Shown here: piece by piece, positions 1 through 45,608 of the stretch
Layout: each line of letters starts with the position of its first letter
Position numbering within the stretch: the stretch's first letter is position 1
Origin: Clostridia bacterium
Lineage (GTDB): Bacteria > Bacillota > Clostridia > UBA1212
NCBI GenBank assembly: GCA_017625675.1
Contig: JAGAKK010000033.1
Coordinates: forward strand, 1 to 45,608
DNA: 45,608 nucleotides
Direction of reading: 5' to 3'
Notes under the pieces: generated by a model
What the model saw: only the letters and a program-made list of their open reading frames with translations
Database searches by the model: none
What the model was told of the DNA's origin: nothing
Program-made: the position numbers and the translations under genes

Positions 1-84
1 AAGGTCAATTGTTTTATTTCTAAAAATTTAAAATGGTCACAAAATTCCAGCCATTTCAATGTATTGTTTGCACATTTTTCCTTT

Positions 85-112
85 TGCACCGGTTGTCTGT
101 CCCCCTGGTGCA
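85..112. repeat. 28-bp palindromic repeat, family A, copy 1
   Basis: An imperfect palindrome with arms TGCACC and GGTGCA around a core reading GTCTGTCCCCC. The copy at 1809-1836 is identical over all 28 bases, and about five diverged copies lie at 11248-11472. Placement only between genes and the hairpin-forming arms suggest a REP-like element. Element family and mobility are inferred; no REP-associated transposase gene is visible here. Confidence 0.85.
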
Positions 113-122
113 GTGAAGTTTG

Positions 123-256
123 ATTTGCGAAAAATGATTGTATTTGCGAAAAATATTGACGAGATTTGCGAAAAGTGATATAATTTGCGAAAAAGATGAA
201 ATGATTTGCGAAAAGGATGAAATGATTTGCGAAAAAAGTGATGCGATTTGCGAAAA
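123..256 (+). repeat. Seven 11-bp direct repeats over a promoter
   Basis: The unit ATTTGCGAAAA occurs seven times, beginning at 123, 142, 164, 183, 204, 225 and 246. Start-to-start spacings are 19, 22, 19, 21, 21 and 21, close to two DNA helical turns, so the copies face roughly the same side of the helix. Copy 2 ends just before the -35 box, copy 3 lies in the promoter spacer, copy 4 overlaps the -10 box, and copies 5-7 are in the leader before the start codon. The core TTTGCGAAA is nearly self-complementary. This looks like a cooperative operator array, most simply for the DNA-binding protein encoded next to it; that last step is inference. Confidence 0.9.
156..184 (+). promoter_or_regulatory. 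Sigma-A promoter of the AlbA-domain gene
   Basis: TTGACG at 156-161 and TATAAT at 179-184 are separated by 17 bases, with an extended TG motif at 176-177. It is embedded in the seven-copy repeat, so a protein bound to the repeats would block polymerase. Confidence 0.8.
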
Positions 257-282
257 AATGATTATTGGAGGAGTGTGTTGGG

Positions 283-1746
283 ATGTTAGTTGATGAGTTG
301 GATGCGTTGATAGAGCGAATTTTGTCAAATAGATGTGAAATGCAGAACGTAGAATTAAAAAAAGCAGGGAAAGGGACTCCGGAAAAGTTATATGACACTT
401 TGTCGAGTTTTTCCAATCAATACGGTGGTGGCGTTATTGTTTTTGGAATTGATGAAAAAGCCGGATACGAGGTTACCGGTGTTTATGACGTGCAGGAGTT
501 GCAAACAAGAGTTTCACAACAGGCGTTACAGATGGAGCCGATTGTAAGGCCGGAGTTTACTGTTACGGAATATAAAGGAAAGAAAGTCGTTTCCGCTGAG
601 ATAGCGGAAATTGACGACGGAAATAAGCCTTGTTTCTACAAGGCTGTCGGTAGGCTTCGTGGTTCGTATATCAGAGTAGGTGAATCGGACGAGCCGATGA
701 GTGAATATGAAATTTATTGTTATGAGGCGTACAAAAAGAAAATTCGTGATGAACTCCGTGTGGTGGAACGAGCTGAATACGATGCGTTTGAAAAAAACAT
801 GCTGAATGAATATTTTTTTAAAATTCGTCAAGGAAAGCCCCAACTGTCGAGATTGGATGCAGATAATATTCTTTCATTGCAGGGAATGTGCATTGGTGGC
901 AAACCAACGGTTGCCGGACTTATGACGCTGGGCTTCTTCCCTCAAGCATTTTTTCCGCAAATGAGTATAACGGCAATGGTGGTAAACGGGACTGAATTTG
1001 GAGAACCGGGAGCTATGGGAGAACGCTTTGTTGACAATAAGAGGATTGAGGGCTCCGTGCCTCAGATGCTGGACGAAGCAATGGCGTTTGTACGGCGAAA
1101 CATTCGCAATTCAGTTGTCATTGATAATGAAGGCAATCGTAAAGACAGACCGGAATATCCGTTGGTAGCGGTAAGAGAAGTTATTCTGAATGCATTGATA
1201 CACAGAGATTACAGCGTTTATACAGAGGACTCGCCGATAAGGGTGATTTTATTTAAAGATCGGCTTGAGGTGGAAAATCCCGGTGGGATTTACGGACGAT
1301 TGACGATAAACGATCTTGGCAAGAGACCTGCAGATACGCGGAATCCTTTTCTGGCATCAAATCTGGAAGTTTTGATAAATACGGAAAATCGTTTTTCCGG
1401 CATTCCTACTATCAGAAGAGAAATGGAGCTGGCGGGGTTAAGGGCTCCCGTATTTGAAAGTTTTCGCGGCAATTTCAAAGTGACTTTGTATAATGAACGC
1501 ATTAACGCCTCGGATATTGGAAAAGATAAAGGCAATGGGGAAACGGAAATGGCGGTAAAAGACAAAATCCGAAAATTCTGTACAAAGCCGAGAACACGCG
1601 AAGAAATAACAGAACTTCTCGGAGTTGGCTCGATATATTATATTGTAACAAGGTATCTGAGGCCAATGATTGAGTCAGGCGAGCTTGCGATGACGATTCC
1701 TGAGAAGCCAAAAAGTAAATATCAGCGATACTATACTGTAAACTAA
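283..1746 (+). CDS. ATP-binding protein with Schlafen AlbA_2 domain and C-terminal helix-turn-helix
   Basis: The 487-residue product has the architecture of the COG2865-type predicted transcriptional regulators. Residues about 10-130 match the AlbA_2 (Schlafen-like, divergent AAA_4) fold, with the typical N-E-L-K-K start near residue 23 and the GGGVIVFGI strand. Residues about 290-380 carry a GHKL-like ATPase segment with the signature REVILNALIHRDYS. The last 70 residues look like a winged helix (T-R-E-E-I-T-E-L-L-G). The ATG at 283 was chosen because GGAGGAG at 267-273 is well spaced; an in-frame TTG at 265 has no such site. The family is known mainly as accessory regulators or defence-associated proteins of uncertain role. 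The repeat array over the promoter points to autoregulation. The gene is single, ends at its own terminator and is bracketed by identical palindromes. Family call is firm, function is not known. Confidence 0.85.
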   Translation: MLVDELDALIERILSNRCEMQNVELKKAGKGTPEKLYDTLSSFSNQYGGGVIVFGIDEKAGYEVTGVYDVQELQTRVSQQALQMEPIVRPEFTVTEYKGKKVVSAEIAEIDDGNKPCFYKAVGRLRGSYIRVGESDEPMSEYEIYCYEAYKKKIRDELRVVERAEYDAFEKNMLNEYFFKIRQGKPQLSRLDADNILSLQGMCIGGKPTVAGLMTLGFFPQAFFPQMSITAMVVNGTEFGEPGAMGERFVDNKRIEGSVPQMLDEAMAFVRRNIRNSVVIDNEGNRKDRPEYPLVAVREVILNALIHRDYSVYTEDSPIRVILFKDRLEVENPGGIYGRLTINDLGKRPADTRNPFLASNLEVLINTENRFSGIPTIRREMELAGLRAPVFESFRGNFKVTLYNERINASDIGKDKGNGETEMAVKDKIRKFCTKPRTREEITELLGVGSIYYIVTRYLRPMIESGELAMTIPEKPKSKYQRYYTVN

Positions 1747-1754
1747 AGGTTTTT

Positions 1755-1800
1755 GATTCCGGGGCAAGGGGAGTTTCTTCTAAACCCGGAATCTTCTTTT
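1755..1800 (+). terminator. Rho-independent terminator
   Basis: Perfect 9-bp stem GATTCCGGG (1755-1763) with CCCGGAATC (1785-1793), followed by TTCTTTT. It closes the AlbA-domain gene. Confidence 0.85.
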
Positions 1801-1808
1801 GCGGAAAC

Positions 1809-1836
1809 TGCACCGGTTGTCTGTCCCCCTGGTGCA
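1809..1836. repeat. 28-bp palindromic repeat, family A, copy 2
   Basis: Identical in sequence and orientation to the copy at 85-112. The two copies bracket the AlbA-domain gene, its repeats and its terminator as direct repeats about 1.7 kb apart. Confidence 0.85.
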
Positions 1837-1952
1837 CCCATAAAAAGGTAATTATGTCAAATGAATGAAAATTTTACGAACTTTGTTGTGGGAATTGTGC
1901 AAATTACCAAAAAATAATAAGGTTTTTTGTGATAAAAAAACTAAAAAAGAGG

Positions 1953-1981
1953 TTGCATAAAAGGTTTTTTTGTTATATACT
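1953..1981 (+). promoter_or_regulatory. Probable sigma-A promoter of the giant surface protein gene
   Basis: TTGCAT at 1953-1958 and TATACT at 1976-1981 are 17 bases apart. Transcription from here gives an untranslated leader of about 158 bases before the ATG at 2146. In that leader (1988-2145) I see only a short GTCGG/CCGAC hairpin at 2104-2122 and no riboswitch class I recognise. The remaining A/T-rich stretch 1837-1952 shows no gene or recognisable signal. Confidence 0.6.
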
Positions 1982-2145
1982 TAGTTAGTAGAATTCCAAT
2001 ATTAGACCATTGGACCCTACAGGACACTTTAGCCATTTAGAGTGATAAAGTGAACAAAGACAGATATACAAAGATTTTTACAATAATTCTACAATTATTA
2101 CAGGTCGGAGAAGTTGGCCGACAGAATGTAATGGGAGGAGATATC

Positions 2146-5100
2146 ATGAAAATGAAAAAATCGACATGGAACGCTTTTGCAAGACGCAGCGCGAGCTTGT
2201 TCTTGGTGATTGCTATGCTTATCACCAGCGTTACTTTGCCTGAGATCGACTGGCAGAAAGGAGAGGCTACCACTGTTCACGGAGAGATCGAGACTTCTAC
2301 GCCTAAGTTCGTGTGGTCCGCGGATAAGGCTCAGTCTATCATTAAGTCGAAGAACATCACTACGTCCTTTGGATATAATGAAGAGGAGACTCTGAACTAC
2401 CTTAAGGTTACGAACACCACAGGTACGGGTGTTAATATGAACTCTGCCTATGGTGATGAGACCTCTTGGGTAGCGACTTCGGGCGGAACGTTCGTTAATC
2501 CCGACAATACCACCATTACCAAGACAGTCGTTGCTGGACAGACTAAATTCTCGTATGCTGACAGTAATGCGTTGGGCAATGCGAGCGAACAGTATATGTA
2601 TTGCTTCGGAAATGCCTGGTTTAATACTATTCCTAAGGGAATAACGGGCCTCAGAAACGGTGTTGACACCATCGATTTCAGTGGAATTTCAAATTATGAG
2701 CAGGGTCTTATCCATTTCGCTGATAGCAATACGAACGGTCTTGACTGGACTCCTTCGCCGTGGAGTCCTGCTCTCGGCGACGGAACGCGTTACGCTTATT
2801 TCCTTGTTAAATATAAGGCTGACGGATATGTTCCCAGAATGCGTGTATGGGGCTTTGGCCAGCAGTACGGTCATTTTGTTGAAAATAACCAGTATGTTAG
2901 AGAAGTATATCAGAACAACAGAACCTCCGATGAGGCGTGTGCAGCATGGAATAACTATAAATACAAAAAAACTAAAGACTACGACCAGAGTATTGTTTAT
3001 GCTGAGCGTGATTTCTTTATGGGCGATAATAATATCCAATATCAGCTCATCTGGACAGAAGTTATTCATGACGAATATGGTAATGGTATGGAGCTCGACT
3101 CCTTTGCACTGGAGGTAAACGGCGCAGACGTAAATGACTTCGGCTGGGATAATGCACAAGAAAATGCAGATGAAGAAAAGGTAAAAGCAGAAGCTGCAGC
3201 CAGAGCGAATGAACTTAAAGGTAAGGACATTCTTATCTATGAGGTTGCAGGTTTTGATTCTGAAAACGATGCTATCGCGTATATGTACAAAGATATATTG
3301 GATGACAACGGTCAGTTTACAGAGAAGGCTTATCGTACAGAGACCTTGATCAATGCGCCCCAGAAGGTGGCTATCGGCGATACTGTTAAGGCTCATACAA
3401 ATAACCTTATTCCCGGTGCTGTTCTTAACAGAGGAATTTATTATGGAGATCGTACAGATCTTGATGCTTTGCCTAATGTAAGTTATCTTTCTTCTATATA
3501 TAAGACAGATCCTGTAAGTGCGAATGCCTCATATCCTGTTTATGACAAGGACGGAAATGTTACGAACACAGGTATTGTTTCAAATCATCAGCCCGGTCAC
3601 GTTACTAAGGGTAACCAGGGCTACTTGGAGACACTTTCATATAAGGTAAACTCCTTTACAAAGGCAGAGGGAACAAAGTACTATTACGGTGTTTCTTTGG
3701 GTGACACATCACACTTGTATGCCGGAACTACTCGTTCGGGTAAGGTGGATATCACTACGCCTTTGGATATCGTGCCTTATGAGAATGATCCTTCGCTTTC
3801 TGTTCTCACAAAATACACATACGCAAACCCCGCAGGTGGTCATAACTACTATCAGTACGATATGGACTTTGCCTATATGGATGCGCTTTATGATGCAGAG
3901 GGCAATATTCTGGATACGTGGAGCATAGAGAACTTTATCTATTATCTCCGTGCGTACAATGAGGACGCGGCACATCTTCATGAGGATGATCCTACGAAGA
4001 TCAACGATATGCCGGGTTATTTCCATACGTCTACAGGATCTATGACTTATGACCTCGGTCCTGCTATTACCGATAACTATGAGTCTGTTGACTTTGTATA
4101 TAATAATAAGACTAAGAGTGATAAGGTAACTCTTACCCTTTACGTTACTACCTATGAGGATGTTGATGCTGCCATAGCGGGAACAGCTATTGGTACTAAT
4201 ACATATACAAAAGTAATTACAAATCAGGGTCGTAACAAGGTTACGTTTAATATTCCTAAGTATGAAACCGCAGAAGAACTTGGTCAGACCGATTGCGGAA
4301 GATCTACTCATGTGCAGAATTTTGCTATCCGTGTTGAGACCGGTATTAACGATTCTGTTCATACTACTACATTTGACATCACAAATATCGTATTTGCTGA
4401 GCGTCATACTGTAGAGGTTGCGTTCAAAAACGAGAAGGATCGTAACGATCACAATGCTTGGGATTTCAACAACAAGGCTATCGGTGTAAGCCATGAGACT
4501 GTTGTTACAGGCGCTGCAGCTTGCGAGGCTGAAGCACACAATGGAACTCCCGGTACAATCATTTACAAGACTGACAGCGATGGCAATCTTACAAATGAGA
4601 AATTGGTAGATAACACAAACAATATTTACTATGATATTGCAAACCTTGCTTGTGATGAGCACTGTTCCTTTATTACATACGCTAATGGTGAGGGAACTGT
4701 TCACGCCGGTAAAGAGAAAGTAAGTGTCTATGCCGTTCAGCAGAGCGACTACAACTTCGCTTACAATATTGATATCGGAACAGTGACCGGTGTTGCCGGA
4801 ACTAATACCGAGGCAGGAAAAGATAATGTAATTAATGCAACAGTTGGCCATATCAACTATGGCTTCAGCATGTTTGCGAACACTGTTATTAACATTAAGG
4901 TAATTTGGCAGAACTATGCTGACAATATTCAGGCCGGAATGGGTACTATTGATGAAAATGGTAAGGTAAATCCGCTTGATGTTTGGGAGCAGATGGAAAC
5001 TACTGTGGATGCTGATATTTCTACGTTCGCAGAATTTACAACAGGAGAAGAAATCGATAATTCAGAAACCTATGGTACAAATCCTCCCGTTATTTCAGAG

Positions 5101-8100
5101 GTTGCGTATGCAAAGACTGCAGGTAAGTCTTCATATTACGCAGATGGTACTGTTCAGGTAACTCTTGATCCTTCACAGGGCGGTATTGCAACAGATATCT
5201 ACATGTACTATGGTGATGACAGCGGTACTCCTTTGGCTAACTATATGCACTTTCAAAGACAGCGTGTAGCAAACAATGCTACTGTTGTACAGTTCAACAT
5301 GGTGGAGAATACGGTTATTCCTGCCGGAGCGAAGACTTTGGTCTTTGAAGCAAGGGCGATGAATGGTGCTACGATGATAAGTAAGAGTGCGCGTCACATG
5401 ATTAAGTTAAAAAATGCAGGCTGCACAAGTGTTAAGGAAACTTTGGATACTCCTGTATACACGCTTAATGTTGTAAGTGACACGCATATAGGTAGAGCTG
5501 ATAAGAATGGCGATAAAACAACAAACGAAAGATTCCAATTGATGTTAAGGGATGTACTTAAGTATGAGTACTATAATAAGAACACACATCACGGAATTGT
5601 AATTGCCGGTGATATTACAGATAATGGTTCGATTGATGAGTATAATACTGTGTTAAGTTTGTACAATGGCGAAAATAGTGAGAATAATTTGCCGAAAATG
5701 TTCTGGGCGATTGGTAACCATGATTGGGACGAAACCAGCAATAATGCAACTACACTTATTGATAGATTTGTGACTCAAGCCAATGCTGACGATGCAGTTG
5801 GAAAGTTTGCCAACAATGGAAAACCTTATTATTATGCAAAAGTTGATCCTACAACCGGAAATCCCGGCGCTCTCTACATTTATTTAGGAAATGAGAAAGC
5901 TACAGATGGACTTAATGCTAATATTTCTGCCGATCAGGTTGAGTGGGTTCGTGATACTCTTGCAACCGAGCATGTTGATGGAATGCCTATTTTTGTATTC
6001 TGTCATCAGGCTATTTACAACACTGTGGCTGGATCTCTTCCCGGTCAGGGTTGGGATGGCGTCGGTACTGAAGGAAGATATGATGCCAATGAGATAAACC
6101 TTATGATGACATTGGCTAGTTATGAGGAGGTTATTTACTTCTCAGGACACAGCCATTGGGATCTTAATTCTCCCGGAACGTATTACAAAGAAACAGATAT
6201 GATGAGTGATGCCTTTAATACAGGTTCAGTTGGTTATCTGTGGCAATCTTATAATGATCAGTATACCGATGGTGGTCATTACGAGGATTATGAATCCGAA
6301 GGCGGTAGCCAGGGCTATTACGTAGAGGTATATGCTGATGGTACAATTCTCGTCAGAGGTAGAGATTTCGAGGACGGAAAGTGGCTTCCCTCTGCTCAAT
6401 TTATTGTCGAAAATACAGCTGCTAAAAATCCTTCTTACTCCTACAAGGATTTTGGAAATGATGGTTTTGATCCAAAGGGAGATAGTACATTTTCTATAAA
6501 TAAAACTACGTTTGGGTATGGAGAAAAGGTAATTGTTTCAGGAACCGTATTCGACAAAGGTTTTGATCAGATGTATGGTATTGTAGACGGTTCGGGCAAC
6601 TTGGTACAAAGTGGATATATGCTCAAAGGCATAGAAAATGGTGACTATAATGGTAAGACCGACAGTAAAGGAAATTTAGGATTATATACTCTTCTCTTTA
6701 GTGCTGAAGTTGTTGATTATGGATCCTTTGCAGACAGGTATTCTTATGCTCCAGGTCATGCACGTAATCATACAGGAAAGAGTTTGTTGCCTCCGGGAAC
6801 ATATTATGCAGTGGCGTTTCCTGCGGGTGCAGCATATACGAACGGAACCTATGATGGTAAAATAGAGCAAGGGGAAACATGGCACTGGATACCGTTCACT
6901 GTTACCGGAACAGAAAATCGAACTGTTTACGATATGGATGTAACAGTAAGTAAAGACACTTATTCTTATGGTGAAGCAATTAGCATTGGTTATGGTAATA
7001 CTTTTTCTAGAAATTTTTCCGGAACTAACTATGATCCCTGGATTGGTATCTTTAAAGCTGACCACACCGGAACTTTTGATGACGATGTTATTCAGTGGAT
7101 GTATGCAAATACAAATATGGTAAAAACGGACTATTACAATAAAGTTCAGGAGGGCGTAATTACATTTAACACCAAAGCTGGAGGAACCGGAAAAAATGGT
7201 GATAAAGTAAATGATGGTGGTAAGTATCTTGATGCCGGCGAGTATTATGCTGTAGTTGTTCTTAAAAATCAACAGGAGTCTCCTAAAGTGTACTTCACTG
7301 TAACCGAGGAGAGCTCTTCCGTAGGTAACTATGAAGTAGCGATTGACAAGGAAACTTACAGCTATGGTGACAATATAACCGTAAACTATGAAGCATTCGG
7401 TTCTCTTGGAACAGGTACTGACATCAGCCGTGAGCAGATGTATATCGGTATCTGGGGAGGCTCACGAGACGGAAGTGGTACAAGTACCACTGGTGATAAT
7501 CCCAAAATGTGGTATTATAGACCCATTTCTCATGGCGTAGGTTCTGAGTCGTTTACTGTATTAAATGACATGGATCTGGATGGAACATTCTATGTTGGGT
7601 TGTTATATAGAGAGCATGGTGAATGGGCGACTGGAGCAGAAGAATTGGCGACTTTTACCGTGCGTGAAATGTATCCTGAGCTGACTCTTGATATGACCAA
7701 CGCACATAAAGATGAGACCACCGGTGAGATATCCTTTGGAGACGGTGAGGACATTATAGTTAATTACTCAGGTTCAAAGGATACTTATAGAATTGCTATA
7801 ACGGATGAAAACGGTGCTATTCTCCAGATTGCAAAGACCCTGGCTAATGGTTCTATTAAATTCAATGATACCGGTACGTCGGACTGGGAATATCTTGGAG
7901 CAAATCTTGTTCATTTCCGTGATCTTAATTACATTTCTCTTCCTGTTGGTAAATACAGAATTGTTACTCTCGACGGTAATGAAAAGGAAATAACTGATGA
8001 TGAGGATGTTATCTGGTTCAGCATTAGTCAAAGAGCCTTGGAGATTAAATTTACCGAGGCAGGAGAAGATGGTAACTTCACGTTTAACCAGCGTATCTCT

Positions 8101-10683
8101 GTAGATTACACCGGTTCGACAAAGGGCTTTATGGTAGGTCTCTTCAAGGATGGTGCTGTGTGTGATCACCCTGAAAATGCTTTGCAGGTAGCATATACTA
8201 CCACAGAAGGAACTATAGTATTCAACAATTACTACACTGATGAATACGACAACAATGTGCATATCTTTGACGAGAAAGCATATAATGAGGTAATCAGCAT
8301 CAAGGAAGAGTATTTGTTCATAGGAAAAGGCGATTATTATATTCAGGCCTTCAAATTCGTTAACAACACCAATGCGGTGCCTGTTGGCAATAAGTTGACC
8401 GTAACAATTAGTGAAGGTACAACTCCGTCAATTGCACCTGAGATTACTGAGAAGCAGTACACGTATGTTAACAATGAGTACGTAGGTGTAAAATACTCCG
8501 GCGCAGGTTGGGGTTATTGGCTGGCTGTATATAATAAGGCTGATGCTCAGTATACAGATGCTGACGGAAACGAATACACAAAGGATACTGCAGGCGCACT
8601 GCAAAATAAAATAACAGAAAAATATTATATTCCTTTGACTAATCAGGATCCGTTCAGAGCTGGTTCTGAATATGGAAACGATGAGATTGAGTCTAAAGCG
8701 ATAATGCGTGCTTGGATTAACGGTGATAACCAGATGGTTGAGATGAACAATGCTCTTAACTTCAGCGGTACACTTGATACCGGTACGTCTGTTGAGCTTC
8801 CTATGCTCCCCAGACACTGGAATGGTGTTGAGTATCTCGATCCTAATCTAATTGTTCTTGGTAGTCAGACAGAGACCTGCTACTATACAGTGATTATGTT
8901 CAACGAACAGAATGACGAGGTAGCGAGATTCGACATTACAGTAACTCCTCCCGGACAAACTAGTGATGACGATGTAGTTATTGACCCTGAGAATCCTGTT
9001 GTAGGTTATATCGGAAGATGGCAGTCTGAGGCTGGTGTGGTTGTGATTGACGTTGAGACAGGCGACTCTGATACAAACGTAATTGAGTACTCCACAAAGA
9101 AGACGTTTAGAGCTTATCCTGAGGACGGCTACAAGTTTGTTGGTTGGTATGACCTTACCCCGGGCGGAATTGTTAAGAGTTTGATTTCCGATAAGGAAGA
9201 ACTTGTATATTACAATTTCTACACAAATACTATAAAGGTTTATGCTTTATTCAAATGGGTTGGTACAGATGAGAGCGGCAAGACTTTGGAGACTGAGATA
9301 TTTGATGTCAACTTTGTAAATGATGCCGGATTGATAATGCAGTCTGTTCCTTCTGTTGGCGGAAGCGCAGTAGACATTCAGCGTCTTATCTATACACCTC
9401 CTGTAAAGGTAGGTTACACCTTTGATTCATGGAATATTCCTAGCGCAGCAACAAGGGATGTAACAGTAAGCTATTATGACGTTGATCCTCTTTCAGAGGA
9501 CGCTGAAGATAGTAAGACAGTTTCTGCAACTTCACGTTATTATGTTGTATCAGGTGATGCTTACGCATACGACGTAGTCTATAAGGCAAAGGTTGATGAG
9601 TATAATAGTGCCCTTGATGCAAACGGAGACGTTACTGAAGATCCTGCAGCATTTGTTTGGGAAGCAACCACGCTGATAAACATTACAGATAATGTTAAGA
9701 TTTATGGTAAGTGGGTTCCTGCGAGCAAACAGGGATCAGTGAGCGTTGCAAGAGTTGATTACAAGCTTTACTATGCTGATGGAACTGTTGAAGTTGATTA
9801 CTTTGAAGCAAAAATCAACGTTAATGCGTTTGTAGATACTGATGAACTCAATGGATATACATTTATCGGTTGGGTAGACTACAGTAAGCCTATGAAACAG
9901 AGCTATGTTCTTAAGGAACTTTCTGCAAATGCTGATTTGCCAGCTGCAGAGGTTGAAGTTGATAGCACAACACCTGAGGGTGCACAAATTAAGATTTACT
10001 CTAATGGTACAGTTAAAGTAAATGGCAATTACTACCCGATAGTATGCTACAACAGATACTTCTCGTTCAGAATAGGCGGAAATATGAATTTGCAGGCTGT
10101 ATATGCTAAGGGTGATTACGATATAGAGGCAAATGCTAAGCCTTCAGCAACGATTTCTCACTATGCTCAGTATCAGGATGTTTCAACTGCTTCGTCAACG
10201 AGAGTGAGAACAACAGTAAATGCAATCGTTCCTTTGGATAATGACCTTACAGGCTATGAACTCGTAGAGTATGGTTATCTGAACTTTATGGCTGCAAATA
10301 CAAGTATAGTTCCTACTACAGTCTTCTATAATGAAAATGGTGATGAAACGGTAGCAAACTTCTTGTCACTTGCAACAGTGGCTGGCGAGAATTCAATGTT
10401 TGCTAAGACGGTAATCAACCAGACAAACAAAGCCGGTCAATACTACGGTTATGTTTCTACAACAGCAGCTGCAGGCAAGACACTTTATACAAGACCTTAC
10501 GTTATTTACAAGACAGCAGGTACCGGTGCGGAAGATTCAAACTGGACTATTGCTTACGGTGAGACTTTGGTGCTTGACTTGAGTTCAGCTGAAGCTAATG
10601 ATGCATTCGTTGGTGCGAGTGACAGAGTTGAGATTTTTGAAGAAACAGAGTTGACACCCGGTACTTGTGTGAATTATAATTGA
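2146..10683 (+). CDS. Giant secreted metallophosphoesterase with Ig-like and InlB-type repeats
   Basis: A 2845-residue exported protein. The start at 2146 has GGGAGGAG seven bases upstream and gives a Sec signal peptide (MKMKKS, basic stretch, hydrophobic SLFLVIAMLITSVTL); an in-frame GTG at 2050 would put 32 odd residues before it. Residues about 40-1100 are beta-rich and unassigned. Residues about 1105-1350 form a complete calcineurin-like phosphoesterase: D1112/H1114 (SDTH), D1156 (AGDITD), N1191/H1192 (GNHD), H1287 (CHQ) and H1335/H1337 (GHSH), so all metal ligands are present. Residues about 1445-2250 hold about six units of 117-151 residues marked by a motif like TYSYGDNITVNY, probably beta-sandwiches. 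Residues about 2285-2660 hold Listeria-Bacteroides (InlB B) type repeats with GYKFVGWYD, GYTFDSW and GYTFIGW. No LPXTG, S-layer homology or C-terminal membrane anchor is seen, so attachment is unknown. Substrate is unknown; extracellular nucleotides or phosphodiesters are guesses. Confidence 0.88.
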   Translation: MKMKKSTWNAFARRSASLFLVIAMLITSVTLPEIDWQKGEATTVHGEIETSTPKFVWSADKAQSIIKSKNITTSFGYNEEETLNYLKVTNTTGTGVNMNSAYGDETSWVATSGGTFVNPDNTTITKTVVAGQTKFSYADSNALGNASEQYMYCFGNAWFNTIPKGITGLRNGVDTIDFSGISNYEQGLIHFADSNTNGLDWTPSPWSPALGDGTRYAYFLVKYKADGYVPRMRVWGFGQQYGHFVENNQYVREVYQNNRTSDEACAAWNNYKYKKTKDYDQSIVYAERDFFMGDNNIQYQLIWTEVIHDEYGNGMELDSFALEVNGADVNDFGWDNAQENADEEKVKAEAAARANELKGKDILIYEVAGFDSENDAIAYMYKDILDDNGQFTEKAYRTETLINAPQKVAIGDTVKAHTNNLIPGAVLNRGIYYGDRTDLDALPNVSYLSSIYKTDPVSANASYPVYDKDGNVTNTGIVSNHQPGHVTKGNQGYLETLSYKVNSFTKAEGTKYYYGVSLGDTSHLYAGTTRSGKVDITTPLDIVPYENDPSLSVLTKYTYANPAGGHNYYQYDMDFAYMDALYDAEGNILDTWSIENFIYYLRAYNEDAAHLHEDDPTKINDMPGYFHTSTGSMTYDLGPAITDNYESVDFVYNNKTKSDKVTLTLYVTTYEDVDAAIAGTAIGTNTYTKVITNQGRNKVTFNIPKYETAEELGQTDCGRSTHVQNFAIRVETGINDSVHTTTFDITNIVFAERHTVEVAFKNEKDRNDHNAWDFNNKAIGVSHETVVTGAAACEAEAHNGTPGTIIYKTDSDGNLTNEKLVDNTNNIYYDIANLACDEHCSFITYANGEGTVHAGKEKVSVYAVQQSDYNFAYNIDIGTVTGVAGTNTEAGKDNVINATVGHINYGFSMFANTVINIKVIWQNYADNIQAGMGTIDENGKVNPLDVWEQMETTVDADISTFAEFTTGEEIDNSETYGTNPPVISEVAYAKTAGKSSYYADGTVQVTLDPSQGGIATDIYMYYGDDSGTPLANYMHFQRQRVANNATVVQFNMVENTVIPAGAKTLVFEARAMNGATMISKSARHMIKLKNAGCTSVKETLDTPVYTLNVVSDTHIGRADKNGDKTTNERFQLMLRDVLKYEYYNKNTHHGIVIAGDITDNGSIDEYNTVLSLYNGENSENNLPKMFWAIGNHDWDETSNNATTLIDRFVTQANADDAVGKFANNGKPYYYAKVDPTTGNPGALYIYLGNEKATDGLNANISADQVEWVRDTLATEHVDGMPIFVFCHQAIYNTVAGSLPGQGWDGVGTEGRYDANEINLMMTLASYEEVIYFSGHSHWDLNSPGTYYKETDMMSDAFNTGSVGYLWQSYNDQYTDGGHYEDYESEGGSQGYYVEVYADGTILVRGRDFEDGKWLPSAQFIVENTAAKNPSYSYKDFGNDGFDPKGDSTFSINKTTFGYGEKVIVSGTVFDKGFDQMYGIVDGSGNLVQSGYMLKGIENGDYNGKTDSKGNLGLYTLLFSAEVVDYGSFADRYSYAPGHARNHTGKSLLPPGTYYAVAFPAGAAYTNGTYDGKIEQGETWHWIPFTVTGTENRTVYDMDVTVSKDTYSYGEAISIGYGNTFSRNFSGTNYDPWIGIFKADHTGTFDDDVIQWMYANTNMVKTDYYNKVQEGVITFNTKAGGTGKNGDKVNDGGKYLDAGEYYAVVVLKNQQESPKVYFTVTEESSSVGNYEVAIDKETYSYGDNITVNYEAFGSLGTGTDISREQMYIGIWGGSRDGSGTSTTGDNPKMWYYRPISHGVGSESFTVLNDMDLDGTFYVGLLYREHGEWATGAEELATFTVREMYPELTLDMTNAHKDETTGEISFGDGEDIIVNYSGSKDTYRIAITDENGAILQIAKTLANGSIKFNDTGTSDWEYLGANLVHFRDLNYISLPVGKYRIVTLDGNEKEITDDEDVIWFSISQRALEIKFTEAGEDGNFTFNQRISVDYTGSTKGFMVGLFKDGAVCDHPENALQVAYTTTEGTIVFNNYYTDEYDNNVHIFDEKAYNEVISIKEEYLFIGKGDYYIQAFKFVNNTNAVPVGNKLTVTISEGTTPSIAPEITEKQYTYVNNEYVGVKYSGAGWGYWLAVYNKADAQYTDADGNEYTKDTAGALQNKITEKYYIPLTNQDPFRAGSEYGNDEIESKAIMRAWINGDNQMVEMNNALNFSGTLDTGTSVELPMLPRHWNGVEYLDPNLIVLGSQTETCYYTVIMFNEQNDEVARFDITVTPPGQTSDDDVVIDPENPVVGYIGRWQSEAGVVVIDVETGDSDTNVIEYSTKKTFRAYPEDGYKFVGWYDLTPGGIVKSLISDKEELVYYNFYTNTIKVYALFKWVGTDESGKTLETEIFDVNFVNDAGLIMQSVPSVGGSAVDIQRLIYTPPVKVGYTFDSWNIPSAATRDVTVSYYDVDPLSEDAEDSKTVSATSRYYVVSGDAYAYDVVYKAKVDEYNSALDANGDVTEDPAAFVWEATTLINITDNVKIYGKWVPASKQGSVSVARVDYKLYYADGTVEVDYFEAKINVNAFVDTDELNGYTFIGWVDYSKPMKQSYVLKELSANADLPAAEVEVDSTTPEGAQIKIYSNGTVKVNGNYYPIVCYNRYFSFRIGGNMNLQAVYAKGDYDIEANAKPSATISHYAQYQDVSTASSTRVRTTVNAIVPLDNDLTGYELVEYGYLNFMAANTSIVPTTVFYNENGDETVANFLSLATVAGENSMFAKTVINQTNKAGQYYGYVSTTAAAGKTLYTRPYVIYKTAGTGAEDSNWTIAYGETLVLDLSSAEANDAFVGASDRVEIFEETELTPGTCVNYN

Positions 10684-10700
10684 TATGGAGGGGTGGAAAA

Positions 10701-10868
10701 ATGAAAGAAGTTTTTTTAGAACCTGAAATTGAAATTGTATCGTTTGAGTCTTTAGATCAGATTGGTGCCGGAGCGGGCCCTGGCGGTGCTGATGCCGGTA
10801 GTTGGGTCGGCGGCGGTGAAGATGATGATGCTGGCGGCGGTATGGATTGGTACTGGACTGGTTTTTAA
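10701..10868 (+). CDS. 55-residue Gly/Asp-rich peptide of unknown function
   Basis: A short frame begins 17 bases after the giant gene, with GGAGGGGTGG at 10687-10696 and ATG at 10701, so it is almost certainly translated and cotranscribed. Residues 1-20 have a leader-like pattern (MKEVFLEPEIEIVSFESLDQ), then from about residue 22 a low-complexity tail of Gly, Ala and Asp with three Trp and a Tyr near the end. There is no signal peptide and no Cys. The opening resembles the short 'K-x-x-x-x-P-x-I-E-I-V-x-F' proteins that are frequent and uncharacterised in Clostridia; I recall this pattern only in general terms. A ribosomally made peptide precursor or a small partner of the giant protein are both possible. 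No modifying enzyme is next to it. Confidence 0.7.
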   Translation: MKEVFLEPEIEIVSFESLDQIGAGAGPGGADAGSWVGGGEDDDAGGGMDWYWTGF

Positions 10869-10893
10869 TCGCTGAATTTAATTAATTAACAAG

Positions 10894-10930
10894 CATCCCT
10901 CGTGGAGCGAAAGCTCCGCGGGGGATTTTT
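10894..10930 (+). terminator. Terminator after the small peptide gene
   Basis: A strong stem ATCCCTCGTGGAGC / GCTCCGCGGGGGAT with a GAAA tetraloop, followed by a T-run at 10926-10930. It ends the giant protein and peptide operon. Confidence 0.9.
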
Positions 10931-10941
10931 CTGCATAATGA

Positions 10942-10968
10942 TGAGTCAGGGACTTGCTCCCTGACTCA
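10942..10968. repeat. 27-bp palindrome, family B, copy 1
   Basis: Perfect 11-bp arms TGAGTCAGGGA and TCCCTGACTCA around a 5-base loop. It shares its outer arms with the copies at 11031-11057, 19444-19470 and 19484-19510. Confidence 0.85.
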
Positions 10969-10990
10969 AAGTGCCACCGAAGTGCCACTC

Positions 10991-11025
10991 AAAAAAGCCA
11001 AAAGCTCATATTTAAGGGCTTTTTT
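10991..11025 (+). terminator. Terminator-like hairpin inside the repeat cluster
   Basis: AAAAAAGCC at 10991-10999 pairs with GGCTTTTTT at 11017-11025. No gene precedes it after the terminator at 10894-10930, so it may be a bidirectional backup terminator or part of a repeat element. Confidence 0.5.
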
Positions 11026-11030
11026 GCCCG

Positions 11031-11057
11031 TGAGTCAGGGGGCAGGTCACTGACTCA
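11031..11057. repeat. 27-bp palindrome, family B, copy 2
   Basis: Arms TGAGTCA and TGACTCA around a GGGGGCAGGTCAC core. Its reverse complement is exactly the copy at 19484-19510, on the other side of rpoBC. Confidence 0.85.
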
Positions 11058-11105
11058 GTCAAAAAAATTCCTTAGTAAAGGGATTTTTTTGTTTTATGGT
11101 GGTGG

Positions 11106-11154
11106 TTTGGTTCCGCAACCGTACGGTGGCATAGCCGCCTGCTGCGGAACCAAA
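11106..11154. repeat. Long palindrome with 12-bp perfect stem
   Basis: TTTGGTTCCGCA at 11106-11117 is the exact reverse complement of TGCGGAACCAAA at 11143-11154, and the 25-base loop can fold again (ACCGTACGGT). There is no T-run after it, so it is not an ordinary terminator. It is a third palindrome type in this cluster; I see no second copy in the window. Confidence 0.75.
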
Positions 11155-11157
11155 TAA

Positions 11158-11216
11158 GACAGACGCCCGATTTCTTTTAAAGGCTTAATTCAAAAGAAAT
11201 CACGGGGACGTCTGTC
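11158..11216. repeat. Long imperfect inverted repeat
   Basis: The arms share GACAGACG, CCCG and ATTTCTTTT in order on the left (11158-11178), with two 2-base insertions in the right arm (11192-11216). The central GATTTCTTTT/AAAAGAAATC stem is perfect over 10 bp. The right arm runs into the family A array. Confidence 0.7.
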
Positions 11217-11472
11217 CCCGTGGTGCAGAAAAAGCGTGCCTTGAAAATGCACCGGACGTCCGTCCCCCTGGTGCGGAAAAAATGTGAAACTGCACCGGGT
11301 GTCTGTCACCGTGGTGCAAAAAAAACCTGTGTGAAACTGCACCGGGTGTCTGTCCCCGTGGTGCAAAAAAACCTGCGTGAATTTGCACCGGGTGTATGTC
11401 CCCCTGGTGCGGAAAAAGCGTGCCTTGAAAATGCACCGGACGTCTGTCCCCCTGGTGTCCCCCTGGTGCAAA
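11201..11472. repeat. Tandem array of family A palindromes, about 46-bp period
   Basis: A partial copy at 11201-11226 is followed by copies starting at 11248, 11291, 11338, 11384 and 11432, that is, spaced 43, 47, 46 and 48 bases. Each copy has TGCACCGG on the left and TGGTGC (the last one modified) on the right around a variable centre. The 15-20 base intervals are themselves similar to each other (runs of A followed by GTGTGAAAC or GCGTGCCTTGAAAA), so the whole 46-bp unit is repeated. The last copy has an internal 11-base duplication (GTCCCCCTGGT). The array ends 43 bases before the rpoB -35 box. It contains no gene, although several frames stay open across it. Confidence 0.9.
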
Positions 11473-11514
11473 CCCTTGTGCAAAAAAATTCAAAAATTTG
11501 GCAAAATTGCTATT

Positions 11515-11543
11515 GACATATTGATAAAAACGCGATAAAATTG
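11515..11543 (+). promoter_or_regulatory. Sigma-A promoter of rpoBC
   Basis: TTGACA at 11515-11520 and TAAAAT at 11538-11543 with a 17-base spacer. The leader to the rpoB start is about 100 bases. In many Firmicutes rpoB is also reached from upstream ribosomal-protein promoters; here this appears to be the only source. Confidence 0.8.
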
Positions 11544-11649
11544 TAAACTGCATTGTAATATGAACAATTATGGGCTTTTGTCCCCCTTTGGGATGAAAAC
11601 TATGGAAATTCATTGAGCAGTGAACAAAAATTTTGGGGTGATTAGCGAT

Positions 11650-14600
11650 ATGGTAAATGTACATGCGGTCAAGTATGGACAGAACGTCAGAATGAGTTAT
11701 TCAAGAATTGATGAAGTTCTTGAGATGCCTAATCTCATTGCGATCCAAAAGAATTCCTACAAGCATTTTTGCGAACAGGGCCTTCGCGAGGTGTTCAGGG
11801 ATATTTCACCGATTACCGACTACTCCGGTGATTTGGTTTTGGAGTTCGATGATTATGTTATCGAGGACAAGACCAACTATACTATCGAGGAGTGTAAGGA
11901 GAGAGATGCTACGTATGCTTCTCCTTTGCGTGTGAAGGTTCGCCTTATTGACAAGAAAACCGGCATTCAGAAGGAGGAGTCCATATTCTTAGGTGATTTT
12001 CCCAAGATGACTGAGAACGGTACCTTTGTGCTTAACGGCGCAGAGCGTGTTATCGTCAGCCAGCTTGTAAGATCTCCGGGCGCATACTTCGAGAAGGTTT
12101 TTGACAAGGCTAAGAATAGAGAAAATTATAATTTTACACTTATTCCTAACAGAGGTGCATGGATTGAGTGTGAGATTGACCATACAGAGCTTATCCAGGC
12201 GAGAATTGACAGAAATCGTAAGATTTACTTTACGACTTTCCTTCGTGCCTTGGGATATGCTGAGGATGAGGACATTATCGGCTTGTTCTCCATTGCTACG
12301 TGCCCCGGTGCTACACCTGAGGCTGCGGCTGAGTGGGGAGTAGACGAGAGAATCCTTAAGACTCTTGAAAAGGATACCATTAAGACTGAGTCTGCTGCTA
12401 TCCTTGAAATATATAAGAAGCTCCGTCCCGGTGAGCCTGCTGCTGTTGATGCTGCAAGATCACTGCTCTTTGGTATGCTCTTCGATTCCAGAAGATATGA
12501 CCTTGCGAGTGTAGGACGTTACAAGTACAATAAGAAGCTTGCTCTTGGCGCGCGCCTTGCAAACAAGGTTACAATGTTTGATATCATTAACCCTGAGACA
12601 GGTGAGCTTCTGGCTGCTGCAGGTCAGTACATTGACGAGAAGCTTGCTTATGAGATTCAGGATGCAGGTATTAATCAGGTTTGCGTAAAAACAAACTCCA
12701 GACCTGTTAAAATCGTTGGTAACAACACTGTTGACCTCAAGGGCTTCGTTGACTTTGATCCCGCTGAAATCGGCATCAAGGAGCGCGTAAACTACGCAGT
12801 TCTCCAGGAAATCCTTGCCGCTAATGAAGGCGCAGATACAGAGACAATTAAGAAGAGAATCAGTGAGAATATGTCTTCGCTTCTTCCTAAGCACGTTACA
12901 AAGGAAGATATCATTGCGGCATTTAACTACATTATCTGCCTGAAAGATGGTATCGGTTCTTTCGATGATATAGACCACCTTGCAAACAGAAGAATCCGTT
13001 CAGTAGGCGAGCTTCTTCAGAATCAGTTCAGAATCGGTCTTGCAAGACTTGAGCGCGCAGTAAGAGAGCGTATGAGCTCTCAGGAGTCTGATACCTTGAC
13101 CCCCAGTTCACTTATCAACACAAGACCCGTTAATGCGGCTATCAAGGAGTTCTTCGGTTCATCACAGCTTTCACAGTTCATGGACCAGACAAACCCCTTG
13201 GCAGAGCTTGCTAACAAGCGTCGTCTCAGCGCATTGGGCCCCGGCGGTCTGAACCGTGACAGAGCAACCTTTGAGGTGCGTGACGTACACTATTCACACT
13301 ACGGCAGAATGTGTCCTATCGAGACTCCTGAAGGTCCTAACATCGGTCTTATCGGTTCACTTTCTACTTATGCGAGAATTAACGAGTACGGATTTATCGA
13401 GGCTCCTTACAGAAAGTACGACAGCGAAAAGGGCGTAGTAACAAATCAGATTGACTACCTTATGGCTGACGAAGAGGACAGATATGTCGTTGCTCAGGCA
13501 AACGAGCCTCTTGATGAGGAAGGCCACTTCATTAATCCCAAGGTTGTATGCCGTTTCAGAGACGAGTTCCTTGAGGTAGAGGGTGACAAGGTTCATTATA
13601 TGGACGTATCTCCTAAGCAGGTTGTTTCCGTTGGCGCGGCTATGATTCCCTTCCTTGAGAACGACGACGCATCCCGTGCGCTCATGGGATGTAACATGCA
13701 GCGTCAGGCAGTTCCGCTTATGTGCGCAGAGTCTCCTATCGTTGCTACAGGTATTGAGTACAAGGCTGCCGTTGACTCCGGCTCTGTTGTTCTTTCAAAG
13801 GTGGACGGCGTTGTAACAGACGTTACAGGTAAGTACGTTACCATTAAGAGCGACGAGACAGGCCTTGAAGAGACATATCAGCTTCTCAAGTACCTCAAGT
13901 CAAACCAGGGCACTTGCATTAACCAGAAGCCTATCGTAAGAATCGGCGACAAGGTTAAGGCCGGCCAGGTAATTGCAGACGGTCCTTCCACCGATAAGGG
14001 TGAAATTGCCCTTGGTAGAAACATTCTCATCGGCTTTATGACGTGGGAAGGTTACAACTACGAGGACGCCGTACTTATCAGTGAGAAGATCGTAAAGAAA
14101 GATATATTCACCTCAATTCATATTGAAGTATATGAGTGCGAGGCAAGAGATACAAAGCTGGGACCTGAGGAGATCACCCGCGAGATCAATAACGTTGGTG
14201 AGGATGCTCTTAAGTACCTTGACGCTAACGGTATCATCACCATTGGCTCTGAGGTTCGCCCCGGTGACATTCTGGTAGGTAAGGTTACTCCTAAGGGTGA
14301 GACCGAGCTTACAGCAGAAGAGAGACTTCTCCGCGCTATCTTCGGCGAGAAGTCAAGAGACGTAAGAGATACGTCTTTGAGAGTACCTCACGGCGAGGGC
14401 GGTATCGTAGTTGACGTAAAGGAATTCAGCCGCGAGAATTGCGACGAGCTTTCCAATGGCGTTCACAAGATGGTTCGCGTTTACATTGCCCAGAAGCGTA
14501 AGCTTTCTGTAGGTGATAAGATGGCGGGTCGTCACGGAAACAAGGGTGTCGTTTCAAGAATTCTTCCCGAGGAGGATATGCCTTTCCTTCCCGACGGTAC

Positions 14601-15438
14601 ACCTCTTGAGATCGTGCTCAACCCCTTGGGCGTACCTTCCCGAATGAATATCGGACAGGTACTTGAAGTGCACCTTGGTTATGCGGCAAAGGCCCTTGGC
14701 TGGAAGATCGCAACCCCCGTATTTGACGGCGCTTCCGAGCAGGATATTCTTGACACGTTGAACGAAGCAGGAATGCCTGCAGACGGCAAGATCCAGCTTT
14801 ACGACGGTCGTACAGGTGAGCCTTTTGACAACAAGGTTACAGTAGGTTACATGTACTACCTGAAGCTCCATCACCTGGTTGACGACAAGATCCACGCACG
14901 TTCTATCGGACCTTACTCACTTGTTACACAGCAGCCTTTGGGCGGTAAAGCTCAGTTCGGCGGACAGCGTTTCGGTGAGATGGAGGTTTGGGCGTTGGAG
15001 GCTTACGGCGCAGCTTACACACTCCAGGAGATCCTTACGATCAAGTCCGACGATACAGTGGGCCGTGTAAAGACCTACGAGGCTATCGTAAAGGGCGACA
15101 ACGTTCCGGAGCCCGGTGTGCCTGAGTCATTTAAGGTGCTCATTAAAGAATTGCAGAGCCTTGCTATTGACGTTAAGATCTTCAGAAAGGACGGCAGCGA
15201 GATTCCTTTGAAGGAAGCTGAAGAGGATTACATCAAGAATCCTGACAAGTACCGTTCCACAATGAAGAAAGACGAGTACGTAGGCGGAATGGCTGACACT
15301 ATCGGTGCAGACGGAGAGATCGGAACAGGCGAGGAGCAGATGCTCGCTAATGCCGAGGACGTTCTTGAAATTGACAGCGACGGAGAGCCTATAAGCACAG
15401 ATATTCTCAGCGGTTATGAGTCTGAGGATGAAGAATAA
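11650..15438 (+). CDS. rpoB: DNA-directed RNA polymerase subunit beta
   Basis: The 1262-residue product is the beta subunit of RNA polymerase, which forms the catalytic pincer with RpoC. All major conserved blocks are present in order: the N-terminal lobe ([16 protein letters not shown]), the rifampicin region ([19 protein letters not shown]), the following block ([36 protein letters not shown]), the [15 protein letters not shown] block and the C-terminal [20 protein letters not shown] block. A short acidic tail ends in SEDEE. ATG 11650 has GGGGTG at 11635-11640; an in-frame GTG at 11620 lacks a comparable site and would add ten residues not usual for the family. Residue 522, equivalent to E. 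coli His526, is Asn (AAC at 13213-13215). rpoC follows after 18 bases. No rplJ or rplL precedes it, which is unusual. Confidence 0.99.
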
Positions 15439-15456
15439 TAAGGAGGGTATTGCGGT

Positions 15457-18400
15457 ATGGTAGATTACAGTTTGGATTTCAATAATTTTGATTCTATCCA
15501 GATCGGTTTGGCTTCCCCTGAGAAGATCAGAGAGTGGTCTCACGGTGAAGTTACAAAGCCCGAAACGATTAACTACAGAACACTTAAGCCTGAGAAGGAC
15601 GGTCTCTTCTGTGAGAAGATCTTCGGACCTGAAAAGGACGGCGAGTGTCACTGCGGAAAATATAAGAAAAACAAGTATAAGGGTATTGTCTGCGACAAGT
15701 GCGGTGTTGAGGTAACAAGCTCCAAGGTAAGACGTACGCGTATGGGTCACATTGATCTTGCGGCTCCTGTTGCACACATCTGGTTCTTCAGAGGTATCCC
15801 CAGCAGAATGAGTGTTCTTCTGGACATTCCTCCCCGTATGCTTGACAAGGTTCTCTATTTTGCGGCTTACGTAATGGTTGAGGATCTTAAGTTTGATTAC
15901 ACAGACGAGAACGGCGCTGTTCACACTGTAGACCTTAAGAAGGGCCAGACCCTTAACGATACAGAGTACAGACAGTATTGCGCATGGTACGGTGCTTCCA
16001 TCAATGCAAAGATGGGTGCAGAGGCTATCTACAAGCTTCTCAAGGAAGTAGACCTTGAGGCTCTTTCTGAGGAGATCAGAGGAGAAATTTCAAAGCTCAC
16101 TGAGGACGAGAAGGACAAGGAAAAAGTTCCGTTGACAGTTTCTCAGAAGATTGCAAAGCTTGGAAAGCGTCTTGAAGTTATTGAGGCTTTCAGACTTTCA
16201 GGCGTTGACCCCTCCAACATGGTTCTTACAGTTCTTCCTGTAATTCCTGCAGGCATCAGACCTATGGTACAGCTTGACGGCGGACGTTTTGCAACCTCTG
16301 ACCTCAACGATCTTTACAGACGTGTTATCAACAGAAACAACCGTCTCAAAAAGCTTCTCCAGCTTCATGCTCCTGATATCATTATCAGAAATGAGAAGAG
16401 AATGCTTCAGGAGGCAGTTGACGCTCTTATGGATAACGGCAAGCGCGGCAAGCCTATTACAGGCCCCGGTAACCGTTCTCTTAAGTCACTCTCCGATATG
16501 CTCCGCGGTAAGCAGGGACGTTTCCGTCAGAACCTTCTCGGTAAGCGTGTTGACTACTCCGGACGAAGCGTTATCGTTGTAGGACCTGAGCTTAAAATTT
16601 ATCAGTGCGGTGTGCCGAAGGAAATGGCTCTTGAGCTCTTCAAGCCTTTTGTAATGCGTAAGCTCACAGCTGACAAGGCTGCTGACCTTAACATCAAGAG
16701 CGCAAAGAAGAAAGTAGAGCGCGCAGATCCCGAGGTATGGAGCGCACTTAAGGAAATCATCAAAGAGCACCCCGTTCTTCTGAACCGTGCTCCTACGCTC
16801 CACAGATTGGGTATTCAGGCCTTTGAGCCTGTATTGGTAGAAGGTAAGGCGTTGAAGCTTCATCCGTTGGTATGTACTGCGTACAACGCTGACTTCGACG
16901 GTGACCAGATGGCTATCCACCTTCCCCTTTCAGTTGAGGCGCAGACAGAGGCTCGTTTCCTTATGCTTTCTGCAAACAACCTTCTTGCTCCTAAGGACGG
17001 CAAGCCTATTACCGTTCCTACACAGGATATGGTATTGGGTAGCTACTACCTGACACTTATCAAGAACAAGGACTACACAAATGCTCCTTGCTACAAGGAC
17101 GAGAAAGAAGCAAAGGCCGCTTACGACCTGGGTATCATCAACTTGCATACTCCTATTATCGTAAAGCGCGAGGGCATCTTCGAGGGCGAGAGAATCACGA
17201 AGCTTCTCAAGACTACGATGGGTCGTATCATCTTCAACCAGGCAGTTCCTCAGGATCTTGGTATGGTCGACAGAACGAAGAGAGAGACTGCTCTTGACCT
17301 TGAAGTAGACGTTCTCGTAAAGAAGGGCACGCTCGGAACTATTATTGACAAGTGTATCAGAAAGCACGGTCTCACAAAGACTGCTGTTGTTCTTGACGAT
17401 ATCAAGGCTCAGGGCTACAAGTACTCCACAAAGGGTGCTATTACCGTGAGTGTTGCGGACATCGTTGTTCCTGATGCAAAGAACGAGATGATCGCAGAAG
17501 CCGATGCAAAGGTAGAGGAGCTCCGCGAGTACTACCGCAACGGTGAAATTACAGATGACGAGCGTTACAGACACGTTATCGAGGTATGGACAAAGACGAT
17601 TGAGGATCTTACAACGCTCCTCAAGAACAACATGGGTGAGTTTAACCCCATCTACATGATGTCTGACTCCGGAGCCCGTGGTAACATCAACCAGATCAAG
17701 CAGCTTGCAGGTATGCGTGGTCTTATGTCTGATACGTCCGGTAAGACAATTGAAATTCCTATCAAGGCTAACTTCCGTGAAGGTCTTGACGTGCTCGAGT
17801 TCTTCATCTCCAGCCACGGTACAAGAAAGACTCTTTCCGATACGGCTCTCAGAACCGCCGACTCCGGTTACCTCACAAGAAGACTTGTTGACGTCAGCCA
17901 CCAGGTAATTATCAGAGAGCACGACTGCGGAACAGAGGAAGGCTTTGAGGTAGCAGCTATTGCGAACCCCAGCAGCCCCAAGCAGCCTCCTATCGTGCCT
18001 TTGGCAGCGAGAATCGTTGGCAGATATCCTGCTGAGAACGTTGTTAATCCTGAGACAGGCGAGGTTATGGCTGACAAGGATACTCTTATCAGCGAGGAGC
18101 TTGCAGAGGAAATCGCAAAGGCAGGCGTTAAGTCAGTAAAGGTTCGTTCCGTTATCGGTTGTGAAAGCCGTTACGGCGTATGCGCAAAGTGTTACGGTTC
18201 TAACCTTGCTACAAATACAACGTGTAATATCGGTGAAGTTGTTGGTATTATCGCGGCTCAGTCAATCGGTGAGCCCGGTACACAGCTTACCATGAGAACG
18301 TTCCACACCGGTGGTGTTGCTACGGCAGACGATATTACACAGGGTCTCCCCAGAGTTGAGGAGCTTTTCGAGGCAAGAAAGCCGAAGGGTCTTGCGACTA

Positions 18401-19353
18401 TCGCAGAGCTGGATGGTAAGGTAAGCATCGAGGAGAAGAGCAAGAGAGGCGACTACAACGTTACTATCACCGCTGATGACGGTGAAGAGTGGTCCTTCAG
18501 CACTGCTGCAGCTCAGCTCAAGGTAAAGGACGGCGACGTAGTTTCCAAGGGAGACATCATTATCGACGGTTCAGTTAACCCTCACGATATTCTCCGTGTA
18601 TGCGGCGTTAATGCGGTACAGAACTACATTATCGAGGAAGTTCAGAAGGTTTACAATATGCAGGGCGTTAAGATCAACGACAGACATATTGAGGTTATTG
18701 TAAGACAGATGCTCAGAAAGATCCGCGTAGAGGATGCAGGAAGCACAGATCTCTTGCCCGGAACAGTTATTGACCTTATCGAGTTCAATGACGCTAACAG
18801 AATCGCAAGAGAAAAGGGCGAGGCAGAGGCTACAGGAAAGAGAATTCTTCTCGGTATCACAAAGGCGTCTCTTGCAACAGAGTCCTTCTTGTCAGCGGCA
18901 TCCTTCCAGGAGACCACAAAGGTTCTCACAGAGGCTGCTATCTGCGGCAAGCGCGATCCTTTGGTAGGTCTTAAGGAGAACGTAATTATCGGTAAGCTTA
19001 TTCCTGCCGGAACAGGTCTTTCCAGATATAAGGACGTTAGCGTAAGAGCTGAGGTTCTTCCTGAGGAACGCAGACGCTTTGAGGCTATTGAGCAGTGCCG
19101 TCGTGATGCGGAGGCTGCAAGAAAGGCCGCTGAGCCTGTAGTTGAGGAAACAGACGATGCTGAAAATAACGACGAGGCTATGGCTGAGGACGTTGTTGAG
19201 GCTGAGAACGAGGCTGTTGCTGAGGAAACAGAAGAGGTTGACTCTTTTGCAGCAGCGCTTATTGAAGCTCTCTCTGCTGATTTAGGTGATGAAGCAGAAG
19301 AGGACTTTGCCGAGGACGAGGACGACGATGAGGAGTCTGAGGACGAGGAATAA
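15457..19353 (+). CDS. rpoC: DNA-directed RNA polymerase subunit beta'
   Basis: The 1298-residue beta' subunit completes the polymerase active site. Seen directly: the first zinc site C64/C66/C79/C82 (CHCGKYKK...CDKC), the catalytic Mg-binding loop [10 protein letters not shown] with D479, D481 and D483, the second zinc site C824/C902/C909/C912, and the trigger-loop region with [20 protein letters not shown]. The ATG at 15457 has AAGGAGGG ten bases upstream. After the last conserved block near residue 1220 there is an extra tail rich in Glu, Asp and Ala, ending in about 40 residues that are nearly all acidic. RpoB also ends acidic. The tail is not needed for the family fold and its role is unknown. 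Confidence 0.99.
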
Positions 19354-19394
19354 TATTTTGCCCTGCCTCATATAATTAATATTATATGATGGTC

Positions 19395-19436
19395 GACTGC
19401 GGACACCTTATCTTCAGTGTCCGCAGTCTTTTTTTG
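19395..19436 (+). terminator. Terminator of rpoBC
   Basis: Perfect 12-bp stem GACTGCGGACAC / GTGTCCGCAGTC followed by seven T. This is the end of the rpoBC transcription unit; no ribosomal protein gene follows. Confidence 0.95.
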
Positions 19437-19443
19437 TTAAAAA

Positions 19444-19510
19444 TGAGTCAGGGGGCAGGTCCATGACTCAAAATTTATGCAAGTGAGTCAGTGACCTGCC
19501 CCCTGACTCA
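19444..19510. repeat. Inverted pair of family B palindromes (REPIN-like)
   Basis: Copy 3 (19444-19470) and copy 4 (19484-19510) lie head to head, 13 bases apart, so the whole can fold as one large hairpin or as two small ones. Copy 4 is the exact reverse complement of the copy at 11031-11057. Copy 3 differs from that copy at two core positions (CCA for ACT). Two REP sequences in inverse orientation are the known form of REPINs; assignment to that class is inference. Confidence 0.85.
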
Positions 19511-19511
19511 C

Positions 19512-19540
19512 TTGATTTTTTTCGATAGTTATGATATAAT
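19512..19540 (+). promoter_or_regulatory. Sigma-A promoter for the universal-stress-like gene
   Basis: TTGATT at 19512-19517, a 17-base spacer and TATAAT at 19535-19540, with an extended -10 TG at 19532-19533. The -35 box starts two bases after the palindrome pair. Confidence 0.75.
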
Positions 19541-19594
19541 TTAAAAAAAGTGTGCAGAACGGGAACACTAAAGAAATTGAATGGAGAAATTGAA

Positions 19595-20014
19595 ATGGAT
19601 GTTAAGGTATTGGTTTGGGTGACGTCACCCCTTGCCTGCAGAGTTATTCTGAAGGAGGCCAAAAGGTATGCCGACCGTGAAAACGGCCGTCTTGTGGTTG
19701 TCAGTATCCAGTCTCCCATTACCGGTGACTGGGCGGGAAAAGTTCGGGATCTGGAACTTTTGAATCGCGCGGCGAAGGAATTTGATGCCGAGCTCACTAT
19801 TCAGTATTCGGATAATGCGTTGAAGGCGGCGTATTATATTATTAAAAACCTGCAGCCTACCTGTATGTTTACGGGTATACCCGAAGCAGGAATGAGAAGC
19901 GCTTTCGTGGAAAATATATGCAGTATGGCGGAAGGAACGCCTGTTTATGCTGTGGATAAGCACGGAAATGCAGGCCGTGTGGATACTCTTTCCAATTATT
20001 CTCCCGCTGATTAA
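19595..20014 (+). CDS. Universal stress protein-like domain protein
   Basis: A 139-residue protein beginning VKVLVWVTSPLACRVILKEA, followed by a GRLVVVSIQSP strand, which is the pattern of the nucleotide-binding alpha/beta USP fold, especially the USP module of KdpD-type sensor kinases. A later YIIKNLQPTCMFTGIPEAG segment would be the C-terminal strand-helix pair. The usual G-x(2)-G-x(9)-G-S/T ATP loop is not evident, so it may not bind ATP. ATG 19595 was chosen because GGAG lies at 19583-19586; two in-frame candidates upstream have poorer sites. It stands alone between rpoBC and the SSB-like gene, with its own promoter and no clear terminator. Fold assignment is moderate; function unknown. 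Confidence 0.6.
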   Translation: MDVKVLVWVTSPLACRVILKEAKRYADRENGRLVVVSIQSPITGDWAGKVRDLELLNRAAKEFDAELTIQYSDNALKAAYYIIKNLQPTCMFTGIPEAGMRSAFVENICSMAEGTPVYAVDKHGNAGRVDTLSNYSPAD

Positions 20015-20021
20015 AAATTGG

Positions 20022-20050
20022 TTGCATTTTCCTTTGATTAAGAATATAAT
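20022..20050 (+). promoter_or_regulatory. Sigma-A promoter of the SSB-like gene
   Basis: TTGCAT at 20022-20027 and a perfect TATAAT at 20045-20050 with a 17-base spacer, just after the stop codon of the preceding gene. Confidence 0.8.
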
Positions 20051-20085
20051 TAAAGGACATATGTTTTATATGTGAAGGGAGAACG

Positions 20086-20865
20086 ATGATGGTAAGTCTT
20101 TATTGCGAAAGCAACTCTGCCACCATTTCAGGTAAAGTAGCTTCCTTGCCAGAGTACAGTCATGATGTGTATGGTGAAGGATTTTACTACTTTTTTGTAG
20201 ATGTCAAAAGATTAAGCGATAGTTTCGATAAGATACCAGTGATGATCTCTGAGAGGTTTGCGCCTCTTTCAGAATATAAGATTGGTCGTGACATATTGAT
20301 TGAGGGTCAGTTCAGATCCCATAATCAAATGACTTCCACAAAGGCTAAATTGAAATTGATGGTTTTTGCCAGAGAACTGAAATTAGATTACGTTCCCGGC
20401 AGTGTGCCTGTTGAATATAATCCTGACGAGGGTCTTGCGCCCCCTGACGTCAGCGATATGAATCGTGTGGAGCTTTGCGGCTTCGTCTGCAAGGAACCCG
20501 TGTACAGAAAGACCCCGTTTAACCGTGAGATAGCAGATCTTCTGATTGCGGTAAACAGAGCCTACAGTAAATCTGACTACATTCCCTGTATTGCCTGGGG
20601 AAGAAGCGCGCGCTTCTGCAGTAAGCTTATAGTTGGCGACAAGGTCAGAATTATTGGCAGAATACAGAGCCGCGTATATCAGAAAAAACTTCCTGACGGA
20701 ACTGTAGAGGAGAAAGTGGCTTATGAACTTTCTGTCATCAGATTGGAGCTTATAAGGGAGTATCAAAATGCCCGCCGCTTAAAATACGAGGCTATGAGAA
20801 GAGCCGAGAGAGATGAGAATGCGGAGACAGAGTACAGCCCTGAGAGAAAAGTTGATAATTTTTAA
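20086..20865 (+). CDS. Single-stranded DNA-binding protein-like, two OB folds
   Basis: A 259-residue protein that reads as two tandem OB-fold domains. Residues about 10-105 contain SGKVASLPEYSHDVYGEGFY and a IGRDILIEGQFRS strand. Residues about 120-230 contain VELCGFVCKEPVYRKTPFNRE, then DYIPCIAWGRSA and VGDKVRIIGRIQSR, which closely follow the SSB pattern (x-L-x-G-x-x-x-x-P... IPCIAWG... GDxVxxxGRxQSR). Paired-domain SSB-like proteins occur in Clostridia beside the ordinary SSB; their role is poorly defined. There is no acidic C-terminal tip like that of SSB (it ends in KVDNF), so it may not recruit the same partners. GAAGGGAG precedes ATG 20086; ATG 20089 is an equal alternative. It has its own promoter and terminator. 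Confidence 0.78.
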   Translation: MMVSLYCESNSATISGKVASLPEYSHDVYGEGFYYFFVDVKRLSDSFDKIPVMISERFAPLSEYKIGRDILIEGQFRSHNQMTSTKAKLKLMVFARELKLDYVPGSVPVEYNPDEGLAPPDVSDMNRVELCGFVCKEPVYRKTPFNREIADLLIAVNRAYSKSDYIPCIAWGRSARFCSKLIVGDKVRIIGRIQSRVYQKKLPDGTVEEKVAYELSVIRLELIREYQNARRLKYEAMRRAERDENAETEYSPERKVDNF

Positions 20866-20871
20866 AGACAG

Positions 20872-20911
20872 CCGGTGGTGCAGCATTCTTCTTGCATTAC
20901 CGGTGTTTTTT
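20872..20911 (+). terminator. Terminator of the SSB-like gene
   Basis: An 11-bp stem CCGGTGGTGCA / TGCATTACCGG with two G-T pairs, followed by TGTTTTTT. The A/T-rich stretch after it to 20993 has no promoter I would call for ftsH. Confidence 0.85.
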
Positions 20912-20993
20912 AAAGGTTTATTTAAGAATATATTGTAGAATAATAATATAGCAATATTTAAGTATACGTTTACGTTTACAAAGGAGAAGATAT

Positions 20994-22877
20994 ATGCCTA
21001 ACGAGAATAAAAAGAACGGCAAGAAAAAAATACCCGTTTTCACATATTATTTAATAATTCTGGTAGTGGTATTCCTTATATCTATGGTGTTGGTGCCTAT
21101 GATGAACAGGCCTGTTATAAAGGAAATCAGCTACAGCGAGTTTATCGAGATGGTGGAGACTGATAAAATTTCAAAAGTTGAGATTACGAATAACGTCATT
21201 ACTATTGAGCCGAAAGATTTTGACAAGGAAAAACCGGTTTATTATGAGACGGGAATGCTTGTAATATATGATGAAGAAGTTGTGCCTCTCCTTAAAGCTC
21301 ACGGTGTGGATTTTGGCTCTCCTATTCAGGAGGAGGGAAGCATGCTTACGAGTATAATTTCCTTCGTGTTGACGTTGGGAGTAAGCTGGCTGTTGTTTTT
21401 CCTTATAATGCGCGTGGTTTCAAAGAAAATGAACGGCGGCGTAATGTCCTTTGGTAAAAGCACCGGCAAGATATATGCAGAGAAAAGCACCGGAAAGACC
21501 TTTGAGGACGTTGCAGGTCAGGAGGAGGCGAAAACAGCCCTCGTAGAGATTATCGACTTTTTGAACAATCCTAAAAAATATACTGAGATAGGCGCAAAGC
21601 TTCCTAAGGGAGCGCTTCTGGTAGGACCTCCCGGAACAGGTAAGACCCTTCTTGCCAAGGCCGTTGCAGGAGAGGCAAAGGTTCCTTTCTTTTCGCTTTC
21701 CGGCTCGGAATTTGTGGAGATGTTCGTTGGCGTAGGCGCCTCCAGGGTGCGTGATCTTTTTAAGCAGGCTGTGGACAACGCTCCTTGCATAGTTTTTATT
21801 GACGAGATTGATGCCATCGGAAAGAGCCGTGACAACGTTATGGGCGGCAATGATGAAAGAGAACAGACCCTTAACCAGCTCCTTGCGGAAATGGACGGCT
21901 TTGACTCTTCAAAGGGTGTGGTGATACTTGCCGCTACAAACCGTCCGGAGGTCCTTGACAAGGCCCTTTTAAGACCCGGAAGATTTGACCGCAGGATAAT
22001 CGTTGACCTTCCTGACCTTGAGGGAAGAAAGGCAATTCTGAAGGTTCACGCAAGGCACGTGATAATGGAGGGCGATATTGATCTTGATGCCATTGCCCTT
22101 TCAACTCCCGGAGCTTCCGGCGCAGACCTTGAAAATATCATTAACGAGGCGGCCCTTCGTGCGGTGAGAGCGAAGAAGACCAAGGTTTCTCAGAAGGAGC
22201 TTGCAGACGCTGTGGAAGTGGTTATTGCAGGAGAAGAGAAAAAGAGCACCGTGCTTTCCGAAAAGGAAAAGAGGGTGGTTGCTTACCACGAGATAGGACA
22301 CGCCCTTGTGTCAGCGCTTCTGACTCACACGGAGCCTGTCCAGAAGATTACCATTATCCCCAGAACCTCAGGCGCTTTAGGCTACACGATGCAGGTTGCC
22401 AAGGAAGAAAAGCACCTTATGAGCAAGCAGGAGGCCCTTGACGACATTACCGTGCTTGCAGGTGGTAGAGCCTCTGAGGAGATACAGTTCGGCGAGATTA
22501 CCACGGGCGCGTCAAATGATATTATGAAAGCCACCCGCCTTGCCAGAGCAATGGTTACGACCTACGGTATGAGTGAGGAATTTGGCTTTATGTGTCTTGA
22601 ACAGAGAACGTCGATGTTCCTTAATGACAACACCTCAGGCGACTATTCAGACGATACTGCAGCAAAGATTGACGGCGCAGTGAAAAAGATAATTGATCAG
22701 TGCTACGAAAAGGCGAAGAATCTTCTCACGGAAAACAAGGATAAGCTTGACATGCTGTCGGATATTCTTTATGAAAAAGAAAATATTACAGGAAAAGAGT
22801 TTCTTGATCTTTTAGGCATAGAGCCTGAGAAAACTGAAACCGAAGCTGAAACGAAGCACGAGGATGAAAACGAATAA
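20994..22877 (+). CDS. ftsH: ATP-dependent zinc metalloprotease FtsH
   Basis: A 627-residue membrane AAA protease that degrades misfolded membrane proteins and short-lived regulators. Two membrane segments flank an extracytoplasmic domain (about 15-35 and 120-145). The AAA module has Walker A GPPGTGKT at residues 211-218, Walker B IVFIDEIDAIG, and RPGRFDRR in the second region of homology. The protease site is HEIGH at 432-436; the family usually has HEAGH, and the zinc ligands H432 and H436 and catalytic E433 are kept. The C-terminus is acidic (KHEDENE). AAAGGAGAAG precedes the ATG. In Bacillus ftsH lies downstream of the yabP-divIC-yabR group; here it is directly upstream of it. Confidence 0.97.
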   Translation: MPNENKKNGKKKIPVFTYYLIILVVVFLISMVLVPMMNRPVIKEISYSEFIEMVETDKISKVEITNNVITIEPKDFDKEKPVYYETGMLVIYDEEVVPLLKAHGVDFGSPIQEEGSMLTSIISFVLTLGVSWLLFFLIMRVVSKKMNGGVMSFGKSTGKIYAEKSTGKTFEDVAGQEEAKTALVEIIDFLNNPKKYTEIGAKLPKGALLVGPPGTGKTLLAKAVAGEAKVPFFSLSGSEFVEMFVGVGASRVRDLFKQAVDNAPCIVFIDEIDAIGKSRDNVMGGNDEREQTLNQLLAEMDGFDSSKGVVILAATNRPEVLDKALLRPGRFDRRIIVDLPDLEGRKAILKVHARHVIMEGDIDLDAIALSTPGASGADLENIINEAALRAVRAKKTKVSQKELADAVEVVIAGEEKKSTVLSEKEKRVVAYHEIGHALVSALLTHTEPVQKITIIPRTSGALGYTMQVAKEEKHLMSKQEALDDITVLAGGRASEEIQFGEITTGASNDIMKATRLARAMVTTYGMSEEFGFMCLEQRTSMFLNDNTSGDYSDDTAAKIDGAVKKIIDQCYEKAKNLLTENKDKLDMLSDILYEKENITGKEFLDLLGIEPEKTETEAETKHEDENE

Positions 22878-22888
22878 TCATAAAATTA

Positions 22889-22940
22889 CCTTCTGCCGCA
22901 TAGTTTACTTAGTGAAACGGTACGGCAGGAGGCTTTTTTT
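22889..22940 (+). terminator. ftsH terminator that contains the yabP ribosome binding site
   Basis: CCTTCTGCCG at 22889-22898 pairs with CGGCAGGAGG at 22923-22932 (one mismatch), followed by seven T at 22934-22940 directly before the yabP ATG. The 3' arm contains AGGAGG, the ribosome binding site of yabP. A transcript that reads through would have this site in a stem. Confidence 0.8.
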
Positions 22941-23222
22941 ATGGCGGAAAAAGAAAAAAAGGAAATCGCAGCGCAGAATTTAAACATTGAGGGCAGGGAA
23001 AGGCTTTTTATAAGCGGCGTCAATGAGGTGATAAGCTTTGACGAGCACGTTATTGACGTAAAAACGGAGCTGGGGCGACTTACTGTACGAGGCGAGGCCC
23101 TTAAATTGGTGACTCTTGACCCTGAAAGCAAGGAGCTTCGGGCGGCAGGGTACGTGTACAGCTGTGAGTATGAGGACAGCATGGGGAAACGGAAGGGCTT
23201 GTTCAGGGGGATGACAAGATGA
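22941..23222 (+). CDS. yabP: Sporulation protein YabP
   Basis: A 93-residue protein that matches the YabP/YqfC family: N-IEGRERLFISGVNEVISFD followed by IDVKTELGRLTVRGEALK, the family's hallmark strands. In Bacillus YabP is made in the mother cell under sigma-E and takes part in spore formation together with YabQ. ATG 22941 follows AGGAGG (22928-22933) at 7 bases. The coding region overlaps yabQ by 4 bases (ATGA), so the two are translationally coupled. The usual upstream neighbour yabO (S4 domain) is absent and ftsH is in its place. Confidence 0.9.
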   Translation: MAEKEKKEIAAQNLNIEGRERLFISGVNEVISFDEHVIDVKTELGRLTVRGEALKLVTLDPESKELRAAGYVYSCEYEDSMGKRKGLFRGMTR

Positions 23223-23671
23223 ATCCGGGGCTTCCCATTGCCGATAATGTTATGGACTTCGGGGCAATGCTGGCGGTTGGCATTATCGTGTCCGGCTTGT
23301 TTGATATGATGAGAGGGTTAAGAAGCGCTGTAAGGAAAAGCGGCGGCAATACACCGGCTGTTATTGTGCAGCTTCAGGACCTGTTTTTTGCGGTAGTTGC
23401 TTTTTTGTTTGTAGTCCTTGCAATATATAAAATAAATGACGGCATAGTGAGAAGCTACATCGTGTCCGGATTTTTTGCAGGGGTGCTGCTGTATTGGTTG
23501 CTTCTGGTGCGGGTCACCGAAAATGTTTTCAGGTGGATTTTTTACTTGCCCTTGTTAGTATTTAAGCAAATTTTTAGAGGAATGAAAGAGATTTTGGTAA
23601 AAACTGTAAAGATTTTCAAAACAATTTGTGTAAAAAATAAAAAAATTTCAGAGAAATCCGAAAAAATTTAA
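23219..23671 (+). CDS. yabQ: Spore cortex biosynthesis protein YabQ
   Basis: A 150-residue membrane protein with three or four hydrophobic segments (about 12-28, 52-70, 80-98, 105-120) and a basic C-terminal tail rich in Lys. Position directly after yabP with a 4-base overlap, together with QLQDLFFAVVAFLFVVLAIYK, fits Spore_YabQ, a membrane protein needed for spore cortex formation. The sequence family is poorly conserved, so context carries much of the weight. The gene ends in a very A-rich stretch, and divIC follows 77 bases later. Confidence 0.85.
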   Translation: MNPGLPIADNVMDFGAMLAVGIIVSGLFDMMRGLRSAVRKSGGNTPAVIVQLQDLFFAVVAFLFVVLAIYKINDGIVRSYIVSGFFAGVLLYWLLLVRVTENVFRWIFYLPLLVFKQIFRGMKEILVKTVKIFKTICVKNKKISEKSEKI

Positions 23672-23716
23672 AAAAATATATTTACTAATTTTAGGCAATG
23701 ATTTAAAATAAAGGCG

Positions 23717-23722
23717 TATAAT
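23717..23722 (+). promoter_or_regulatory. Possible -10 box of divIC
   Basis: A perfect TATAAT lies 27 bases before the divIC start in the yabQ-divIC gap. No good -35 box is found at 17 bases (GGCAAT), so this is weak evidence for separate transcription of divIC. Confidence 0.35.
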
Positions 23723-23748
23723 TTTTACAAAAGACAAGGGGAAAAGTG

Positions 23749-24015
23749 ATGCTGAAGCATATTTTGAATCTCAGAACTGTTTTGTTGGTGGCGGCACTGG
23801 TGGTTGTGATAGGTATTATCGTAGGTCAGCAGTCGCTTCTTGATGAGAAGATTAAAGAATACGGTGAGGCTGTCACCCGGAATGAAGAGGTCAATGACGA
23901 AAGAGAAGCGTTGGACCTTGAAAAAGAGGAAGCGGAATCCGGTGATAAAAAAGAGGACATTGCCAGAGAAGAGGGCTATGTAGATGATGATGAAATCGTA
24001 TTTATTTACGATTGA
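23749..24015 (+). CDS. divIC: Septum formation initiator, DivIC/FtsB family
   Basis: An 88-residue bitopic membrane protein: a short basic cytoplasmic start, one membrane segment (about 10-26, VLLVAALVVVIGIIVG), then a coiled coil of about 40 residues rich in Glu and Lys and a conserved-type ending EEGYVDDDEIVFIYD. DivIC works with FtsL and DivIB in the divisome to control septal peptidoglycan synthesis. The gene order yabP-yabQ-divIC-yabR is the same as in Bacillus and Clostridium and supports the call. AAGGGGAA at 23736-23743 fits ATG 23749; the GTG at 23746 is an alternative. Confidence 0.88.
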   Translation: MLKHILNLRTVLLVAALVVVIGIIVGQQSLLDEKIKEYGEAVTRNEEVNDEREALDLEKEEAESGDKKEDIAREEGYVDDDEIVFIYD

Positions 24016-24065
24016 TACGATGAAGAATATATAGGGAAAATACGAAGTAAAATTTGCAGTTATTG

Positions 24066-24086
24066 ACAGAGAAAATGAATCTCTGT
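24066..24086 (+). promoter_or_regulatory. Short hairpin before the yabR ribosome binding site
   Basis: ACAGAGA at 24066-24072 and TCTCTGT at 24080-24086 form a perfect 7-bp stem with a 7-base loop, 4 bases upstream of the GGGGGAGG site of yabR. It overlaps a TTGACA (24063-24068). A structural role in translation control is possible but untested. Confidence 0.45.
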
Positions 24087-24110
24087 ATTTGGGGGAGGAA
24101 GCAGATAAGT

Positions 24111-24626
24111 ATGGCAGAAGCCACAGAAATTATGACGGGAAAGGTGTTTAAGCTCGTTCAGTTTGGCGCCTTCGTAAGGCTTACGGACGGGTCATCCGGA
24201 TTAGTACATATTTCAGAAATATCCGATGGGTACGTTCAGGAGGTAAAAGATTATCTGGAGGTCGGAATGGAGGTTAACGTCGTAATTCTTTCTACAGAGG
24301 CTGACGGCAGAAGAAAACTTTCCATAAAGAAAGCCAGTCCCCTTAAAAAACTCGTGAAGGAAGGTTCTGAAAGCGAGCCTGCTTCCGCAGAGGACAGAGA
24401 GGAAAAAAAGAAACGCAAGAAGCAGAATGCTATTGACAGGAATCAGCAAAGCGCCAGGTCTCTTTTTATGACACCGCCTGATGATGACGGAGACGCAGGG
24501 TTTGGTTCCGGAAGGTCTTTTGAGGACAAGCTTGCGAAATTTATGAAAGACAGCGAGGAGCGCCAGATAGACGTGAAGCGCCAGACGGACAATAAACGCG
24601 GCGGCGGATACGTGAGAAAAGGTTAA
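24111..24626 (+). CDS. yabR: S1-domain RNA-binding protein, YabR family
   Basis: A 171-residue protein with one S1 RNA-binding domain at residues about 7-75: GKVFKLVQFGAFVRL, SSGLVHISEISDGYVQEV and RRKLSIKKA are the standard S1 strands, as in ribosomal protein S1 and polynucleotide phosphorylase. The rest is a charged, probably disordered tail with a Lys/Arg-rich stretch near residue 105 and a KRGGGYVRKG end. GGGGGAGG at 24091-24098 fits ATG 24111; an in-frame TTG at 24054 lies upstream of the hairpin. It is the last member of the yabP-yabQ-divIC-yabR cluster. Its cellular role is not well defined. Confidence 0.88.
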   Translation: MAEATEIMTGKVFKLVQFGAFVRLTDGSSGLVHISEISDGYVQEVKDYLEVGMEVNVVILSTEADGRRKLSIKKASPLKKLVKEGSESEPASAEDREEKKKRKKQNAIDRNQQSARSLFMTPPDDDGDAGFGSGRSFEDKLAKFMKDSEERQIDVKRQTDNKRGGGYVRKG

Positions 24627-24661
24627 AGCACTTTCTCTGCTGACAGGAGTTTTTGCTTAAA

Positions 24662-25825
24662 ATGCATAACAGTTTTGTTGCTGAAGAATTTATTAAATTA
24701 ATGATGTTGTCTATGCAAGGCGATACCGGCTTTGTACCTGCAAGGAACGGTGCCTGCCTGTGTAAACAGGAATTTGCCGCCCTTTATACCGTTGAGGCTG
24801 TTGTGGTTACCTCTTCCGGCTTGGGGCGGTTTCGTACATTGCTGGAGGATGCTGCGGAAAATAGCCGTTACGATGAAAACAACAGAAGGATAATGCGTAC
24901 CTACGTTGTGATTCCCGTAGAGGAACAGGAGGACGGCCTGTACTCCCACATTTCCGGAGAAGCATTTACGGAAGAACTGAAAGAAACTAAAAAAATATGT
25001 GATAGCAACGGCTTTTTGTGCGAGATAGCGGTGGCTGATTTTATTAACGGAGATTGTCACGTTATCGGCGGAAAGAGACTGGGAAATAAAACCGTGCAGA
25101 GATCCATTGAGACCTTTATTTCCGAAAACGCAGACACCTCTGAGGGAGAAGAGACTACGGTAGAGGAAAAGCTTGCCAGACAGCGTGAAAAAATCAGGGC
25201 GGAGAGAAGGCAGGTCGGAATTATCCGGGAAAAAAGACTTTTTGACCCTGGGGTTGCTCTGATAATTATTAACGTTGCGATTTTTGTTATCGGTTTTATC
25301 CTTGAAACAAAGCAAGGCTATGACCCCTTCGTAAAATGGGGTATACAGGACAACTACCTCATAAGGCAGGGCGAGGTGTGGAGACTTTTTACTTCAATGT
25401 TTTTGCACGCAGACGCAGCTCATCTGACGGGAAATATGCTGATGCTTTTGTACCTGGGGCGAATTACTTTGCGATATTACACAAATCGTGAGTTTTTCGG
25501 AATATATTTCGTTTCCGGCCTTGTGGGAAATATTCTTTCATTCTTTTTTACGGACTACCTGTCCTTGGGGGCATCCGGGGCGATAATGGGTCTTGGCGGC
25601 ATGCTCATATACAGAATGTTTGCGGGAAAGAACGCGAAGCAGTTCAGACTTGCGGGAAATTACGCTGTAATGGCGATAATGGTGGCTTTTAACTTGTTTT
25701 ACGGGTTGTTTGCCGTCGGAGAACAAATTGACAATTTCGGCCATTTCGGAGGCTTTTTCGGAGGCTTTGCGGTGGCGTGGTGTATTGAAAAGATAAGAAG
25801 CAGGAAAGAGAGGTCTGCGCAGTGA
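24662..25825 (+). CDS. Rhomboid family intramembrane serine protease
   Basis: A 387-residue protein. Residues 1-195 are soluble and unlike any domain I can name; residues about 195-385 are a rhomboid membrane protease of six segments. The catalytic pair is Ser305 in GASGAIMG and His361 in FGHFGGFFGG, and the WRLFTSMFLHADAAHLTGNM stretch carries the conserved loop and H-x-x-x-N motif. Substrates are unknown; rhomboids cleave membrane-tethered proteins. ATG 24662 has GGAG at 24646-24649; TTG 24653 is too close to the site. It overlaps nadK by 4 bases, so the two are coupled. The gene sits between yabR and nadK, with no obvious functional link to either. Confidence 0.92.
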   Translation: MHNSFVAEEFIKLMMLSMQGDTGFVPARNGACLCKQEFAALYTVEAVVVTSSGLGRFRTLLEDAAENSRYDENNRRIMRTYVVIPVEEQEDGLYSHISGEAFTEELKETKKICDSNGFLCEIAVADFINGDCHVIGGKRLGNKTVQRSIETFISENADTSEGEETTVEEKLARQREKIRAERRQVGIIREKRLFDPGVALIIINVAIFVIGFILETKQGYDPFVKWGIQDNYLIRQGEVWRLFTSMFLHADAAHLTGNMLMLLYLGRITLRYYTNREFFGIYFVSGLVGNILSFFFTDYLSLGASGAIMGLGGMLIYRMFAGKNAKQFRLAGNYAVMAIMVAFNLFYGLFAVGEQIDNFGHFGGFFGGFAVAWCIEKIRSRKERSAQ

Positions 25826-26673
25826 AGATAGGAATTATTAAGAACAAAAAGAAAGAGCAATGCGACTTTTACGCGGAGAAATTGGAACAGGCCTTTATTG
25901 CCCGGGGCGCAGAGGTTACCTGCGGCGAGCAGAGCGAAAAGGACAATGCTATATATGATTCTGCAGATATTATCATAAGCATCGGCGGTGACGGAACTTT
26001 TCTGAGAGTTGCCGCAAATACCATTGAGCGCCGTGTGCCTGTTTTCGGCTTCAATCTTGGGACGCTGGGCTTCCTCACTGAATTTGACAAGAATAACATT
26101 GACGAAACCGTTGAAAAGATAATAAAAGGCGACTATTCCATTGAGGAAAGACGTGTGCTGGCGGTGAGTATTTTATCTGAGGGCGGGGAGAAGAAGGAAT
26201 TTCTCGGATATGCGCTTAACGACTGCGTTGTGTCAAGAGAAGTGCTCACGAACGTGGCGTATCTGAAATTGTTTATCAATGAAATTCCCGTGGATACATA
26301 CCCTTGCGACGGCATTATCGTGGCTACACAGACAGGCTCTACTGCATACTCTCTTTCTGCAGGCGGTCCCGTTATCGAGCCCGGAAACGACGTGGTATTA
26401 ATAACTCCGGTGGCATCTCATTCCATGGGAAGCCGTTCTATAGTTGCAAGACCGGAGAGCTCAGTGAAAATACAGCCTGTTGAAAAGAACAAGAGCATGT
26501 GCGTGATTCTTGACGGACACCTGAGCAGAAGTCTTAAACACGGCGACGTGGTGTGCTGTGAGAACACAGATCGCAAGGTGCGTATCGTACGAATTGATCC
26601 GCCAAACTTCTACACCACGGTTACCACAAAGCTTTTTGACAGAGGAAATTCTGCAAGGGAGCAGAAGGATTAA
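25822..26673 (+). CDS. nadK: NAD kinase
   Basis: The 283-residue enzyme phosphorylates NAD to NADP with ATP or polyphosphate. The GGDGT motif is at residues 55-59, followed by NLGTLGFLTEF, the ALNDCVVSRE motif and TQTGSTAYSLSAGGPVI near residue 170. Length is normal. The ATG overlaps the rhomboid stop, and recN follows 12 bases later. In many Clostridia nadK, argR, recN and spoIVB form one cluster; here argR is missing. Confidence 0.97.
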   Translation: MKIGIIKNKKKEQCDFYAEKLEQAFIARGAEVTCGEQSEKDNAIYDSADIIISIGGDGTFLRVAANTIERRVPVFGFNLGTLGFLTEFDKNNIDETVEKIIKGDYSIEERRVLAVSILSEGGEKKEFLGYALNDCVVSREVLTNVAYLKLFINEIPVDTYPCDGIIVATQTGSTAYSLSAGGPVIEPGNDVVLITPVASHSMGSRSIVARPESSVKIQPVEKNKSMCVILDGHLSRSLKHGDVVCCENTDRKVRIVRIDPPNFYTTVTTKLFDRGNSAREQKD

Positions 26674-26685
26674 AGGAAAGATAGT

Positions 26686-28386
26686 ATGTTAGAATCTCTT
26701 ACCATAAAAAATACTGCCATAATAGACCGGCTTACCGTAAATTTCGGAAGCGGAATGAACTGTCTCACAGGAGAGACCGGCGCAGGAAAATCAATAATTA
26801 TAGACTCAATATGTTGCCTTCTGGGAGAACGTGTATCCAGGGAGAACATAAGACGGGGCTGTGACAGCGCCTCGGTGCAGGGACTTTTTAATATTGAAAG
26901 CGGCCGCATAAATGAGCTTCTGGAGGAGATGGGTGTAGAGGCCGAAGAGGACGGAACTCTGATACTTTTCAGGGAGTACACCGTGGCCGGAAAGAACACA
27001 TGCCGCATTAACGGACAGGCGGTGACTCTTTCCATGCTTAAAAAAATCGGAGAGAGCCTGGTGGACGTGCACGGACAGCACGACAATCACTCGCTTCTGA
27101 GTCCGTCTACCCATCTTGGACTTCTTGACCTTTTCGCAGGAGATGAAATGCTTTTTGTAAAAGAGCGATTTCTGGAAAAGTATGCGGAGCTGAAGAAAAT
27201 TGACGTTGAGCTTGAAAGCCTTAGCGGTGATCCTAAGAAAAGGGCGGCGACCATTGACCTTCTGACGTTTCAGGCGGAGGAGATTGAAAAGGCAGCGCTT
27301 AAAATCGGTGAGGACGAGGAGCTTGAAAAGCGTCGTCAGGTGCTTGCCAATGCGGAGAGGATTGCGGAGGCGCTGGAAAGCGCGTATTCCCTCATTAACG
27401 GTGAGGACGGTTATGGAGCAGGAAGCTCTTCGGTAACTGACATTATCGGCGAAATTATATCAAAACTTGAAATTATTTCTGAATATAATGAATCATATAA
27501 AGAAATTTTGTCTAAAATAAATGAGGCGTCATATTTGCTTGAAGATGCGTCAAAGGAACTGAGAACGGAGAAGGAAGAGGCTGTTTTTGATCCTCAGGAG
27601 GTTTCTGAGATAGACAGCCGCCTTGATGAAATTTATAAATTAAAAAGGAAGTACGGCGACAATATCGAGGATATTATTGCTTTTGCCGAAAATGCCGGGG
27701 CGGAGCTTGCGCGTCTTGAATCAAGTGAAGAGCTTTGCAGGGAACTAACTCAGAGAAAAAACAAAACTGCCCGGGAATTAAGGGCGTTGGCGGCAGAGAT
27801 GCACACCTTAAGGGTTGAGGCGGTGGAAAAGCTTGAGGGCGGTATTCACAGCGCCCTTGAGGATATGGAGATGGGCAGAGTGCGTTTTCAGGTGAGTCTT
27901 GAATATGACTCTGAGGGAAAGCTTACGAAAAACGGCCTTGACAGCGGAGAGTTTATGATATGTACGAATCCGGGCGAGTCCTTCAAGCCTTTGTCGAAAA
28001 TTGCTTCCGGCGGAGAGCTTTCAAGGATAATGCTTGCGGTGAAGTCAGTCCTTGCGGATATTGACGAAATGCCGGTACTTATTTTTGACGAGATTGACAC
28101 CGGAATAAGCGGTTATGCAGCCACAAAGGTTGCGGAAAAGTTTAAGAGCATTGCCGTTTCCCATCAGGTGATATGCGTGTCACATCTGGCGCAGATTGCC
28201 GCTATTGCTGACGAGAACATATTTATCAGCAAGGAGTACATAGGCGACGGTGTTTCCACGAAGGCGGCGCTTCTTGATGAGGAAGAGAAAATACGAGAGG
28301 TGAGCAGGCTTCTGGACGGCGGAGATTACTCCGAGGTTACGAAAAAACACGCAGAGGCGCTTATCGCCAGAATGCGCAACGTATAA
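26686..28386 (+). CDS. recN: DNA repair protein RecN
   Basis: A 566-residue SMC-like ATPase for double-strand break repair by recombination. Walker A GETGAGKS is at residues 29-36, VDVHGQHDNHSLL near 125-137, and the ABC signature SGGELSRIMLAVK precedes Walker B PVLIFDEIDTGISG. Two coiled-coil arms (about 160-230 and 285-385) separate the head halves. AGGAAAG lies shortly before the ATG. It is cotranscribed with nadK (12-base gap). Length matches the family. Confidence 0.97.
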   Translation: MLESLTIKNTAIIDRLTVNFGSGMNCLTGETGAGKSIIIDSICCLLGERVSRENIRRGCDSASVQGLFNIESGRINELLEEMGVEAEEDGTLILFREYTVAGKNTCRINGQAVTLSMLKKIGESLVDVHGQHDNHSLLSPSTHLGLLDLFAGDEMLFVKERFLEKYAELKKIDVELESLSGDPKKRAATIDLLTFQAEEIEKAALKIGEDEELEKRRQVLANAERIAEALESAYSLINGEDGYGAGSSSVTDIIGEIISKLEIISEYNESYKEILSKINEASYLLEDASKELRTEKEEAVFDPQEVSEIDSRLDEIYKLKRKYGDNIEDIIAFAENAGAELARLESSEELCRELTQRKNKTARELRALAAEMHTLRVEAVEKLEGGIHSALEDMEMGRVRFQVSLEYDSEGKLTKNGLDSGEFMICTNPGESFKPLSKIASGGELSRIMLAVKSVLADIDEMPVLIFDEIDTGISGYAATKVAEKFKSIAVSHQVICVSHLAQIAAIADENIFISKEYIGDGVSTKAALLDEEEKIREVSRLLDGGDYSEVTKKHAEALIARMRNV

Positions 28387-28491
28387 AAAATAACATTTTT
28401 CGACAGAAAATTAATTACAGTATATCGCAAGATTTTTTGAACAAAATACATATCGACTGAAAAACTTTTAAAAGCGGGGGAGGTTTGTGAT

Positions 28492-29559
28492 TTGGGCAAA
28501 AAAAGCGGTATAACAAAATTTTTATTATTTATATTGGCGGCAGGTCTTGTGATTTCCGGCCCCGTAAGCGGCGGAGTGACAGCCGTTGCCGCAAAAAGCA
28601 CAGGGGAGATTTCGCAGAATATTCCTGACAAGGTTCTGGTGTGCGGCTTTCCTATCGGTATGAGGCTTGAGACCACCGGTCTTCTGGTAACAGGGTACAA
28701 GGCTTTCCTGTCAGAAAGTGAAGAGTATGTCAGTCCTGCAAAAAATGCAGAGATAATGATAGGCGACAAAATATTGGAAATTGACGGAATAAAAGTATCA
28801 ACCGGGGACGAGATGCAGTCCGCGCTTTCAAGGTGTCGTGGCGGCGAATGCCTTGTTCTCACCGAACGGGGCAATGAAACCATTGAAAGAAGGGTAAAGC
28901 CTGAACGGGACTTTGAAACCGGCGAGTTTCGGATTGGCGTCTGGGTCAAGGAACGGAGCGCAGGCATAGGAACGTTGACCTTTTACGATGACGACTCCGG
29001 CTTTTTCGGAGCACTTGGCCACGGTATCAGCGACAATTCCACCCACTGCTTGTTTCCTGCAGAGGGCGGAGATATTTACTCTGCTGTGATCACAGGTGTA
29101 AACAAGGGCCTTGCCGGCAGCCCCGGTGAGTTAAGAGGGTATTTTCGTGAGGATATCGGAGGAATCGGGCACATTTCGGCAAATACCGATAATGGCGTTT
29201 ACGGGTATCTTTATCCCGAAGGTGAAAATCTTTTCCAAGGCACGGAAATGAATGTTGACAAGGACAGGTCTGTTCACAAAGGCGATGCCTATATCATCAC
29301 AACGGTAGACGACAACGGTCCTTGCAGGTTTTCGGTATCCATTGACAACGTTGACGTGGCACAGCAAGGAAACAAGGGTATTTCCCTTCATATAACGGAC
29401 GAGAAATTGCTCTCGGTAACAGGAGGCATCGTTCAGGGCCTGAGCGGGTCGCCAATAATTCAGGATGACGAGCTCATCGGCGCTGTAACCCACGTGCTTA
29501 TCAACGACCCGTCAAGAGGGTACGGCATATTTGTTGAGAATATGTTTGATGCGGCATAG
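28492..29559 (+). CDS. spoIVB: SpoIVB peptidase (family S55)
   Basis: A 355-residue exported serine protease with an N-terminal signal anchor (FLLFILAAGLVISGPVSGG), a PDZ domain at about 60-145 (AEIMIGDKILEIDGIKV) and the S55 peptidase domain from about 150. His177 in ALGHGIS and Ser318 in QGLSGSPI correspond to the known catalytic His and Ser. SpoIVB is secreted from the forespore and triggers processing of pro-sigma-K. The start is TTG 28492, with GGGGGAGG at 28476-28483; an in-frame stop directly upstream excludes earlier starts. recN-spoIVB order is the standard one, but spo0A does not follow. The 105-base gap before it has no sigma-F/G promoter that I can call with confidence. Confidence 0.95.
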   Translation: MGKKSGITKFLLFILAAGLVISGPVSGGVTAVAAKSTGEISQNIPDKVLVCGFPIGMRLETTGLLVTGYKAFLSESEEYVSPAKNAEIMIGDKILEIDGIKVSTGDEMQSALSRCRGGECLVLTERGNETIERRVKPERDFETGEFRIGVWVKERSAGIGTLTFYDDDSGFFGALGHGISDNSTHCLFPAEGGDIYSAVITGVNKGLAGSPGELRGYFREDIGGIGHISANTDNGVYGYLYPEGENLFQGTEMNVDKDRSVHKGDAYIITTVDDNGPCRFSVSIDNVDVAQQGNKGISLHITDEKLLSVTGGIVQGLSGSPIIQDDELIGAVTHVLINDPSRGYGIFVENMFDAA

Positions 29560-29570
29560 TAATCGTAGGG

Positions 29571-29593
29571 CGGGGGCACTGCTCCCGTCTTTT
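29571..29593 (+). terminator. Terminator of spoIVB
   Basis: A compact hairpin CGGGGGC-ACT-GCTCCCG (one G-T pair, three-base loop) followed by TCTTTT. The next 120 bases up to the promoter at 29715 hold nothing recognisable. Confidence 0.75.
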
Positions 29594-29714
29594 AATTGGA
29601 TAAGTTACGAAAAAATTGTGAAATGATTGTGCCGGTTTTGATGTATCAAACGAAATCCAGCTTGTTGGTGCACTTTCTTTAAGTCTAAGCACTTAAAAAA
29701 TACTCTACAATGTG

Positions 29715-29748
29715 TTGACAGTGTGCGCATAATGTAGTATAATGCGCA
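29715..29748 (+). promoter_or_regulatory. Promoter and operator-like palindrome of the toxin-antitoxin module
   Basis: TTGACA at 29715-29720 and TATAAT at 29738-29743, 17 bases apart: a perfect consensus promoter. A 7-bp inverted repeat, TGCGCAT (29724-29730) and ATGCGCA (29742-29748), lies in the spacer and over the -10 box. This is the expected position for autorepression by the antitoxin or the antitoxin-toxin complex, as known for DinJ-YafQ and RelBE systems. Confidence 0.85.
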
Positions 29749-29773
29749 TAGAATAATAACGGAGGTGTTTTAT

Positions 29774-30046
29774 ATGGGGTCAACTAATTTGAATATTCGT
29801 ACAGATAAGGATGTTAAGGCTCAGGCGGAAAAGATTTTTGATGCTCTGGGGCTTAATATGACTACTGCTATTAATATTTTTTTAAGGCAGGCCATCAGAG
29901 AGAACGGAATTCCTTTTGAAATAAAACTGAATGTTCCTAACGAGATTACAGCTGCCGCTATCCGTGAGGGAAGAAGTATTGCCCATGACAGGAACGCAAT
30001 CGGCTATGATAATATGGATGATTTAAAGGCGGCGCTTGACGCATGA
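29774..30046 (+). CDS. Type II antitoxin, RelB/DinJ family
   Basis: A 90-residue antitoxin with an N-terminal ribbon-helix-helix (NLNIRTDKDVKAQAEKIFDALG followed by MTTAINIFLRQAI), the RelB/DinJ signature, for operator binding and dimerisation. The C-terminal half should wrap the toxin. GGAGGTG at 29761-29767 fits ATG 29774. It overlaps the toxin gene by 4 bases (ATGA), the usual arrangement that keeps antitoxin in excess. Family assignment is firm; the E. coli name dinJ would be the closest analogy. Confidence 0.92.
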   Translation: MGSTNLNIRTDKDVKAQAEKIFDALGLNMTTAINIFLRQAIRENGIPFEIKLNVPNEITAAAIREGRSIAHDRNAIGYDNMDDLKAALDA

Positions 30047-30321
30047 AGTACGAAGTAAGGTTTACAACACAGTTTAAAAAGGACTTAAAACTTGCGAAGA
30101 AGCAGGGGAAGGACACAGAGAAACTTTTTGCAGTCATTGAAAAATTAGCGAATGGAGAGCAGCTTGAAGAAAAATATCGTGATCATGATCTGATCGGTAA
30201 TTATAAGGGTTGCAGAGAATGTCATATCGAACCGGATTGGTTGCTTGTATACGAAGTTATTGACGATGTCCTTGTGTTGATGCTGTATCGAGTTGGCAGT
30301 CATTCGGATTTGTTTCGTTAA
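30043..30321 (+). CDS. Type II toxin, YafQ family mRNA interferase
   Basis: A 92-residue RelE-fold toxin, the same length as E. coli YafQ, which cuts mRNA on the ribosome. Residues known to matter in YafQ are all found at matching places: His48, His61, Asp65, Trp66, Arg83, His87 and Phe91 (RDHDL, CHIEPDW, YRVGSHSDLF). Nothing suggests inactivation. Start ATG lies within the antitoxin stop. A terminator follows directly. Confidence 0.92.
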   Translation: MKYEVRFTTQFKKDLKLAKKQGKDTEKLFAVIEKLANGEQLEEKYRDHDLIGNYKGCRECHIEPDWLLVYEVIDDVLVLMLYRVGSHSDLFR

Positions 30322-30324
30322 ATT

Positions 30325-30363
30325 AAAACACAGTTCTTTTGTTAAAAAGGCTGTGTTTTTTTT
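30325..30363 (+). terminator. Terminator of the toxin-antitoxin module
   Basis: Perfect 9-bp stem AAAACACAG / CTGTGTTTT with the T-run continuing to 30363. Confidence 0.8.
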
Positions 30364-30415
30364 GTGTGTTTTACAGAAATTGCAGAGATGGAAAAATTAT
30401 TGAAGTTCTTGCATA

Positions 30416-30444
30416 TTGACTGATATTTGTCCTTGTGGTAAAAT
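30416..30444 (+). promoter_or_regulatory. Sigma-A promoter of the lipoprotein cluster
   Basis: TTGACT at 30416-30421 and TAAAAT at 30439-30444 with a 17-base spacer, about 90 bases before the first lipoprotein start. Confidence 0.7.
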
Positions 30445-30536
30445 TAATCGAATAATGCGTTAATGTGCGCTTCGTCGAGAAGCGATATAAAGAAAAGACA
30501 TAAATAATGCAAATTAAAAAAGACAGGAGAGAAAAA

Positions 30537-33416
30537 ATGTTTAATTTCAAAAGAATATTGTCTCTTATTTTAGCGGTGGCAATGGTTGCTTCTATGGCGG
30601 CTATGTTTACCTCCTGCGGCGACGAGAAGAAAGAAGGCGGCGATTCTACGAACGCTACAGTTGCCCCCGGTGGTGATCCTACACCCGTGCCCGGAGAGAA
30701 AACTACATACACCGTAAGTGTAAAGGCGCTCAGCGGCATGGCTTTGTCAGACCTTGATATCTACGTTTATGCAGATGACACATTGACTGATATGGTAAAC
30801 GTAGGAAAGACCGATGCAAATGGTCTTGCCAATATTGAGCTCCCTGCGAAAGAGGGCTATGCCATTACCGTTAACGGTGCTCCTGCAGGCTACGAGGTAA
30901 AGGAAAGCTATTCATTTACCGGAACAACTGCAGTGATTACACTTGCTTCCTCTGTTATCAAGGACAAGGATCTTTCAAACGTTACACTGGGCCTTGGTGA
31001 CATTATGGTTGACTTTACTGTGGAGACTTCCGACGGCGAAAGCTTTACTCTCTCTGAAGTTCTTAAAGAGAAAAAAATGGTAATGCTTAACTTCTGGTAC
31101 ACCACCTGTTCATGGTGTCTCAAGGAGTTCCCCTTTATGGAAGAGGCATACCAGATGTACGGTGACGACGTAGAGATTATTGCACTTAACCCAATGAATG
31201 AGGGAAATAAGATTGCAGGCTTTAAGCAAGAGATGGGCTTGTCATTCCCTATGGCCTCCTGTCCTACAGTGTGGTCAAATACCTTCGGAATTCAGGGTTA
31301 TCCTACCTCCGTTGTGGTTGACCGTTACGGTGTGATCTGTCTGATTGAGTCAGGCGGTATCACCAGTCTCAGACCTTTTACCAGTGTTTTTGAGCATTTC
31401 TCTGCAGTAGAATACGAGCAGAAAATTTGTGAAGGCGGAATCGGAGACCTTATCAGCGCTGTTAAGCCTAACGTTACAATGGAAAGCTCTGACAAGATTG
31501 CCGGAGTAATTAACGGCGGTGACATTGAGGTTACTTATCGTCCTGAGACTGAGGGCGAGGATGCAGAGTATTCCTGGCCTTTCGTAATTACAGATAAGAA
31601 CGGAACTGCTTGTATCAAGGCTTCCAACAGCCAGATCGAGGGCTCTTATGCCATTATGTATGCGGACGTTACCTTGAAAAAAGGACAGGCAGTGGGAATT
31701 GATTATCTTATTTCTTCCGAAAAGGGCGCTGATGTAATGCACGTTATCGTAAATGACGAGGCTATATATCAGATCTCCGGTGTTTCAGAGAAGGAAGAGT
31801 GGAAGTCCTGCTACCCTGTTGTTGCAGAAGAGGACGGCACTTATGAGATCGCTTTCTGTTACATAAAGGATGATGACATTAACGAGGGAGAGGATACGGT
31901 ATATCTTAAAAATATTCGTGTTGTTTCACCTGAGGACATTGATACTGAAACTTATTTGCCAAAGGAAGCCGCTACCTCTGAGGACGGCGATACCTTTGAG
32001 TATGCTGAGATATTCTTAAATGACAAAGACGGCTACTATCACGTAGGCTCTGAGAACGGTCCTTTGCTTCTGGCAGGTCTTACAGCATCTACACAGTTCA
32101 GCGAAGAGAATACTCTCTTTGACATTGTGTATAACTCAACGCACAAGATTGACGGTGTTCTTCTTTATGATGCGATGCTGGAGTATTTTACACACGGTTC
32201 AAACTCAAAGTTCACAGGGTATTGTACCGTTAATGAAGAACTCGCGGATTTCCTTAAGGTTGTTGACGAGATTGCCGGCTTTGACTCTGAGGACAAGAAC
32301 GAGTGGCTTAAGGCGTGCCGTTACTACGATGCTTACGGAACAGGCGGAAAGCAGCTTGAGGATCCCATAAAGGGTCTTGCTCCCTTCAGCGCCTACAAGG
32401 CTACAGAAGGAAAAAATCAGTCAAATAACTATTTTTATTACGACAGAGTTATTATGCCGAGAGGTTTGGTGTCTGAGTTCGTTCCTTCAAAATCCGGTGT
32501 GTACAGAATAACTTCAAGCAATGAGTCACAGCATGGTGTTGACGGCTGGATATTCACCGCAGAGAGAGAAGAGCTTCTTGTGTACGAAGCCGACGAGAGA
32601 ATGTTCAATGAAGAGGGCGAGGTTTCCATGGTATACTATATGGAAGCAGGTACACCCTACTATATTGACATTGCTTTCTGGGATGTGTATGAAGTTGGTT
32701 ATATTTACTTTGACATTGAATATGTCGCTCCCACTTATGAGCTTTTCCGTGTGTGCTCTCCCGGACCTTTTACATCTCCCGATGAGGACTTTTCCTACAT
32801 TATCGCAGGCGGTATAAAGGCTGTGCTTAAGAGCGACGGATATTATTATGAGGACCTTGGCAAGGATGAAAGCGGAAATCAGAGATACGGAAGTCTCATT
32901 TATGCAGACTTTACCGGCGTAACCTTGTTCAGTAACCCTATTACCACCGTTAACGTATACGATGATAACGGAAATGTAAAGCTTGATGAAAGCGGAAACC
33001 CCGTCAAGATAAAGGGTATGATAGAGATGGGCGGTTTTGATTTTTCAAAGACTGAAAATGACCTTTATATTGTGGGAATTCTTAATAAAAACGGCGGAGA
33101 TACCGAGGCAACAGAGCTTGAACTTAAGTCTCTTTGGGGCGAGGATTACGATGCAAATGTATTGGAATATAAAGTAGCTGATATTTTTGCAGGAAAGTAT
33201 CACGGCGACGGTGAGGATTGTACCGAAGAAATAAAGGGCTATCTTAACAAGATGCAGAATTCTCCTGAGGAGAGAAAGGGCTGTGTTCCCGTTGATAAGA
33301 GACTTGCAGAAATTCTCCAGATGCTTATGGACAAATACACATTTGAAAATGTTGACCAGTCCTGGCTCAAGGTTTGCTTCTATTACGATTATCTCGGTCC
33401 TGACGCAAACAGATAA
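30537..33416 (+). CDS. Lipoprotein with thioredoxin-like (TlpA) domain and repeated unknown domain
   Basis: A 959-residue exported lipoprotein; signal peptide with lipid-anchor Cys27 (MFTSC). Residues about 55-140 are a Cna-B or carboxypeptidase-regulatory-like beta domain. Residues about 155-290 are a TlpA/AhpC-type thioredoxin fold with C191-S-W-C194, WYTTCSWCLKEFP, and a cis-Pro loop QGYPTSVVV, so a redox role outside the membrane is plausible. From about 495 a segment starts DGYYHVGSENGPLLL and ends WLKACRYYDAYG near 600; a related segment starts SDGYYYED near 762 and ends WLKVCFYYDYLG at the C-terminus. Between them is a beta domain resembling bacterial pre-peptidase C-terminal domains. 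ATG 30537 has AGGAGA at 30525-30530; ATG 30507 would break the signal peptide. First of three tandem lipoprotein genes. Domain order is clear; function is not. Confidence 0.8.
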   Translation: MFNFKRILSLILAVAMVASMAAMFTSCGDEKKEGGDSTNATVAPGGDPTPVPGEKTTYTVSVKALSGMALSDLDIYVYADDTLTDMVNVGKTDANGLANIELPAKEGYAITVNGAPAGYEVKESYSFTGTTAVITLASSVIKDKDLSNVTLGLGDIMVDFTVETSDGESFTLSEVLKEKKMVMLNFWYTTCSWCLKEFPFMEEAYQMYGDDVEIIALNPMNEGNKIAGFKQEMGLSFPMASCPTVWSNTFGIQGYPTSVVVDRYGVICLIESGGITSLRPFTSVFEHFSAVEYEQKICEGGIGDLISAVKPNVTMESSDKIAGVINGGDIEVTYRPETEGEDAEYSWPFVITDKNGTACIKASNSQIEGSYAIMYADVTLKKGQAVGIDYLISSEKGADVMHVIVNDEAIYQISGVSEKEEWKSCYPVVAEEDGTYEIAFCYIKDDDINEGEDTVYLKNIRVVSPEDIDTETYLPKEAATSEDGDTFEYAEIFLNDKDGYYHVGSENGPLLLAGLTASTQFSEENTLFDIVYNSTHKIDGVLLYDAMLEYFTHGSNSKFTGYCTVNEELADFLKVVDEIAGFDSEDKNEWLKACRYYDAYGTGGKQLEDPIKGLAPFSAYKATEGKNQSNNYFYYDRVIMPRGLVSEFVPSKSGVYRITSSNESQHGVDGWIFTAEREELLVYEADERMFNEEGEVSMVYYMEAGTPYYIDIAFWDVYEVGYIYFDIEYVAPTYELFRVCSPGPFTSPDEDFSYIIAGGIKAVLKSDGYYYEDLGKDESGNQRYGSLIYADFTGVTLFSNPITTVNVYDDNGNVKLDESGNPVKIKGMIEMGGFDFSKTENDLYIVGILNKNGGDTEATELELKSLWGEDYDANVLEYKVADIFAGKYHGDGEDCTEEIKGYLNKMQNSPEERKGCVPVDKRLAEILQMLMDKYTFENVDQSWLKVCFYYDYLGPDANR

Positions 33417-33432
33417 TATTATTTGAATGTAA

Positions 33433-33474
33433 AAATGCCGAGGTTGCGGTCTCTGAAACTGTAACTTCGGCATT
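33433..33474 (+). promoter_or_regulatory. Intergenic hairpin without T-run
   Basis: AATGCCGAGGTT and AACTTCGGCATT form a 12-base stem with one mismatch, between the first and second lipoprotein genes and just before the GAGGG of the second. Lacking a T-run, it may be an mRNA-stabilising or processing hairpin that sets their relative expression. Confidence 0.5.
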
Positions 33475-33494
33475 ATAAGAAAGAGGGTATAATT

Positions 33495-35630
33495 GTGAAA
33501 ATTATTAAAAATTTAGGTGTTATGCTTCTTGCTTTGTCCATTCTTTGTACAGGTGTATTCTTTACAGCCTGCAAGAAGGGAGACAGCGCTGATTCCGGAA
33601 AAAACACAGCGGGAACAGGTGATCTTAATACCGCAGATCCAAATAAGGCATTGTACAGCGTTGCGGTAAAGGATGCGGTAGGAAACCCTTATACGGAAGG
33701 TGTTATCGTAAAGTTTATGAAAGACGGAGCACAGGCTGCTATGCAAAACGTAAACGACAAGGGTGTGGCAGAGAAGCTCCTGGAAAAAGGAGACTACACT
33801 GTGGAATTGATGCTTACATCTGACGAAGAGCTTTATTATGACAAAAGCAATCTTTCTCTTTCTGCAGAAAAGCTTGAACTTGAAATAATTATGGCAAAGA
33901 CCGTTAGCGGAGAGCCTGAGTCGTTGTTTGCTTATTCAATACTTGATGAAACAAGTAAGGATCATAACGCATATAGCGTAGGTGTTGGCTCAAACTACGT
34001 AACATTGACTGCAGGAGAGCGTAACTATTTTATTTTTACACCTTCTGAGGCCGGAAAATATGAGTTTTCTTTTACAGGCGCAGAGGGAGTGATTGGTTAT
34101 TACGGAGCTCCTCACTTCGTGCAACAGTTTTCTTCGGAAGAGCCCGTTGACGGAAAGTTTGCAGTCTCTATTAAGGAGTCAATGATAAGCTCTGATTCAG
34201 CATCAGGTACTACTCGTCTTGTAATCGGCGTTGATGCAGGAGCGGATGTGACAGGGGGATTTCTTTCTATTATCAGAATCGGTGACCCTGATTGGTCGGT
34301 TGATGATGAGCCTTGGACAGTTTATCCTTCTCCGGACGGCGTTGATGCATATAAATTGCCTGCAGACAGCGAACTGAAGGAATTTGACCTTACAGCGGAA
34401 TATACTTTGGTGCTTAATAATACTGACGGATATTATCATCTTGACAGTGAAAACGGCCCGTTGGTGCTGGTGAGACTTTCTGAGGATTCAAAATACATTG
34501 CATCCTTTAAAACGATTCTTGACACTATAGGAGTAAACAAGTATTTTTATGATGAGAACGGCAAGTTTGTAAAGAAAGAAAATTACAGCGACGCGCTTTT
34601 GGCATACATTGCCCTTGCGGATGAGGAGAGCGGCGTTTACCCCTTAAATGAGGACCTGAAATACATTATTCAGCAATACGGCGACCACATGGGCTGGTGG
34701 GATGAAAACAGGGCAAACGGCGGCAACTACCTTTTTGTAGATGAAAGCGGCGCCAAGATAACCGGAATAAATCACGAGCTTGCATGGCTTCTGATGTGCT
34801 GTTATACACCTTCTGCAGGCCCTGTAGTTGACAATGGAACGTCTGCGCCTACACAGACCGCGCCTCCTACGGATAAGCCTGTATCAGGAACAACAAGCAC
34901 TCCTACGTCTACTCCTACTGCAAAGCCTACAACATCAAGCAAGCCTACTTCTACCGCTACTGCAGCGCCTACGGAGAAGCCTGCAGATATTCCTGCAGTA
35001 CCTTCCAACAAGGGTGAGCCTATTGAAATCGGCGGTGTCCTGGAATTTGATGCAGAGGTAAAAGCCGGTGAGGCAATGTGCTACAACGTTTACAGAGTTT
35101 CAGGCACGATACTTAAAATCAGCTCGGCAGATGCTTACGTAACGTATAACCGCACGACCTACAAGGCGAAAAACGGTGTTGTAGAGATACCTGTAACGTC
35201 AGAGGGCATGAATACTCCTGTATATCTTGAAATAGGAAATGCTTCAAAGTCAGACAAGACGTTCAAGGTTACTTTCAGTTATCCTATCGGTACGTATTCA
35301 AATCCTTATGATATGGAGCTGAAACAGTTTACGGTGCACTCAGAAGAGGGCAATGAGCAAGGCGTTTATTATCGTTACGTTGCATCAAAATCAGGAGTTC
35401 TTACTCTTGAATTAAAAGGTATATCACCCTCCGGCACAGATTGCGACATAATGCTCTACAATCTCAATACGTACAAGACGGTAAGCCTTGAAGAGGACAA
35501 CGCATCATCTACCAAGGTTTCAATCGAGGTCAATGCAGGTGATGAGATCCAGATAACCTTCGGTGTTCTCAGAAACAACGAAAACAAGATTCCTGAGGCT
35601 GATATTACCGCCAAGGCAAGCCTTGCCTAA
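33495..35630 (+). CDS. Lipoprotein related to the upstream TlpA-like lipoprotein, no thioredoxin domain
   Basis: A 711-residue exported lipoprotein starting at GTG 33495 after GAGGG (33483-33487). Signal peptide ends at Cys26 (FFTAC). Residues about 55-130 repeat the same Cna-B-like beta domain (VAVKDAVGNPYTEG, KGVAEKLLEKGDYTVEL). A beta domain with YFIFTPSEAGKYEFSF follows. Near residue 312 it has DGYYHLDSENGPLVL, the mark of the domain seen twice in the neighbour, ending near ELAWLLMCCYTP. Residues about 445-510 are a Thr/Pro/Ser-rich linker, then a C-terminal pre-peptidase-like beta domain (GVYYRYVASKSGVLTLEL). No catalytic motif is seen. Probably a surface binding or scaffold protein; function unknown. 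Confidence 0.78.
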   Translation: MKIIKNLGVMLLALSILCTGVFFTACKKGDSADSGKNTAGTGDLNTADPNKALYSVAVKDAVGNPYTEGVIVKFMKDGAQAAMQNVNDKGVAEKLLEKGDYTVELMLTSDEELYYDKSNLSLSAEKLELEIIMAKTVSGEPESLFAYSILDETSKDHNAYSVGVGSNYVTLTAGERNYFIFTPSEAGKYEFSFTGAEGVIGYYGAPHFVQQFSSEEPVDGKFAVSIKESMISSDSASGTTRLVIGVDAGADVTGGFLSIIRIGDPDWSVDDEPWTVYPSPDGVDAYKLPADSELKEFDLTAEYTLVLNNTDGYYHLDSENGPLVLVRLSEDSKYIASFKTILDTIGVNKYFYDENGKFVKKENYSDALLAYIALADEESGVYPLNEDLKYIIQQYGDHMGWWDENRANGGNYLFVDESGAKITGINHELAWLLMCCYTPSAGPVVDNGTSAPTQTAPPTDKPVSGTTSTPTSTPTAKPTTSSKPTSTATAAPTEKPADIPAVPSNKGEPIEIGGVLEFDAEVKAGEAMCYNVYRVSGTILKISSADAYVTYNRTTYKAKNGVVEIPVTSEGMNTPVYLEIGNASKSDKTFKVTFSYPIGTYSNPYDMELKQFTVHSEEGNEQGVYYRYVASKSGVLTLELKGISPSGTDCDIMLYNLNTYKTVSLEEDNASSTKVSIEVNAGDEIQITFGVLRNNENKIPEADITAKASLA

Positions 35631-35700
35631 AAAGACATTGAAAGTTTTATTAAAATATGTTACATTCAATGAGTACAAAATTTCAGGAGGTTATTTCATA

Positions 35701-36177
35701 ATGAAAAATATAAAGAAAATTTTTGCGTTAATAATGGCAGTTTGCCTTATGCTTTGTCTCTGCGCTTGCGGAGAAGATACCGAGGGCACAAAGGAGCCTG
35801 CTGCAGAAGCTACACAGGCGGCCACCGACGTTGCTACCGAAGTTGCTACCGAAGTTCCCTCTGAGGAGCCTACAGCGGAGCCTTTCAGCTACAAGATAAA
35901 GCTTGTTGACGAGGCTGGCAATCCTTTTGCAGGTGTAATGGTACAGCTTTGCAAGGATACTTGTATGCCTATGCTTACCGATGAAAACGGCGTGGCTTCT
36001 TTTGTGAAAGAAGAGTCTGACGGTTACAAGGGTGCTGTTACAGTGCTTCCCGAGGGCTACGACCACATTATGGAAAACGTTGACGAGGTGGTAGAAGAGG
36101 GCGGTGTGACCGTATATTACTACTACTTCGAGGATGGCTCAAACGAGCTTACCATTACGTTGAAGAAGGCAGCATAA
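35701..36177 (+). CDS. Small lipoprotein with a single Cna-B-like domain
   Basis: A 158-residue lipoprotein. Signal peptide ends in the lipobox LCAC with Cys23. A short linker rich in Thr, Ala and Glu contains repeats of ATEV. Residues about 65-157 are one beta domain (YKIKLVDEAGNPFAGVMVQL, TDENGVASFV) of the same type as the N-terminal domains of the two upstream lipoproteins. AGGAGG at 35684-35689 fits ATG 35701. It looks like a minimal version of the cluster's shared domain. Function unknown. Confidence 0.78.
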   Translation: MKNIKKIFALIMAVCLMLCLCACGEDTEGTKEPAAEATQAATDVATEVATEVPSEEPTAEPFSYKIKLVDEAGNPFAGVMVQLCKDTCMPMLTDENGVASFVKEESDGYKGAVTVLPEGYDHIMENVDEVVEEGGVTVYYYYFEDGSNELTITLKKAA

Positions 36178-36209
36178 TAATTTGTTAATAAGTCAATACG
36201 TAACAAGAA

Positions 36210-36247
36210 ACTCCGCAACGGCGCTGTGCTGTTGCGGAGTGTTTTTT
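36210..36247 (+). terminator. Terminator of the lipoprotein cluster
   Basis: Perfect 10-bp stem ACTCCGCAAC / GTTGCGGAGT followed by GTTTTTT. The T-run touches the stop codon of the converging gene on the other strand, so the hairpin probably serves both. Confidence 0.9.
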
Positions 36248-37157
36248 ATCCTTCAAAGACATCATAGGAGGACAAAATGTGTTTTCCTACGGCGTACATA
36301 TATTTTTCAAGCTCTTGCTGAAGCTCAAGGGGCGCATTCAGAAGTCGTGTGTCCCCGGGAAACTCTTTGCGGCATCCAAGCCAATATTGGTCCGGCCTCA
36401 GGCACGTTCCCGCCTCAAAGGTAAAGGGACCTTTAAAACCGATATCAATAAGGGCGTTCATTACGGCATCCATATTGACGGTGCCGAAAAAGGGGATAAT
36501 GTGCTGGTCTTTTTCACCCATATTGTCGTTAATGTGTACAGCATAGAGGTCGTCGCCTATGGCAAGGAGCTCCTCGTATTGGCCGCCTTCAATATTGCCG
36601 TGGCCCGTGTCCCAACAGGAGTGAAACAGGGGGTGGTTTACAAAGTCTGAAAACTCACGCATATCTCTGCCGTTTTTCGGTGAGTACCAGGGGAGGTTAG
36701 GTGTGGCGGTGTTTTCGTGGAGAACATTTACGTTGTGCCTTTCCATAAGGGGGAAAAGTTTCTCAAAAAAGGACTTGTTCTGTACCGACCATTCTTCTTT
36801 CGATAAGGGCTTTTTCCAACCCGGGTGCACCACAAGGTTCGGTATTTCAAGAAAACCGCAAATCTCAATGGCACGGGTCATCAGCTCCAGGGACCTTTGA
36901 AAGTCATATTCACTTGCCAAGGGGTTGATATTAGGGGCATGGGACTGAACGAACTCAATGCCGTTGTCCGAAGCGTAATTTTTAAGCTCTGAGGCTGTGT
37001 TTTTCCAGTTTTCCAAAAGCAACAGGGAATCATTCTCTTTCACGGTGTAAAGGCTAAGATCGACAAATCTGAAGCCTGCCTGATGCACGTTCTTTACGCA
37101 GTCAATATAACTTCCGCAAAATCGTTCAAAATCACTGGTTGTGGTGGCTAATTTCAT
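36246..37157 (-). CDS. Sugar phosphate isomerase/epimerase family (TIM barrel)
   Basis: A 303-residue protein of the AP endonuclease 2 / xylose-isomerase-like TIM barrel family. Typical metal-site strands are visible: QSHAPN, LVVHPGW, NVLHENTA, CWDTGHGN, AVHINDN and FTFEAGT, giving the His, Glu and Asp ligands expected for a divalent metal. Members isomerise or epimerise sugars and inositol derivatives; the substrate here cannot be inferred, since no sugar transporter or kinase is adjacent. AAAGGA precedes the ATG on the minus strand, and a palindrome lies just upstream. It is a single gene converging on the lipoprotein cluster. Confidence 0.85.
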   Translation of the reverse strand: MKLATTTSDFERFCGSYIDCVKNVHQAGFRFVDLSLYTVKENDSLLLLENWKNTASELKNYASDNGIEFVQSHAPNINPLASEYDFQRSLELMTRAIEICGFLEIPNLVVHPGWKKPLSKEEWSVQNKSFFEKLFPLMERHNVNVLHENTATPNLPWYSPKNGRDMREFSDFVNHPLFHSCWDTGHGNIEGGQYEELLAIGDDLYAVHINDNMGEKDQHIIPFFGTVNMDAVMNALIDIGFKGPFTFEAGTCLRPDQYWLGCRKEFPGDTRLLNAPLELQQELEKYMYAVGKHILSSYDVFEG

Positions 37158-37177
37158 AATGGTAGTCCTTTCGGTGT

Positions 37178-37194
37178 GTTATAAATTTTATAAC
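37178..37194 (-). promoter_or_regulatory. Palindromic operator-like site upstream of the isomerase gene
   Basis: GTTATAA and TTATAAC are perfect 7-bp arms around ATT, about 20 bases before the minus-strand start at 37157. The position suits a repressor site at the -10 region. The regulator is not identifiable. Confidence 0.5.
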
Positions 37195-37231
37195 ATAAAA
37201 GGGCTGAAAAGTAAAGTTTGTTGGGAAATTT

Positions 37232-37343
37232 GTAAAAATGTGCAAAATCAGCAATAAAAACTCGTAAAAATGTGTAAAAAACGTATTGAAAAGTGCGTAA
37301 AATGTGTAAAATATGTATTGAAAAGTGCGTAAAAATGTGTTAA
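37232..37343 (+). repeat. Four direct repeats of 32-33 bp upstream of the DUF4143 ATPase gene
   Basis: The motif GTAAAAATGTGTAAAA, with small variations, starts at 37232, 37264, 37297 and 37329, spaced 32, 33 and 32 bases, close to three helical turns. Copies 2 and 3 also share the following stretch CGTATTGAAAAGTGC (with one change). TTGAAA at 37318-37323 and TAATGT at 37341-37346 are 17 bases apart, a possible weak promoter inside the array. The arrangement resembles the operator array at the first gene of the window but with a different sequence. Confidence 0.8.
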
Positions 37344-37376
37344 TGTGTGGTTAAGTATGATTAGGAGGCGAAATTA

Positions 37377-38669
37377 ATGAAGAGGAATGCTATTGAGTCA
37401 CTGATTAAGTGGAAAGCGGATTGTGAGAGAAAACCGATGGTTTTAAAGGGTGCTCGTCAAGTGGGAAAGACATGGCTTATGAAAGAGTTTGGAAAAAACT
37501 ACTACGACGATTACGTTTATTTTAACTTTGATGAAGAAGATTCTTTAAATTCAATTTTTAAACATAATAAAAATCCATACAGAATTTTAGAATTGCTTTC
37601 TATGCTTGCAGGAAAAAAGATTTTGCCCGAAAAGACTCTCGTTATTTTTGATGAGATACAGGAGTGTCCTGAAGCATTAAACTGTTTGAAATATTTTAAA
37701 GAAAATGCTAACGAGTATCACATAATAACAGCCGGTAGTTTATTGGGAACGCTTCTGGCTCAACCCAAGTCATACCCTGTGGGAATGGTAAATATTTTGA
37801 ATATTTATCCTCTCTCTTTTGACGAGTTTCTTAATGCAGTAGATGAGTCGCTTTTCTTGTATTATAAAAGCATTACGAGGGAACAGGTTATAGAGGAAAT
37901 ATTTCACAAAAGATTATTGGAAGCATACAACAATTATCTGATTATAGGAGGAATGCCTGAATGTGTGGATTCCTGGTTGAAATATAAGGATCCTGCAATG
38001 ATTCTTAAAATTCAACGAGAATTAATTGAAGTTTATGAAAATGACTTTTCTAAACATAGCGGAAAGGTAAACAGCGGCAGAATCCTGATGGTTTTTCGTA
38101 GTATTGTTACTCAACTGGCTAAACCCAATGAAAAGTTTATATATGGTGCGGTGAGAGAAGGTGGCAGAGCGAGAGATTTTGAAGAAGCTATTGAGTGGTT
38201 GGTATCTGCCGGTATGTTGAATCGGGTATATAATGTTTCTAAATTAGAACATCCTGTTTCCGCCTTTGAAATAAGAGATCATTTTAAATTATTTGTTTTT
38301 GATACAGGTTTGCTGAAATATATGGCAGGTATTGACAATAGTGCAATATTATTAAAATCTGATTACCAGTTTAAAGGACCTCTTACAGAAAATTTTGTTT
38401 TGCAACAACTAAGCGGGCAGTTTGAGATTGCACCGAGATATTATTCCAATAGAAACGGAGAACTTGATTTTGTTCAGCAATACAAAACGGAGATCATTCC
38501 TATAGAGGTAAAAGCTGGAGAAGATAGGGCCGCTGCGTCTTTTAAAAAATATGTAAACGAAAAACAGCCCCTGTATGCTGTGCGTTTTTCAAAAAGAGGC
38601 TACAAGAAAGATGGAAATATAACAAATATGCCTCTTTATCTTGCAAGCAAAATGAAAGAACTACTATAA
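37377..38669 (+). CDS. ATP-binding protein, AAA_14 plus DUF4143
   Basis: A 430-residue protein with AAA_14 ATPase in residues about 15-145 (Walker A GARQVGKT at 25-32; Walker B TLVIFDEIQECPEAL) and a DUF4143 domain at about 205-375, ending in a nuclease-like NRNGELDFVQQY...PIEVKAG segment that resembles the PD-(D/E)XK pattern (D of ELDF, E-V-K). The family is abundant as single genes in anaerobic bacteria and has no settled function. AGGAGGCG at 37364-37371 fits ATG 37377. It is a stand-alone gene behind its own repeat array. Codon use and A/T content are higher than those of neighbouring housekeeping genes by eye, which hints at acquisition. Confidence 0.9.
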   Translation: MKRNAIESLIKWKADCERKPMVLKGARQVGKTWLMKEFGKNYYDDYVYFNFDEEDSLNSIFKHNKNPYRILELLSMLAGKKILPEKTLVIFDEIQECPEALNCLKYFKENANEYHIITAGSLLGTLLAQPKSYPVGMVNILNIYPLSFDEFLNAVDESLFLYYKSITREQVIEEIFHKRLLEAYNNYLIIGGMPECVDSWLKYKDPAMILKIQRELIEVYENDFSKHSGKVNSGRILMVFRSIVTQLAKPNEKFIYGAVREGGRARDFEEAIEWLVSAGMLNRVYNVSKLEHPVSAFEIRDHFKLFVFDTGLLKYMAGIDNSAILLKSDYQFKGPLTENFVLQQLSGQFEIAPRYYSNRNGELDFVQQYKTEIIPIEVKAGEDRAAASFKKYVNEKQPLYAVRFSKRGYKKDGNITNMPLYLASKMKELL

Positions 38670-38705
38670 AAAACTGCATCTCCTTTTCAAAGGGAAATGC
38701 AGGGG
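38669..38705. terminator. Bidirectional terminator between convergent genes
   Basis: CTGCAT (38675-38680) and ATGCAG pair around an imperfect inner stem (TCCTTTT / AAAGGGA). On the minus strand it is followed by TTTTTT; on the plus strand a weaker TTTTT lies at 38711-38716. It probably serves mainly the minus-strand M18 gene. Confidence 0.65.
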
Positions 38706-38728
38706 GATTGCTTTTTCGTATTAATTTC

Positions 38729-40156
38729 TTATTTCATAAAGCTCTTATATGCTCTGTATGCCCAGTAGATGTCTGCCTTTGAGGCAAGCTCCAAGGGGGC
38801 GTGCATGTTGAAGAGGGGAACGCCGCAGTCGATTACTTCAATGCCCTTGTCGGCCATGAATTGTGCAATGGTTCCGCCGCCGCCTGCTTCAATCTTGCCC
38901 ATTTCGTTGAGCTGCCATGCGATATTTTCGCTGTCGAAGCATTCTGTTACTTCGTAAACAAATTCTGCGGAAGCATCGCTGGTGCCTGACTTGCCGCGAG
39001 CGCCGGTGTATTTTTCAATGGCAATGCCGTGGCCTAAGAAGGCTGCATTTGACTTGTCGTACACTTCGGGGTATGAAGGGTCGAATGCCGCGGTAACGTC
39101 TGCAGAAAGCATTCTGGAAGCGTTTAAACAACGCTTTGTGAGCCACATTACGTCATTATCGGTGTAGAGGCTGCAAAGGAGGGATACAAAGTACTCCAGA
39201 GCATTGGAACGTGCGCCGGTGTTTCCTACGCTGCCGATCTCTTCCTTGTCTGCAAAGTAGCAAACCGCTGTCTTTTCGGGAGTTTTTTCAAGGTCCATAA
39301 TGGCGCGAAGTTCAGTGTATGCGCAAATTCTGTCGTCGTGGCCGTAGGATGCAATCAGACCTCTGTCAAGACCGATGTCGCAAGCCTTGGCGGCAGGCAC
39401 GATAACAAGCTCTGCACGGAGAAAATCCTTCTCGTCAATGCCGTATTCCTCAGCAAGATACGTGAGAATGTTCTGCTTCACTGTAAATGCCTTTTCGTCG
39501 ATGTCCTTGTCCTCGGGCTCTTTTCCGGGGATAGTACCGATGATAACGCTCATCTGCTCTGCGTCCACAAAAGAAGCGGCAGTTTTGGTCATCTGATTGC
39601 TTGCAAGGTGGGGGAGAAGGTCTGAAATCATAAATTTCGGGTCAGAATCCTTTTCGCCGATGCAAACCTTAAGTGTGGTGCCGTCCTTCTTAATAACAAC
39701 GCCGTGAAGCGCCAGAGGAATGGTGAGCCAGTGGTATTTCTTGATGCCGCCGTAATAGTGGGTCTTGAGGTAAGCGATATTTGTGTCCTCAAAAAGGGGA
39801 GCGGGCTTAAGGTCAAGACGGGGGCAATCAATGTGAGCGCCTACCAGATTGAAACCGTTTTCGGGAGCAGTGTTTCCGAGAACCGCAATAAAAAGCGAAC
39901 GGTTTTTGTAATTATAATAAAGCTTTGTTCCGGGAACAGCCTTTGCCTTGTCTTTAAGTATTTCTTCAAAGTCAACGAAGCCTGCTGCTGTGAGAAGCTC
40001 GATAGCTGTGTCAACGGACTCTCTCTCTGTTTTGCTGTTGTCAAGGAAGGTCTTGTAGCCTTCGCAAAAAGCGAAAACCTCTGCCTTTGTTTCGTCGCTC
40101 ATGGTCTTCCATGAGTTCTTGTTTGTAAATTCCAAAGATTCATCAAATTTTGCCAT
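38729..40156 (-). CDS. Aminopeptidase, M18 family
   Basis: A 475-residue cocatalytic zinc aminopeptidase that removes N-terminal residues, typically acidic ones, from peptides in the cytoplasm. Motifs seen: GAHIDCPRLDLKP (first metal His), ASYGHDDRICAYTEL (bridging Asp), ADKEEIGSVGNTGARS (catalytic and metal Glu), SADVTAAFDPSY (metal Asp) and FNMHAPLELASKAD (last His). Length is at the upper end normal for bacterial M18. The ATG has AAAGGAGA before it. It lies 61 bases after the aminotransferase gene in the same direction, so the two probably form an operon for peptide and amino acid use. Confidence 0.95.
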   Translation of the reverse strand: MAKFDESLEFTNKNSWKTMSDETKAEVFAFCEGYKTFLDNSKTERESVDTAIELLTAAGFVDFEEILKDKAKAVPGTKLYYNYKNRSLFIAVLGNTAPENGFNLVGAHIDCPRLDLKPAPLFEDTNIAYLKTHYYGGIKKYHWLTIPLALHGVVIKKDGTTLKVCIGEKDSDPKFMISDLLPHLASNQMTKTAASFVDAEQMSVIIGTIPGKEPEDKDIDEKAFTVKQNILTYLAEEYGIDEKDFLRAELVIVPAAKACDIGLDRGLIASYGHDDRICAYTELRAIMDLEKTPEKTAVCYFADKEEIGSVGNTGARSNALEYFVSLLCSLYTDNDVMWLTKRCLNASRMLSADVTAAFDPSYPEVYDKSNAAFLGHGIAIEKYTGARGKSGTSDASAEFVYEVTECFDSENIAWQLNEMGKIEAGGGGTIAQFMADKGIEVIDCGVPLFNMHAPLELASKADIYWAYRAYKSFMK

Positions 40157-40217
40157 TGAAAAATCTCCTTTCGCTGTTCAATGTAATGTTTTATTAAATT
40201 TATCGTTAAGTAACGAA

Positions 40218-41492
40218 TTATGCCTCAAGCAATTTTTCTGCGGAGCATATCTTTATACATACGCAGAGTACGCGGATTGCCTCGTAAAGCTCTTCAAGAG
40301 GGGGGAGCGTGGGGGCAATGCGGATGTTCCTGTCGCGAGGGTCCTTTCTGTAGGGGAAGGTTGCTCCTGCAGGAGTGAATTTTACGCCGCAGGCGTTGGC
40401 CATTGCAACGACCTTCGTTGCGCATCCGTCAAGAGTGTTTATGCTTACGAAGTAGCCGCCCTGAGGCTTGGTCCATTCAAGGATACCAAGGCCGCCAAGC
40501 TCTTCTTCCAGAACTTCCAGAACTGCGTTGAATTTAGGTCTCAGAATCTCGGCGTGCTTCTCCATGTGAGCCACAATCCCATCGTAATCTTTAAGGAAAT
40601 TTGCGTGGCGAAGCTGGTTCAGCTTGTCATTGCCGATAGTCTGGGCGGTAATGTAAGAAAGGGAATATTTGATATTTTCTACAGATGATGCCAGAACTGC
40701 AATTCCGCTGCCGGGGAAGGTAATCTTCGACGTAGAGCCGAAAACGTATGCTCTGTTCGGGTTTCCTGCTTCTGCGCAAGCCTCGATAAGGTTCTTCTGT
40801 TTCGCAGGAGCGTCACCCAGATAGTGTACCGTGTAAGCATCGTCCCACATTATAGTGAAGTCGGGCGCGGCGCATTCCATGGATGCCAATTGGCATATCT
40901 TCTCGTCTGAATATACAACGCCGGAGGGGTTGCTGTACTTAGGAATTGACCACATACCCTTAACGGCAGGGTCTTTTACCAATTCCAGAACCTTTTCCAT
41001 GTCGGGGCCGTCTTCCTGAAGCTCAACTGGGATCATCTCAATGCCCAGCTTTTCGCATATAAGGAAGTGGCGGTCGTAACCGGGCACGGGGCAGATAAAT
41101 TTTACTTTATCAAGCTTTCCCCAGGGTGTTGAGTCAGCAGACGTACCGAAAACCATAAAACGCATAAGAGTGTCAAACATCATATTGAGGCTGGAATTTC
41201 CGCCCACGATAACGTTCTCAGGCTTCGTGCCCATCATATCCGCCATAAGCTTTTTTATTTCGGGAATACCGTCAAGCACTCCGTAGTTTCTGCACTCAGT
41301 TCCTGATGCCGCCTTTGCATTGCCAATGTATTTTTCACCAAGCAGGTCGTTTGAAAGGTCAAGCTGATTTGAGCCCGGCTTTCCTCTGGTCATATCGTAA
41401 GAAAGGTTTTTTTCAACAAGCTCTTGATAGCGCTTTTTTTCCTGCGCCAAAACTTCTTTTAACTCTTCTTTGGATAATTGTCTGTAATTCAT
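40218..41492 (-). CDS. Aspartate aminotransferase family, PLP enzyme (PF12897 type)
   Basis: A 424-residue fold-type I aminotransferase. It matches the group formerly called Aminotran_MocR and now aspartate aminotransferase (PF12897): MTRGKPGSNQLDLS near the start, GTECRNYGVLDGIPEIKKLMA, VGGNSSLNMM, WSIPKYSNPSGVVYSDE, IMWDDAYTVHYL and FGSTSKITFPGSGI, whose Lys (S-T-S-K) should bind pyridoxal phosphate. It would interconvert aspartate and oxaloacetate with 2-oxoglutarate. It heads a probable two-gene unit with the M18 peptidase and has a good promoter. The ribosome binding site is weak (GAAAGG, eleven bases away). Confidence 0.9.
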   Translation of the reverse strand: MNYRQLSKEELKEVLAQEKKRYQELVEKNLSYDMTRGKPGSNQLDLSNDLLGEKYIGNAKAASGTECRNYGVLDGIPEIKKLMADMMGTKPENVIVGGNSSLNMMFDTLMRFMVFGTSADSTPWGKLDKVKFICPVPGYDRHFLICEKLGIEMIPVELQEDGPDMEKVLELVKDPAVKGMWSIPKYSNPSGVVYSDEKICQLASMECAAPDFTIMWDDAYTVHYLGDAPAKQKNLIEACAEAGNPNRAYVFGSTSKITFPGSGIAVLASSVENIKYSLSYITAQTIGNDKLNQLRHANFLKDYDGIVAHMEKHAEILRPKFNAVLEVLEEELGGLGILEWTKPQGGYFVSINTLDGCATKVVAMANACGVKFTPAGATFPYRKDPRDRNIRIAPTLPPLEELYEAIRVLCVCIKICSAEKLLEA

Positions 41493-41542
41493 CTTTATAT
41501 ATGCCTTTCTGTAATTGTTTCCATTTAAAGTATATCCATAAT

Positions 41543-41571
41543 ATTATACTAACAGTCCGCCTTTTCTGCAA
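41543..41571 (-). promoter_or_regulatory. Sigma-A promoter of the aminotransferase gene
   Basis: Read on the minus strand: TTGCAG (41571-41566), a 17-base spacer, TATAAT (41548-41543). Confidence 0.75.
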
Positions 41572-41583
41572 GTGATTTTTTTA

Positions 41584-41627
41584 GGCGTGACAGGGCGTGT
41601 GACAGTGACCTGCTACGTTGTGACGCC
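41584..41627. repeat. Palindrome with family B-like core
   Basis: GGCGTGACA at 41584-41592 and TGTGACGCC at 41619-41627 pair with one mismatch. The interior contains CAGTGACCTGC (41603-41613), identical to part of the core of the family B repeats at 19484-19510. It touches the stop codon of the DUF815 gene. On the minus strand an A-run follows, not a T-run, so it is not a normal terminator. Confidence 0.6.
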
Positions 41628-42845
41628 TTATATCATAAGCAAGTCCGTAAATTGCTTTGCAAGTCTCGGAGACCTGCCGCCTCTTTCAAGGGCGAAACGC
41701 TCCGCCTGCATTTCCAGCTCCTCCTCCGGCATAGTGATGCCTTTTTGTTTTGCAAGCTCCTTTACTATGCAAAGATAGGAGGCCTTGTCCGGCTTGCTGA
41801 AGGTTATATGGATACCGAACCTGTCGGAAAGCGACATAAATTCCTGCACGGTGTCGTTGCGGTGTATATCGTCTCCCTCCCGGTCTGAAAATTTTTCTTT
41901 TATAATGTGCCGCCTGTTGCTGGTGGCATAGATTACTACGTTGCGGGACCTTGCGGATACAGAGCCCTCCAGCACCGCTTTAAGGGCATTGAAATTGTCG
42001 TCGTCGGATTGAAAAGAGAGGTCGTCAATGTAGAGAATAAATTTCAGCGGGTTAAGGGCGAGCCTGTCCAGAAGCTCCGGAATGTAGGTCAGTTGATTTT
42101 TTCTGAGCTCAATAACGCGGAGACCTTCTCTCCAAAGGGCGTTTGCCACCGCCTTTATTGCCGTGGATTTTCCAGTGCCTGCGTCACCCGTAAGAAGGAC
42201 GTTGGCGGCAGGTTTACCGGAGAGAAGGGCAAGGGTATTGTCGTAGACTTTTCTGCGCTCCCTGTGGTATCCCACCAGGCTGTCCTCTGTCACGGGATCC
42301 GGATTCATTACCGGCGTTATGGCGCCGCTGTCGTCAAGATAAAACATGTGGTTTCCTGTGTAAATACCGTAACCGTACTTGCCTACGTTTTCACAGCGCC
42401 TCATGTATTCATCGCAAACGTTCTTGTCTCCTGAAGCAAAAGAGGGCGACGGACAATTAACGTCAAGACTCTCAAGGAGTATTTCGGGGGTAAGACGGGA
42501 AATATCGTTAAGGGTTGCAAGCTCGTTTCTTATACTTTGCTCAATATGCAGGGGAGGGGTCTTGCCGCGGCCGATAAGGCCCACGTACACGTTGTCGCTG
42601 TTTTCACAAAGGGTCATAATGTGGTCTCCTAAGAAACCGCCGTTTGCCTTATAAAGCTTTGAAACAAACTCCCCATAGCAAGACACTCCCTCAGAGGCAG
42701 AGCCTTTTTCGAGGGAGTCAAGATATCCAAGAAGGGATTGCAACACAGGGTCCTCCAAAAGATCACGGAGGACCGAAAGTGAAAGCAACCTCATTTTAAG
42801 GTTTGTTAAGTTTTTTAATTGTACTGAATTATTCAAATCGTTCAA
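41628..42845 (-). CDS. AAA ATPase, DUF815 family
   Basis: A 405-residue protein. Residues 1-170 are variable; from about 200 it is the DUF815 ATPase, with Walker A LLTGDAGTGKSTAIKA, Walker B KFILYIDDLSF, sensor-like NVVIYATSNRRHIIKE and a C-terminal lid (GRSPRLAKQFTDLL). Members are single-ring AAA-type ATPases of unknown role, common in Firmicutes and Proteobacteria. The start is TTG 42845 with AGGA six to nine bases upstream; an in-frame ATG 17 codons later is possible. It lies 41 bases after ilvD with no terminator between, so cotranscription is likely though no link to branched-chain amino acids is known. Confidence 0.85.
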   Translation of the reverse strand: MNDLNNSVQLKNLTNLKMRLLSLSVLRDLLEDPVLQSLLGYLDSLEKGSASEGVSCYGEFVSKLYKANGGFLGDHIMTLCENSDNVYVGLIGRGKTPPLHIEQSIRNELATLNDISRLTPEILLESLDVNCPSPSFASGDKNVCDEYMRRCENVGKYGYGIYTGNHMFYLDDSGAITPVMNPDPVTEDSLVGYHRERRKVYDNTLALLSGKPAANVLLTGDAGTGKSTAIKAVANALWREGLRVIELRKNQLTYIPELLDRLALNPLKFILYIDDLSFQSDDDNFNALKAVLEGSVSARSRNVVIYATSNRRHIIKEKFSDREGDDIHRNDTVQEFMSLSDRFGIHITFSKPDKASYLCIVKELAKQKGITMPEEELEMQAERFALERGGRSPRLAKQFTDLLMI

Positions 42846-42886
42846 CTCTTATCCTGAATATGATAAATATTGTCGTTTATTGTCCC

Positions 42887-44542
42887 TTAGTTCAGCACAG
42901 CGCCGGAAGCACCGTCTGACACCAATGCGGCATAGCGCTTGAGATAGCCTGAAAGCTCCTTGGTTCTGGGAACAAAATTCTTCATTCTTTCATCAAGCTC
43001 TTCCTGAGGCACTTTAAGTTCAAGCTTATTTCCGGGAATATCTATTGAAATAATGTCGCCGTCTTTTACCACACCGATAAGACCGCCGCTGGCAGCCTCG
43101 GGAGAAACGTGTCCTATGCAAGCGCCTCTCGTTGCGCCGCTGAAACGGCCGTCGGTGATAAGGGCAACGCTGTTTCCAAGCCCCATACCCATAATTGCCG
43201 AGGTGGGGTTCAGCATCTCACGCATACCGGGTCCGCCTTTTGGACCTTCGTAACGAATTACCACCACGTCGCCGGGCTTTATTTTTCCTGCGTTAATGGC
43301 GCTCTGAGCATCCTCTTCGCAATCAAAGACCTTGGCAGGACCTTCGTGTACCAGCATTTCCGGAAGCACCGCGGAGCGCTTTACCACGCTGCCTCGGGGC
43401 GCCAAATTTCCTCGGAGCACTGCAATGCCGCCCGTCTTGCTGAAGGGTTCTTCCACAGGGCGTATTACTTCGTGATCAAGGTTGATACAGCCCTCAATAT
43501 TTTCTCCGATAGTCTTGCCGGTAACGGTGAGACAGTCAAGCGACAGAAGCTTTTTCTTTGAAAGCTCGTTCATCACGGCGTATACACCGCCTGCCTCGTC
43601 AAGCTCCTCCATATACGTTCTGCCTGCAGGGGCAAGGTGGCAAAGATTAGGAGTCTTTTCACTTATCCTGTTTGCCACGTCAAGGTCGATGTCAATGCCG
43701 CACTCGTGGGCAATGGCGGGAAGGTGGAGCATACTGTTGGTGGAACAGCCAAGAGCCATATCCACGGTAAGTGCATTCATAAAGGCCTTTTCGGTCATAA
43801 TGTCACGGGGACGGATGTTTTTCTTGATAAGATTCATTACCGCCATACCAGCGTGCTTGGCAAGCTCTATTCTGGCTGAGTAAACCGCAGGGATAGTGCC
43901 GTTGCCACGAAGTCCCATACCCAACGCCTCTGTGAGGCAGTTCATTGAGTTTGCGGTGTACATACCTGAACAGGAGCCGCAGGTGGGGCAGGTCTTGCAC
44001 TCGTATTCGCGAAGCTTTTCCTCTGTAATCTTTCCTGCGGAATATGCGCCTACCGCTTCAAACATACTGGAAAGGCTGGTTTTCTTTCCGTCAACCTTTC
44101 CTGCCAGCATAGGGCCTCCGCTTACAAACACGGTAGGAACGTTGACCCTTGCCGCCGCCATAAGAAGGCCGGGCACGTTTTTGTCGCAGTTCGGCACCAT
44201 TACAAGGCCGTCAAACCCGTGAGCCAGAGCCATTGCCTCGGTGGAATCCGCAATAAGGTCTCTTGTTACCAAGGAATATTTCATTCCGGTGTGACCCATT
44301 GCAATACCGTCGCATACCGCAATAGCAGGGAATACGATAGGCGTACCGCCTGCCATTGCAACGCCTAAGCGCACTGCTTCCACGATTTTATCAAGGTTCA
44401 TGTGTCCGGGGACGATCTCGTTATAGGAGCTTACAATTCCGATAAGCGGTCTTGACTGTTCCTCCTCGGTAAGTCCCAGCGCGTGGAAAAGACTGCGGTG
44501 GGGCGCATTCTGACAACCGTCTACAATATTTTCTCTTGACAT
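42887..44542 (-). CDS. ilvD: Dihydroxy-acid dehydratase
   Basis: The 551-residue iron-sulfur enzyme makes 2-keto acids from dihydroxy acids in valine, leucine and isoleucine synthesis. Conserved elements: [14 protein letters not shown] and [20 protein letters not shown] (cluster-binding Cys residues), [23 protein letters not shown] and [19 protein letters not shown]. Length is normal for the family. GAGGAG precedes the ATG, 11 bases after the ilvC stop; the two clearly form one operon. Confidence 0.98.
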
Positions 44543-44553
44543 AATATTTCTCC

Positions 44554-45603
<1,050 letters not shown>

Positions 45604-45608
45604 TTAAA

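What the first reader, a model, noticed from the sequence alone, without database searches (positions are those of the whole stretch)
123..256. Seven helically phased repeats exactly cover the promoter of an AlbA-domain regulator
The sequence shows seven ATTTGCGAAAA units at 19-22 base spacing; they flank the -35, sit in the spacer, overlap the -10 and continue into the leader. Such dense phasing suggests cooperative binding by a protein, presumably the adjacent AlbA/HTH protein. A repressor that oligomerises along its own promoter, perhaps released by the ATPase domain, would be a switch not described to my knowledge.
Basis: partly seen in the sequence, partly recalled or inferred. Interest (0 to 1): 0.7.

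Follow-up and report, generated by a model that had tools for sequence, protein, structure and literature searches.

The report
Self-operator array of bacterial Schlafen gene
Seven identical short DNA words line the promoter of a bacterial Schlafen-like gene, and comparison with relatives indicates that they are landing sites for the gene's own protein: each branch of the family has its own word, and it changes together with the part of the protein that reads DNA.

Summary
Seven exact ATTTGCGAAAA copies start at 123, 142, 164, 183, 204, 225 and 246. They flank and fill a strong promoter (TTGACG-17-TATAAT) and run into the leader of a gene for a SLFN_AlbA_2 + HATPase_c_4 + winged-helix protein (ATG 283). 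The other four copies in the 1.65-Mb draft genome are single.

No homologue found carries this word as an array, but many carry arrays of another word: TTGNCAA, TTAGAAGAA, ATTAACGAT, TTTTAGTATACAAACT and others. Significant arrays precede 14 of 24 close and 24 of 66 wider homologues, against 3 of 75 control genes. In 13 of 15 relatives tested the gene-proximal unit overlaps, or lies within 7 bp of, the predicted -35.

Sharing of a word tracks the predicted recognition helix of the protein's own winged helix, not the rest of the protein (partial Mantel p=0.0002-0.007).

Best reading: a multi-copy operator read by the gene's own product, most likely for cooperative autorepression of a Schlafen-type RNase/ATPase. 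Self-recognition is well supported by comparison. The sign of regulation, oligomerisation and release by ATP are inferred. The word alone is not diagnostic: TTTGCGAAA arrays also occur where no close homologue is found.

The parts
123..133 (+). operator unit 1, ATTTGCGAAAA, upstream of the -35
   Evidence: exact match
142..152 (+). operator unit 2, ends 3 bp before the -35
   Evidence: exact match
156..161 (+). predicted -35 TTGACG
   Evidence: promoter scan, 11 of 12 with the -10
164..174 (+). operator unit 3, inside the -35/-10 spacer
   Evidence: exact match
179..184 (+). predicted -10 TATAAT, preceded by TG
   Evidence: promoter scan
183..193 (+). operator unit 4, overlaps the end of the -10 and the presumed transcription start
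   Evidence: exact match; start site inferred
204..214 (+). operator unit 5, in the presumed leader
   Evidence: exact match
225..235 (+). operator unit 6, in the presumed leader
   Evidence: exact match
246..256 (+). operator unit 7, in the presumed leader
   Evidence: exact match
267..273 (+). ribosome-binding site GGAGGAG
   Evidence: read from the sequence
283..1746 (+). coding sequence, 487 aa: SLFN_AlbA_2, HATPase_c_4 (GHKL ATPase), C-terminal winged helix (Fic-like_C). Recognition helix residues 451-464 (window about 1633-1674)
   Evidence: Pfam, family alignment, AlphaFold2 secondary structure

Best explanation
The array is a multi-copy operator for the protein encoded next to it. The C-terminal winged helix of this Schlafen-like (AlbA_2) ATPase recognises each ATTTGCGAAAA. 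Seven sites on about the same face of the helix (19-22 bp, two turns) let several molecules bind side by side. Because the sites cover the -35, the spacer, the -10 and the leader, occupancy should block RNA polymerase, so the protein most likely shuts off its own gene steeply with concentration. This would keep a potentially harmful Schlafen-type nuclease low until a signal, perhaps sensed through the GHKL ATPase, lifts it. Shown here: the array, its place on a predicted promoter, family-wide promoter arrays with clade-specific words, and co-variation of word and recognition helix. Inferred: direct binding, cooperativity, repression rather than activation, nuclease activity, and control by ATP or infection.
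For: (1) The core is invariant over 7 copies while the spacers differ. (2) The array is the only one in the genome and sits on the gene's own promoter. (3) Significant promoter arrays precede 14 of 24 close and 24 of 66 wider homologues against 3 of 75 genes in GntR loci of the same class (Fisher p 2e-8 and 8e-7); scores >=5: 10 of 24, 10 of 66, 0 of 75. The next 200 bp upstream (2 of 23, 2 of 66) and the downstream 200 bp (2 of 23, 8 of 60) show less. (4) The words differ by clade, and word sharing follows the recognition-helix region 447-460 given overall similarity: r=0.15, p=0.0074, n=28; r=0.24, p=0.0002, n=29 and r=0.34, p=0.0008 with one member per clade. Other regions give p 0.13-0.75. 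(5) L128 shares TTGNCAA and helix SR[YF][YF]TMS with L011/L012 though only about 0.5 similar elsewhere; L293, fetched later, has helix SQFYTMSH and a TTGGCAAA array. (6) In 13 of 15 close relatives the gene-proximal unit overlaps or lies within 7 bp of the predicted -35. (7) The model shows a winged helix with recognition helix 451-464.
Against: No binding was tested. Ten of 24 close homologues did not reach p<=0.02; some, such as L125 and L143, look repeat-bearing by eye but are too AT-rich for the test. In relatives the array mostly lies upstream of the -35, which also fits activation. TTTGCGAAA arrays at 21 bp occur in genomes without a close homologue. The partial correlation is modest, and L293 is a gene lacking its first ~76 residues. 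L283 fits the helix rule poorly.
Confidence: 0.68

Rival explanations
1. Positive autoregulation: the protein binds the array and recruits RNA polymerase, giving a self-amplifying switch.
For: In 13 of 15 close relatives the array ends at or within 7 bp of the -35 with few or no units downstream, as for a class II activator.
Against: Here five of seven units lie downstream of the -35, covering the -10 and the leader. Several relatives have near-consensus promoters (11-12 of 12) that should need no activator. In the wider family some arrays lie inside promoters.
Confidence: 0.13
2. The array is an operator for another regulator, and the protein does not bind it.
For: TTTGCGAAA arrays occur near unrelated genes and in genomes without a close homologue, for instance at a fur-like/metal-uptake operon in L024.
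Against: A foreign regulator does not explain why arrays of different words precede homologues in many families, nor why the word follows the homologue's own recognition helix.
Confidence: 0.1
3. A non-functional tandem repeat (minisatellite) that expanded in an AT-rich intergenic stretch.
For: Units 4-7 have an exact 21-bp period and partly similar spacers; dispersed 21-bp TTTGCGAAA arrays exist in Bacillaceae.
Against: Zero changes in 77 core positions while the spacers diverge in sequence and length; enrichment over controls and position at the -35 across the family.
Confidence: 0.06
4. An RNA-level control: the AlbA_2 domain binds AUUUGCGAAAA copies in the leader RNA and blocks translation.
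For: Three to four units lie in the presumed leader; Schlafen and Alba domains can bind RNA.
Against: Units 1-3 are not transcribed from the predicted promoter. In most close relatives the whole array lies upstream of the -10. Co-variation is with the winged helix, not with AlbA_2. No Rfam family in 1-2200.
Confidence: 0.03

Closest known systems
Schlafen-family RNase + minimal histidine kinase + wHTH proteins near BREX and related defence loci (PMC12839542; it cites Taboada et al. 2025, bioRxiv 10.1101/2025.07.24.666596)
   Same: Same domain order as the protein here; Schlafen acidic residues conserved.
   Different: The passages read there treat these proteins as RNase effectors and mention no operator arrays. 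The gene here is not near BREX in what the window shows. The preprint could not be read.
BldC of Streptomyces (PMC5859096)
   Same: Works alike in the proposed model: many molecules side by side on direct repeats, binding regions of variable length.
   Different: BldC is a 68-residue MerR-like protein with a regulon; here a 487-residue AlbA_2/GHKL/winged-helix protein with a private array, and multimers are only inferred.
Omega/ParB of pSM19035 (PMC9499535)
   Same: 7-10 short repeats overlapping its own promoter; weak binding to one, strong to two or more.
   Different: Ribbon-helix-helix protein on adjacent 7-bp heptads; also a plasmid centromere. No homology to the protein here.
DIP2311 of Corynebacterium diphtheriae (PDB 3lmm)
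   Same: Best solved relative by sequence (1.8e-12) and by fold (5e-22).
   Different: Uncharacterised; listed as a protein structure only.

Membership tests
Bacterial Schlafen (SLFN_AlbA_2) - GHKL - wHTH proteins | SLFN_AlbA_2, HATPase_c_4 and C-terminal wHTH in this order | tested here: met
   Pfam matches above cut-offs in this order; winged helix in the model
Bacterial Schlafen (SLFN_AlbA_2) - GHKL - wHTH proteins | Schlafen carboxylates as in SLFN13 (E205, E210, D248) | tested here: inconclusive
   E19 90/90, E24 E or D in 89/90, spacing 5 as in SLFN13; a third acid at 57/58 is frequent but its equivalence to D248 was not shown by superposition
Bacterial Schlafen (SLFN_AlbA_2) - GHKL - wHTH proteins | RNase activity | not testable with these tools
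   needs a biochemical assay
Anti-phage defence systems | Linkage to defence genes | tested here: inconclusive
   The gene begins 283 bp from the contig end and its downstream neighbour is a 2877-aa ORF of unknown role. PADLOC gives only partial matches to Argonaute-associated models; neighbourhoods of homologues were not surveyed
Autoregulatory operator arrays (works like BldC or omega) | Direct-repeat array on the gene's own promoter | tested here: met
Autoregulatory operator arrays (works like BldC or omega) | The array is recognised by the adjacent gene's product | tested here: inconclusive
   indirect support from word/helix co-variation; no binding data
Autoregulatory operator arrays (works like BldC or omega) | Cooperative multimer on the repeats | not testable with these tools
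   needs footprinting, stoichiometry or a structure
BldC/MerR and omega/ribbon-helix-helix families (by sequence) | Protein homology | tested here: not met
   only SLFN_AlbA_2, HATPase_c_4 and Fic-like_C are found in Pfam

The most novel reading that the evidence does not exclude
A family of bacterial Schlafen-type nuclease/ATPase genes in which the effector is its own repressor: it assembles on a private operator array whose word is replaced again and again in evolution in step with the recognition helix, and a phage or nucleotide signal acting on the GHKL ATPase dissolves the assembly and releases the nuclease.
Probability: 0.25. Interest if true: 0.8.

Novelty: new variant of a known kind. 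Interest (0 to 1): 0.62.

Why it matters
If right, it says how bacterial Schlafens, recently proposed as anti-phage effectors, may be held in check: by themselves, on a private array. It also gives a natural experiment in protein-DNA recognition. Dozens of homologues each sit next to their own target word, so the code of this winged helix could be read off by pairing helices with arrays and tested by helix swaps.

Tried and rejected
Word as family hallmark: rejected; of the array loci found by a three-copy scan (106 stretches), only two encode a relative (L040, L051), and in L040, the one inspected, the array is not upstream of it. Regulon: no other array and only four lone copies in the own genome. 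RNA element: no Rfam match. A second promoter after the array: there is no room between 256 and 283. Rayleigh test for a 10.5-bp period: not used as proof, because the non-overlap rule of the finder inflates short periods (period 9 scored higher); the histogram (56 spacings of 10-12, 23 of 21) is given instead. Close relatives carrying the same word: none found among class, phylum, plasmid, phage and viral collections.

Full report
OBSERVATION. The array is real. Seven exact ATTTGCGAAAA copies start at 123, 142, 164, 183, 204, 225 and 246. With one mismatch allowed the window holds 10 matches against 2.1 expected, never reached in 100 shuffles. The spacers are ATGATTGT, ATATTGACGAG, GTGATATA, AGATGAAATG, GGATGAAATG and AAGTGATGCG: the core never varies while the spacers do. 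The spacers contain the -35 TTGACG (156-161) and most of the -10 TATAAT (179-184), a predicted promoter of 11 of 12 consensus with an extended -10. The family alignment and the GGAGGAG at 267-273 put the start codon at ATG 283. The own draft genome (1.65 Mb, 88 contigs, 76% complete) has no second array and four lone copies, three of them inside long ORFs.

THE PROTEIN. Pfam gives SLFN_AlbA_2 (53.8 bits), HATPase_c_4 (73.3) and Fic-like_C (33), all above the cut-offs. A PADLOC scan shows partial similarity to models for Argonaute-associated proteins. The closest solved structure is the uncharacterised DIP2311, 3lmm; histidine-kinase and related GHKL ATPase domains follow in the fold search. 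The AlphaFold2 model (mean pLDDT 79.8) shows a winged helix at 422-485 with recognition helix 451-464. E19, E24 and K26 are almost invariant over 90 homologues and an acid at 57/58 is frequent. E19-E24 has the spacing of E205-E210, two of the three catalytic acids of rat SLFN13 (PMC5862951). [quoted passage not shown] So the gene may encode an effector and not only a regulator.

HOMOLOGUES HAVE ARRAYS OF OTHER WORDS. I gathered homologues with the genome search and the phage and plasmid collections. After removing duplicates and requiring an intact N-terminus and at least 200 bp upstream, 90 remained: 24 close (profile E < 1e-150) and 66 wider. A score for repeated 9-mers (at most one mismatch, at least three non-overlapping copies on either strand in 200 bp), tested against dinucleotide shuffles, gave p<=0.02 for 14 of 24 close and 24 of 66 wider homologues, against 3 of 75 genes from GntR-family loci of the same class. 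Scores of 5 or more: 10 of 24, 10 of 66 and 0 of 75. A rerun with 60 shuffles gave 13 of 24 and 18 of 66. In that rerun the next 200 bp upstream gave 2 of 23 and 2 of 66, and the 200 bp downstream 2 of 23 and 8 of 60. Examples: L135 ATACAAACT x6, L236 GTTTTAGTG x7 at exactly 21 bp, L012 ACTTGCCAA at 11 bp, L131 TTAGATGAA/TTAGAAGAA x10, L218 GATGTTGCA x8. No relative has ATTTGCGAAAA as an array.

POSITION. For close relatives with p<=0.04 the array stops at the promoter. In 13 of 15 the gene-proximal unit overlaps the predicted -35 or ends within 7 bp of it; the exceptions are L017 (12 bp, on an alternative -35 call) and L127 (41 bp). The -10 to start-codon distance is 18-47 bp there and 98 bp here. 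Taking away three 21-bp units leaves 35, so this window's array looks like the same design with three extra units copied downstream (inference).

CO-VARIATION. The words group by recognition helix: SKNHVM with ATTAACG (L008, L017, L018, L137), SR[YF][YF]TMS with TTGNCAA (L011, L012, L128), [ST][IV]AYLM with TTA-x-AAGAA (L130, L131, L133, L129). By eye, TP[ST]YF goes with TTTNNATAAAA (L125, L279, L292; not significant by the automatic score for most members of that clade). A partial Mantel test asked whether word sharing follows similarity in one part of the protein after allowing for the rest. For the helix region 447-460: r=0.15, p=0.0074 (n=28). Adding L293, fetched afterwards from viral contigs (helix SQFYTMSH, TTGGCAAA array; the gene lacks its first ~76 residues), gives r=0.24, p=0.0002, and with one member per clade r=0.34, p=0.0008, n=19. 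The other winged-helix residues, AlbA_2, the middle part and the ATPase give p between 0.13 and 0.75. L128 is the sharpest case: about 0.5 similar to L011 and L012 outside the helix, like any distant pair, yet it shares both helix type and word. L283 (helix SQYYTMSK, word GTTGCGTAA at 21 bp) fits less well.

WHAT THE WORD ALONE DOES NOT SAY. A scan of 84,980 species for three TTTGCGAAA copies returned 106 stretches in many phyla, often at 21 bp, but only two loci encode a relative. Fourteen genomes with such arrays were searched: none has a close homologue, and three have distant ones (27-31% identity). In Neobacillus and other Bacillaceae the arrays are dispersed between genes. The case for self-recognition therefore rests on the family comparison, not on this array alone.

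MECHANISM. Best supported: the winged helix of the gene product binds the units; several copies bind side by side because the units recur at about one or two helical turns (56 spacings of 10-12 and 23 of 21 bp among significant arrays). In this window the bound protein would cover the whole core promoter and leader, so repression is the likelier outcome. In relatives the array abuts the -35, which fits occlusion of the -35 or class II activation. Near-consensus promoters and wider-family arrays inside promoters favour repression. I put self-recognition at about 0.85 and the full statement, with autorepression, at 0.68. ATP control, release by infection and nuclease activity are conjecture.

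PRECEDENTS. BldC binds direct repeats as head-to-tail multimers (PMC5859096). Omega/ParB of pSM19035 binds 7-10 heptads overlapping its own promoter, weakly to one and strongly to two or more (PMC9499535). The mechanism class is thus known; the new elements are the protein family and the clade-by-clade replacement of the word in step with the recognition helix. Searches of open-access papers found no account of such arrays for Schlafen/AlbA_2 genes. The key preprint on bacterial Schlafens is not in the library, so prior description there cannot be excluded.

LIMITS. Start codons and promoters are predicted. Shuffle numbers are small (50-100). Controls are genes from GntR loci, not matched for base composition or mobility. 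The motif finder is crude, and ten of 24 close homologues escape it. The partial Mantel tests treat clades as exchangeable.

Noticed in passing
window 84-113, 1809-1838, 11209-11468: A palindrome-like element TGCACCGGTTGTCTGTCCCCCTGGTGCA flanks the gene on both sides and recurs in variant form as a 48-bp tandem array further on. It looks REP-like; whether it mobilised the gene is unknown.
   Followed up: partly
L020, L032, L063, L065, L082, L083, L096 (Neobacillus massiliamazoniensis); L026, L041, L088, L101 (Bacillus sp. MM2020_4); L038, L078, L090, L119 (Metabacillus mangrovi): Many dispersed intergenic arrays of TTTGCGAAA at 20-21 bp in Bacillaceae genomes in which no homologue of the window protein was found. 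The binder or purpose is unknown.
   Followed up: partly
L024:2813-2864: Three TTTGCGAAA copies (20 and 23 bp apart) around a promoter-like TTGACA of a fur-like regulator gene followed by genes that look like a metal-uptake ABC operon.
   Followed up: no
L034, L044, L051, L079, L094, L123: 33-bp arrays of TTTGCGAAA with similar spacers, mostly in Bacteroidales genomes.
   Followed up: no
genomes G170, G052, G086: Expansions of the AlbA_2/HATPase_c_4 family: 12, 8 and 8 members per genome. Several G170 members have different promoter words (L175, L218, L219, L220, L228).
   Followed up: partly
L282, L286 (genome G611): Two close homologues that end before the winged helix (414 and 429 aa). L282 still has TTTTCATAAAA-like units upstream.
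   Followed up: no
L014-L016 (G006:C152): Four TTTGCGAAA copies at 20-21 bp directly upstream of an ORF that looks flavodoxin-like, in a genome of the same family as the window.
   Followed up: no
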